A model generated the notes under the pieces. That model worked only from the letters and a program-made list of their open reading frames with translations, made no database searches and was not told the origin of the DNA. This document shows positions 1 to 46,029 of a DNA stretch of 46,029 nt, piece by piece. Made by a program: the position numbers and the translations under genes. Source of the DNA: Lentisphaerae bacterium GWF2_49_21 (lineage in GTDB: Bacteria > Verrucomicrobiota > Lentisphaeria > Victivallales > GWF2-50-93); assembly GCA_001804805.1 (NCBI GenBank), contig MHBH01000010.1:1-46029 (forward strand). Direction: 5' to 3'. Within the stretch, counting starts at the first letter, position 1. Each line of letters opens with the position of its first letter.

Positions 1-42
1 ACATTAACATCGCGTACCTATGGCACGCGAACACAACCACGG

Positions 43-400
43 CAATAAACAGGGGCTGAAGCCCCTGCCTATTTCCATTTCGTCCCTCCGGGACTCAAGC
101 CTGCAGAGATATTTCTTATATGCAAATATGCGTATAGTAGACAGGGCTTTCGCCCTTGGCTACAAGATGCCGCCCTCTGCGAGGGCTGAAGACAGAATCT
201 GATTGGAGCCTCCGCAGGATGGCGATATATTGTCTTGTCGCGCCATAGCTTCCCAGCGACGGCGGAAGCCCATAGGCGTCAGCCATGGGACATGTGCGGA
301 ATAAAAGTATCCAGAGTCCCCGCAGGGCGGCGATATAAAAACTACCCTTGCGGGCCCGTGTGTTTTTGCTTTGGAGGATAACGCTCTCAGTGCCTCCAAG
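43..400. repeat. Cluster of GC-rich imperfect palindromes
   Basis: The first 400 bases hold no convincing gene. They are a run of short dyads: caggggctgaagcccctg near 49-66, gtccctccgggac near 83-95, agggctttcgccctt near 144-158 and gccctctgcgagggc near 173-187. Similar gc-rich words (ccgccctgcgggg-like) continue to about 350. This looks like a decayed array of REP-like extragenic palindromes. The short reading frames across it are rich in Arg, Pro and Ser and look like translated repeat. No transposase of the REP-associated type is present in the window. Confidence 0.6.
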
Positions 401-453
401 AAATTGCAGGCTGATTAAGTTCCGTATTTATAGTGACGTAAATGTAACATGAG

Positions 454-491
454 GTATTTATAAAATACATAAATGTAATAACAGTGTTATT
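454..491. promoter_or_regulatory. Overlapping dyads upstream of amt, possible activator sites
   Basis: Three AT-rich dyads lie back to back: GTATTT-ATA-AAATAC (454-468), TACAT-AA-ATGTA (466-477) and AATAAC-AGT-GTTATT (477-491). All arms are perfect. They end about 65 bases upstream of the sigma-54-type promoter of amt, the usual distance for an enhancer-binding activator such as NtrC. The sequences do not match the classical NtrC consensus, so the bound protein is unknown. Function is inferred only from symmetry and position. Confidence 0.4.
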
Positions 492-556
492 TTTGAATCT
501 GACATGCTATTTATATCTCGCTAATTACAATAATGTTATGAATATACATTGGTTCA

Positions 557-572
557 TGGCATGCTCCTTGCT
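557..572 (+). promoter_or_regulatory. Sigma-54 (-24/-12) promoter of amt
   Basis: TGGCATGCTCCTTGCT matches the RpoN consensus TGGCACG-N4-TTGCW with one mismatch and keeps the invariant GG-N10-GC spacing (GG 558-559, GC 570-571). Transcription would start near 583, leaving a leader of about 30 bases before the amt ATG at 612. Nitrogen-regulated amt-glnK operons are classic RpoN/NtrC targets, so sequence and context agree. It also shows that the longer amt reading frame from 549 cannot be the translated form from this promoter. Confidence 0.8.
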
Positions 573-611
573 AAACGAGTTCCAACAAAATCAAATTTAG
601 CGGAGGGTTGG

Positions 612-1904
612 ATGATCAAGTTATTTCTTACGGCATTCCTGTTGTCGGCAGGCATGCTTTGCTTTGGCGCCGATGACACAGTCACAAATAAGCTGAACTC
701 CTTTGAGAGTTCCGGAAACATGCTGTTCCTTTTCATTGGAGCGGTGATGGTCTTCAGCATGCACGCCGGATTCGCCTTCCTCGAGCTTGGAACGGTGAGG
801 AAGAAGAACCAGGTCAACGCCCTGAACAAGATCATCGTCGACTGGGCTGTCAGCACGCTGGTCTATTTCCTGATAGGCTATCCGATAGCGCGCGGCATAA
901 GCTTCATGACGAGTGCGGAGATCCTCAACCAGGGGAACGGGGTCGAACTCCTTAAATTCTTCTTCTACCTGACCTTCGCTGCGTGCATACCCGCAATCAT
1001 CAGCGGCGGAATCGCCGAACGTGCGAAATTCTGGCCGGTCGTCATTGTCAACGCATTCCTCGTGGCAGTCGCATATCCGCTTTTCGAAGGTATCATGTGG
1101 GGGCATTTCGGATATGACGCCATGAACGCCCCGATCGGCGTCCAGGCATTCTTCGTAAAATATCTCGGAGGCGAATTCATTGATTTCGCAGGCTCCGTCG
1201 TCGTGCATTCGATGGGCGGGTGGATCGCCCTGCCGGCTATCATCCTCCTTGGAGCCAGATCAAAAAGATATGCGAATGGAGCTCCTATGATTTCCAACAT
1301 ACCTCTTCTCGGACTCGGAAGCTGGATACTTGCGATCGGATGGTTCGGATTCAATGTCGGAAGCGCGGTAGCCCTCAACGGAGCCTCCGGACTTGTGGCA
1401 GTCAACAGCCTCATGGCTATGGTAGGCGGAATCATGGCAAGTGTCCTGATTTCGAAGAATGACGCGGGCTTCACCCACAACGGAGCGCTTGCTGGCCTCA
1501 TAGCGATATGTTCCGGAAGCGCGATAGTGCATCCTCTCGCCGCATTCGTGATCGGGGCCGCAGGCGGACTCATTTTCTACTTCATGTACCAGATCGAGAC
1601 GGAAAGGTTCAAGTTCGACGACGTCCTTGGCGTCTGGCCGCTTCATGGAATAGTCGGCAGCTGGGGCGGAATTGCTACGGGGATTTTCGGACATAAAGAT
1701 CTGTTTGGCGCAAGAGTTGACGTAAGCATCTTCGCACAACTCGCCGGTACTTTCATGGCGATTGCATTCGCTCTTGCGGTAGGTTTCCTTGCATTCGGAT
1801 TCATGAAGATACTTACAGGGATAAGGTTGTCGGCGCATGACGAGTTCATCGGCTCCGACAGGTCCATCCACAACATCGAGGCCTATCCGGAGGAGGCTCT
1901 TTAA
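612..1904 (+). CDS. amt: Ammonium transporter (Amt/MEP/Rh family)
   Basis: A 430-residue inner-membrane ammonium channel. The N terminus (MIKLFLTAFLLSAGMLCFGA) is a cleavable signal peptide, as in AmtB. About eleven hydrophobic segments follow. Both pore histidines are recognisable: the VVHSMGG motif near residue 200 and the WPLHGIVGSWGG motif near residue 350. The start at 612 is chosen over 549 because GGAGGG (602-607) lies just upstream, the signal peptide begins there, and a sigma-54 promoter occupies 557-572. The PII gene follows, the usual amt-glnK arrangement in which PII plugs the channel when nitrogen is plentiful. The spacer between them carries a 110-bp inverted-repeat element. Confidence 0.95.
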   Translation: MIKLFLTAFLLSAGMLCFGADDTVTNKLNSFESSGNMLFLFIGAVMVFSMHAGFAFLELGTVRKKNQVNALNKIIVDWAVSTLVYFLIGYPIARGISFMTSAEILNQGNGVELLKFFFYLTFAACIPAIISGGIAERAKFWPVVIVNAFLVAVAYPLFEGIMWGHFGYDAMNAPIGVQAFFVKYLGGEFIDFAGSVVVHSMGGWIALPAIILLGARSKRYANGAPMISNIPLLGLGSWILAIGWFGFNVGSAVALNGASGLVAVNSLMAMVGGIMASVLISKNDAGFTHNGALAGLIAICSGSAIVHPLAAFVIGAAGGLIFYFMYQIETERFKFDDVLGVWPLHGIVGSWGGIATGIFGHKDLFGARVDVSIFAQLAGTFMAIAFALAVGFLAFGFMKILTGIRLSAHDEFIGSDRSIHNIEAYPEEAL

Positions 1905-1914
1905 TTAAAAAAAG

Positions 1915-2024
1915 CGAATGTCCAATATTCAACAAGGAATGTCCAATGACGAAGTGAATTCCGGGGAAAGTATATTTTGCTTTTAGTTGGACATTGGAAA
2001 TTCCGTGTTGGATATTGGTTATTC
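1915..2024. repeat. 110-bp inverted-repeat (MITE-like) element, copy 1
   Basis: The left arm (1915-1955, starting CGAATGTCCAATATTCAACA) and right arm (1987-2024) are imperfect inverted repeats, so RNA or single-stranded DNA could fold into a long hairpin. A second copy lies in opposite orientation at 28207-28317. Over the 41-base arm the copies differ at only three positions, and total lengths are 110 and 111 bp. No gene is inside. Size, terminal symmetry and copy number fit a miniature inverted-repeat element, but no target-site duplication or parent transposase could be identified. Confidence 0.6.
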
Positions 2025-2072
2025 AGAGTTGGAATTTGAAATGTATTTTATATCAGGAAAATCCTGCTTGCC

Positions 2073-2097
2073 ACGGCGTAGACTTGGCGAAGACGGG
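2073..2097. repeat. cttggcgaag-type repeat word
   Basis: The segment cggcgtagacttggcgaaga (2074-2093) resembles the reverse complement of ctccttcgccaaggctacgg at 24061-24080. It sits between the inverted-repeat element and the glnK ribosome-binding site. Confidence 0.45.
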
Positions 2098-2127
2098 TTA
2101 TCCTGTCAAAAATTAGGAGAAAATATC

Positions 2128-2469
2128 ATGAAACTAATCGAAGCGATAATCCAGCCGGAGGCCCTGGAAAGGGTCAAAAATTGCCTTTTCGAAGCGGACG
2201 TCCACAAGATGACGGTCCACAGGGTGAGGGGATGCGGACAGCAGAGGGGCTATTCCGAATCCTACAGGGGCAAGATCTACAAGGTCAACCTCCTCGAGAA
2301 GGTCAAGCTCGAGATCGCCGTGAACGACAAGTTTGTCGAACCGACCATCAACGCCATCATCAAGGGCGCCCGCAGCGGAAACATAGGCGACGGCAAGATC
2401 TTTGTGACCGACCTCGAGCGCTGTATCAGGATAAGGACCGGCGAAGAAGGCGGAGAGGCGATTGGATAA
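2128..2469 (+). CDS. glnK: Nitrogen regulatory protein PII (GlnB/GlnK)
   Basis: A 113-residue PII signal-transduction protein, normal family length (112). It forms trimers that read 2-oxoglutarate and ATP/ADP and, when paired with amt, block the ammonium channel. The T-loop (about residues 37-55) keeps Tyr46 and the uridylylation-site tyrosine Tyr51 of enteric PII. The B-loop IGDGKIFV and the C-terminal RIRTGE signature are intact. The start is fixed by AGGAGA at 2115-2120 and by the [11 protein letters not shown] terminus; upstream codons in this frame are repeat sequence. It is called glnK rather than glnB because of its position behind amt; sequence alone does not separate them. Confidence 0.93.
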
Positions 2470-2483
2470 TTCCGAAAATTCTT

Positions 2484-2523
2484 AACATCGAACATTCAAC
2501 TTCGAACTTTGAACATCGAATGA
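2484..2523. repeat. aacttcgaactttgaacatc repeat, copy 1
   Basis: This 40-base string is made of variants of the word gaac(a/t)t(t/c)gaa. It is about 37/40 identical to 9594-9633 between pheT and lepA, and related to the interrupted copy at 24041-24108. It directly follows glnK. Confidence 0.7.
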
Positions 2524-2529
2524 AAGAAT

Positions 2530-2826
2530 GTAGCACAGGCATCTTGCCTGTGTCATGGAGCGCTGGCCTCCGGCCGGCAATTAGGAATGTATTACAGGCC
2601 TCCGGCCTGTAATTTTCTTTCCCAACAGGCGAGACGCCTGTTCTACACTCTCACACAGGCAAGGCCAGCCCGACAAGATGGCGGCCAGGAATGACCGCCC
2701 TACTTAACCGGTAAAAGTTTCTTATTGATAAAACAGCGGCCACCGCAGTCGGTCGCTACGGACAGGAATCACATCACCTTTGGAGGATCAAGAAAAGATG
2801 GGACAGCCTAAAGGCCGTCCCTACTT
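2530..2826. repeat. Array of acaggc...gcctgt palindromes
   Basis: This gene-free spacer holds successive imperfect palindromes: acaggcatcttgcctgt (2535-2551), gctggcctccggccggc (2562-2578), acaggcctccggcctgt (2594-2610) and acaggcgagacgcctgt (2635-2651). Related aggccagcc-type and gggacagcctaaaggccgtc words follow up to 2821. Spacers are variable and AT-rich. This is the same family as the larger array at 17912-18272. Irregular spacing and divergent units exclude CRISPR. Confidence 0.75.
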
Positions 2827-3105
2827 TTACTTCACGAAAGCAGTAGCCACGACATTGATTTCCCTGCCGTCGGAAAGCGTGACGGTCATCTTTTTTCCTG
2901 TCGCATCTAAGTACTTGACGTTGGCGAAATCCGAGGTGCCGTCGTTTCCTGCGAGTTTCGCAAGTACCTCGAGCTGTTCGCGCGCCAGGAGCGAGATGTT
3001 GTAGTCGCCGTCAAGTCCTTCGTTGGGATTGCTCAAGGCGGCAACAGTGACAACGCAAATCTTCCCGTCGACGGTGATGGCGTTGTACTGCGAATAAAGT
3101 GCCAT
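2827..3105 (-). CDS. Small hypothetical protein
   Basis: I do not recognise this 92-residue protein. It has no signal peptide or membrane segment; it is acidic and mixed alpha/beta in character, with C-terminal beta-like stretches (MTVTLSDGREINVVATAFVK). Codon use, with many C/G-ending codons, resembles the real genes around it, which argues for coding. An in-frame TGA lies 27 bases upstream of the ATG and no good Shine-Dalgarno is visible. It could therefore be a small intact gene or the surviving 3' part of a larger one. It is divergent from typA and its stop abuts the palindrome array. Confidence 0.5.
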   Translation of the reverse strand: MALYSQYNAITVDGKICVVTVAALSNPNEGLDGDYNISLLAREQLEVLAKLAGNDGTSDFANVKYLDATGKKMTVTLSDGREINVVATAFVK

Positions 3106-3405
3106 GCTGGGGAAGATGTTGATGATTAATCAGAAGTGATCTAACCGTTGCTGTGAGTCCGGAAAGCATATGGAAATAATGTGCCATTCTTTGGAGATTC
3201 CTCTGATTTTTCACTTTCGTGCTTTCCAAATTCAAATAGTGTGTTATTATATGCGCCCGACTGCTATTGAAACGGCGAATGGGTGCTATGAGATTTGAAT
3301 CTTCATCTCCCTTGAATCCACGTTCGGCAGAAATTTCACGTATGCAGGCGTTTATTTATTGAAAAATCTATAAATCACAAAATCTCTAAATAATAAAGTT
3401 GAATA
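3106..3405. other. AT-rich divergent spacer before typA
   Basis: These 300 bases separate the small minus-strand gene from typA. I see no tRNA, repeat unit or strong hairpin. The last 60 bases are very AT-rich and presumably carry typA initiation signals, although no convincing Shine-Dalgarno precedes the ATG at 3406. Confidence 0.4.
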
Positions 3406-5220
3406 ATGTCTGACATCAGGAACATTGCGATAATCGCGCACGTCGACCACGGGAAGACCACGCTTGTGGACCAGATCATCAAGCAGGCGAAGCTCTTCCG
3501 CGACAACCAGTCCATGCACGAATGCTTTCTCGACAGCAACGATCTCGAGCGCGAACGCGGCATCACGATCCTCGCCAAGAACATCAGCATCAAATACAAG
3601 GGCATTAAGATCAATATCATCGACACCCCGGGACACAGCGATTTCGGCGGCCAGGTTGAACGCGTCCTCAACATGGCCGACGGCGTCCTCCTCCTCGTCG
3701 ATGCCGCGGAAGGTCCGCTCCCCCAGACAAGATTTGTCCTTGACAAGGCCCTCAAGCTCAAGCTCCATCCGATAGTAATCATAAACAAGATCGACAGGGC
3801 TGACGGACGTCCCAAGGAAGTCCTCGACAAGATCTATGAACTGTTCTTCGAGCTCAACGCACATGACCACCAGATTGATTTCCCCATACTTTACGCGAGC
3901 GGAAGAGAGGGCTGGGTATCCTTTGAACAGGACGGCGGAGAGAGAAACAGCATGCTCCCCCTGATGGATACGATCATTGAAAAGATCCCGGCTCCGAAGA
4001 CATTTGAAGGTCCTGTGCAGATGCAGGTTTCGACTCTCGATTATTCCGACTATGTAGGACGTATCGGAATTGGAAGGGTATACCGTGGAAACCTCGACAT
4101 AAAAAAACCTATCGTTGTCATCAAGAGGAACGGCGAGGTGCAGCAGGCACAGCTCAAGCAGCTTCTCACTTTTGAAGGCATTGAAAGAAAAGAAACTGAC
4201 GTCGTCCAGTGCGGAGACCTCTGCGCTGTCGTCGGAATAGATAAAATTGACATCAGCGATACGGTGACAGATGCCCTAAGTCCCGAAATCCTTCCGCCTA
4301 TAACCATAGATGAGCCCACACTCGCCATGACTTTCCGCGTGAATGACTCCCCGTTCTACGGCAAGGATGGAAAATATGTAAGCAGCCGCCATCTCCGTGA
4401 AAGGCTCTACAAGGAAGCAGAAAAGGATGTGGCGATGAAAATAGAAGATTCCGGCAGCGACTCGTTCAGGGTCAGCGGACGCGGAGTACTCCATCTCGCC
4501 ATCCTCATTGAGAACATGAGGCGTGAAGGCTATGAGATGTCGGTGTCGCAGCCGCAGGTCATCATAAAGACCATCGACGGGCAGAAATGCGAGCCCATTG
4601 AAATACTTACAGTCGACGTCCCTACGGAACTTTCCGGAAAAGTCATCGAGCTTGCCGGAATGCGCAAGGGCGAAATGTTCCTCATGGAGCAGCATGGCGT
4701 GCGAGTCCTGCTCGAATTCAATATGCCGACACGTGGAATCATAGGTCTCAGGAGCAAGATCATGACAGCTACCGCTGGACAGGCGATCATTTCCCACAGG
4801 TTCCTCGAGTATGCCCCGTTCAAAGGCGAATTCCCCCGCAGGCTCAACGGCGTGCTTGTCAGCATGGACAAGGGGCGTGCAGTGCCTTTTGCGATCGACG
4901 GACTCCAGCAGCGTGGAATTTTCTTCATTGATCCGGGCGAGATGACATATGAAGGGATGATAGTAGGAGAGCACTGCAAGGACGATGATCTCATTGTGAA
5001 CGTCCAGAAGGAGAAGAAGCTTACAAACATGCGTGCCGCCAGTTCAGACAGGGCGATGAAGATCACTCCGGCCCAGAAGATGAGCCTTGAAGAGGCGCTT
5101 GAATATATCGCCGACGATGAACTGGTCGAGGTTACTCCGAATTTCGTCAGGATGCGCAAACGCTACCTTACCGAAATCGCAAGACGCAAGCTGAAACGGG
5201 CCGAGGCGGACGAGGAATAA
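3406..5220 (+). CDS. typA: Ribosome-binding GTPase TypA/BipA
   Basis: A translational GTPase of 604 residues, typical for BipA. It binds the ribosome at the EF-G site and supports subunit assembly and stress adaptation. The G1 loop AHVDHGKT is at residues 11-18; the switch II DTPGH and NKID guanine-specificity motifs follow; domains II, III and V and the family-specific C-terminal domain (RMRKRYLTEIARRKLKRAE near the end) are present. The ATG at 3406 gives the canonical MSDIRNIAIIAHVDHGKT start. The stop codon is embedded in an AT-rich hairpin, and a methyltransferase gene follows 64 bases later. Confidence 0.96.
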   Translation: MSDIRNIAIIAHVDHGKTTLVDQIIKQAKLFRDNQSMHECFLDSNDLERERGITILAKNISIKYKGIKINIIDTPGHSDFGGQVERVLNMADGVLLLVDAAEGPLPQTRFVLDKALKLKLHPIVIINKIDRADGRPKEVLDKIYELFFELNAHDHQIDFPILYASGREGWVSFEQDGGERNSMLPLMDTIIEKIPAPKTFEGPVQMQVSTLDYSDYVGRIGIGRVYRGNLDIKKPIVVIKRNGEVQQAQLKQLLTFEGIERKETDVVQCGDLCAVVGIDKIDISDTVTDALSPEILPPITIDEPTLAMTFRVNDSPFYGKDGKYVSSRHLRERLYKEAEKDVAMKIEDSGSDSFRVSGRGVLHLAILIENMRREGYEMSVSQPQVIIKTIDGQKCEPIEILTVDVPTELSGKVIELAGMRKGEMFLMEQHGVRVLLEFNMPTRGIIGLRSKIMTATAGQAIISHRFLEYAPFKGEFPRRLNGVLVSMDKGRAVPFAIDGLQQRGIFFIDPGEMTYEGMIVGEHCKDDDLIVNVQKEKKLTNMRAASSDRAMKITPAQKMSLEEALEYIADDELVEVTPNFVRMRKRYLTEIARRKLKRAEADEE

Positions 5221-5242
5221 ATTTTTCGGAGAGAAAATTTAT
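5217..5242 (+). other. Stop-codon hairpin after typA
   Basis: The arms ATAAATTTT (5217-5225) and AAAATTTAT (5234-5242) pair perfectly across 8 bases. The typA stop TAA (5218-5220) lies in the 5' arm. No U-tract follows, so it is not a standard intrinsic terminator. Related hairpins follow lepA, moxR, the DUF58 gene and the sugar-isomerase gene. Confidence 0.55.
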
Positions 5243-5250
5243 ATATGATG

Positions 5251-5274
5251 GAGCGCTGGCATCCTGCCGGCATC
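5251..5274. repeat. Single ggagcgctggc...gccggca palindrome
   Basis: ggagcgctggcatcctgccg and the next three bases match units at 2557-2579 (ctggcctccggccgg) and about 17986-18010 (ccggcgtctcgccgg). It is a lone copy in the spacer just upstream of the methyltransferase ribosome-binding site. Confidence 0.6.
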
Positions 5275-5284
5275 AAGGAGCAGT

Positions 5285-6202
5285 ATGGGCAAGCTCAACC
5301 AATGTTATCTCTGCGCCGGACCTATAATCGAAAAGTTCCTGACCGCATATGACCGCCAGTTCGCAGGCCCTGATGATTACGTCTATTCCAAATGCAGATC
5401 ATGTGGTCTTGTCTTCATGAATCCCCTTCCGAAACCGGAACAGATTTCCGCTTTCTATCCCAGGGAATATTCGCCGCACCAGGAAAAGCCGGGAAGAGGA
5501 AAGAGGAAATCCGGCAGGAATCTCTTCAAGTCCCAAGGTTCAAACCGGCTTCTCGAAGTAGGCTGCGGAACCGGCTCACTTCTCAAGAGACATCAGGAGC
5601 TGGGCTGGAATGTACGAGGTGTGGAAATCAATTCCAATGCCTGCGGGATATGCCGTTCCAACGGGCTCGAGGTCCACTGTGGAACTCTGCTTGACGCCCC
5701 TTTTGACAATGAAAGATTCGACGTGATCTTCTTCAACCATGTCATCGAACACCTTCTTGATCCCGTGGCCGTCTTCAAGAAGGCCGCAGATCTTCTCGCG
5801 GCTTCAGGAAAAATCATCCTGCTGACTCCCAACAATGCCTCTCTGAGCTTCGGCAAATACGGTTCTGCCTGGTACCATCTTGACGCACCGCGCCATATTT
5901 TTCTGTATGGTCCGGAAAGCCTGCGCGAACTCTGCGCAAAGACAGGACTGTCAATTTTGGACATCAGGACTCTCCCCAGTTCAAGGATTTGGACGCAGAG
6001 CGAACATTTGAACAGGTTTCAGGGGGCGGTGATTCCGCAAGGGCTTGAAGAACGGAAGAAAATAATTGAAACGGCAGGGAACGGGAAAAAATCCTACCGT
6101 ATCTTCAGGGCTATCATTTCACCAGTATGTTTTTTTTCTGCAAAACTTGGCAGGGGCGAAAACCTCAGGGCCGAGCTGATTGCAGATACTGCACGGAAAT
6201 AA
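5285..6202 (+). CDS. SAM-dependent methyltransferase with N-terminal zinc knuckle
   Basis: A 305-residue class I methyltransferase. Four cysteines (Cys7, Cys10, Cys37, Cys40) form a probable zinc-binding knuckle that precedes a Rossmann domain. SAM motif I is EVGCGTGSL at residues 91-99 and the post-II region NHVIEHLLDP follows. This arrangement is seen in methyltransferases acting on sugars or other small metabolites of envelope and secondary pathways; the substrate cannot be read here. The start is supported by GGAG at 5277-5280, though spacing is short. It follows typA in the same direction, with a palindromic repeat between them. Confidence 0.85.
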   Translation: MGKLNQCYLCAGPIIEKFLTAYDRQFAGPDDYVYSKCRSCGLVFMNPLPKPEQISAFYPREYSPHQEKPGRGKRKSGRNLFKSQGSNRLLEVGCGTGSLLKRHQELGWNVRGVEINSNACGICRSNGLEVHCGTLLDAPFDNERFDVIFFNHVIEHLLDPVAVFKKAADLLAASGKIILLTPNNASLSFGKYGSAWYHLDAPRHIFLYGPESLRELCAKTGLSILDIRTLPSSRIWTQSEHLNRFQGAVIPQGLEERKKIIETAGNGKKSYRIFRAIISPVCFFSAKLGRGENLRAELIADTARK

Positions 6203-6207
6203 AGCCT

Positions 6208-6226
6208 ATACAAACTTTAGTTTGCT
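6208..6226. repeat. aaactttagtttg palindrome
   Basis: CAAAC-TTTA-GTTTG is a small hairpin of the same agctttagct family as 6877-6906, 7127-7152 and 21455-21482. It lies between the convergent methyltransferase and FHA genes and could act as a weak terminator, though there is no long T-run. Confidence 0.5.
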
Positions 6227-6227
6227 G

Positions 6228-6719
6228 TTACTTTTCAGGGACGGAGACCGCGTCCATTAATTTTGTCTCACGTTTGCTCTTGCCGTCAACCTTCACCTTG
6301 AAGATGTCAACTGCGAAAACTGACTTTCCAGCCTTGATGATGTCCCCGGACTTGATATCGTAGTTCTTGTCCTTCTCTATCTTCATGCCATTGAGATATG
6401 TGCCGTTCTTGCTGCCGATGTCCTTGAGCCTCGCTTCGGGAAACTCAAGCTGGACCACGCAGTGCTGGCGTGATATCATTGAATCCTCCTCTCCGGATAT
6501 CAAAATGCTCGAACAGTCCTTCCGGCCTATCATGATCGACATGGGCTCTTCGGCGCCGAACTTCTTGCCCTTGAGCGGACCGGCAACAGCCTTGAGATCC
6601 ATTTTCCATTTAAAAGAAGTCTTCTTGGCGCTGTCGTCCGAGAGCTCGATCTTTTCTCCGCATTCCAAGCAGAATTTGGAAGTGTCGGGAATTTTCGTAT
6701 CACAGTTTGGGCAGAGCAT
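6228..6719 (-). CDS. Zinc-ribbon and FHA-domain protein
   Basis: A 163-residue cytoplasmic protein. An N-terminal zinc ribbon (CPNC...CLEC; Cys3, Cys6, Cys17, Cys20) is linked to a forkhead-associated domain at about residues 42-138. The FHA phosphopeptide-binding residues are in place: Gly65-Arg66, Ser83-Arg84-xx-His86 and Asn105-Gly106. It therefore probably docks on phosphothreonine proteins made by a Ser/Thr kinase, none of which is encoded in the window. The start at 6719 is preferred to the longer frame because an excellent AGGAGG sits 5 bases upstream and the zinc ribbon begins immediately. It is convergent with the methyltransferase gene. Confidence 0.88.
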   Translation of the reverse strand: MLCPNCDTKIPDTSKFCLECGEKIELSDDSAKKTSFKWKMDLKAVAGPLKGKKFGAEEPMSIMIGRKDCSSILISGEEDSMISRQHCVVQLEFPEARLKDIGSKNGTYLNGMKIEKDKNYDIKSGDIIKAGKSVFAVDIFKVKVDGKSKRETKLMDAVSVPEK

Positions 6720-6876
6720 GGGAGCCTCCTTATGATTCAAGTTTATACTGGAATCGGTCGCTTCTAATTGCCCAATTCCTATATTCAATACGCAGGAAAT
6801 ACATAAGGTTTATGCGGAATTCAGAAATTATGTTTGTTTCGCGTATCCCCTTAATGAAGAATATCACGCTTGTCTT

Positions 6877-6906
6877 GTTGGAGTTCACAGCTTTAGCGTG
6901 TCCCCT
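6877..6906. repeat. agctttagc repeat unit
   Basis: The unit gttggagttcacagctttag and following bases recurs at 7127-7152 as gttggagtacaagctttagc and at 21455-21482 as a gtacgtgctttagcatgtac palindrome. Confidence 0.6.
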
Positions 6907-6963
6907 AAATCTTAGTTGGGTCAAATTCCCCGACCCTTGGGGCGGCTTTGAATTTCTTTTGTT

Positions 6964-7019
6964 ATAAAGAATCTCCGGCCCGCCGTGAGACGAGGGGGGG
7001 GCGTCCGGAGATTCTTTAT
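6964..7019. other. 15-bp perfect inverted repeat in the pheT upstream region
   Basis: The arms ATAAAGAATCTCCGG (6964-6978) and CCGGAGATTCTTTAT (7005-7019) are perfectly complementary around a 26-base loop with an eight-G run. It lies in the 457-base spacer between the divergent FHA and pheT genes. No T-run follows on either strand. It could be part of a pheT leader, a mobile-element remnant or a decayed terminator. A reading frame on the minus strand across this spacer is interrupted by the dyad and looks non-coding. Confidence 0.6.
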
Positions 7020-7085
7020 TCCAATTCACGTCTTTCCACTGGAAAAACCAGCTTTTCCGGTTATCTTTTGTGCTTGCCATTTCTC

Positions 7086-7111
7086 AGGAGGTAATTGAAA
7101 TTACCTCTTTT
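7086..7111 (+). terminator. Hairpin with T-run upstream of pheT (possible attenuator)
   Basis: GAGGTAATT (7088-7096) and AATTACCTC (7099-7107) form a perfect 9-bp stem with a 2-base loop, followed by TTTT. On the plus strand it has the form of a weak intrinsic terminator, but no plus-strand gene precedes it. It would therefore act on a transcript entering pheT, about 65 bases before the ATG. No T-box signature was found. Confidence 0.35.
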
Positions 7112-7126
7112 AAACTGATTGCTTAT

Positions 7127-7152
7127 GTTGGAGTACAAGCTTTAGCTTGCAT
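7127..7152. repeat. agctttagct repeat unit
   Basis: gttggagtacaagctttagc shares its first eight bases and the agctttagc core with the copy at 6877-6906. It lies just upstream of the pheT start. Confidence 0.6.
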
Positions 7153-7176
7153 AATATTTAATCAACAGGATTTCGC

Positions 7177-9576
7177 ATGAAGGTTTCATACAACTGGCTT
7201 TCTCAATATGTGGACATGGGGTCCGACGGCAGCGACCTGGTGGAAAAGCTCACCATGGCCGGGGTCGAAGTCGAGGACGTCATCAGGACTTCCGTTCCGG
7301 CAGGAGTCATCGTCGCTGAAATTCTGGAGAGGAATAAGCACCCGAACGCCGACAAGCTTTCAGTATGCCGCGTCTCAACCGGCAAAGAGGAGCTCCTGAT
7401 CGTCTGCGGCGCCCCAAACTGCGATGCCGGACAGAAGGTCCCGCTAGCCACCATCGGGACGGTGTTCATCGACAAGGAGACCGGCAAGGAATTCAATATA
7501 AAGAAGGCGAAGCTCCGCGGAGTCGAATCCTCCGGCATGATCTGCAGTGAAAAAGAACTCGGACTCAGCGAGCAGAGCTCTGGGATAATGGTGCTTCCAA
7601 AGGATGCCCCATTAGGAATCACGTTCAACGACTACATGAAGGCCGATACCGTCTATGATCTTGAGATAACTCCCAACAGGCCTGATCTGCTGTCCCACAT
7701 CGGGATAGCACGTGAGATCGCCGCTCTTTGCGGCGGCAAGGTCAAATATCCGGAGACCCGGGTAAGTCCAAGGGCGAAAATCCCTCCCGACACCGTAGAG
7801 ATCATGGATGGAGAGCTCTGTCCGAGATATACCGCCAGGATCATCAGGAACGTCAATGTGGCTGAAAGTCCGGAATGGCTCAAGCAACGTCTCAAAAGTG
7901 TCGGGCTCCGTCCGATAAACAACATAGTCGACATCACTAATTTCGTGCTTCTTGAACTAGGCCAGCCCCTCCATGCGTTCGATCTTTCGCTGCTCGAAGG
8001 GCAGAAGATAATTGTCAGGCGGGCTGTGGACGACGAGAAGATAATCGCGCTTGATGGCAGGGAATATAAGCTCAATAAGAACAATCTCGTGATCTGCGAT
8101 CTTCGCAAACCTGTCGCTCTTGCCGGCATAATGGGCGGCGAGCACAGCGGCGTGGTTGAAACCACAAAGGATGTCCTCCTTGAAAGCGCCTATTTCAAGC
8201 CTTCGAACATCCGTTCATCCTCGAAGGAACTTGGAATTTCAACAGACTCCTCATACAGGTTTGAACGCGGTGTTGATTTTGAAATGGTGCTGAAAGCGAG
8301 CGACAGGGCTTCGGCCCTCATTCTCGAACTCGCCGGAGGCGAAGCCACAGAAATGCTCGATGTCTGCGTTTCTCGTCCGGAAATCAAGCCTGTAAGCTGC
8401 AGGTTCGAAAAGATCCGCAGGACGCTCGGTGTCGGGATCACCAACAATGAGATCGCTGAGATTTTCACAAAGCTTGAGCTTGGCGTCACGGAAGTCACCT
8501 CTGATTCCTGCAAGGTCGTTCCGACTTCGTTCAGGTCGGACCTGCGCGAGGAGGCCGATCTCGCGGAGGAAGTCGCAAGAATATACGGGCTCGACAAGAT
8601 CCCCCTGGTTTCAGTTTCAGCTGTGGCCGGAGGCTCGTTCAAGATGGATGCCTATGTCACAGTCGAGGAGGTGAGGAACCAGCTGGTCGCGCTCGGACTC
8701 GATGAAGTGATGAACTACAGCTATGCCGACGAAAAGGCTGCGCTGGCGGATTCCAGATACGGCAAGGATCGTCTGCTCGCCATGAGCAATCCGATAAGCC
8801 ATGAATCAGCTTTCCTTCGCCCGTCGTTGCTCTCCGGCATGCTCCGCACCGTCGAACACAACATCTCAAGGAAAAATGCGGATCTCGCAATTTTCGAGAT
8901 CGGCAATGTATACTGTGGAAATTCCAAGAATGACGAAGAGAAGATCGAGTGCTGCATCGCAATGTCAGGCAGAAAGCATCCGGAGAGGTTCTCGCATGAG
9001 AAAAAGGCGCTCTACGACTTCTATGATCTCAAAGGCGTGCTCGAATCCCTGCTGGAATCCAGGAAGATCGGGAACTGCGAAGTCCGCAGATGCACTGAAA
9101 ACCAGCCCGGCAACTTTGTTGAATCGACATGCGCCGAACTCCTCGTTGACGGACAGAGGATCGCTGTTTTCGGCGAGATCACTGGAAGGCTTACGAAAGG
9201 CATTAGGATACAGTGCCCGTTGTTTGCTGCGCTTGTGGACATGGAAAAGCTTCTTGCAGTCACGGTCCCCAAGATCCAGTATTCGCAGATATCGCTTTTC
9301 CCGTCGGTCACCCGCGATGTCGCAATGGTAATGCCGGACAGCATCGAACATGCACAGATAATAAAGTTCATAAGATCCCTCGGGATACCCAACCTCGAGA
9401 AGGTGGAGATATTCGATGAATTCCGCGACGAGAACATCGGCGTTGGAAAGAAAAGCCTGGCGTATACGCTGACTTTCAGGTGCCAGGACAGGACGTTGAC
9501 AGACGCCGAAGTCAACGCATCCCACGATAAAGTCCGTGAAAAGCTCAAGTCCGAACTCCACGCGGAACTGAGATAA
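7177..9576 (+). CDS. pheT: Phenylalanine--tRNA ligase beta subunit
   Basis: A 799-residue protein (E. coli PheT is 795) forming the alpha2-beta2 enzyme that charges tRNA-Phe. Visible in order: the N-terminal MKVSYNWLSQYVD; an EMAP-like tRNA-binding domain around residues 40-150 (HPNADKLSVCRV); B3/B4 editing domain; B5 domain; a catalytic-like core; and a C-terminal anticodon-binding FDX-ACB domain (FPSVTRDVAMV to the end). The alpha subunit gene pheS, often adjacent, is not in the window. The upstream spacer holds two hairpins that might regulate it. lepA follows after 84 bases containing a repeat. Confidence 0.96.
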   Translation: MKVSYNWLSQYVDMGSDGSDLVEKLTMAGVEVEDVIRTSVPAGVIVAEILERNKHPNADKLSVCRVSTGKEELLIVCGAPNCDAGQKVPLATIGTVFIDKETGKEFNIKKAKLRGVESSGMICSEKELGLSEQSSGIMVLPKDAPLGITFNDYMKADTVYDLEITPNRPDLLSHIGIAREIAALCGGKVKYPETRVSPRAKIPPDTVEIMDGELCPRYTARIIRNVNVAESPEWLKQRLKSVGLRPINNIVDITNFVLLELGQPLHAFDLSLLEGQKIIVRRAVDDEKIIALDGREYKLNKNNLVICDLRKPVALAGIMGGEHSGVVETTKDVLLESAYFKPSNIRSSSKELGISTDSSYRFERGVDFEMVLKASDRASALILELAGGEATEMLDVCVSRPEIKPVSCRFEKIRRTLGVGITNNEIAEIFTKLELGVTEVTSDSCKVVPTSFRSDLREEADLAEEVARIYGLDKIPLVSVSAVAGGSFKMDAYVTVEEVRNQLVALGLDEVMNYSYADEKAALADSRYGKDRLLAMSNPISHESAFLRPSLLSGMLRTVEHNISRKNADLAIFEIGNVYCGNSKNDEEKIECCIAMSGRKHPERFSHEKKALYDFYDLKGVLESLLESRKIGNCEVRRCTENQPGNFVESTCAELLVDGQRIAVFGEITGRLTKGIRIQCPLFAALVDMEKLLAVTVPKIQYSQISLFPSVTRDVAMVMPDSIEHAQIIKFIRSLGIPNLEKVEIFDEFRDENIGVGKKSLAYTLTFRCQDRTLTDAEVNASHDKVREKLKSELHAELR

Positions 9577-9590
9577 CGGAAATGAAAAAC

Positions 9591-9633
9591 TTGAACATTG
9601 AACATTCAACTTCCAACTTTGAACTTCGAATGA
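9591..9633. repeat. aacttccaactttgaacttc repeat, copy 2
   Basis: This copy fills most of the spacer between pheT and lepA. It matches 2484-2523 at about 37 of 40 positions. It ends 27 bases before the lepA ATG. Confidence 0.7.
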
Positions 9634-9660
9634 ATTCAATTCGATGTTATATTAAGAATC

Positions 9661-11460
9661 ATGAATAGCAGTTTAATAAGAAATTTCTCGATCATCGCCC
9701 ATATCGACCATGGGAAGTCGACGCTTGCCGACAGGTTGCTCGAGCTTACCGGTACAATCTCCAAGCGCGATCTCCAGGAACAGGTTCTCGACGGCATGGA
9801 CCTTGAAAGGGAGCGTGGCATAACAATCAAATCGCATCCTGTCAGGATGAATTACACTGCTGACGATGGCAACACCTACGAGCTCAATCTGATCGATACT
9901 CCCGGACATGTTGATTTCACATACGAAGTCAGCCGTTCGCTTGCCGCCTGCGAAGGGGCGGTTCTTGTGATAGATGCGACTCAGGGTGTCCAGGCGCAGA
10001 CTGTCGCCAATGTGAACCTCGCGCACAGGCAGAAACTTGTCATAATTCCCGTGATAAACAAAATCGATCTTCCAGCCTCCGATCCGGAGCTCTGCATGGA
10101 GCAGATGGAGGAGATCCTAGCTATTCCGAGGGATGAAGTGCTCCTTGTCAGCGCCAAGGAAGGACTGGGCATAAAGGAACTGCTGGAGAGGGTTGTAAAG
10201 CAGGTGCCGCCACCGATAATTCCTGAAGGTGATTCTATGAGCGCGCTTATTTTCGATTCAACTTATGATGCCTACCGTGGTGTAGTGAATTATGTGAGGG
10301 TCGTCACAGGCTCCCTCAACAGAGGACAGAAGATCCGCCTCTTCAGCACGGCTCTCGAGAGCGAAGTCAAGGAAGTCGGCTCTTTTACTCCTGTAATGAA
10401 ACCGACTGAGAGCCTTTCCGCCGGTTCCGTAGGATACATAATTCCGAATATCAAAAGTCCGGCTGACACGAAGATCGGGGATACGATAACTGAAAACAAG
10501 AAGCCGTGCCAGAAGGCGCTTCCCGGATTCAAGGAAGTCCAGCCGATGGTGTTCAGCGGAATTTATCCGATCGACACGGCAGACTACGAACAGCTGAAAG
10601 CGAGCATGGGGAAGCTCCAGCTCAACGATTCGGCATTCACATACCAGGCAGAGACTTCGGCTGCACTTGGTTTCGGATTCAGATGCGGGTTCTTGGGACT
10701 GCTCCACATGGAAATAATCCAGGAGCGTCTGCGCAGGGAATACGACATGGACATCATCGCCACCTATCCGAGCGTCATATACAAAGTCTACAATACCGAT
10801 GGCACGATGCAGTTGATCGATAATCCTGTCCATCTGCCGGATCCGAGCGTGATTGAGAGGATTGAAGAACCAATCATCACCTCGAAGATCATGTTGCCGA
10901 ACGCATATATCGGTGATGTCATGGCGCTGATAATGAACAAGCGCGGACTTTGCACTCGGACCGACTCAGTAGATTCACGGCATGTCATTCTCACAGCCGA
11001 ACTTCCGATGAACGAGATTCTCGTGGACTTCCATGACAAGCTCAAATCCATCACCCGCGGCTATGGCAGCATGGACTATGAGCCGTCCGGTTACCGTCCT
11101 GACAGGCTGGTCAAGCTTGATATGATGGTCAATAGCGAGATTGTCGATGCCTTTTCAACGATCGTCCATATGGATTCCGCCCATATACGCGGCAAGCAGC
11201 TTGCTGAAAAGCTCAAGGAAGTAATTCCCCAGCAGATGTTCCAGATCGCCATCCAGGCTGCGGTCGGAGGCAAGATCGTGGCGCGTGAGACCGTCAGGCA
11301 GCTCCGCAAGAACGTCCTTGCTAAATGCTACGGTGGTGACATCTCCCGTAAGCGCAAACTTCTCGAAAAGCAGAAGGAAGGCAAGAAGCGCATGAAACAG
11401 ATCGGCCAGGTCCACATCCCGCAGGAGGCCTTCGTTGAAATCCTCAAGGCGGGAACATAA
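9661..11460 (+). CDS. lepA: Elongation factor 4 (LepA)
   Basis: A 599-residue translational GTPase, the usual LepA length. It acts on ribosomes to remobilise stalled complexes or assist initiation and assembly. The G1 loop AHIDHGKS is near residue 13 and the DTPGHVDF and NKIDLP motifs follow. The LepA-specific C-terminal domain is present, with CYGGDISRKRKLLEKQKEGK close to the end. The stop codon is built into a 14-bp hairpin that also covers the start of the spacer to the next gene, which begins 47 bases later on the same strand. Confidence 0.96.
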   Translation: MNSSLIRNFSIIAHIDHGKSTLADRLLELTGTISKRDLQEQVLDGMDLERERGITIKSHPVRMNYTADDGNTYELNLIDTPGHVDFTYEVSRSLAACEGAVLVIDATQGVQAQTVANVNLAHRQKLVIIPVINKIDLPASDPELCMEQMEEILAIPRDEVLLVSAKEGLGIKELLERVVKQVPPPIIPEGDSMSALIFDSTYDAYRGVVNYVRVVTGSLNRGQKIRLFSTALESEVKEVGSFTPVMKPTESLSAGSVGYIIPNIKSPADTKIGDTITENKKPCQKALPGFKEVQPMVFSGIYPIDTADYEQLKASMGKLQLNDSAFTYQAETSAALGFGFRCGFLGLLHMEIIQERLRREYDMDIIATYPSVIYKVYNTDGTMQLIDNPVHLPDPSVIERIEEPIITSKIMLPNAYIGDVMALIMNKRGLCTRTDSVDSRHVILTAELPMNEILVDFHDKLKSITRGYGSMDYEPSGYRPDRLVKLDMMVNSEIVDAFSTIVHMDSAHIRGKQLAEKLKEVIPQQMFQIAIQAAVGGKIVARETVRQLRKNVLAKCYGGDISRKRKLLEKQKEGKKRMKQIGQVHIPQEAFVEILKAGT

Positions 11461-11486
11461 ATCTTTCCGGTGCCGGAAAAATTTAT
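11457..11486 (+). other. Stop-codon hairpin after lepA
   Basis: ATAAATCTTTCCGG (11457-11470) pairs with CCGGAAAAATTTAT (11473-11486) across a two-base gap, with a single C-A mismatch; in RNA a few inner pairs must open to form a loop. The lepA stop codon (11458-11460) is in the 5' arm. No U-tract follows; instead a GGGGGAGG ribosome-binding site for the next gene begins 7 bases after the stem. Confidence 0.65.
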
Positions 11487-11507
11487 AATATTGGGGGAGG
11501 ATGAGGT

Positions 11508-14500
11508 ATGAGTTTTATCGGTAATACATCTTCGGCAATCTTCCATAGCGTTATTCTTGCCGTATTTTTATTTCCCCTCGTCTATGCGGACAATGAAGCT
11601 CTCGGGCAGGAATTCAATTTGAAGATTGTCCATGGAGAAACAGAGGCTCCTGTTCCTGAAGTCGACTTGAAGATTTGGATGAAGGGTGCCGGACAGGAAG
11701 CGGATGAATACGTTGACAAGACCGATATTGATGGCATCTGTAGGCTTGATCCTCCCGAGAAACTGGAGCATCTGAGGATAAAGATTTCCGGTGGTGGATT
11801 CGTTCCCCTCGAGTACTACTGGCACTATAACAAACAGCTCCCAGACAGGAAATATCCCCCGGAGAATTACACGATCAATCTTTCAAAGGGAGTGATCGTG
11901 GGCGGAACAATCTGTGATGAAGCCGGGATTCCATTGCCTAACATGGAGGTGCAGGGGAACATTTATTCCAACGCCCAGAATATTTGGGACGGGGAAAGCC
12001 AGGTTTCAGAAATTAAGACAACGACAGATGCTGCCGGCAAATGGAGCATGCAGATACTTCCCGGACAGAGCGACACCCTGAGCTTGTCTGTTAAGAACAT
12101 AAATTATATGGACTATTGGCTTCAGGTAAGATTGCAGGCGGACCCCGATGAGAAAGACGCCCTGCTCAAGAATAATTTTAAAATCACCCTCAAGCCTGTA
12201 GCCGAACTGAAGGGGAAGGTTGTCGACGCCGAAGGCAGGCCTTTGACTGGGGCGCTTGTAATGGTTGATTCCAGCGACAACACCATCTCCATTGATGCAA
12301 AAGGGCATTTCAGCACGAAAATCTATACTGAAAATGGAATAACCTTGGTTGTCAGGAAGGAAGGTTATGCATTCGGAATAAAAAAGATTCCTTTTGAAAG
12401 CCTGAATGCCGGGACAGTCGTAATTGAGCTTGAAAAGGCCTTCGAGTTCTCCGGGAAGATAGTCGACAAGAACGGGAAACCGTTGGAAGGCGTAAAAATT
12501 TCAGTGAGGGAAAACTGTTATGCCATGGTCTTTAAAGAAGGCTTCAATTCAGTGACTAATGCTGATGGAATCTTCAGGTTTAACCAGCTTCCGATGGGAA
12601 ATCTCGCATTTGAGATCAAGAAAAACGGATTTCTGTCACATGAGTGGTATCCGATCAATACGGCAGATAAGAATATCAAGATTACGCTTTATCCTGTCAT
12701 CAGAGTGTCAGGGGCGGTGTCGGATGCAGAGACCAGGGAGCCTTTGGTCAAATTCAAGATGAGGTCATCTTTTTTCAACCGCTATGGGGAGTTCAAGGAG
12801 CAGCAGGGGCCGGGTTTTTCGGCGGAAGTCAATCAAATAGATCAATATGCCATTAAGCCGGAACTCGATTGTGAAATAGAAATAGCTGCTGATGGCTATA
12901 AGCCTGAGAAGAAATCACTTAAAGTCAAACTGGGCGAGATTAACTATAAACTTGATTTTGAACTTAAAAAAATGCAGGGAGTCCAGGGAGTTGTGAAGTT
13001 AATCGACGGTTCTCCGGCGAAAAATGCGCAGATAGTTATTCCCGATGAATATGGTATCCGGCGCGACGAACAGAGGGAAATCAACAAGAATATTGCAGGG
13101 ACTGATGACGCAGGGGCTTTCACTTTTTTCCCGACAACTGAAACCGACGACAAGACACCTGTGATAGTCTACAGCAAGGATGGATTTTACGAGACCGACA
13201 TGAAGAGTCTGTCCGGGAAGGACCTTGTCCTTTCGCCATGGGGCAGCATGACGGTCAGGCTGTCGACAAATCTGTCTAATCTTGAAGAGAATAAGGAGAT
13301 AGTTTTAAAGAGGTTTATTTTCCATCATGGGAAATATTTCTCATTCTATGAAATTTATGAGGAAAGTGTCAAGGCGGAAAAAGATGGTAATTTCATTCTA
13401 GAGAGAGTTCCTGGCGGATATTATGTGATATCGATAAATGCCGGTCCAACGGCGTTGTGGCAATATGGCTATATCAAGCCGGGGGAGAATCTCAAGGTGG
13501 AACTCGGGAAAAGTTCTAACGAACTGAAGGCGAGCATATCCATTCCGGCGGAAGTGACTGAAAAGATCAAAGGCAAGCTTGAATATGATCTCGATGCTGA
13601 CCAGTCCATCCCTGATGAGCCTGATGAGCGACAGGTTAAAGATCTGGCTGAAAAGGGTCATGAGATGCTGCTCTCGCATGGTGATGCCGGCAAGGAATTG
13701 AGAATCACAGGAATTCCACCGGGGAAATATAGATTGTCGTTTTCATTTCGGACAGAATCCATGACAAACGGATTGTCAGCAAATTCCAAAGATTTGATTT
13801 ATGTTGCAGGTGTTCCGAAGAAGATGGATCTGGGAGTCCTTGATTTCTCCGAGAGCGGTTATTTCAAGGAACTTCTCCTCCAGGCGAAAGTGGAAAGGAA
13901 TAAGAACATATCTGGAAAAGTAGTAGATGAAGAAGGGAAGCCTGTTTTTGGCGTGGCACTTGAGAATTTCAGTGCCAAAGACGCAGGGGATTTCAAGGAA
14001 TACAAGGCGTTCACAGATGAGAATGGCCGGTTCAATGTCAAAAACCTTCCCAATCTTGAAAAGATAAGCTGTGAACTCGTCCCCCCGGGAGATACCTATA
14101 TGAAATACTATCATTGTCCTGTTGACGGACAGGATATTGAGATAAAATTGAAGAAGGTTGCATTCCTGTCCGGAACAGTCAAGGATGCCGCGACTGGTAA
14201 AATTGTTCCGTCCGAACAATATCGACTTTATCATGAATCTTGCGGGGATATATATGATAAAAATGCCGAAGGCGGATATCTGAAGAAATTTGATGCCATT
14301 ACGTGGGGCGACGAGAATAGGATGCTGAAGGAACATGAGATTACCCTTACATCTCCTATCTATTATCCTGTGAAGAAAAAGGTGTCAGTTGAATTTGGGA
14401 AGACAAAGACATTGGATTTCAGCCTTGAAACCGGGAAGCTGATTAACGGGAAAGTTGTTAATCCGGACAGGACTCCATCTGCAGATAGCATGATTATCCT

Positions 14501-15473
14501 TTGCAGAAAGCTGATTGGAGATGAAAGCACCCGGATACCATTGCTGCTTGATGATTTTATTATTGACTCAGGTCGCCTCCATGGATTCAATATTGGAAGT
14601 TATTCCGTAGTTGCGAAATCCGCAAAAGACGGTTCATATTCGATCCTGCCCTTCAGGGATGGCCGCTTTGCCGCTGTGATTTTAAGCGATGAAGGGTTTG
14701 CCGTGTTAAGTGAAGATGAATTTAGGAAGGCGGCTGAGATTAAGCTTCAGAAGTGGGCTTCATTGAAGGTGAAAGTTGATCTTAAGGACAAGGAGGAAAT
14801 ATCCCTCTATCTGCGGAATATCAACTCCGGATTTGAAAGATGTTTTTCCTACGGTCCTGAAAACGAGGAAGCGGATACTGGAACATATGCCTTCACACAT
14901 GTCATGGCATGTTATTATGAGTTGAACGTTAAATCTGTTGACAAGAATGGGGATGCAACGACTTCGGCATGCCTTTTTGGAAAACTCGCCCCTGGAGAAA
15001 CAAGGGAAATCCTTGTGAATTCGGAGTTCAAGGGAGGCGAGTATAGCCTAAAAGGCGCCTTTGAGGAATTGAAAAGGGGTAAGACTGATGACGGGAAAAG
15101 AACCTTTTCCGTATCGCTTGTGCTCCTTCTGCCAGAAGATCTTCCTGCCGGGAAAAATCTGCCTGAGAACTGGGAAAAGATGAGTGAAGATGAAAGGATC
15201 GGATGGTTTGTGAGTCTTAACAGCACTGAAAAGGGCGTGGAAATCCTCAGCGCAAATCCTTATATAATGGAATATGAGGTATCATATGATGAGTCTGATT
15301 ACAAACAAAACATATGCACCTTTAAAAATCTCATTCCGGGAATTTACGGGCTGAAGATCTATTTCCGTGACAACGACAGGCTTGAAAATGAAGTGATCTT
15401 GAAACGTTTTACTGTCAAGGATGGCAAGGACAAGACATTGGACGTTGGTAGAATCGAATACTCCCTTCCTTGA
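11508..15473 (+). CDS. Large secreted protein with repeated carboxypeptidase-regulatory-like domains
   Basis: A 1321-residue protein with a signal peptide (residues about 1-28, hydrophobic core HSVILAVFLFPLVYA). It is otherwise a chain of seven-stranded beta-sandwich modules of the CarboxypepD_reg type. The recognisable phrase 'G+VVD..GKPL.GV......T...G.F....LP' recurs near residues 130, 234, 314, 399, 493, 800, 885 and 977. Such modules are found in large surface and adhesion proteins of PVC bacteria. I see no catalytic domain, C-terminal sorting signal or transmembrane anchor. The start follows GGGGGAGG at 11493-11500. It lies 47 bases after lepA and 101 bases before lepB, so co-transcription is possible. 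Function is unknown; adhesion or envelope structure is inference. Confidence 0.8.
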   Translation: MSFIGNTSSAIFHSVILAVFLFPLVYADNEALGQEFNLKIVHGETEAPVPEVDLKIWMKGAGQEADEYVDKTDIDGICRLDPPEKLEHLRIKISGGGFVPLEYYWHYNKQLPDRKYPPENYTINLSKGVIVGGTICDEAGIPLPNMEVQGNIYSNAQNIWDGESQVSEIKTTTDAAGKWSMQILPGQSDTLSLSVKNINYMDYWLQVRLQADPDEKDALLKNNFKITLKPVAELKGKVVDAEGRPLTGALVMVDSSDNTISIDAKGHFSTKIYTENGITLVVRKEGYAFGIKKIPFESLNAGTVVIELEKAFEFSGKIVDKNGKPLEGVKISVRENCYAMVFKEGFNSVTNADGIFRFNQLPMGNLAFEIKKNGFLSHEWYPINTADKNIKITLYPVIRVSGAVSDAETREPLVKFKMRSSFFNRYGEFKEQQGPGFSAEVNQIDQYAIKPELDCEIEIAADGYKPEKKSLKVKLGEINYKLDFELKKMQGVQGVVKLIDGSPAKNAQIVIPDEYGIRRDEQREINKNIAGTDDAGAFTFFPTTETDDKTPVIVYSKDGFYETDMKSLSGKDLVLSPWGSMTVRLSTNLSNLEENKEIVLKRFIFHHGKYFSFYEIYEESVKAEKDGNFILERVPGGYYVISINAGPTALWQYGYIKPGENLKVELGKSSNELKASISIPAEVTEKIKGKLEYDLDADQSIPDEPDERQVKDLAEKGHEMLLSHGDAGKELRITGIPPGKYRLSFSFRTESMTNGLSANSKDLIYVAGVPKKMDLGVLDFSESGYFKELLLQAKVERNKNISGKVVDEEGKPVFGVALENFSAKDAGDFKEYKAFTDENGRFNVKNLPNLEKISCELVPPGDTYMKYYHCPVDGQDIEIKLKKVAFLSGTVKDAATGKIVPSEQYRLYHESCGDIYDKNAEGGYLKKFDAITWGDENRMLKEHEITLTSPIYYPVKKKVSVEFGKTKTLDFSLETGKLINGKVVNPDRTPSADSMIILCRKLIGDESTRIPLLLDDFIIDSGRLHGFNIGSYSVVAKSAKDGSYSILPFRDGRFAAVILSDEGFAVLSEDEFRKAAEIKLQKWASLKVKVDLKDKEEISLYLRNINSGFERCFSYGPENEEADTGTYAFTHVMACYYELNVKSVDKNGDATTSACLFGKLAPGETREILVNSEFKGGEYSLKGAFEELKRGKTDDGKRTFSVSLVLLLPEDLPAGKNLPENWEKMSEDERIGWFVSLNSTEKGVEILSANPYIMEYEVSYDESDYKQNICTFKNLIPGIYGLKIYFRDNDRLENEVILKRFTVKDGKDKTLDVGRIEYSLP

Positions 15474-15574
15474 ATTTAGGATCATTTCCAGTTCTCCTCT
15501 GGAATATTTCCAAAATAACCGTTTATTATGTGACTTGCTTATAGTCCCAAAGATATTTACATCTAAAATAAAAT

Positions 15575-16795
15575 ATGATACAGAAAATAATAGAGTTCTT
15601 CAAGAAGAGGAAACGGGCTAAGGCGATCCGGGAGTTCCGGCACCAGCTCGCGCATATCCTCCATATCAATGACGACATCCTTGTCGAATCGACCAAGGAG
15701 AAGGTCAGGGAGATCATCGCTGAAGCCGAGACCGTCAATCCGGAAAACGCCGAGGAGGCCGACAAGTTCATCGAGCGTGCGCCTCTGCGGGTCGTGAAGA
15801 TCCTGCCACGCCAGCCGTTCATGACATTGAGGGAGTATGCGGACATACTGGCTGTCGCATTTACCGTGGCATTCGGGGCGAGGGCGCTCTATCTGCAGCC
15901 GTTCAAGATCCCTACAAGCAGCATGCAGCCGACACTTTTCGGGATCCATTATATCGAAGACAAGAATACCTTGCCTCATCTGCCATGGCCCCTTCCGGGT
16001 ATGATTTATTCCGCACAGAAGGCTGAACTTACGATCAAACGCAGCGGATATCTTGAGAAATTAAGCTTCGACACCTACAACAAATATATAATATTTCCCC
16101 AGACAAGGTTCACCATCGGCGGAATCAACTATAAACTTCCCGGAGAGCAGACACATATAGATAAGTACTGTCTGCCTGAGGACAAGAGGATGGAATACAA
16201 GGATGACAAGCTCGTTCCCAGGGAATTCCAGGAGGGGGAAGTCCTATGCAAGGGCTGGCTTTCCCTCGGAGACCATCTTTTCGTGGACCGCTACACATAT
16301 CATTTCAGGGATCCGAAAAGGGGTGAAATTGTCGTCTTCAACACTGAAGGCCTCTCATGCAATGCCAGCGGATTTTTCTATATCAAACGGCTTATTGGCA
16401 TGCCGGGCGACGTGCTGAAGATCGTCAATGGTGTTGTGCATGTGAAGACCAAGGACAGTGAAAAATTCGTACCAATAACGGATTTCAAGATCGAGGGGAT
16501 AAACAGAATCTATTCCCGCAAGGGCGGGTATCACGGGCATTTGCCTATAGGCAGTCTTGCGGATGGAAACAGCGTTTATGTCCCCGAGGACAAGTATTTC
16601 ATGATGGGTGACAATACTTCAAGCAGTTATGACAGCAGGGGCTGGGGATTTGTTCCCCGCAGGAACATTGTAGGAAAGGCCTTCTTCATATTCTGGCCAT
16701 ATTCACGCAGATGGGGCCTTGCAGACCATGAAGGGCCGCTCTGGGTAGACAGTTCTACGCCCGAGGGTGTGACTCAGGCGATGCAGTTGCAGTAA
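15575..16795 (+). CDS. lepB: Signal peptidase I
   Basis: A 406-residue inner-membrane serine protease that removes signal peptides from exported proteins. The N-terminal region is highly charged. One membrane segment (about residues 88-106) precedes the catalytic motif FKIPTSSMQPTL with nucleophile Ser116. The general base is Lys271 in YIKRLIGMPGD, and the C-terminal GDN and SRGWGFVP boxes are present. The Ser-Lys separation of 155 residues compares with 55 in E. coli LepB, so roughly 100 residues are inserted between them. The ATG at 15575 starts the charged N terminus; no strong Shine-Dalgarno is visible. A good intrinsic terminator follows. Confidence 0.94.
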   Translation: MIQKIIEFFKKRKRAKAIREFRHQLAHILHINDDILVESTKEKVREIIAEAETVNPENAEEADKFIERAPLRVVKILPRQPFMTLREYADILAVAFTVAFGARALYLQPFKIPTSSMQPTLFGIHYIEDKNTLPHLPWPLPGMIYSAQKAELTIKRSGYLEKLSFDTYNKYIIFPQTRFTIGGINYKLPGEQTHIDKYCLPEDKRMEYKDDKLVPREFQEGEVLCKGWLSLGDHLFVDRYTYHFRDPKRGEIVVFNTEGLSCNASGFFYIKRLIGMPGDVLKIVNGVVHVKTKDSEKFVPITDFKIEGINRIYSRKGGYHGHLPIGSLADGNSVYVPEDKYFMMGDNTSSSYDSRGWGFVPRRNIVGKAFFIFWPYSRRWGLADHEGPLWVDSSTPEGVTQAMQLQ

Positions 16796-16830
16796 AAAAA
16801 ATCCCCGCGCAGGCGGGGATTTTTATTTTA
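16794..16830. terminator. Bidirectional intrinsic terminator between lepB and the isomerase gene
   Basis: ATCCCCGC (16801-16808) and GCGGGGAT (16813-16820) form a perfect 8-bp stem with a GCAG loop. It has seven A bases before it and TTTTATTTTA after it, so both strands get a U-tract. It sits between the convergent lepB and sugar-isomerase genes and would end both transcripts. Confidence 0.88.
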
Positions 16831-16852
16831 TAAATTCGCGACGCGAATTTAT
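16830..16852 (-). other. Stop-codon hairpin of the sugar-isomerase gene
   Basis: ATAAATTCGCG (16830-16840) and CGCGAATTTAT (16842-16852) are perfect complementary arms around one base. The stop codon of the minus-strand gene (16849-16851) lies inside the arm. The intrinsic terminator proper is immediately beyond it. Confidence 0.6.
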
Positions 16853-17844
16853 CTGTCGAACTGGGCGTCGAAGACGATATTCGATGCAGGGAAATCAATC
16901 TTCCTGACGAACGCACATGCTTCGGTGGCGCCATGGAACCTGTCCATGCCGGAATCTTCCCATTCGACTGAGAGAGGGCCTGTGTATCCGATCCTGTTCA
17001 GTGCGCGTATGATCTCCTCGAAGTTGATCTTGCCATGCCCGAGTGAGCGGAAATCCCAGTAGCGGCGCTTGTCGCCGAAATCGATGTGTCCGCCGAATAC
17101 TCCCGCCTCGGTAGGTTTGCATGACCAGCCGACATCCTTCATGTGGCTGTGGAATATCCTGTCCTTGAACCTGTAGATGAATTCAACATAGTCCACGCCC
17201 TGGTATCCGAAATGGCTCGGATCGTAGTTGAAGCCGAAGCAGGGATGGTTCTTTACTGCCGCGAGGGCGCGTTCAGCTGATGCGATGTCGAAGGCGATTT
17301 CAGTGGGATGCACCTCGAGCGCGAACTTAACACCGAGCTTCTTGAACTCGTTGAGGATAGGGATCCAGCGTTTTGCGAAATCCTTGTATCCGTTGTCGAT
17401 CATCTCCTTGGTCACCGGGGGGAAGGAATAGACCAGATGCCAGATTGAGCTTCCGGTGAATCCATTGACGACATTTATCCCGAGGTTCTTCGCGGCTTTT
17501 GCAGTGAGGATCATTTCTTCGGCGGCTCTTTTCCTGACACCTTCCGGATTTCCGTCGCCCCAGATATGTTCCGGGAGGATGGACTTGTGGCGTATGTCGA
17601 TGTTGTCGCAAATGGCCTGTCCGACGAGGTGGGCGCTGATGGCGTAGAGTTTGAGGCCGTTCTGCTTGAGGATATCGAGCTGGGCCTTGCAGTATTTAGG
17701 ATCGTTTGCAGCCTGGCGTACGTCCATGTGGTCGCCCCAGCATGCGAGTTCGAGTCCGTCATAGCCCATGGATTTCGCCTTTTTCGCGAGTTCCTTCAGC
17801 GGAAGATCGGCCCACTGGCCCGTGAACAATGTTACTGGTCTCAT
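16849..17844 (-). CDS. Sugar phosphate isomerase/epimerase (TIM-barrel, AP-endonuclease 2 family)
   Basis: A 331-residue cytoplasmic TIM-barrel protein of the xylose-isomerase-like family. The pattern [17 protein letters not shown] at strand 1-2, [12 protein letters not shown] in the middle, [18 protein letters not shown] and SVEWED provides the usual Glu/Asp/His metal ligands. Members interconvert sugars or inositol derivatives, and many PVC genomes carry many copies beside oxidoreductases. No partner gene is adjacent here, so the substrate is unknown. The start has AAGGAG about 8 bases upstream. The gene is convergent with lepB, and its upstream side faces a large palindrome array. Confidence 0.87.
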
Positions 17845-17911
17845 GTCTCAGCTCCTTATTTTTATTTTACGTCCAATAAACATAAAATATAAATGTTAAA
17901 ATGCAAATCCT

Positions 17912-18272
17912 GAGTAGCGCAGGCATTCCTGCCTGCAGCTCTTTTCTGGCAGTAGGGCGGGTTTCAACCCGCCAACTTGCTTATAAGGAGCGCCGGCGTC
18001 TCGCCGGCAATTGATTTCTTATAATGTAGTACAGGCGTCCCGCCTGTTTCTTCTCGGGCAGGAATGCCCGAGTTACTTTCTTGATGTAGAGTTCGCTGTC
18101 TCAGCGAAGAAAAGAATGTGGCATAGGCGTCCCGCCTGTGATTTTCTTGTTGAAATATACTTCTACACAGGCGAGACGCCTGTACTACATTATAAACAGG
18201 CTGGAAAGCCTGTCCTACATTATAGGAAAGCCTGTGCTACATTATAAACAGGCTGGAAAGCCTGTCCTACTT
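17912..18272. repeat. Dense array of about ten divergent palindromes
   Basis: Within 360 bases I count about ten imperfect palindromes: gcaggcattcctgcctgc, ggcgggtttcaacccgcc, gccggcgtctcgccggc, acaggcgtcccgcctgt, ctcgggcaggaatgcccgag, ttcgctgtctcagcgaa, ataggcgtcccgcctgt, acaggcgagacgcctgt and acaggctggaaagcctgt (twice, with a truncated unit between). Flanks reuse the words gtagtac and tacattat. It fills the divergent spacer between the isomerase gene and the radical SAM gene. Spacing is irregular and arms differ, so it is not CRISPR. Extragenic palindromes or structured-RNA units are the best description. Confidence 0.85.
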
Positions 18273-18310
18273 CAACTACAAAATCACGGATAGGGTGGTA
18301 ACTTACTTGT

Positions 18311-19777
18311 ATGAAAATATCATTGATATATCCGCACGTCTCAGTTTCAGAAAGATACGGGGCGGATATTGGCGATATCGGCGGGCGCCAGGCACCGCTT
18401 GGAATATTATATATTTCATCCTGGCTGAAGGAGAAAGGGCACGATGTCCAGCTCATCGACGCCGAGGCGGAAAGATTGCCAGACGAATCACTTCTTAAAA
18501 GGTTGAAATTTTTCCGCCCTGACTGCATTGGCATGTCGATAACAACCGTCGCCTACAGTAGTTCGGTCAAACTTGCCGCATGCCTGCGGGAAAATTTAAA
18601 TAATGTAGTTGTGGTCGCCGGTGGACCGCATGTGACTGCCAATCCTTCGGACGCTATTGCGAATTCCGCATTTGATTTTGGGATAGCAGGCGAGGGGGAG
18701 CTGGCGTTTTCAGAACTTCTGGAAAATATCAATAATCCTGCGAAGTTCGCAGAAATAAGAGGCTTGATATATAAAAATTCCGAAGGCGGAATTTTTATTA
18801 ATGAGAGACATGAGCCAATACAGGACCTTGATCAGCTTCCATACCCCGACCGGGATGCGCTGCCCGACATAAAACTCTACCGTCCACCTATAGGCTGCTA
18901 TCGCGAGGAATTCGTGGTTTCCCTGATCACTTCAAGGGGGTGCCCGTACCGTTGCATATTCTGCGACAATAACACATTTGGCCGGAAGATAAGATATTTC
19001 TCGCCTGAGTATATTGTCGGCGAGATAGAGGATGTCCTGAAAAGATTCAATGCGAAGGAACTTACGTTTGTCGATGACACCTTCCCTTCGAACAGGAAGC
19101 GTTTCAAGCGGATCCTGGAACTGATATTGGAGAAGAAACTTCATTTCTCCTGGACATGCATGGCGAATGTGAACGATCTTGATGATGAAATCCTGCGTCT
19201 CATGAAGGATGCCGGCTGCTGGCAGATCGCGATCGGGATTGAGGCCGGTGATGACGAAGTCATGAAAGTCATCAAAAAGGGGATTACGACGGCAAAGGTC
19301 AGGGAAGTTGCGAATTCCGCACACAGGCTCGGTATCATGATGAAGGGCTTCTTTATCCTCGGTCATCCGATGGAGACACATGAGAGCATGAGGAAGACGA
19401 AGGAGTTCGCGTTGTCACTTCCTCTGACAGATGTCGTCTGTACCATAGCCACACCAATAAAAGGTACGGAACTTTATGAGATGGCTGCATCTGGTAAATA
19501 CGGGAAATTCGATGCGTCTGCAGATTCGTCAAGGTTCAACTATTGGGAGCCGGTGTTCGTGCCGGAGGGGCTTACGGAAGATGAGCTCTACAAGGCACAG
19601 CGTGACTTCTACAAGTCTTTCTATGTTAGGCCGGTTATTTTCTTCAGGCAGCTTGGAAAAATTAAAAACATTAAGATACTGCTGAGGACGATGAATGCGG
19701 TATTGAAAATTCTGAGGATGAAGTCCAAAGATAGTAGGACGGGTTTTAACCCGTCAACTAATAAATCGTCGGGTTGA
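18311..19777 (+). CDS. B12-binding-domain radical SAM protein
   Basis: A 488-residue protein. The N-terminal part (residues about 1-150) is a cobalamin-binding-like Rossmann domain (PHVSVSER, LGILYISSWLKEKGHDVQLID, GGPHVT) without the DxHxxG motif, as in most of this class. The radical SAM core follows, with the cluster motif C211-x3-C215-x2-C218 in SRGCPYRCIFCDN. Relatives modify lipids, cofactors or natural products, often by methylation; no partner genes reveal the substrate. The ATG at 18311 starts the domain. The final 14-15 codons and the stop lie within palindromic repeat DNA (19738-19785), so the tail looks like an accretion and is probably not functional. Confidence 0.85.
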   Translation: MKISLIYPHVSVSERYGADIGDIGGRQAPLGILYISSWLKEKGHDVQLIDAEAERLPDESLLKRLKFFRPDCIGMSITTVAYSSSVKLAACLRENLNNVVVVAGGPHVTANPSDAIANSAFDFGIAGEGELAFSELLENINNPAKFAEIRGLIYKNSEGGIFINERHEPIQDLDQLPYPDRDALPDIKLYRPPIGCYREEFVVSLITSRGCPYRCIFCDNNTFGRKIRYFSPEYIVGEIEDVLKRFNAKELTFVDDTFPSNRKRFKRILELILEKKLHFSWTCMANVNDLDDEILRLMKDAGCWQIAIGIEAGDDEVMKVIKKGITTAKVREVANSAHRLGIMMKGFFILGHPMETHESMRKTKEFALSLPLTDVVCTIATPIKGTELYEMAASGKYGKFDASADSSRFNYWEPVFVPEGLTEDELYKAQRDFYKSFYVRPVIFFRQLGKIKNIKILLRTMNAVLKILRMKSKDSRTGFNPSTNKSSG

Positions 19778-19785
19778 AACCCGAC
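19738..19785. repeat. Two palindromes overlapping the 3' end of the radical SAM gene
   Basis: GACGGGTTTTAACCCGTC (19738-19755) and GTCGGGTTGAAACCCGAC (19768-19785) are repeats of the ggcgggtttcaacccgcc type seen at about 17956-17973. The TGA stop of the radical SAM gene (19775-19777) falls in the loop region of the second. Confidence 0.8.
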
Positions 19786-19794
19786 ATACTTAAA

Positions 19795-19825
19795 TAAAAA
19801 CGGGGCCGGTTTTGGCCGGCCCCGT
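19795..19825 (-). terminator. Intrinsic terminator of the small exported-protein gene
   Basis: ACGGGGCCGG (19800-19809) and CCGGCCCCGT (19816-19825) form a perfect 10-bp GC-rich stem. On the minus strand it is followed by TTTTT, ending the transcript of the gene at 19847-20227. It may also slow plus-strand transcription from the radical SAM gene. Confidence 0.85.
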
Positions 19826-19846
19826 ATGAATCAAATCAAATAGCAG

Positions 19847-20227
19847 TTATTTGGCAGCAGCTTCTGCGATGCTGGTGATTTCAATGACCTTCACCATCTT
19901 CTTGCCTTCTTTGCCTTCTTTGGGTTCCTTGGTAATGCCTTTGCCCTTGACTGTTACGTTCTTGTCAAGGAACTTTTCAGGATTCATGGCATCATCCTTG
20001 ACCTTGGGCAGCATGGCTTTCCCATCCGCCATTTCAAGTGCGAAAGTGCCTTCCTTTTCTCCCTTTACAACCTTGCCGGTGATTTCGATTTCCTTGGCTC
20101 CGGCGGCGGCGGCTTCAACCTTCTTATCGCCCTTGTCAGCCTTCTCAGCTTTCTTTTCGCCATCAGCAAAAGCGGCGATTCCTGTTACAAGTCCGACGGC
20201 CACGAGCAGTGCAAGCATCTTCTTCAT
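19847..20227 (-). CDS. Small exported lysine-rich protein
   Basis: A 126-residue protein with a clear signal peptide (MKKMLALLVAVGLVTGIAAFA, cleavage near residue 21). A Lys/Glu/Ala linker follows, then a beta-rich segment of about 75 residues (ITGKVVKGEKEGTFALEMAD, then NVTVKGKGITKE, then MVKVIEITSI). That pattern suggests a small OB-fold. It probably resides in the periplasm; ligand and role are unknown. AAGGAGA precedes the start at good spacing, a plausible promoter lies at 20271-20298 and a strong terminator follows, so it looks like a self-contained single-gene unit. Confidence 0.78.
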   Translation of the reverse strand: MKKMLALLVAVGLVTGIAAFADGEKKAEKADKGDKKVEAAAAGAKEIEITGKVVKGEKEGTFALEMADGKAMLPKVKDDAMNPEKFLDKNVTVKGKGITKEPKEGKEGKKMVKVIEITSIAEAAAK

Positions 20228-20270
20228 ACAATTCTCTCCTTTTTAGAGTTTAAAATTTTAATGGGCATAA

Positions 20271-20298
20271 AATATAGCAGTGCTACATTTTAATACAA
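20271..20298 (-). promoter_or_regulatory. Possible sigma-70-type promoter of the small exported protein
   Basis: On the minus strand TTGTAT (20293-20298) and TATATT (20271-20276) are separated by 16 bases and lie about 44 bases upstream of the start codon. The match to -35/-10 consensus is fair and the region is AT-rich. This call rests on sequence resemblance alone. Confidence 0.3.
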
Positions 20299-20534
20299 AG
20301 AATACAGGCCAAAATCCCATATGTAAATCGCATATAAAACGGTGATAGCCCTTTAAATATTGCAGTCCTTTGCCGGAAATATTGCAAGTCGTTCATGTGC
20401 AACGAGAAGAACTGCAGCGGGCCGGGGCGCTGCGGGAGCAGGCGAGGTCACTCTGTTTGGACAATGCATCAGGGAATGGTATCTTATTTGGTTTGATGCC
20501 GGTAACTGATATCATTGGGAATTGGGAAGAATTT
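20299..20534. other. Spacer upstream of the sugar kinase
   Basis: The kinase frame is open back to 20370, but those 55 codons precede the conserved N terminus and resemble no known extension. I see no repeat unit or strong hairpin here. It presumably contains the kinase promoter. Confidence 0.35.
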
Positions 20535-21425
20535 ATGAAAATACTTAATTTCGGTTCGGTGAACATAGACCATGTCTATTCAGTTGAACATTTTGTCCGG
20601 CCAGGCGAAACCTTGTCCAGTCTTTTGTACAGCAGGTTTTCCGGAGGCAAGGGGGCCAATCAGTCGATTGCCCTGGCAAAGGCTGGCGCCGACGTCTTCC
20701 ATGCGGGAAAGATAGGTTCCGACGGAATATGGCTGAAGGACAATCTGAAAAAATGCGGAGTTTGCACCGGTTTTCTCAAAGTCGGGAAGATCCCGACCGG
20801 GCATGCCGTTATCCAAGTCAGCAAAAGCGGGGAGAACTCCATCGTGCTCTATGGCGGCTCCAACCAGGACATTGATGAAAACTTCGCGAAGAAAGCCATC
20901 GCGAAATTTTCAAAAGGGGATTATCTTCTTCTCCAGAATGAAATCAGTTCAATCCCATTCATAATGGAAAAGGCGCATCAGCGCGGAATGAAGATAGTAT
21001 TCAATCCTGCACCGATGAACAGCCCGGTCAAATCATATCCCCTGAAGCTTGTTGATATTTTCATCCTAAATGAAATCGAAGGCTCGGAGCTCTCAGGCAG
21101 AAAAGGATTCCAGGATGTGCTGCGGGAGATGAAAAGGAAATATCCGAAGGCGCTGACAATCATGACGCTTGGTTCCAAGGGAGCTGCATTCATTGAAAAT
21201 GGGAGGATTGTCTTTGTTCCTGCGGTAAAGGTGAAGCCGGTTGACACAACCGCAGCAGGAGATACATTCATCGGATATTTCCTGGCCGGGATCGCCAAAG
21301 GCATGAAAACTGGAGATGCTGCAAGGATGGCATGCCGTGCATCGGCGATCTGTGTCACCCGCAAAGGCGCAGCCGATTCGATCCCGGAAATGCGCGAAGT
21401 CCGCAGAACAGCCTTGCGGGCTTAA
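20535..21425 (+). CDS. PfkB-family carbohydrate kinase (ribokinase-like)
   Basis: A 296-residue cytoplasmic sugar kinase, close to ribokinase length (about 305). It shows the first PfkB signature GGKGANQSIALAKAGADVFH near residue 37, with the substrate-binding SVNIDHVY segment before it. The second signature DTTAAGDTFIGYFLAG contains the catalytic aspartate near residue 240. The start at 20535 gives the family N terminus MKILNFGSVNIDHV. The ribosome-binding site is weak (GGGAAGA). Ribose is the likeliest substrate, but other pentoses or nucleosides cannot be excluded. No ribose transporter is nearby; an MFS carrier follows after 200 bases. Confidence 0.85.
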   Translation: MKILNFGSVNIDHVYSVEHFVRPGETLSSLLYSRFSGGKGANQSIALAKAGADVFHAGKIGSDGIWLKDNLKKCGVCTGFLKVGKIPTGHAVIQVSKSGENSIVLYGGSNQDIDENFAKKAIAKFSKGDYLLLQNEISSIPFIMEKAHQRGMKIVFNPAPMNSPVKSYPLKLVDIFILNEIEGSELSGRKGFQDVLREMKRKYPKALTIMTLGSKGAAFIENGRIVFVPAVKVKPVDTTAAGDTFIGYFLAGIAKGMKTGDAARMACRASAICVTRKGAADSIPEMREVRRTALRA

Positions 21426-21449
21426 TCCGCCTGATGCGGATGGATTTTT
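21425..21449 (+). terminator. Terminator starting in the sugar-kinase stop codon
   Basis: ATCCGC (21425-21430) and GCGGAT (21436-21441) form a 6-bp stem with a CTGAT loop, followed by GGATTTTT. The first base of the stem is the last base of the TAA stop. The short stem makes it a modest terminator. Confidence 0.5.
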
Positions 21450-21454
21450 CTTGA

Positions 21455-21622
21455 AGTAGGTACGTGCTTTAGCATGTACCTTTCTTGGTTTTAAGAATGG
21501 GACAGGTTTCCTTCGACATGCTCAGGACAAGTAAGCCCATCCCTACTTTTCCGTAAGGCATATTCTTGTGTTGTTTCCCTGTTTGAATTTTGAGATTTGG
21601 AACTTGGACTTTGGAATTTAAA
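21455..21622. repeat. Mixed repeat words upstream of the MFS gene
   Basis: Three repeat types are juxtaposed. A ggtacgtgctttagcatgta palindrome occupies 21455-21482. A ttccttcgacatgctcagga word lies near 21510-21529, followed by a catccctactttt word like that at 2816-2829. A ttggaacttggactttggaa string ends at about 21617. They fill almost the entire spacer and supply the first ten codons of the longer MFS frame, one reason to reject that start. Confidence 0.6.
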
Positions 21623-21626
21623 ACAA

Positions 21627-22880
21627 ATGACGAGTCATAGAAAAGGTCCGCCCTTCATATGGCGGAATTACATACTGTTCTCAATTGACGGCGGACTGTT
21701 CATGGGGGGCATGGCCTTCCTCAGTTCGGAAACCGTCCTGCCGAGCATAATCAAGGATCTTGGTGGTTCGGCCTGGCTTATTTCATTCATGCCTGTAATG
21801 ATGACCCTCGGCTGGGTGCTGCCGCCGATCTTCACCGCACATTTTGTTGAAAGGCTCCACAAGGTCAAACGCTTTACGCTTACTCTTGGGATCTTCCAGA
21901 GGATTCCGTACATATTCGCGGCCTTGATGCTTATGTTCTATAAGGATGCGCCACCATTCCTGCTCCTCTGCATAGTGGCGTCGGCTCCTTTCATATCAGG
22001 TTTCTTGGGTGGCATCGGTGCAGGTGCGTTCGGTGAACTGACGGCAAGGCTCATACCAAGCAACCGTCTGGCGTCGGTATACAGCCTCAGGTTCATCATA
22101 ACTGTTCTGATCGGGCTTGCCGCAGGTTTTGCCGTCAAGGACATTCTCACGATCTTCCCCGGCGTGTTCGGATACGGAATACTCCACCTGATCGCCTTTG
22201 GATTCCTATGCCTTGCCTGGTTTGCCCTCGCAATGACGGAGGATGAACATGTACCCGAAAAGAAACAAGCCGCCAAACATGTGGATATGATGGACAACCT
22301 GTCGAACGTGCCTGTCATAATAAGGAATGATCCGCGGCTCAGGAATTATCTTCTAATGGCTTTTTTCGGAACCGGCAACTTTATCTTCATACCTTTCCTC
22401 GCCATATATGCCCTCGAGACTCTTGGCCGCGATCTGAGCTTTACAGGGGTGCTGCTGATAGCGCAGATGCTTGGCGGAATAACAGGCAACCTTGCCGCGG
22501 GCCTGATAGGGGATTACATCAGCACGAAAAGAGTGATAATCATTTCCCGGATATGCATGATGGCGGTCTGCATGGCAATACCGTTTTCCGGTTCTGAAAT
22601 GATGTTCCTTGGAGTTTTCTTCCTGTATGGCGCCGCATTCTTCATGGACAGGGTCGGAGTCATGACGATGGCGAACCAGATATCACCTGTTGAAAAACGC
22701 CCGACATACCTGTCGATAATCACCTTCAACGGGTTCCCCGCAATGGTTTCTGCGGCCCTTCTGAGCACGCTCCTGCAGGTTATGTTCAACAGCATCATCC
22801 CCGCCGCCATGATAGCAATATCGGCGATGATGGTTTCCCTGTTCTTTGTCCTGAAGATAAAAGAGGAGAAAAATGCATGA
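21627..22880 (+). CDS. MFS transporter
   Basis: A 417-residue membrane protein with about twelve hydrophobic segments and the central cytoplasmic loop typical of the major facilitator superfamily. The start at 21627 (MTSHRKGPPFIWRNYILFS) is chosen because the upstream in-frame codons are repeat sequence. The first helix holds a conserved GGLFMGGMAFLSSETVLPS. Substrate is not recognisable; the preceding sugar kinase makes a sugar possible but this is only context. The stop overlaps the start of a 32-residue ORF in an ATGA junction. Confidence 0.85.
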   Translation: MTSHRKGPPFIWRNYILFSIDGGLFMGGMAFLSSETVLPSIIKDLGGSAWLISFMPVMMTLGWVLPPIFTAHFVERLHKVKRFTLTLGIFQRIPYIFAALMLMFYKDAPPFLLLCIVASAPFISGFLGGIGAGAFGELTARLIPSNRLASVYSLRFIITVLIGLAAGFAVKDILTIFPGVFGYGILHLIAFGFLCLAWFALAMTEDEHVPEKKQAAKHVDMMDNLSNVPVIIRNDPRLRNYLLMAFFGTGNFIFIPFLAIYALETLGRDLSFTGVLLIAQMLGGITGNLAAGLIGDYISTKRVIIISRICMMAVCMAIPFSGSEMMFLGVFFLYGAAFFMDRVGVMTMANQISPVEKRPTYLSIITFNGFPAMVSAALLSTLLQVMFNSIIPAAMIAISAMMVSLFFVLKIKEEKNA

Positions 22881-22975
22881 GGGGATGTGCTTCAAAGCTT
22901 AAATTCAAAATCGACACGCATGCAGTCATCATCTCAAAAGAGAACCCAGCGGAGAAGAAGAAAACTGACAAGTAA
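22877..22975 (+). CDS. Possible 32-residue protein coupled to the MFS gene
   Basis: An ATG at 22877 overlaps the MFS stop codon (ATGA). A strong purine-rich GAGGAGA (22863-22869) sits 7 bases upstream, inside the MFS 3' end. The product has a basic, Lys-rich sequence starting MRGCASKLKFKIDTHAVIIS and ending KKKTDK. The four-base overlap and Shine-Dalgarno are typical of translationally coupled genes, but at 32 codons chance is a serious alternative. It ends 11 bases before the convergent VWA gene. Confidence 0.4.
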   Translation: MRGCASKLKFKIDTHAVIISKENPAEKKKTDK

Positions 22976-22986
22976 GCCGGTACGCG

Positions 22987-24018
22987 TTATGGCACTTTCA
23001 GGAACCAGGTGGCGCCCAGGATGAAGCCCGCGAAAATCAATCCCAGGGCTGTTGTCATCAGAGGAGGGGCGAGTTCCCTGTAGTCGACATAACGCGGCTG
23101 TTCCACGCTTGTCTTTTCAAGCTTGTCTATCTCCTCCATCGTCTTCTTGAGGCCTTCCTTGTCCGCCGCCGTGAAATATCTTCCGCCTGTTGTCTCGGCT
23201 ATGTCCTTTAGAAGTTTTTCATCGAATTCATCCTTTAGAGGCACAAGCTGCCTGCCAAAGAAGCCCTCCTGGATTATGAATGAGTTCTTGCTGCCGATGC
23301 CGACGGTATATATGGTTATATCGAAGGTTTTTGCGAGTTTCGCAGCCTGCAGGGGCGTTATCTGCGCATTTACATTGTTCCGCCCGTCAGTGAACACTAC
23401 AGCGACCTTTCTCTTTGATTCGCAGTTTTTCAATCTGTTCACTGCGCTTGAGATCGGACTTGCTATTCCAGTCTGCTCACCGAGGCTTCCTGCATCGCGC
23501 ATCTCAAGATGGGTGAACAGCCATGCATGGTCAAGCGTGGGTGGGCATGCCGGGTAGGGCAGGGTGGAGAAGAAGACCATTCCTATCCTGTCATTCGGCC
23601 TTGCCCCGATGAACTTCTTAATCTCCTCCTTCGCTATGTCGATCCTTGGTTTCAGCTTTCCGGAGTTTATAGCTGCGACAACTTCCTTGCCGCTGGAATA
23701 TTTTTCAGGGACATCGAACGCCTCCATGCTGGGTGAAACATCGAGGATGATCATTATATCAATTCCCTCTGCCCTCTGTTTGAACTCGTCGTTTCCCTGC
23801 TGTGGACGCGCCGCGGCGATTATAAGTATTGCGGCTGCTGTAAAATACAGGAGCATCGGCAGGTTCGAGAAGATAATTGTCCTTGCGGAGCCGGTGCAGG
23901 TTGAGAATGGCTTGATCGAGGAAATGATGATCGTCGGATTTTTCCGCCTGAGAACATAGAAGAGGAGCCCGAGAAGCGGGATCAGCAGAAGTAAAAGCCA
24001 TGGATACGCGAATATCAT
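22987..24018 (-). CDS. BatA-like von Willebrand factor A membrane protein
   Basis: A 343-residue inner-membrane protein. Two N-terminal hydrophobic segments (about residues 4-23 and 54-70) and one near the C terminus (LMTTALGLIFAGFILGATWF) bracket a VWA domain. The metal-ion-dependent adhesion site is intact: DVSPS at residues 93-97, with later FFST and FTDGRNN. This layout is that of BatA/BatB proteins, which work with MoxR AAA ATPases in envelope stress or maturation. The start at 24018 fits AGGA upstream and the first helix; the longer frame runs through repeats. It is the last gene of the moxR operon. Confidence 0.87.
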   Translation of the reverse strand: MIFAYPWLLLLLIPLLGLLFYVLRRKNPTIIISSIKPFSTCTGSARTIIFSNLPMLLYFTAAAILIIAAARPQQGNDEFKQRAEGIDIMIILDVSPSMEAFDVPEKYSSGKEVVAAINSGKLKPRIDIAKEEIKKFIGARPNDRIGMVFFSTLPYPACPPTLDHAWLFTHLEMRDAGSLGEQTGIASPISSAVNRLKNCESKRKVAVVFTDGRNNVNAQITPLQAAKLAKTFDITIYTVGIGSKNSFIIQEGFFGRQLVPLKDEFDEKLLKDIAETTGGRYFTAADKEGLKKTMEEIDKLEKTSVEQPRYVDYRELAPPLMTTALGLIFAGFILGATWFLKVP

Positions 24019-24040
24019 ATTAGAAATCCTGTAATTATTT

Positions 24041-24108
24041 AACTTCGAACTTTGAACATCCTCCTTCGCCAAGGCTACGGGGGACAGGTCGAACATTCAA
24101 CATCGAAG
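24041..24108. repeat. Interrupted repeat inside the moxR operon
   Basis: Halves of the gaacttcgaactttgaacatc family (24041-24060 and 24090-24108) are separated by 29 bases containing the ctccttcgccaaggctacgg word. One repeat type appears inserted in another. It lies between two genes of a probable operon, so it is likely transcribed. Confidence 0.65.
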
Positions 24109-24111
24109 TAT

Positions 24112-25134
24112 TCAGACAATATTGTTGATATTTCCGTGTTTCTCCCTGACACCTGACACCTGCTGTCCTGATTCCACGGGCCTCGTGGTGATCACCAGGA
24201 CTTCCGCCTTGATGATTGCATTTTCAATTACCGCCTCGTCTGCCGGCAGTTTTGCGAACTTCACAAGATCGGCCGCTGTCATGAATTCCTTCAGAAAGCT
24301 CCTGTTCTCATTGCCCAATGGGCTGTTTTCTCGTTTCAGATCCTCAAGAAATTCAGCAGTGGTCTGAGTCGGCGCATGCAATGAGAACCTTTTTTCAAGA
24401 TAGTTCCTGATTATGTCCGTCAGCTTTGAGATGCAGATGTCGGTTGAGAGCCTGCCTCCCTTGAGTTCAATGCGGAGTTTTCCGAATTCCGCGAGGGCGA
24501 CATCCCATGCTGGGATTGCCCTCTGATAATTATTTTTCCTGTTCCTCCTGAACATAAGGAACAGGAAAATAATTATGACTCCGATGACTATTCCGGCCAG
24601 GATGAAAAGCAGTTTATTTGAAATAATCTTCTTAATCATGCTTCCTGCCACAGCGAGTTCCTGGGAGCTGCCAATGTCAAGGGGGGCGGATTCAAATGGG
24701 GATATTGCCGCCACCAGCGATCTTTGCTTGTCGGAAGATGCTGGATTATTCAGTTCAATTTCAATCCTGCCTTCTTCAATCCTGCCATTTTGGTAAGGTT
24801 GGAGCTTCGCCGATACCTTCCATTTCCATGAACCCCAGCCAAGTCCGGAAAACTTTATTGCCGCATTTCCCTCCGACTGCGAACCTTTCCCCGGGGTGAC
24901 ATTCGCCTTGACAGGCCATCTGTGCCATGGGCATGCAATCAATCCATCTGCGGATACAGTGCTCCCAAGTTTTATATCCGTGGCGGGAGCCAGTGTAAAG
25001 ACAGGAGATAGGATGTCTGCTCCTGCCTTTTTCCCTTGATTATATTTAAGGACAACCGCTGCGAATATCGCAATTGTCGCGAAACCTGCAATCGCGAGTA
25101 TTGTCAAAAGGCGGTTTTTGATTTTATTTCTCAT
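24112..25134 (-). CDS. DUF4381-like membrane protein of the moxR operon
   Basis: A 340-residue protein. A signal or anchor helix (residues about 10-28) precedes an extracytoplasmic beta-rich region. A strong membrane segment near residue 190 (LLFILAGIVIGVIIIFLFLM) is followed by a cytoplasmic helical domain. That domain (YLEKRFSLHAPTQTTAEFL... AADLVKFAKLPAD) resembles DUF4381 proteins that sit between DUF58 and VWA genes in moxR operons. The exact biochemical role of this family is not established. The stop is followed by a repeat before the VWA gene, and the start comes 7 bases after a hairpin ending the DUF58 gene. Confidence 0.72.
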   Translation of the reverse strand: MRNKIKNRLLTILAIAGFATIAIFAAVVLKYNQGKKAGADILSPVFTLAPATDIKLGSTVSADGLIACPWHRWPVKANVTPGKGSQSEGNAAIKFSGLGWGSWKWKVSAKLQPYQNGRIEEGRIEIELNNPASSDKQRSLVAAISPFESAPLDIGSSQELAVAGSMIKKIISNKLLFILAGIVIGVIIIFLFLMFRRNRKNNYQRAIPAWDVALAEFGKLRIELKGGRLSTDICISKLTDIIRNYLEKRFSLHAPTQTTAEFLEDLKRENSPLGNENRSFLKEFMTAADLVKFAKLPADEAVIENAIIKAEVLVITTRPVESGQQVSGVREKHGNINNIV

Positions 25135-25140
25135 AATATT

Positions 25141-25164
25141 ATAAATTTTCGAAGAAAAATTTAT
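25141..25164 (-). other. Stop-codon hairpin between DUF58 and DUF4381-like genes
   Basis: ATAAATTTT and AAAATTTAT arms (25141-25149, 25156-25164) pair perfectly. The DUF58 stop (25161-25163) is in the 5' arm as read on the minus strand. It ends 6 bases before the next ATG, and no Shine-Dalgarno fits between. Confidence 0.6.
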
Positions 25165-26042
25165 TTGCGAAACTGCTCCCTTTGTCTGAAGAATCCCACC
25201 AGCGGCTTAATGAAATCCTCTCCGCATTTGATATCGATAAGATCGACTTTTGCACGTTTACACGCCTTTTCATTCCTCTGATGCATTTCTGCGGACTGAC
25301 TGGCGTATCTGTCCATGAAACTGGATCCCGTCATGAAAAGATCATGTCTCTTGCCGTCTTCGGAATCCTCTATTGAAATACTGGCGGTACCCGGCCATTT
25401 GATTTCCACAGGATCCAATATCCGCACGGCAATCACGTCATGGCGCTTGTTCGCCGCCGTGAGGCGTTTTGAAAAGTCCTTGTCGTCAAGGAAATCGCTG
25501 ATCAGGAATACGACCGCCCTTTTGCGGAGCATCTTCATCATCCTGTTCAGGGCATCGGCAATATTGGTCCCCTTAGATTCAGGTTTCCTGGCAAGCATCT
25601 CCCTTATTAGCCTGAGTCCGTGCGATTTTCCTGAACGCGGAGGAAGATAAAGCTCGGTCTTGTCCGTGAAGATCATAAGACCGACCTTGTCATTGTTCCT
25701 AATTGCGCTGAAAGCGAGAAGCGAAGCTATCTCTATGGCACGCTCGTTTTTGGTCTTGTCCAGGCTGCCGAACGCCGTGGAAGCTGACGCATCTATCGCG
25801 ATCATGACAGTCAGCTCACGTTCCTCGATGTATTTCTTGATGAATGGGGAACCCATCCTGGCGGTCACATTCCAGTCGATGTCCCTGACATCATCCTCTG
25901 GAGTATATTCGCGGACCTCGTCGAACTCGATGCCACGGCCCTTGAAGACGCTGTGATAGGCGCCGGCGGTGATGTCATCGACAATACGTCGGGTCTTTAT
26001 CTCGATCCTCCGGACCTGGGCTATTATCTCTTTGGTGTTCAT
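25161..26042 (-). CDS. DUF58 domain protein
   Basis: A 293-residue cytoplasmic protein of the DUF58 family, a divergent VWA fold. The family signature GRGIEFDEVREYTPEDDVRDI followed by DWNVTAR is at residues 36-62, and a DASAS metal-site-like motif is at residues 84-88. These proteins are almost always encoded next to a MoxR AAA ATPase, as here, and probably act as its partner or substrate. The start at 26042 is directly preceded by the hairpin closing moxR, without a normal Shine-Dalgarno, so its translation may depend on moxR translation. Confidence 0.93.
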   Translation of the reverse strand: MNTKEIIAQVRRIEIKTRRIVDDITAGAYHSVFKGRGIEFDEVREYTPEDDVRDIDWNVTARMGSPFIKKYIEERELTVMIAIDASASTAFGSLDKTKNERAIEIASLLAFSAIRNNDKVGLMIFTDKTELYLPPRSGKSHGLRLIREMLARKPESKGTNIADALNRMMKMLRKRAVVFLISDFLDDKDFSKRLTAANKRHDVIAVRILDPVEIKWPGTASISIEDSEDGKRHDLFMTGSSFMDRYASQSAEMHQRNEKACKRAKVDLIDIKCGEDFIKPLVGFFRQREQFRK

Positions 26043-26067
26043 ATAAAATTTTCTCTGAAAATCTTAT
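26043..26067 (-). other. Hairpin filling the moxR-DUF58 junction
   Basis: ATAAAATTTTC (26043-26053) and GAAAATCTTAT (26057-26067) form an 11-position stem with one mismatch and a 3-base loop. On the mRNA it begins in the moxR stop codon and ends immediately before the DUF58 ATG, covering the place where a ribosome-binding site would lie. Confidence 0.65.
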
Positions 26068-27086
26068 GGCGTCCTTAACTCGTCGAGGATCCTGCGGACG
26101 ATTTCATTTGTAGTTATCTGTTCCGCTTCGGCCTCGTAGGAAATTATTATCCTGTGCCTTAGGATATCGGCGGCGATATCCTTCACATCCTGCGGAACGA
26201 CATATGCACGGCCCCCCATGAATGCGGCGGCCTTTGCGGCGACAGTCATCATGATCGCGGCACGTGGTGATGCGCCATATTGAATATAGTTGTCGAGATA
26301 GTCAAGCTTTGCTTCAGCCTGGCGCTGTGAGAGTTCCTTCCTCTTCTTGGGACGTGTCGCGATGGTGATGTCGAGGATGTATTCCACGATCTTCTCGTCG
26401 ATGTATATCTTGTCAACCCATTCCCTGGCTTTTTTGATGTCATCCAGGGTGGCTACAGAAAGCGCGTTGAGGACCAGTGCGGGATGAGCCATCCTGTTCA
26501 CGATGTCCCTTTCCTCGTTCCTCGAGGGATATTCGAGCTCGAGCTTGAACATGAAGCGGTCGACCTGGGCTTCAGGCAGGGAGTAGGTGCCTTCGTGTTC
26601 GATTGGATTCTGAGTGGCCATCACCAGGAAGGGCAGGGGCATCTCGAGCTTCTTTCCAGCGATCGTCACCTGTTTTTCCTGCATGCACTCCAGAAGCGCG
26701 CTCTGGACCTTGGCGGGGGCGCGGTTGATCTCGTCAGCCAGTACAATGTTTGCAAAGACCGGGCCTATCTTTACGCTGAACGTGTGGTCCTGCTGGTTAT
26801 AGATGTTGGTTCCGATAAGGTCTGCAGGAAGAAGGTCGGGAGTGAACTGTATCCTTGAAAATGTTCCGTTCAGACACTGGGATAGGGTTTTGACTGCAAG
26901 CGTTTTTGCCAGCCCGGGCAATCCTTCAATTAAGATATGACCGTCGGCGATCAGCGCCAGAATCAGGCTGTTGACGAGTTTTTCCTGCCCGACGATTATC
27001 TTCCCTATTTCCGTCTTGACCGGCTGGATGAAATGTGATACTTCACGGATCTTGTCCTGGAGCTCCTGCAGTTCATTCTGGTTCAT
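26064..27086 (-). CDS. moxR: MoxR-family AAA+ ATPase
   Basis: A 340-residue MoxR-type AAA+ ATPase, thought to act as a chaperone for assembly or maturation of VWA-domain complexes. Walker A is GLPGLAKT at residues 55-62, Walker B is in ANIVLADEINRAPAKVQSALL, and sensor I is VMATQNPIEHEGTYSLPEAQ. The C-terminal lid domain (GASPRAAIMM) is typical. AGGAG lies 8 bases before the ATG. It heads a four-gene minus-strand operon with DUF58, DUF4381-like and VWA genes. The region upstream is a structured segment that may end the previous transcript. Confidence 0.94.
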   Translation of the reverse strand: MNQNELQELQDKIREVSHFIQPVKTEIGKIIVGQEKLVNSLILALIADGHILIEGLPGLAKTLAVKTLSQCLNGTFSRIQFTPDLLPADLIGTNIYNQQDHTFSVKIGPVFANIVLADEINRAPAKVQSALLECMQEKQVTIAGKKLEMPLPFLVMATQNPIEHEGTYSLPEAQVDRFMFKLELEYPSRNEERDIVNRMAHPALVLNALSVATLDDIKKAREWVDKIYIDEKIVEYILDITIATRPKKRKELSQRQAEAKLDYLDNYIQYGASPRAAIMMTVAAKAAAFMGGRAYVVPQDVKDIAADILRHRIIISYEAEAEQITTNEIVRRILDELRTP

Positions 27087-27123
27087 GATAAATCTCCTGT
27101 CTGATTATTTATTGATTTCGTTT

Positions 27124-27151
27124 AATCCTGGAAATCCTGTTATCCTGTCCA
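27124..27151. repeat. aatcctgttatcctgtcc repeat word
   Basis: taatcctggaaatcctgtta followed by tcctgtcc is a periodic string of the aatcctg(t/g) word; a fragment ttatcctgtc also occurs near 2098-2107. It lies between the structured segment and the moxR ribosome-binding site. Confidence 0.55.
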
Positions 27152-27164
27152 ATCTGCCCATATT

Positions 27165-27267
27165 TAAAAACTGAGCGGCGGGTTATCTATTTTGAGGGGG
27201 TCAAAATGAACGTCTGATGACGTTGGTGTCATGATAACCCGGCCGCTCTATAATCATTAGACACCAA
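27165..27267 (-). ncRNA. Branched structured segment with minus-strand T-run
   Basis: An outer stem (27173-27187 with 27233-27248, one bulged base) encloses two perfect hairpins: ATTTTGA/TCAAAAT (27189-27195, 27201-27207, G5 loop) and AACGTC/GACGTT (27209-27214, 27219-27224, TGAT loop). TTGGTGTC (27223-27230) can pair instead with GACACCAA (27260-27267), an alternative fold. On the minus strand the outer stem is followed by AGTTTTT, like an intrinsic terminator. It lies between the pyrK-like stop and moxR. It may be an elaborate terminator, a small RNA, or the end of a degraded insertion sequence. Only the pairing is seen; the RNA class is not recognised. Confidence 0.4.
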
Positions 27268-27290
27268 TGAATCCTAAAAGTTCACTGCTT

Positions 27291-27394
27291 ATAGCCCTTT
27301 CTTTCAGACCAGTTACAACCCGCAGATAAATTATGTGCAAAATTATGATAACCTTAGTCAGAGCTGGTCGGGGAAGTGTGCAAGAAAGGGCTAT
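27291..27394 (-). other. Long-range 13-bp inverted repeat downstream of the pyrK-like gene
   Basis: ATAGCCCTTTCTT (27291-27303) and AAGAAAGGGCTAT (27382-27394) pair perfectly, and inside them GACCAG (27307-27312) pairs with CTGGTC (27364-27369). The 3' edge is 2 bases from the pyrK-like stop codon. With the adjacent branched segment it makes about 230 bases of nearly continuous potential structure. Confidence 0.5.
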
Positions 27395-27396
27395 GT

Positions 27397-28182
27397 TTAT
27401 TCGTAATAAATGGCGGTTGCAGGAAAAACCGGCCCCTCCTTGCAGGTTCTGGCGAAACGCCAGCCGTCGGTCTTTGTCTCATCCTTGACTTTCACTACGC
27501 ACGCATAGCACGCACCGATGCCGCAGCACATAAGATGGTCGAGGCTGAGCTCGCCGGAGAGGGTGTTTTTCAGCAGTATCCTCCCCATCGCCATCAGCAT
27601 TCCATGAGGGCCGCATCCGTAGAAGCTCATGCTCTTGGAAGGCGGATCCTTGATGATCTCATCAAGAAGCTTCGTGACAAAGCCTTTCTTCCCTTCCGAA
27701 CCGTCTTCCGTGGCGACCAGCACTTCAAATCCAGTCCTCTTGAATTCATCAACAAGGATCAGGTCCGAGGAAGTCCTGGCACCGATGAGTATTCTTCCCT
27801 TTGTCGGAGATTGTTTTGCAAGCATATATGTGGCGGCGGAACCGTAGCCGCCTGCGACTATTATTGGCAGCTGGTTTTTCTTCGGGACATTGAACGGTTT
27901 GCCCTGCGGTCCCATGAGGCTGCATTCGGTCCCTTTTGCGAGCTTGGAGAGGACGGCAGTCCCTTCTCCTATTACTTTGTATATTACAGTAAGCTCCCCC
28001 TTGGCGGTTGCATCGCAGATGCTGAATGGACGACGCAGGATCCTGTCGCGAAGATTGGCGATCTGGACATGGACAAACTGGCCGGGTTTCACCTTCGGGC
28101 ATATTTCAGGTGCCTTGAAGACAATCCTGTAGTAGTCTCCGCCTATGCATTCGTTTTTGATGATCGGGCAGTTTTCAAGCAT
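27397..28182 (-). CDS. pyrK: Dihydroorotate dehydrogenase electron-transfer subunit-like flavoprotein
   Basis: A 261-residue protein of the PyrK family. An FAD-binding ferredoxin-reductase barrel (PGQFVHVQI, then RRPFSICDA) is followed by an NAD-binding domain (IIVAGGYGSAATYMLA). A C-terminal 2Fe-2S motif with C-x4-C-x2-C (CGIGACYAC) and a later Cys is intact. PyrK passes electrons from the catalytic PyrD subunit to NAD in pyrimidine synthesis. No pyrD is present here, so the assignment rests on sequence. The start at 28182 has TGGAGA 6 bases upstream; the longer frame would translate an inverted-repeat element. Confidence 0.82.
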   Translation of the reverse strand: MLENCPIIKNECIGGDYYRIVFKAPEICPKVKPGQFVHVQIANLRDRILRRPFSICDATAKGELTVIYKVIGEGTAVLSKLAKGTECSLMGPQGKPFNVPKKNQLPIIVAGGYGSAATYMLAKQSPTKGRILIGARTSSDLILVDEFKRTGFEVLVATEDGSEGKKGFVTKLLDEIIKDPPSKSMSFYGCGPHGMLMAMGRILLKNTLSGELSLDHLMCCGIGACYACVVKVKDETKTDGWRFARTCKEGPVFPATAIYYE

Positions 28183-28206
28183 TAGTTCTCCAGTGAAAGA
28201 TTGAAT

Positions 28207-28317
28207 GAATGTCCAATATCCAACAAGGAATTTCCAATTTCCATTTGAATACCGTCTGGATTTTTCACAGTGTTTGACTTCGTCATTGGACATTCCTTGT
28301 TCATTATTGGATATTCG
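28207..28317. repeat. 111-bp inverted-repeat (MITE-like) element, copy 2
   Basis: The reverse complement of the right arm (28277-28317) matches the left arm of copy 1 (1915-1955) at 38 of 41 positions. The other arm (28207 onward, GAATGTCCAATATCCAACAA) pairs imperfectly with it. It occupies most of the spacer between the nitroreductase and pyrK-like genes, in opposite orientation to copy 1. Confidence 0.65.
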
Positions 28318-28332
28318 TATGATGTGGCTGAA

Positions 28333-28827
28333 TTAGAACTTCTCCCAGTGCAGGACTTCATTGAGGGGTCGCTTTGTGCATTTCTGATCGAGGTCCTCTG
28401 AATAACCGACTGAGATGAAGCTCATCAGCCTGTATCCTGCAGGAACTCCGAGTATCTGCCCGACCTTTTCAGCATATGGTTTCTTGTCACCGGCGACCCA
28501 GCATGTGCCAAGTCCAAGAGCCCTTGCTGCAAGAAGAATGTTCTCGGTCGCGGCAGAACCGTCTTCTATATAATACTTACTGTCCTTGCAGAATACGCAG
28601 ATGCATACCGGCGAATCGGCGATGAATTTCCCGTATTCCGTGATGTCGGCGAGGATTTTCCTCATTTTAGCATCGGTGATGGCGATGAATTCCCAGGGCT
28701 GTTCGTTGCGTGCGGTTGCCGCGAGACGGCCACAGTCGATGATGGTTTCAATGACGGTCTTTGAAACAGGTTTCTTGAGATACTTCCTGATGCTTCTGCG
28801 TTTCCGCAGAACTTCCAATGCGTCCAT
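28333..28827 (-). CDS. Nitroreductase family protein
   Basis: A 164-residue FMN-dependent oxidoreductase of the nitroreductase fold, at the short end of the family. The N-terminal LRKRRSIRKYLKKPVS motif binds the FMN phosphate, and the ARNEQPWEFIAI and ALGLGTCWVAG segments are typical. It would reduce quinones, nitro compounds or flavins with NAD(P)H; the physiological substrate is unknown. AAGGAG precedes the start. It is upstream of, and co-directional with, the pyrK-like gene, separated by an inverted-repeat element. Confidence 0.88.
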   Translation of the reverse strand: MDALEVLRKRRSIRKYLKKPVSKTVIETIIDCGRLAATARNEQPWEFIAITDAKMRKILADITEYGKFIADSPVCICVFCKDSKYYIEDGSAATENILLAARALGLGTCWVAGDKKPYAEKVGQILGVPAGYRLMSFISVGYSEDLDQKCTKRPLNEVLHWEKF

Positions 28828-28985
28828 TGCCTTCTCCTTAGTTAATAAGCGAGGATAATTCCCGGAACAGCTCTTGCGAGCTTAACTACAAGCGCATTCA
28901 ACTCCCGGGATTTTGCAATATGTTTGTAATCAATGCCGCAAGGCATGTTATTTCTCTTTCTCCGTTTTATATTTCGCTTCGGAAT

Positions 28986-30020
28986 TTATCTCCATTGATG
29001 GGGGCTTTTAAGGACGTCCCCTTCATTTGCCGCCGGCTGATCGGCTGCCTTCTTGGCCCTGGGCTTCATGACAGTCGCCTTTAAATACATGTCAAGCACA
29101 TTTGTCTTGTTGTCGACAGCGAGGAATTGGGGGCCGAAGAGATTCTTGTAGAAGTTCTGGTTGGAACTGACTACTCCGCCTATGCTTATCCTCTGCCCTT
29201 CCTCCACTGTAAGCTTGGTCACGATATTCTCAACGCGGACGGCTTGGTTTGCACCTTTGCCGTCTATGTAGCTCACCTCGGGATAAATTTCGACATCAAT
29301 CAGACCATCGTCCCTGAGCTTCGGCAGCACCATGAGCTTTGAACCGACATCCCGCATGAGAAATCCGGGAGCGGTGGGTATGATGACAGTACTGGCAGGA
29401 GTGACTACGACAGTCGGGGGCAGGAATTTGTAGTTGTTCAGCCAGCTGGGATCCGCTATGGTCTGTCCTACGAACAATGTCGCCGGAAATCCACTTTTAG
29501 TGGTTATGAACTGGGAGTTGTTCCTGATGGTTGTATCACTCTTCTTGGACGCGCTGACCGAGTAAGTCTTCGGATGTACGACCTTGCCGTTGTTTATGAT
29601 GATTTGGTTGGGCTTGACACCCGGGCCGTATCCGACTTCGACATTCACGCCACCTCCTGCGCCAGAACCGGTGTTCAGGAAATCAATGTCGATCCTGATG
29701 TTGACGGCGTCTGGATCGATGTCTTCCAGTATTTTCACTATTTTCGCGATCACTTCCGGAGCATCTCCGACGAGGATTGAACCTCTCTTCTCTTCATAGG
29801 TCAGTATCCCCCCTTCTGAAAGCAAGGGCTTGCATATGCTTTCTACTGTGGTGAAATCAAGACTCTTCAGCGGAATGAGCTTGTATTTGAATTCACCGGT
29901 TGGCTTAATTACGACGGTCTTGGGCTTTTTCTGATCAGCGGCAGGTACCGTTTCGTCCGCAGAAAACAATTGAATTGAGATCATCGCAAATAAAGTCAGG
30001 ATACATGTCTTTATTTTCAT
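28986..30020 (-). CDS. Secretin-like protein (short, exported)
   Basis: A 344-residue protein with a signal peptide (MKIKTCILTLFAMISIQLFS). A secretin N-type domain at about residues 40-100 (YKLIPLKSLDFTTVESICKP, GILTYEEKRGSILVGD, IVKILEDID) is followed by a C-terminal region with the strand pattern of secretin cores (GSKLMVLPKLRDDGLIDVEI, then a GQRISIGGVVSSNQN turn). It resembles the GspD/PilQ family but is about half the usual length, so it may be a secretin-fold accessory protein and not a complete pore. GAGGTG precedes the ATG. No other type II secretion or pilus genes are nearby. Confidence 0.7.
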   Translation of the reverse strand: MKIKTCILTLFAMISIQLFSADETVPAADQKKPKTVVIKPTGEFKYKLIPLKSLDFTTVESICKPLLSEGGILTYEEKRGSILVGDAPEVIAKIVKILEDIDPDAVNIRIDIDFLNTGSGAGGGVNVEVGYGPGVKPNQIIINNGKVVHPKTYSVSASKKSDTTIRNNSQFITTKSGFPATLFVGQTIADPSWLNNYKFLPPTVVVTPASTVIIPTAPGFLMRDVGSKLMVLPKLRDDGLIDVEIYPEVSYIDGKGANQAVRVENIVTKLTVEEGQRISIGGVVSSNQNFYKNLFGPQFLAVDNKTNVLDMYLKATVMKPRAKKAADQPAANEGDVLKSPHQWR

Positions 30021-30091
30021 TTTTCACCTCACTAACAACTATATACTTGAAAAGACAGCAATTCAATATGGGGAAACACAGGCGGTCCTCT

Positions 30092-31486
30092 TTATGCAAC
30101 GCTGACAGATGTGAAGACGACTATGCGTTTCACCTCCGGACCGATATTTGCGAAGTTCGCACGTCTGACTGATGGGATCCAGATGATTTCCCCTGACGAT
30201 GTGCAGACCACTGGAGCATGCGCCTTGCATTCCGAATCCATCTTTTTGGACTCGAAGAGCTTTTTGAGGTGGACGGATGAATCCTTCCCGAACGGAATCA
30301 TCTTGTCGCCGTTCTTACATTGCCTGACATGCAACTCGTCCGGAAGTGCATCGGCATCGAAATACACCACGCTTTCCCCGCGCTTGTATTCAAGTTTTGT
30401 CTTTGCAGGAATGATGTTTGCCTTCAGGACTGTCTTGTCCCATGATATTTCCTTGTCCGTACCCCATTTCCACTTGATTGGAGCAGATTCATCCTGATTG
30501 CGGATTTCGCAGAAGGAAACTGAGTTGTTTTTGAACTTCAGGAAGACATGGTCTCCGCCGATAGGAATCAGAGATGAACTTTTATCGGTCATGCGTTTTT
30601 CAAAAGCCTTGTTCATCTCTTCGGTGAACCTTGTGATGAAGTCGCTGTCAGGAATAAAGTCCGATGCGGTATGTTCGGAAATCCAGAGCCTGAGGAACCT
30701 CACCAGGATCGCCGGATGCAGGGCCTTGAGAAATTCGACTTCGAGGGATTTCCTGTTTTTAACCGGATTGAAGATTCCACAGGTGACCGCTTCGATGAAT
30801 TCGGCATCCTGTTCCAGTGCGTAGACGGACTTCAGCACGGATGAGCCGGTGTTCGGGAAGCGTTCCGAGATGAGGGGGATGACCTTGTTCCTGAAGAAAT
30901 TCCTTCTGTAGTCATCCTCGGAATTCGTGCTGTCGATCCGCCAGTCGGCAACTCCTTTTGATCTCAGATAGTCCTCGATCTCCTTGCGCCTGAAGTGAAG
31001 TATAGGCCTGATGATAGTGATCTTGCCGAGTTTTTGGACTTCGCGCAGGGATGTCAGTCCGGACGCGTTAGAACCGCGCAGGAGCCTGAGGAAGACATTT
31101 TCAATCTTGTCATTTGCGTTGTGACCAAGCGCGACAAATGTGGACGGGCCGTCCGCAATGTCGTTCCATTCCCTGAGGCGGAGTCTTCTGGCGGCGGACT
31201 CGATGCTTTCCCCAGGACGGCGGGAGTTATTGACATCCAGACTGATTTCCATGAAATCGATATTGCGGAATTCGCAGAATTTCCGGCACCAGCCGGCATC
31301 ATTGACACCCTCTTTTCCGCGTAATCCATGTTCGAAATGCACGGCCTTGAGGTGGAAGCCGTACCTCTTGGATTCCTCATCGAGGAGGATAAGCAGGGCG
31401 GTGGAGTCCGGTCCGCCGCTGAAACCGGCGAAGACATTCTTCACGCCGTCCAGTGTTTTCCTGCCGAAGAAGCCTTTCAAATCCAT
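30092..31486 (-). CDS. tilS: tRNA(Ile)-lysidine synthetase
   Basis: A 464-residue N-type ATP pyrophosphatase that attaches lysine to C34 of the tRNA-Ile with CAU anticodon, so that it reads AUA. The PP-loop SGGPDS is at residues 23-28. The catalytic domain continues with HFEHGLRG, GHNANDKIENVFLRLLRG and RPILHFRRKEIEDYL. Substrate-binding domains and a C-terminal TilS domain (VRQCKNGDKMIPFG...) follow; length compares with 432 in E. coli. It is divergent from the first ArnT-like gene, 58 bases away. Confidence 0.95.
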   Translation of the reverse strand: MDLKGFFGRKTLDGVKNVFAGFSGGPDSTALLILLDEESKRYGFHLKAVHFEHGLRGKEGVNDAGWCRKFCEFRNIDFMEISLDVNNSRRPGESIESAARRLRLREWNDIADGPSTFVALGHNANDKIENVFLRLLRGSNASGLTSLREVQKLGKITIIRPILHFRRKEIEDYLRSKGVADWRIDSTNSEDDYRRNFFRNKVIPLISERFPNTGSSVLKSVYALEQDAEFIEAVTCGIFNPVKNRKSLEVEFLKALHPAILVRFLRLWISEHTASDFIPDSDFITRFTEEMNKAFEKRMTDKSSSLIPIGGDHVFLKFKNNSVSFCEIRNQDESAPIKWKWGTDKEISWDKTVLKANIIPAKTKLEYKRGESVVYFDADALPDELHVRQCKNGDKMIPFGKDSSVHLKKLFESKKMDSECKAHAPVVCTSSGEIIWIPSVRRANFANIGPEVKRIVVFTSVSVA

Positions 31487-31544
31487 GATATTTGAGCCCC
31501 GATGTTTGAATTATGCTGAAAATAATAATAAACTGTATTTGATT

Positions 31545-33167
31545 ATGAATATTTCAAACATTTCGGCAAAGGAGAGGCGCATTTTCATCCTGGCGGCCCT
31601 GGGCCTCCTATGCATCTCATCCTTCCTGCACTTCTGGAAGATCGGGGAAGTTCCCAATGGATTCTATCCGGACGAGAGTTCCGTCGGATACAACGCCTGG
31701 TGCATAGCGGAGACAGGTGCGGATGAGTACGGAATAAAATTTCCGGTTTTCTTCAAATGTTTCGATAATTACCAGGATCCTGTCTACGTCTATGCCCTGG
31801 CAGGATTTATGAAAATATTTGGACCGGAAAAATGGGTGGCAAGGCTGCCAGGCGGAATATTTCATTTGCTTGCGTCAATAGCCTTCTTCTTCCTTGCGAC
31901 AAAGTATGTAAGGAACAGGTGGATTTGCATTGCCGGAGCATTTGTCATTTCGATTCTTCCATGGCTTTTCCCTTTGAGCAGGACCGGAATAGGCGGATAT
32001 CTGCCTATGGTTATGGGAATGACAGCGGGCTGGTATTTCATCATGGATGCAGTTGGCAGACGCTCAATGGCTTCAGCTGTTTTTGCGGGTTTTTTCTGGG
32101 CTTTTACCATGTATTCCCACCAGATCGGAAGACCGATGGGGGCTGTCCTTCTGATTTGTTTTGTCATTTCCATGAACAAGTTGATTTTAAAGCGCATGAA
32201 GATCTTCGCCTTGTTTTCCTCGATATATCTCATATGTATGTTGCCGATGATTGTTTATGTCTGTAATCATCCTGAGAGCATGACAAAGAGGTTCTCCTCT
32301 TTGAGCGTGTGGAGGAACGCCGGCGGCTTTTATGAAATAATGGCAAGGATAATTGAAAGATATCTTGAATACTTCAATCCATTTTTCCTGTTTGTGTCCG
32401 GAGATCCCATATTAAGGCATCATACCGGGGAATCAGGAGAGCTTTATATCTTCATGCTTCCTTTTATAATTGCCGGCATCTACATCTTCTACAGGAGGTT
32501 TGCTAGGAATCCATATGTAAGATTTGCAGTTCTTGCCCTGGTTGCCTATCCAGTTGCGGCAGTTTTTACTCTAAACCATTTCCACAGCACCAGGTCAATG
32601 GATGGTGCCGTTGTCTGGCCGATCATATTCATTGCGGGAATGGCTTATATATTCAGAAGGAGGAGCGAGAAAATATTCAAGGTGGGCTTTTATTCACTGC
32701 TTATATTTTTCATATTTGAGGCTGGACTCTACATGTCCAATTATTTCGGCAGATACGTGGAGAAGTCCAGGCTGGAATTCACTGCGCCGATAGTTGAAGC
32801 CCTGGAGTTTTCATTCAAGAATATGAAATCCGGAGAGACCCTCTATATTTCCGAATCGGCGATCCCGCAGAAGATAAATACCGAATTCAAGCCCTTCTGG
32901 TATTCATCTCTTCTTTTCTTCGGCAAAGTTCCACCGTCAGTTTATCAGGAACAAGGCATCCCCCGGGAATATATTTGCTTATATCAAGGCCAGTCGCTGG
33001 GGAAAGGAATACTTATAAGGAGCAATATTGTCAGCTTCAAGGACGAGGGGGGGATTGTCCGCTCGGTACAGAACAATGAGCAAATTCCGGAAAACGGCAC
33101 ATTAATCAGGCAGTTCCCGATCCTGAAAGGCGAAAAAGCGTTTTTAGAGTTATATTGTATAAAATAA
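31545..33167 (+). CDS. ArnT/PMT-like membrane glycosyltransferase, paralogue 1
   Basis: A 540-residue multi-spanning inner-membrane protein of the GT39/GT83 type, which uses polyprenyl-phosphate sugars to glycosylate acceptors on the periplasmic side. The first membrane helix is followed by the conserved acidic pair Asp43-Glu44 in GFYPDESSVGYNAW. About ten more hydrophobic segments follow, with a soluble C-terminal domain of about 120 residues. The ATG at 31545 is the only in-frame start near the first helix; no Shine-Dalgarno is visible. Two paralogues lie at 35930 and 37543. The shared block FPVFFKCFDNYQDPV... WVARLPG is nearly the same in all three. Confidence 0.85.
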   Translation: MNISNISAKERRIFILAALGLLCISSFLHFWKIGEVPNGFYPDESSVGYNAWCIAETGADEYGIKFPVFFKCFDNYQDPVYVYALAGFMKIFGPEKWVARLPGGIFHLLASIAFFFLATKYVRNRWICIAGAFVISILPWLFPLSRTGIGGYLPMVMGMTAGWYFIMDAVGRRSMASAVFAGFFWAFTMYSHQIGRPMGAVLLICFVISMNKLILKRMKIFALFSSIYLICMLPMIVYVCNHPESMTKRFSSLSVWRNAGGFYEIMARIIERYLEYFNPFFLFVSGDPILRHHTGESGELYIFMLPFIIAGIYIFYRRFARNPYVRFAVLALVAYPVAAVFTLNHFHSTRSMDGAVVWPIIFIAGMAYIFRRRSEKIFKVGFYSLLIFFIFEAGLYMSNYFGRYVEKSRLEFTAPIVEALEFSFKNMKSGETLYISESAIPQKINTEFKPFWYSSLLFFGKVPPSVYQEQGIPREYICLYQGQSLGKGILIRSNIVSFKDEGGIVRSVQNNEQIPENGTLIRQFPILKGEKAFLELYCIK

Positions 33168-33179
33168 AATCCGATAACT

Positions 33180-33947
33180 ATGGTCAGCGCTAAAATGGTA
33201 TCATCACATTCAGTTCAAGATAAGAAGGCCGAAATTGAATTCTTTGACTCTTTTACAGGGCCTCAGGGCTATGATGTCTTCGATGCGGAGAGCAAGAACA
33301 GGCTTGTCGACAAATGCCTGAAAGTGCTATCCTCGGTCAGGAAGCCAGAGGAAGGTACTATTTTTACGGATCTCGGATGCGGCTCCGGGGTGTTCACCGA
33401 TATTTTGAAGCAGAAAGGATTCCGGGTCCTGGGGCTTGATTTAAGCCACAAGATCCTTGAGGCCGGGAAAAGGATCCATGATTTTGACTTCGTGAATGGG
33501 GATGTGGAATTCCTTCCTCTGAAAGACTCGAGCATCGATTTCATCATGTTCAGCGGCATGCTGCACCATCTTCCGGACAAGGATCTGTGCGCGGAAGAGG
33601 CGTTCAGGGTGCTGAAGCCTGGAGGGGTTTTCGTCGCTTTCGATCCGAACAAGCAGAACCCTTTCATGTGGCTCTACAGGGACATCAGCTCTCCACTCCA
33701 CAGCCAGAAGGGCGTGACCAAGAATGAGTGTCCGATCAGTGCCGCTGAGGTCGAGGCGGTCTTTGGCAGGCATGGATTCAAGATGAAGATCGATTATCTG
33801 TCAGGACTCCATTACAAGGCTATCGCGAGCTCCCTGCTGAGGCCGCTCCTGCCTTTGTATAATATGCTTGATGCCATCATATTTACTTCGAAGTTTATGA
33901 GGAAGCGCAGATCCTTCATCATTACTGTAGGCCAGAAACCGGGATGA
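33180..33947 (+). CDS. Class I SAM-dependent methyltransferase
   Basis: A 255-residue methyltransferase of the UbiE/Methyltransf_11 type. Motif I is TDLGCGSGVF at residues 63-72, with GLDLS after it, then NGDVEFLPLKDSSIDFIMF and an HHLPD motif. It begins 12 bases after the first ArnT-like gene, so the two are probably co-transcribed, and it may methylate a sugar or lipid of the surface glycan. An alternative ATG lies at 33195. Its stop lies only 2 bases from that of the convergent 606-residue membrane protein. Confidence 0.85.
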   Translation: MVSAKMVSSHSVQDKKAEIEFFDSFTGPQGYDVFDAESKNRLVDKCLKVLSSVRKPEEGTIFTDLGCGSGVFTDILKQKGFRVLGLDLSHKILEAGKRIHDFDFVNGDVEFLPLKDSSIDFIMFSGMLHHLPDKDLCAEEAFRVLKPGGVFVAFDPNKQNPFMWLYRDISSPLHSQKGVTKNECPISAAEVEAVFGRHGFKMKIDYLSGLHYKAIASSLLRPLLPLYNMLDAIIFTSKFMRKRRSFIITVGQKPG

Positions 33948-33949
33948 GC

Positions 33950-35770
33950 CTATGGAAGTGCAAAAAGCTTTTCCTCCTGGTCAAGGTGCCTTGAACGCAG
34001 GGACAGCTTGTTGAAGAAATCAAATTTCCTCAGGTAAATCATGTTTAGATTGCCCCTTTGACCGATTAGGACGTATCTAATTCCGATATTCTTCAATCCT
34101 GCAACGCCTTTTTCAAAATCAGTCTCCTTTTCAAAGAGAAACCGGACCTCCGGACTCCATACGGGAACAATCCTTATGTTCTTGGAATTCTCCTTGTCCA
34201 TTGCAAGAAATGCATGATGAAGGGCTCCGTCTGAAAGGATGGCGGAATTTTCAGGGACATCCTTGACATCATTTAAGACAACCTCTTTCATGTTGACAGA
34301 GTCGGGTACAATCGATGCGGCCATTAACATGTCCTTGGGCTGGAGATTCAATGGATTGAACGGCACAAAGATATTTTGAATAAAAGCAATATAGCAGACA
34401 AAGGAAAGGCCGAACAATACGAATAAATGTCGACGGTTTGTACGCAGGGATGGCATGTCGAGTAAAGATGAGCCGCATATAGCCAATATTAAGATGATGG
34501 GAGTTAAAATCCTCATTGAATGGAAAAGGCCGGCCGGGATCCATATCGAATAAATCCAGAGGGAAAAGAACAATATGGTTATTATGAACAATGCCCCGAG
34601 TTTCCGAAACGATTTGAATATTGCAGATATCCCCAGGAAGAAAGGAAGGCCTAATGCAAGTGAAAGTCCCAAGGCCAATGGATTAAGCGCCTGCCAGTTC
34701 AGATAGGTCTTTAGGCCGATGGCCTCCTTGTATCCTCCAATGATCCCGGCATGGACAGGATTCACCGGGAATATGTTGAGCAGCGGGTTGCTGTAGAAGG
34801 GATTGCCTGTGAGGATAAATGTCCTTATATACCATGGTCCGGAAAGGATGAAACAGAATAACAAGTAGTATAATAAGATCCGTAACGGCATTCGTCGCCA
34901 GAATATGACAACCAGGCCGCATACAATTATAATACCTCCGTATTCCCTTGACAAGGCGCCCAGCGAGGCGGAAAAAGCGGCAAGACAGGCATCGCTGGGA
35001 GAGCATGATTCATTCTGGACGAGGAAGAATACGAGGGCGGCAAGAGATAATGCGGTTATCCCGGTTTCCTGTGAAATTGCAACTGAATAGAAAAGCATGG
35101 TTGATGAGCCGATTAGCAGGATTGCGAAGATCCCCGCATTCTTTGAATTAAAGAGTGAAGTTGAAAGACGATACCCGAAAACGAGAATTAAAATCATTTG
35201 AATAGTTACAGGAATGCAGAAAAGGACATTTTCAGCTTTGCCGAACAAGGCGTAAAGCCAATAATAAGTAAATGATACGATGGGGGGGAATGATTCAGCG
35301 AAGAAATAAACTTCATAGTGGGACGGGGTTAGTGGAGGATAATAATCAAAGGAGCCTGTCTCAAGGATCCTCAAAGGAAGAAAAAACCACCTGAAATCCT
35401 GATCTCCGTGTGGAAGCTGGAAAACGGAACTTTTCAGGAACATAAGTATTATGCTCAAACCAATAGGGATAATTGCAATTTTTTCAAGCCGGGTAAATTG
35501 GACGGGGTGGCGGTCAAATCCGAGGCTTATTTTCTTTTTGAGACAGCAGGTGAAAAGAGCGGCATTAAGTATCAGGAGTTCAACGCCTATGGACAGCAGG
35601 CTGATCCTGATCCCTGAAATACCTGTCCAGAATATTAGATGGAAAAGGATTACAATTGAGATTATGAATGCGGCACCAAGATCGTTTTCCTTGCCGAGTA
35701 TTCTGTTTAAAAGGAATCCCGGAAGGAAAAACCCTCCAATTATTCCCAGGAAAAGTATGATTGACGACAT
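33950..35770 (-). CDS. Multi-spanning membrane protein, probable glycosyltransferase
   Basis: A 606-residue protein with about twelve to fourteen hydrophobic segments and a C-terminal soluble part of about 120 residues. The topology and the HGDQDFRWFFLPLRILETGS loop recall GT39/GT-C enzymes. It is not close in sequence to the three ArnT-like paralogues in this locus. It is the only minus-strand gene in the cluster. A role in glycan assembly is inferred from fold and neighbours. No ribosome-binding site is obvious at 35770. Confidence 0.65.
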   Translation of the reverse strand: MSSIILFLGIIGGFFLPGFLLNRILGKENDLGAAFIISIVILFHLIFWTGISGIRISLLSIGVELLILNAALFTCCLKKKISLGFDRHPVQFTRLEKIAIIPIGLSIILMFLKSSVFQLPHGDQDFRWFFLPLRILETGSFDYYPPLTPSHYEVYFFAESFPPIVSFTYYWLYALFGKAENVLFCIPVTIQMILILVFGYRLSTSLFNSKNAGIFAILLIGSSTMLFYSVAISQETGITALSLAALVFFLVQNESCSPSDACLAAFSASLGALSREYGGIIIVCGLVVIFWRRMPLRILLYYLLFCFILSGPWYIRTFILTGNPFYSNPLLNIFPVNPVHAGIIGGYKEAIGLKTYLNWQALNPLALGLSLALGLPFFLGISAIFKSFRKLGALFIITILFFSLWIYSIWIPAGLFHSMRILTPIILILAICGSSLLDMPSLRTNRRHLFVLFGLSFVCYIAFIQNIFVPFNPLNLQPKDMLMAASIVPDSVNMKEVVLNDVKDVPENSAILSDGALHHAFLAMDKENSKNIRIVPVWSPEVRFLFEKETDFEKGVAGLKNIGIRYVLIGQRGNLNMIYLRKFDFFNKLSLRSRHLDQEEKLFALP

Positions 35771-35929
35771 GATGCCCTTTGGTCTTGATGATCAGTCGGT
35801 AAAATTAAAGCGTTCTTTGAAAACTTTCCATGAGCGATCCGCTTTTTTATTGAAGTTAGGCGCAATAATTAATCAATGAGAAAATCTTGTCATAATTGAA
35901 AACAAACCGGGAAAGGATAATTGTATTGG

Positions 35930-37546
35930 ATGAAAAATGTAAGTTTCCCTGCTGGTAAATATTGCTTTGCGGCCCTGGTGCTGCTTTCTGGTCTTATAAC
36001 AGGATTCCTGCATTTCTACGAGCTTGGGGATGTCCCGGCCGGAATGCATGTCGATGAGAGTTCCGTGGCCTACAATTCGTATTGCATTACCAGGGCAGGC
36101 ACCGATGAACATGGCAATGTTTATCCGCTGTTCTTCAAATGTTTCGGCAACTACCAGGATCCTGTCCTTCCTTATCTTTGCGCTCCAATGATAAAGATGT
36201 TCGGAATCGAGAAATGGGCCGTCAGATTCCCTGCTTCCTTGTTCCATATCCTTGCAGGCCTGGCTTTTTATTTTCTCGCATATTTGTTCGTCAGGAATAA
36301 ATGGATATCCCTCGCGGGCGCTTTTGTCTTTTCAATACTCCCGTGGATATTCCCTTTAAGCAGGACGGCAATAGGCGGATATGTGCCAATGCTCCTTGGG
36401 ATTGCCGCTGGTTGCTATTTTTTGTTTTCCGCGATGGGGAAAAAGTCGTATTCACATGCCGCCCTGGCCGGCTTTTCCTGGGCGTTTGCAATGTATTCGC
36501 ATCATGGAGGAAGGCCGATGACGGCTATCGCCTTGATATGTTTTGTTCTTTCATTGAACATCCTGATCATAAGGAGATGGAAAATTTTCGTGACATTTGT
36601 CGCCTGCTATGTCTTCTTGCTTCTGCCATTGATCATTTCCGTCCTGGCGAATCCCCGGGCTCTTACCGGGAGATTCAATGCCATAAGCGTCTGGTACGAC
36701 AATCCTGGATTACTTGATGCATGTATCAGGATCGTTGAAAGGTATCTGGAATATTTCGGTCCACAGTTCCTTTTCATATCCGGTGACTCCAATTATGCGC
36801 ACAGCACCCAGACCAGCGGGGTCCTCTTCCTGTTCATGCTCCCTTTCGTCATATGTGGAATCTATCTGGCCTTGAAGCATTGCAGGAAGAACACATACTA
36901 CAGGTTCCTCTTGCTCGTCCTGCTGACATATCCATTTGCAGCCATGCTTACAATCGGCCATAGACATGGTTCATGCTGCATGAATGGCTCGATATATTGG
37001 GTGCTTGTCGCCGTACTCGGAGCCAGGTATGTCATCTCCAGGAAAAAATACCGCCTTGCGGTATTCATACCTTTCATTCTCCTTGCGGGATATGAAATAC
37101 CCGGCTATTTCGTCAACTATTTCAGCAAATACAGGGAAAGTTCAAGGTGGATCTTCAGTGCGACCGTCATAGAGGCGATTGACGATGCGCTCAAGCAGAG
37201 GAAACCGGGCGAAACCCTCTACGTATCAAAATATGTTTTCTTTCCTGAGGAGATGAAGCCTGGATTCAAACCCGAGTTCTATACCAACATCCTTTTCCTT
37301 GCAAAAGTGAAGCCGGAGATCTACCTGGAAAGAAAAGAAATCCCGCCGGAGGATGTCTGCCTGTATGATGGGAACATAAGGAAGACGGGAATACTTCTTC
37401 GTCTGGACATGCTGTTGGTGGCGGACAAGGAAAACAAGAGCGTCCCCGACAGGGGCTATGAGAAAATCCCTGAAAAAGCCGTCCTGCTCAAGAAAATACC
37501 TACTCCATCCGGCATCAACTTTGAAATTTACAGGATAGGGAAATGA
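35930..37546 (+). CDS. ArnT/PMT-like membrane glycosyltransferase, paralogue 2
   Basis: A 538-residue GT-C-type membrane protein like its neighbours, with the acidic pair Asp42-Glu43 in HVDESSVAYNSY. It differs from the others at several otherwise shared positions (TRAGTDEHGNVYPLFFKCFG). The ATG at 35930 is preferred to an in-frame TTG at 35921, which stands close behind AAAGGA, so the TTG cannot be excluded. Its stop overlaps the next ATG (ATGA), so paralogues 2 and 3 are translationally coupled. Confidence 0.85.
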   Translation: MKNVSFPAGKYCFAALVLLSGLITGFLHFYELGDVPAGMHVDESSVAYNSYCITRAGTDEHGNVYPLFFKCFGNYQDPVLPYLCAPMIKMFGIEKWAVRFPASLFHILAGLAFYFLAYLFVRNKWISLAGAFVFSILPWIFPLSRTAIGGYVPMLLGIAAGCYFLFSAMGKKSYSHAALAGFSWAFAMYSHHGGRPMTAIALICFVLSLNILIIRRWKIFVTFVACYVFLLLPLIISVLANPRALTGRFNAISVWYDNPGLLDACIRIVERYLEYFGPQFLFISGDSNYAHSTQTSGVLFLFMLPFVICGIYLALKHCRKNTYYRFLLLVLLTYPFAAMLTIGHRHGSCCMNGSIYWVLVAVLGARYVISRKKYRLAVFIPFILLAGYEIPGYFVNYFSKYRESSRWIFSATVIEAIDDALKQRKPGETLYVSKYVFFPEEMKPGFKPEFYTNILFLAKVKPEIYLERKEIPPEDVCLYDGNIRKTGILLRLDMLLVADKENKSVPDRGYEKIPEKAVLLKKIPTPSGINFEIYRIGK

Positions 37547-39144
37547 GACCTGAAGAGAAGAAATATCTCATTGCTGCGGCGCTCCTGCTGGTGGCAATTT
37601 TCCTGTTCCTGCACTTCTGGAGGTTCCCCGGGGTTCCCAACGGCTTCTTCTACGACGAGGCTTCTGAAGGCTACAACGCCTATTGCATCGCGAATACTGG
37701 TGCGGACGAATATGGGACGAGGCATCCCATGTTCTTTGTCTGCTTCGACAATTATCAGGATCCTGTAATGGTCTATACCCTTGCTCCGCTGGTGAATGTG
37801 TTCGGCCTTGAAAAATGGGTGGTAAGGCTCCCCGGCGCCCTTTTCCTCCTGATTGCGTCGGTCGCCTTCTATTGGCTTGCCGGGAAATACATGAGGAACA
37901 GATGGATATGCCTTGGAGGAGCTTTCATGTTCTCCCTGCTGCCGTGGGTTTTTCCTCTGAGCCGGACCGGGATCGGGGGATACATGCCCATGCTGCTCGG
38001 TTTGATATGCGGATGGTATTTCCTTGCAGATGCCTTTGGCAGGAACTCAAGGAGGTCCGCCTTGCTGGCAGGAGCCTGCTGGGCTTTTGCAATGTATTCG
38101 CATCAGATAGGCAGGCCGATGTCAGCTGTCATACTGGTCTGCTTTGTCCTGGCTTTCAATGTTCTTCTCATAAAAAGATGGAGGCTGTTTGCATTGTTCA
38201 GCGCATCAATTGCGGTCTGTCTCGCTCCGATGACCCTCTCGGTGATCAACAATCCTGTGAGCATGACAACCAGATTTTCAACGATTGGCGTATGGAACAG
38301 CAGCTCTGGAGCTTTTGAGACCGTTTCGCGGATCTTAAGCAGATACGTCGACTATTTCAGCCCTGATTTCCTCTTTATACTGGGAGATTCCGACCTGAGA
38401 CATCATACGGGTGCTTCCGGAGAACTGTATATTTTCATGCTGCCTTTCATAATTGCCGGACTCTATTTCGTGATAAAAAACTTCAGGCGGAATCCATACT
38501 GCAGGTTCCTCATCATATGCGTCCTCGCATATCCTGCGGCTGCAATTCTAACAATGGAACGCATGCACAGCACGCGCTGCCTGAACGGCTCGCCGTTCTG
38601 GTGCATGCTTGCACTCGTCGGTTTCTGCCTGCTGTGGAATTCCTTCCGGAAATACCGTCTGCTCGTAATCGCCGTCTGCTGTTTCGGGCTGGTGGAGATG
38701 GCCGCATATTTCGGCAATTACTTCGGCGCTTATGCCGTTAAGTCCAGGAGTTCTTTTGTCGCACCTTTCGCCGAGACCGTCGAATTGGCCTTTGAGGAAC
38801 TGGGGATGGGGGAGAAGCTATATGTGTCCAGTTCGGTGTTTCATCATCCTGTGGACAGGGACTTCAAGCCTATCTGGTACATATATTTCCTCTTTTACGG
38901 CAAGATTGATCCCGCGACGTACCAGAGGAACGGAATTTCTGAAAGCATGGTGATCCCCTTCGAGGGGAAGACGACCGGGGCCGGCATCTTCATCAGGATG
39001 AATTCGAGGATAAGCGTGGATAGTTCGGGCAATCCAATTGCAATTTTGAACAACGAGCCAGTCCCTGTGAATTCGAAGCTGATTCATAATATCCCGCTTT
39101 CCGCCGGATCTGACAGGTTTTTTGAGATTTATCGTGTCTATTAG
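37543..39144 (+). CDS. ArnT/PMT-like membrane glycosyltransferase, paralogue 3
   Basis: A 533-residue GT-C-type membrane protein, closer to paralogue 1 than to 2 in the first loop (ANTGADEYG, FVCFDNYQDPVMVYTLA). The acidic pair is Asp38-Glu39 in FFYDEASEGYNAY. It overlaps paralogue 2 by four bases. A GT2 gene starts 75 bases downstream, which would supply a lipid-linked sugar donor. Confidence 0.86.
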   Translation: MRPEEKKYLIAAALLLVAIFLFLHFWRFPGVPNGFFYDEASEGYNAYCIANTGADEYGTRHPMFFVCFDNYQDPVMVYTLAPLVNVFGLEKWVVRLPGALFLLIASVAFYWLAGKYMRNRWICLGGAFMFSLLPWVFPLSRTGIGGYMPMLLGLICGWYFLADAFGRNSRRSALLAGACWAFAMYSHQIGRPMSAVILVCFVLAFNVLLIKRWRLFALFSASIAVCLAPMTLSVINNPVSMTTRFSTIGVWNSSSGAFETVSRILSRYVDYFSPDFLFILGDSDLRHHTGASGELYIFMLPFIIAGLYFVIKNFRRNPYCRFLIICVLAYPAAAILTMERMHSTRCLNGSPFWCMLALVGFCLLWNSFRKYRLLVIAVCCFGLVEMAAYFGNYFGAYAVKSRSSFVAPFAETVELAFEELGMGEKLYVSSSVFHHPVDRDFKPIWYIYFLFYGKIDPATYQRNGISESMVIPFEGKTTGAGIFIRMNSRISVDSSGNPIAILNNEPVPVNSKLIHNIPLSAGSDRFFEIYRVY

Positions 39145-39218
39145 CGGGCTGGATGCTTGGAAGCTGTTATTCCATCATGCATCCACTTGGGAAACAAATT
39201 TAGAAGAATATATATCAT

Positions 39219-39938
39219 ATGAATGCAATCTTGAAAAAAACCTGCCTGGTGGTTCCGTGCTACAACGAGGAGAACAGGCTGAATATTGATGAATACAGGA
39301 AGTTTTCCGGCAGTATAGATTTCCTTTTTGTGAATGATGGTTCTACGGATGGCACCTTGAAACTCCTTCAAGACAAGGTTCCCGGATTTGCTTCTGTTTT
39401 AAATCTGGAGAAGAATTCAGGCAAGGCTGAAGCGGTGAGGCGCGGGATGATGCATCTTAAGAATCTTCCATTCTACGACGAGATCGAATGGACGGGATTC
39501 TGGGATGCCGACCTTGCAACGCCCCTTGAAGAACTCGAATGCATGCATAAATTCAAGGATGATACCGCTCCCGATGCCGTTGCGGTTTTCGGCATCAGGA
39601 TACGTCGCCCGGGGAATGATATCAGGCGCAGTCAGATGCGGCACATCATAAGCAGGATATTCTGTCTTGTTTTCAGGATGCTCTACGGGATTAAGACTTA
39701 TGATTCACAGTGTGGCGCGAAAATATTCAGGAAGGAGATTGTGGAAAAGGCGTTTTCCGAACCTTTTTCTTCCAGATGGATTTTTGATGTGGAACTGATT
39801 ATCAGGCTCAAAGGATCCCGTATCCTCGAGTATCCAGTAAGGAAATGGACGGATATCAAAGGTTCCACGATCATGAGACCAGGCAATGTTTTAGTCATAC
39901 TCAGTGATATTTTCAAACTCTGGAAGAAATATGCATAG
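39219..39938 (+). CDS. Family 2 glycosyltransferase (polyprenyl-phosphate sugar synthase-like)
   Basis: A 239-residue GT2 enzyme of the dolichyl-phosphate mannose synthase type without C-terminal membrane helices. The N-terminal VVPCYNEENRL, VNDGSTDGT (residues 38-46) and the metal-binding DAD at 96-98 (FWDADLATP) are intact. The acceptor-side motif QCGAKIFRKE is present as in DPM1-like enzymes. It probably charges a polyprenyl phosphate with a sugar for the ArnT-like enzymes; which sugar is unknown. Its end overlaps the following membrane-protein gene by 8 bases. Confidence 0.88.
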   Translation: MNAILKKTCLVVPCYNEENRLNIDEYRKFSGSIDFLFVNDGSTDGTLKLLQDKVPGFASVLNLEKNSGKAEAVRRGMMHLKNLPFYDEIEWTGFWDADLATPLEELECMHKFKDDTAPDAVAVFGIRIRRPGNDIRRSQMRHIISRIFCLVFRMLYGIKTYDSQCGAKIFRKEIVEKAFSEPFSSRWIFDVELIIRLKGSRILEYPVRKWTDIKGSTIMRPGNVLVILSDIFKLWKKYA

Positions 39939-41670
39939 GATCAAGGGTTCATTAATCTCAGATGTTGCCGCTATTCTCATTATTTCAGTTGCACTGCTTT
40001 CCGGCCTGATATTTTCCGGGAACTGGCCTTTGTCCCACGACGGTCTGCGGTATCTCTGCCATCTGGACCAGTTCAAGGACGCATTCGACAGCGGGATTCT
40101 TTATCCGAGGTGGATGCCGAACTATTATGGAGGCTACGGGTATCCTATCTTCGTGTTCTATCAGCCGGGTTATTTCTTCTTCTCGCTTCTGTTCACATAT
40201 GTTGTTCCAGACATCCTCGCTGCGAGCTATGCATCGAATGTAGCGATGTTTTTCCTCGGGGGCACAGGTGTATATCTCCTTGTGATGGAGACTTCATCCA
40301 AAAACCGATTGTTTTCCCTGTTCTGTTCAGTGATGTTCCTGCTGACACCATATATCTATGTGAATATGTTTGTCCGTGGCGATCTAAGCGAACTGTTTTC
40401 AATGTTTATCATCCCTTGGGCCGTTTATTTCCTGGTGAAACTTAAAGACAGGGCTGTGAAGGGTGAACCAGTACTTCATTTCGCCATGATCATATCCCTG
40501 ATACTCGCGGCACTGGTATACACCCATCCTTTCACCGCTTTATTCTTCTATCCTCTTTTCTGCCTTATAATAATTGCACTGTCCATTGAAATGGACAAGA
40601 AGTCAATGATAAGGTTTATTGCTGTTGCCGGAGCCGCCCTCTTTTGCGCAGTTATTTTCAGTTCGCCATACTGGATTACTGCCTTTCAAATGAAGGAATA
40701 TGTCGATTACCATCCGGCGGTCAGCGGATTCTGCCTGGCTGAAAAGCATGTTGTTTATTTCAATCAGCTTTTTTCACGGGCCTGGGGGTTTGGCGGTTCA
40801 GCGCTGGGACCGGGCGATGATATGTCATTCCAGCTCGGACTGCCTCATTTTATCGCTGCAGTTGCAGGCTTCTGGCTGAATAGAAAGAGTAAGTTGTGCC
40901 TGTCGGCATTCATCCTATATATCCTGTGCATCCTCATGATGACTCCGATTTCAACCATCTTCTGGAAAAACATGCCTCTGGTCAAGTATGTGCAATTCCC
41001 ATGGAGGCTGTTGACCGTTATTGCGCTCCTGCAGGTGATCTGTATTTCAGGTTTATGGAAGTTCAAGGAGAGGTATCCCGGAAATCTGAAATTTTATTCA
41101 TTGATTTCGCTGATTATGATCTTCACAATTGCCTGGTACTCAAATGAGTTCCAGTTCAAGAAATTCGACGTTGATCTCCGTAAGGCAATTAAATACCACA
41201 AGAAGCTGCGGCTTGAGAAATTCGAAGTCTATGAATCATTCAACGAGTTTCTTCCAAAGACGGCTGCTGCTTATATGCCTGCCATCCCGCGTGGAGACGG
41301 CGCCATGATCGAAGCCAGCGATACGGACATTAAAATTGAAGAATATTCTGACAGCGGTCCGCATCATATGCGATATAAAATCACATGCGCCAAGCCGCAG
41401 GTGATAATGCTTAACCAGCTGTATTTCCCAGGATGGAAGGTCATTCTTGACGATAAGGTCCTTGATGATTCCACCCTCCTGGAGAAAATAAACAAGGACG
41501 GCAGGATGCGTATTGAAATTTCGGCAGGGGATGGCCATTATCTGGAAGCTTTCTATGAAGGGCCTCCCGGTTGGTATCCGAGGAACTGCGTCATAGCTCT
41601 GGTATTCATATCGATGCTCGTGCTGATCATGCTCGAACAAAAAAAACAACTCAAGGTCTTTTCAAATTGA
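39931..41670 (+). CDS. Membrane protein of the PTPS-related / YfhO-like type
   Basis: A 579-residue inner-membrane protein with about twelve hydrophobic segments. The first loop WPLSHDGLRYLCHLDQFKDA followed by LYPRWMPNYYGGYGYPIFVFYQPG is the signature of the '6-pyruvoyl-tetrahydropterin synthase-related' membrane family, a misnomer for GT-C-like proteins. A soluble C-terminal domain (QLYFPGWKVILDD) precedes a final helix, as in YfhO-like proteins. The start at 39931 has GGAAG upstream and overlaps the GT2 stop. A longer frame from 39904 exists. It probably transfers sugar to a surface polymer. Confidence 0.75.
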   Translation: MHRIKGSLISDVAAILIISVALLSGLIFSGNWPLSHDGLRYLCHLDQFKDAFDSGILYPRWMPNYYGGYGYPIFVFYQPGYFFFSLLFTYVVPDILAASYASNVAMFFLGGTGVYLLVMETSSKNRLFSLFCSVMFLLTPYIYVNMFVRGDLSELFSMFIIPWAVYFLVKLKDRAVKGEPVLHFAMIISLILAALVYTHPFTALFFYPLFCLIIIALSIEMDKKSMIRFIAVAGAALFCAVIFSSPYWITAFQMKEYVDYHPAVSGFCLAEKHVVYFNQLFSRAWGFGGSALGPGDDMSFQLGLPHFIAAVAGFWLNRKSKLCLSAFILYILCILMMTPISTIFWKNMPLVKYVQFPWRLLTVIALLQVICISGLWKFKERYPGNLKFYSLISLIMIFTIAWYSNEFQFKKFDVDLRKAIKYHKKLRLEKFEVYESFNEFLPKTAAAYMPAIPRGDGAMIEASDTDIKIEEYSDSGPHHMRYKITCAKPQVIMLNQLYFPGWKVILDDKVLDDSTLLEKINKDGRMRIEISAGDGHYLEAFYEGPPGWYPRNCVIALVFISMLVLIMLEQKKQLKVFSN

Positions 41671-41673
41671 ACC

Positions 41674-42462
41674 ATGGAATTATTCGACACCCATTTCCAT
41701 TATTATAAGGAAGACGAAACCGTCTCCAGCTATGCTGAAAAGGCGCGCAGGGCAGGGGTCCGCTATCTTCTCGCGGCCGGCGCTGATTTCGAGGAAAGCC
41801 GGCTCGCCAGGAATTTTTCAAATCAGACATCCGGCTGCTGGTTCTCCGCTGGCGTCCATCCGCACGCGGCTTCCTTATTCACGGCTGATATTTCCATGTT
41901 CGATGAGTTCCTCCCTGAACCGCGGCTTGCCGCGATCGGTGAGGTCGGCCTCGATTATTTCTACGAGAACTCTGAACGCCCCGCGCAGAAAAAGGTCTTT
42001 TCAGCCTTTGTCGAAATGGCGTTGAAGAATAAATTGCCGCTTATCGTCCATTGCCGTGACAAGCTGGACAAGGATGATGCTTATGAAGATGCCTTTGGAA
42101 TCCTTTCAGGATTTGCAGGACAAGGAGGAAAATTCGTCCTCCATTGTTTTACCGGCACGAACGAATGGTGCCTGAAATTTCTGGAGCTGGGCGCTTTTGT
42201 GAGCGTAGGCGGGATAATTACTTTTCCAAAGGCGGCAAATGTCAGGGAGCTCCTGAAGGCGATTCCCGATGACCGCCTGCTTCTGGAGACCGACTCCCCT
42301 TATCTTGCTCCGGTTCCGCACCGTGGTACGCGCAACCATCCCGAATATCTCGCGATCATTGCCGGATATGTGGCCGGACAGAAGAAGATGCCGGTGGAAA
42401 AGCTTGCTGAACTGACAACGGACAATGCATTCCGGTTTTTTAAAATGACAAAGGATGCCTGA
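41674..42462 (+). CDS. TatD-family metal-dependent hydrolase
   Basis: A 262-residue TIM-barrel hydrolase. Metal ligands are all visible: DTHFH near residue 5, GEVGLDY, IVHCRD, VLHCFTG and ETDSPYL. Family members are 3'-5' exonucleases or deacylases for D-aminoacyl tRNA. The start is 3 bases after the previous stop and the end overlaps the next start (TGATG), so it belongs to the same transcription unit as the membrane protein before and the prenyltransferase after. Confidence 0.9.
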   Translation: MELFDTHFHYYKEDETVSSYAEKARRAGVRYLLAAGADFEESRLARNFSNQTSGCWFSAGVHPHAASLFTADISMFDEFLPEPRLAAIGEVGLDYFYENSERPAQKKVFSAFVEMALKNKLPLIVHCRDKLDKDDAYEDAFGILSGFAGQGGKFVLHCFTGTNEWCLKFLELGAFVSVGGIITFPKAANVRELLKAIPDDRLLLETDSPYLAPVPHRGTRNHPEYLAIIAGYVAGQKKMPVEKLAELTTDNAFRFFKMTKDA

Positions 42463-43406
42463 TGAGCGGAAGTGAAAATAAACTTATCAAGAACATCAAG
42501 GCCTGGCTGTCACTTGTGAGGTTTCCGAACCTTTTTACAGTTCCCGGCGACGCCATATTCGGCTACCTCGTCGTGAACGGAAAGATGGATTCGCCTAATT
42601 TCATTCTTGTTATAGCTGCGGTTCTTTTCTGCTACATGTTCGGGCTTGTGACCAATGACATTGCCGATTATGCCACAGACTTGAAGGAAAGGCCGTCGAG
42701 GCCATTGCCGGCAGGGCTTGTGAGCCTTAATTCTGCGAGGTTCGCAGCAGCAGCGCTTTGCCTGGCGGCGCTTGCCTCTTCAATCTTCTGTGGACAAAGG
42801 ACGTTTTCCACCTGCCTTGTCCTTGTCATCCTCATAATCGGCTACAACTACATGTTCAAGCACATCTTCCTGATAGGGCCTGCGATCCTCGCACTTTGCA
42901 GGATGCTCGGTCTCATGCTGGGGCTTTTCGCGGCCAATTCAATTGAACTGACATCAACCGTTCTTTATCCCGCCCTTATATTCCTGACGATATATGTCTT
43001 CGGATTTTCAATTTCTGCGCAGGTTGAAGTTGAGGAAGGCAGGAGGAAGACAGTGCTTTCTGGCGCCTGGTTGGTAATGACAAGTTCAATACTGTGGATA
43101 TTTGCAGGGCTGTATTTTTCCACGAAGGTCGATGACATCAGCGTGATGGACGAGATCACTCCAAGCGGATGGCTTGCCATAATTTTTTCGGCCATCCTTT
43201 GTCTCAGGACATTGAAAGGCCTGGTGATGCTGCATTTGAAGTACAAGGCGTCCATCGTGCCCCCGTTCATCGGGGAGTCGGTCAGGAACCTGATCCTCAT
43301 CCAGGCATCGGCATGTGCATTTGCCGGATTTATGAATGAGGCTTTCCTTGTCGCATTGCTTTTCATCCCGGCCTGGATCTTTTCGAGGATTTATCATCAG
43401 AGCTGA
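42462..43406 (+). CDS. UbiA-like prenyltransferase
   Basis: A 314-residue integral membrane protein of the UbiA superfamily with about eight or nine helices. The first aspartate-rich motif NDIADYATDLKERPSRPLPAG is intact. The position of the second motif carries QVEVEEGRRKT, acidic but not the usual DxxxD. That and the start RFPNLFTVPGDAIFGYLV recall UbiA relatives outside quinone synthesis, including EboC-type proteins. Prenyl donor and acceptor are unknown. It overlaps the TatD gene by one base. A long inverted repeat starts in its stop codon. Confidence 0.8.
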   Translation: MSGSENKLIKNIKAWLSLVRFPNLFTVPGDAIFGYLVVNGKMDSPNFILVIAAVLFCYMFGLVTNDIADYATDLKERPSRPLPAGLVSLNSARFAAAALCLAALASSIFCGQRTFSTCLVLVILIIGYNYMFKHIFLIGPAILALCRMLGLMLGLFAANSIELTSTVLYPALIFLTIYVFGFSISAQVEVEEGRRKTVLSGAWLVMTSSILWIFAGLYFSTKVDDISVMDEITPSGWLAIIFSAILCLRTLKGLVMLHLKYKASIVPPFIGESVRNLILIQASACAFAGFMNEAFLVALLFIPAWIFSRIYHQS

Positions 43407-43516
43407 TAAATAAAATCTCCCGTGGAAAAGTGCTGAGTTGTATTATAGATTAACACATGAAGCATTTTTCAACTGTACGTATTCAGTGAATATTTACCAT
43501 GGGAGAATTTATTTAT
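43406..43516 (+). other. 111-base structure from the prenyltransferase stop to the tsaB start
   Basis: ATAAATAAAATCTCCCGTGG (43406-43425) and CCATGGGAGAATTTATTTAT (43497-43516) pair at 18 of 20 positions. Inside, GTGGAAAAGTGCT (43422-43434) can instead pair with AGCATTTTTCAAC, giving a competing hairpin. The outer stem ends two bases before the tsaB ATG and sequesters its only purine-rich leader (GGGAGAA). The whole spacer between the two genes is thus one foldable unit. Confidence 0.6.
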
Positions 43517-43517
43517 A

Positions 43518-44195
43518 ATGGAAATCTGGGCGGCAATAGATCTTTCGGGAAAAGAGGCGTTCTTTTCAATTGGGGAATTCCCTGAAAGGAGAATCCTCTC
43601 GTCATCCTCCTTTGCGATGAAAGGCAGGGACTCGTCATCACTGCTCCCGAAAATTGAGGATCTGCTGCAAAAAGAGTCCATTTCGATTGAAGATGTTTCC
43701 AGATGGACCGCTGGGACAGGCCCCGGGAACTACACCGGCCTCAGGATTGTCTCCGCCCTAATTTCAGGCATGGCATTTGGAAGAAAAGATGTTTCCTGCA
43801 GGGGGATTCCTTCTGCGCTGGCTGTCTTGCAGCAGATTGCTCCAGGGGACGGAGAAGATGCCCTGGTGATCTATCCTTATGAAAAGAACAGCGTATTTTC
43901 TTTCTGCGGTATGTTCAAGAATGGAAGATTTTCTGTAAACAGTGATTTCACCGGTGTTTTTCCTGATGGGGATTTCATGCGGAAGTTCCAGGGGATGAAA
44001 AAAGCTTTCATGGAGAAGGATGCCGATCGCATTTCCGGCGATATCCTGCGAAGTTCCGTCGGAATTTCTGTATTCCCGGTCCAGAACCTGGTATTTGCGG
44101 ATCCGGAGCGCTGGGATGGAAATTCAGTGAAGGATTTGATTTATATAAGGCCTGCCGTTAATGTAGCGCCTATGCAGATACGAACTGAACTGTGA
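43518..44195 (+). CDS. tsaB: tRNA threonylcarbamoyladenosine biosynthesis protein TsaB
   Basis: A 225-residue protein of the ASKHA fold (YeaZ). With TsaD and TsaE it forms the complex that makes t6A37 in ANN-decoding tRNAs. The N-terminal WAAIDLSGKEAFFSI and the family signature GTGPGNYTGLRIVSALISGMAFG are clear; length is close to E. coli TsaB (231). The C terminus ends with a YIRPAV motif seen in the family. TsaD is not in the window. The parvulin gene follows after 19 bases. Confidence 0.9.
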   Translation: MEIWAAIDLSGKEAFFSIGEFPERRILSSSSFAMKGRDSSSLLPKIEDLLQKESISIEDVSRWTAGTGPGNYTGLRIVSALISGMAFGRKDVSCRGIPSALAVLQQIAPGDGEDALVIYPYEKNSVFSFCGMFKNGRFSVNSDFTGVFPDGDFMRKFQGMKKAFMEKDADRISGDILRSSVGISVFPVQNLVFADPERWDGNSVKDLIYIRPAVNVAPMQIRTEL

Positions 44196-44214
44196 AATAA
44201 GGGAATCAGCCGCC

Positions 44215-45207
44215 ATGAAAAAGATTTTAGCATTATGCCTGCTTGCTTTTGCCTTTACGTCATATTCCGTCTTTTCCGCGGACGAGAAGATGAAAAAGCC
44301 CGACGTATTCTATAGTTCCGTGCTGGCCACAGTTAACGGAATTCCTGTGACGCTCTATGATGTCATTCTGGAAACCGGCAATGATGAACAGAAGCTCGGA
44401 ATGATCTATAGCGGCAACCAGCTGACAAAGGAAATCCAGAAGCTCCGTGCAAAAAAGACCAGGGAGCTTGTTGAAAGAAAGCTCTGCTATACCGAGTTCA
44501 GGGAGAAGGAATATAAGATTCCAGAGCAGTATTTGGAGGACATGCTTGATGGGCTTGCAGCCAATATGACGGGCGGCGACAGGAAGAAGCTCGAAAAGAG
44601 GGCGCTTGCCGACGGCATAACGCTTAACGATCTGAGGATGAAGGCCCATGAGAAGCTGGCTGTTGACATACTTGTCTACGAGTTCTGCTACAGGACTGTT
44701 TCTGTCACCCCGAAGGAAGTGAACGATTACTACCAGAAGAATTCAGCTGAGTTTTCCAAGCCTCCGCAGATCGAACTGCAAGTGCTGCTCCTGAAGAAGG
44801 ACGGTAAGTTCAAGGATGAATTTGATGATGCGCTCGGGAAGCTTTCAGCCGATGCCGCAAAGGCCGACAAGGATATCTTCACAACTCTTGTAAAGCTCTA
44901 CTCGGAAGGACCTGACGTCGCCAAAGGTGGAAACATAGGCTGGCTGGAGGAGTCAAAGCTGCGTCCGGAATTTGCCGAAGCCCTGAAAGGACAGGCGAAC
45001 AATGCAATAGTTGGTCCTGTCAGGACGGGTGAAGGAATCTATTTCATAAGGATTTCCGCAAGAATGGATACGAAGTCCCGCCCGTTCGAGGCGGTGCGCG
45101 AGGAGATCAGCGAGAAGCTTATGAAGCAGGAAAAGGAAAAGCGCTACACCGACTACATGAACAGGCTCAAGGAAAAAGCCGTCATCAGATACTTCTTCGA
45201 GGAATGA
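44215..45207 (+). CDS. Periplasmic peptidyl-prolyl isomerase (SurA/PpiC-like)
   Basis: A 330-residue exported chaperone. The signal peptide MKKILALCLLAFAFTSYSVF is followed by a SurA N-terminal helical domain starting at SSVLATVNGIPVTLYDVIL. A parvulin domain at about residues 185-290 shows IELQVLLLKKDG, YSEGPDVAKGGNIGWL, FAEALKGQ and GPVRTGEGIYFIRI. It probably helps outer-membrane proteins fold. It has one parvulin domain, unlike the two of E. coli SurA. AAGGGA is a weak Shine-Dalgarno. Its stop codon is inside a strong hairpin. Confidence 0.9.
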   Translation: MKKILALCLLAFAFTSYSVFSADEKMKKPDVFYSSVLATVNGIPVTLYDVILETGNDEQKLGMIYSGNQLTKEIQKLRAKKTRELVERKLCYTEFREKEYKIPEQYLEDMLDGLAANMTGGDRKKLEKRALADGITLNDLRMKAHEKLAVDILVYEFCYRTVSVTPKEVNDYYQKNSAEFSKPPQIELQVLLLKKDGKFKDEFDDALGKLSADAAKADKDIFTTLVKLYSEGPDVAKGGNIGWLEESKLRPEFAEALKGQANNAIVGPVRTGEGIYFIRISARMDTKSRPFEAVREEISEKLMKQEKEKRYTDYMNRLKEKAVIRYFFEE

Positions 45208-45231
45208 TTTCCGGCGGACGCCGGAAATCAT
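45204..45231 (+). other. Stop-codon hairpin after the parvulin gene
   Basis: ATGATTTCCGGC (45204-45215) and GCCGGAAATCAT (45220-45231) form a perfect 12-bp stem with a GGAC loop. The TGA stop (45205-45207) lies at the base of the stem. No U-tract follows; AACGGGGGG does. Confidence 0.7.
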
Positions 45232-45240
45232 AACGGGGGG

Positions 45241-45273
45241 ATGCTACACGACAACTACATGGATTGCATATGA
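45241..45273 (+). CDS. Possible 10-codon leader ORF before the ORF6N gene
   Basis: ATG at 45241 opens a frame reading MLHDNYMDCI and ends in a TGA that overlaps the ORF6N start (ATGA, 45270-45273). The GGGGGG run lies directly against the ATG, too close for a standard ribosome-binding site. It may be chance. Confidence 0.2.
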   Translation: MLHDNYMDCI

Positions 45274-45773
45274 AAAAATCTGAAATACTGATTCCTATGG
45301 AGAGGATCGAGAACAGGATACTGCTTGTCAGGGGGCAGAAGGTAATGCTGGACAGGGATCTTGCGCTGCTCTATGGCGTCACCACCGGAAACCTGAATAA
45401 GGCAGTCTCAAGGAATCTAGAACGTTTCCCTTCCGACTTCATGTTCCATCTCAGCGGAAAGGAGTTGAAGGACTTGATATTCCATTCTGGAACATCAAGA
45501 TGGGGTGGCACGAGAAAGCCTCCAAGGGTCTTTACTGAACAGGGGGTAGCCATGCTTTCATCCGTCCTGAGGAGCGAACGGGCTGTCAAGGTGAACATCC
45601 AGATCATGCGTGCGTTCGTCAAAATCAGGCAGGTGCTAGCATCCCACGAGGAGATCAGGCGCAAGCTTGAGGAGCATGATCATAAGATAAGCGGCATCAT
45701 AGATGCGTTGAACCGTCTTCTTGCTCCACCACCTCCGCCACCCAGGAAGAAGATAGGATTCCATACCGACTGA
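45270..45773 (+). CDS. ORF6N domain-containing protein
   Basis: A 167-residue protein. The ORF6N DNA-binding domain (about residues 10-95) is clear: ENRILLVRGQKVMLDRDLAL followed by LYGVTTGNLNKAV, RFPSDFMFHLS and FTEQGVAMLSSVL. A coiled-coil-like segment follows, ending in a six-proline run and a basic tail. ORF6N proteins are common in prophages and large DNA viruses as antirepressor-like regulators, but also occur as lone chromosomal genes in Bacteroidetes and PVC bacteria. No phage genes are present here. The start at 45270 is used; an in-frame TTG at 45264 would add two residues. Confidence 0.9.
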   Translation: MKKSEILIPMERIENRILLVRGQKVMLDRDLALLYGVTTGNLNKAVSRNLERFPSDFMFHLSGKELKDLIFHSGTSRWGGTRKPPRVFTEQGVAMLSSVLRSERAVKVNIQIMRAFVKIRQVLASHEEIRRKLEEHDHKISGIIDALNRLLAPPPPPPRKKIGFHTD

Positions 45774-45918
45774 AATTGACAAAAAGGGGGGATGTAGATG
45801 CTATTTAGAATTTTCAACTTGAATGTTATTACCAGCAGATTTCCATCTGAAATCTCGGAAACCCAGAATGGGTACGCCAATGGTATGAACGTTACTCATT
45901 CACCATCATTTATTTCCC

Positions 45919-45956
45919 CAGCATGGCACCAATAGTGCAGCATGGCACCAATAGTG
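45919..45956. repeat. Tandem 19-bp direct repeat
   Basis: cagcatggcaccaatagtg occurs twice without spacer (45919-45937, 45938-45956). The first copy forms the -24/-12-like element described separately. The second has a mutated -12 position. Confidence 0.85.
45924..45939 (+). promoter_or_regulatory. Sigma-54-like promoter at the window end
   Basis: TGGCACCAATAGTGCA keeps GG-N10-GC and matches the -24 box fully; the -12 box is GTGCA instead of TTGCA. It points toward a gene beyond the window. An AT-rich region with a TCTGATT/AATCAGA hairpin (45983-45998) follows. Confidence 0.4.
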
Positions 45957-46029
45957 AATTCAAAATACAAGTGCAACACTTTTCTGATTGAAATCAGAGA
46001 GGGCTAGCTGTTAATATAACCTCTTCAAG

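Follow-up and report, generated by a model that had tools for sequence, protein, structure and literature searches.

The window analysed here, 46,029 nucleotides long, is contig 10 of the 5.9 Mb assembly of Lentisphaerae bacterium GWF2_49_21 (genome G000), whose congeners include Lentisphaerae bacterium GWF2_50_93 (G001) and two further genomes (G002 and G003). The minus-strand gene order is nitroreductase, pyrK-like (27397-28293), moxR (26064-27086), DUF58, an unnamed protein and BatA/VWA. The moxR gene encodes a MoxR-type AAA+ ATPase (Pfam AAA_3 and AAA_lid_2) and is the first gene of a moxR-DUF58-unnamed-BatA/VWA operon, separated from the pyrK-like gene by a spacer of 310 bp. MoxR/Bat operons are widespread, and to our knowledge little is known about their regulation. 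Within the spacer, a preliminary description of the sequence had marked out 230 bases (27165-27394) as branched, alternative RNA structure. When compared with 200 dinucleotide shuffles, this block gave a better fold than all of them (200/200), with z-scores of -4.5 on the plus strand and -5.9 on the minus strand; the predicted moxR leader by itself gave a z-score of -4.5, and its homologue in G001 one of -5.1.

Comparison of the two species divided the block. The folds described earlier are two unrelated things, and the real element, which we refer to as Y, lies on the minus strand at 27173-27248 and is followed by a run of five U residues. Y and the T-run are conserved in G001, unlike the alternative pairing of 8 bp and the long-range stem described alongside them. 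Y is a three-way junction closed by a 15-bp outer stem, P1, with the U5 run immediately after it. The 5′ strand of P1 (GAGCGGC-c-GGGTTATC; 27233-27248, minus) and its 3′ strand (27173-27187, minus) pair as 27173-27187 with 27233-27240 and 27242-27248, leaving 27241 as a single bulged base, and the outer stem around two perfect hairpins is thus present as it had been described. The junction segment J1/2 (ATGACACC; 27225-27232, minus) is identical in the aligned G000 and G001 sequences. It is followed by hairpin P2 (AACGTC-ATCA-GACGTT; 27209-27224, minus) and hairpin P3 (ATTTTGA-CCCCC-TCAAAAT; 27189-27207, minus), the same two hairpins that on the plus strand read AACGTC-TGAT-GACGTT and ATTTTGA-GGGGG-TCAAAAT. 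The minus-strand T-run that had been placed at the end of the block (T5, 27170-27166) corresponds to the U5 run (GUUUUUAA; 27166-27170, minus), which lies directly 3′ of P1, gives Y a terminator-like 3′ edge and is conserved in G001.

The other two folds were put aside. The 8-bp pairing TTGGTGTC/GACACCAA can be formed (27223-27230 with 27260-27267), but its proposed role as a fold competing with the hairpins did not hold up, as it is not conserved, being reduced in G001 to 4 bp (GACA/TGTC), and it was rejected because TTGGTGTC overlaps the -10 box of the promoter described below and so lies outside the predicted transcript. The long-range stem also exists, with arms of 19 nt (27291-27309 and 27376-27394) that are 89% complementary, and forms a 104-base hairpin (27291-27394) beginning directly after the pyrK stop codon. 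It was set aside as species-specific, since it is absent from G001 and has no U-run, and a search for other copies returned none with a convincing score.

Immediately upstream of Y lies the sequence GAACTTTT-N13-GTCTA, which is exact in both G000 and G001 and resembles a promoter of the ECF-sigma type, with GAACTTTT as the -35 element (27276-27283, minus) and GTCTA as the -10 element (27258-27262, minus). Y starts about 10 nt downstream of the -10 box. From the usual distance between a -10 box and a start site, transcription would be expected to begin at about 27252-27249, which would place the start of P1 no more than a few bases into the RNA. With the promoter directly upstream, Y is predicted to form the 5′ end of a moxR-DUF58-BatA mRNA under stress control. 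The pattern GAAC[AT]TT-N14-17-GTC[AT]A was then sought within 200 nt upstream of moxR in 30 relatives, and it was found in 18 of them, against an average of 0.015 for shuffled upstream regions. In G001, the sole other exact match to the promoter directly precedes a gene for an ECF sigma factor, for which the best NCBIfam match is RpoE, with a score below the model cut-off. Orthologues of this sigma gene in G000, G002 and G003 have the same promoter with small variations, making four congeneric genomes with G001. The -35 box of the moxR promoter agrees with the RpoE -35 box of E. coli (GGAACTT; PMC8103513). Thus, in its GGAACTT-like -35 and TCTRA-like -10 elements, their fixed spacing and its occurrence before the sigma gene as well, the putative moxR promoter has the characters of an RpoE-type ECF promoter, and its presence before moxR across the order and before an RpoE-like sigma gene defines a candidate regulon. 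Elsewhere in the window genome, another exact ECF-type promoter (G000:C39:130586) precedes a gene for a secreted-looking protein of unknown function, which is a possible further member. A separate observation concerns the sigma gene, the first ATG of which comes two bases after the -10 box (GTCTATAATGG in three congeners and the similar GTCTAAAATGG in G002), and this suggests either that the message lacks a leader or that the start is wrongly placed. A search of the literature found no paper tying moxR to a riboswitch or tying moxR to its ECF-type promoter.

A DNA search of 60 relatives gave one strong match, to G001, which covered Y and the T-run (query 78-177, 83% identity) and lay in the same synteny, pyrK-[Y]-moxR. 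Beyond Y and the promoter the two spacers barely align, whereas the Y region, taken from shortly upstream of P1 as far as the U-run, is identical in 74 of 90 columns (82%). For moxR itself, the same two genomes are identical at 53% of third codon positions and 39% of fourfold sites; the identity of Y therefore exceeds that of these moxR positions (p about 6e-9 when 74/90 is tested against 0.53), indicating that the nucleotide sequence of Y is strongly constrained. Fourteen substitutions fall in the Y columns, seven of them at paired sites, and all 26 of 26 pairs are kept, an outcome reached in 0.3% of trials when seven substitutions were placed at random. The outer part of P1 changes from GAGCGGC/GCCGCTC in G000 to GAGTGAC/GTCACTC in G001, which amounts to two fully compensatory pairs, and three more pairs change one-sidedly to G-U or U-G forms, with none broken; P1 taken alone shows two compensatory changes, a further two that are one-sided and consistent, and no broken pair. 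Sliding the partners by one to three columns lowered pairing to 33-52%, and a column-shuffle control (127/500) is uninformative with two sequences. P2 in G001 has a GAAA loop and a U-G closing pair, and one pair near its foot, which belongs to the window fold and is outside the consensus, becomes C/U and is lost there. The stem of P3 and its C5 loop are invariant, apart from a single extra U in the loop of G001, as is the single-stranded junction sequence AUGACACC. The probability of P1 pairing is near 1 in the full leaders of both species. The covariation check with a homologous spacer thus came out in favour of the structure, although, because two sequences are all that is known, the covariation is limited to two compensatory pairs, and the compensatory substitutions in the Y helices give modest evidence for a cis-regulatory structured RNA.

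Y has a narrow distribution. A covariance model (R1) built from the two sequences was searched against the phylum (388 genomes), the order (137) and the family (all 8), and recovered the two founders only, the larger searches having used stricter filters that may miss diverged copies. An exact-core pattern gave a single match, GWF2_50_93, among 84,980 named genomes, and in each genome that carries Y it is single-copy. A search of Rfam (4227 models) gave no match to Y at the gathering cut-off or at a relaxed one, the weak hits being at chance level, and collections of phages, plasmids and viral contigs gave none. G002, from the same genus, has the promoter and a leader of about 34 nt but not Y, and so Y, which is fixed in position before moxR in G000 and G001, is not essential to the control of moxR in the genus, and either arose in the lineage of G000 and G001 or disappeared from G002. 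An apparent match in G002 to 27321-27360 was rejected as unrelated sequence elsewhere in that genome. Six genomes of another family have longer moxR leaders, and these yielded no clean common fold. Y is a real, constrained leader RNA of limited distribution that was previously uncatalogued (absent from Rfam 15).

Taken with its place between the ECF-type promoter and moxR, these results support the earlier suggestion of a structured moxR leader or small RNA, and the minus-strand element at 27173-27248 is very probably a structured leader RNA of moxR. Transcribed by an RpoE-like, autoregulated sigma factor, it would make up the initial ~80 nt of the moxR-DUF58-BatA mRNA. At this 5′ end Y might protect the moxR message from decay, and stem P1 with the U-run might act as a leaky attenuator that lets through only part of the polymerases. 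We favour a cis-acting leader of this kind, which tunes the output of the stress operon through protection of the 5′ end, partial termination or both, with a confidence that is about evenly balanced. P1 and the GUUUUU that follows it are conserved; the interior of P1, at 46 nt and branched, is unlike that of a textbook terminator, and P1-U5 was left unflagged by a simple terminator scan, which takes loops of 3-8 only. A terminated product of ~90 nt, with its C5 loop exposed, could be a small RNA that arises as a natural by-product.

A different emphasis would make Y chiefly a small RNA that acts in trans within the ECF regulon, ~90 nt long and ending at the U-run, with moxR expressed by read-through and the CCCCC loop pairing with G-rich ribosome-binding sites. 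We consider this possible but rather doubtful, both as a whole and for the proposed loop targets. Small-RNA genes share this arrangement of promoter, compact fold and U-run, both the C5 loop and single-stranded AUGACACC are invariant, and there are precedents: E. coli RpoE drives small RNAs including MicA and RybB (PMC8103513), and the malK 5′ UTR of Vibrio yields the small RNA Vsr217, which is required in cis and acts in trans (PMC8265627). MicA and RybB share with Y an ECF-sigma promoter with a GAACTT -35 and a short structured RNA with a U-run, but they are stand-alone RNA genes, whereas Y belongs to the leader of an operon that codes for proteins, in another phylum. Vsr217 is similar in having a regulated promoter and being a 5′-UTR RNA with a U-rich end before an ATPase gene; its promoter, however, depends on MalT and that of Y is of the ECF type, and Vsr217 was shown by experiment while Y is known from sequence, with no homology established between them. 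The shortness of U5 and the restriction of Y to two genomes also speak against a mainly trans-acting RNA. A dual-purpose leader under ECF-sigma control, tuning the MoxR/Bat operon in cis and releasing a C-loop small RNA, is a tentative proposal that we rate marginally lower still; if true, it would be an unrecorded class of RNA and an RNA arm of the Lentisphaerae envelope-stress response.

The three-way junction, in which invariant unpaired segments lie beside covarying helices, also recalls a riboswitch or protein-binding leader, where a ligand or protein at the junction (AUGACACC) and the C5 loop would alter termination at P1-U5. The P1-P2-P3 layout with conserved unpaired segments is likewise that of three-way-junction metabolite riboswitches (purine, TPP), but Y differs from these in having no Rfam match, a far more stable P1, no conserved alternative expression platform and an occurrence in two species only. 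Since P1, a very stable closing stem, forms with a probability near 1 in both leaders without ligand, and no conserved helix that would compete with it came to light (the one proposed earlier lies over the promoter and is missing in the homologue), we regard a ligand riboswitch, and with it the earlier riboswitch-like reading, as improbable. Lower again stands a translation-coupled attenuator, in which ribosomes would open the stem by reading a short frame from the AUG in the junction through P2, P3 and P1. The AUG is conserved and the frame, of 22 codons in the window, ends at the U-run, but it has 16 codons in G001, where the loop insertion shifts it, no Shine-Dalgarno sequence precedes the AUG, and substitutions are spread evenly over the codon positions (2/2/2). 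Because the frame is not conserved and the changes favour no codon position, a leader peptide from this AUG is very unlikely. Least probable of all, and barely to be entertained, is that Y derives from a decayed mobile element or insertion-sequence end, or else serves as a DNA operator built from inverted repeats. The inverted repeats are indeed perfect, and palindromes of the form TTTTGA-N-TCAAAA recur in the genome, but with different centres. The idea of insertion-sequence remains, of IS21 type or other, also raised in the preliminary description, is at odds with the single copy per genome and the empty searches of phage, plasmid and viral-contig collections, and an operator is made unlikely by the spacing of the half-sites, 5 in one species and 6 in the other, and by the compensation in P1, which suits a paired strand. 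As a side observation, the palindromes TTTTGAGCTGATTTCAAAA and TTTTGAAAGCTCAAAA recur in both G000 and G001 in several copies per genome (e.g. G000:C4:11565-11583), with centres unrelated to P3.

For a group that has received little study, the locus offers a concrete regulatory connection open to test: a putatively autoregulated RpoE-like sigma factor, a moxR promoter conserved across the order and, in one lineage, an RNA structure set exactly between this promoter and the gene. The promoter is the more general result and the Y RNA a narrow addition to it.

The interval between Y and moxR contains, within the leader, a copy of a dispersed genomic repeat, AATCCTGGAAATCCTGTTATCCTGTC (27121-27155, minus), which is not in the moxR leader of G001. 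This repeat has ~45 matches in the window genome and recurs in several further genomes from the same genus, family and order. Short direct and inverted repeats (e.g. ACAGGCGAGACGCCTGT) form intergenic clusters in the window at 2474-2647, 18019-18270 and 28206-28317, and the repeat GAATGTCCAATATTCAACAAGGAATGTCC is found at 1915-2025 and again at 28206-28317.
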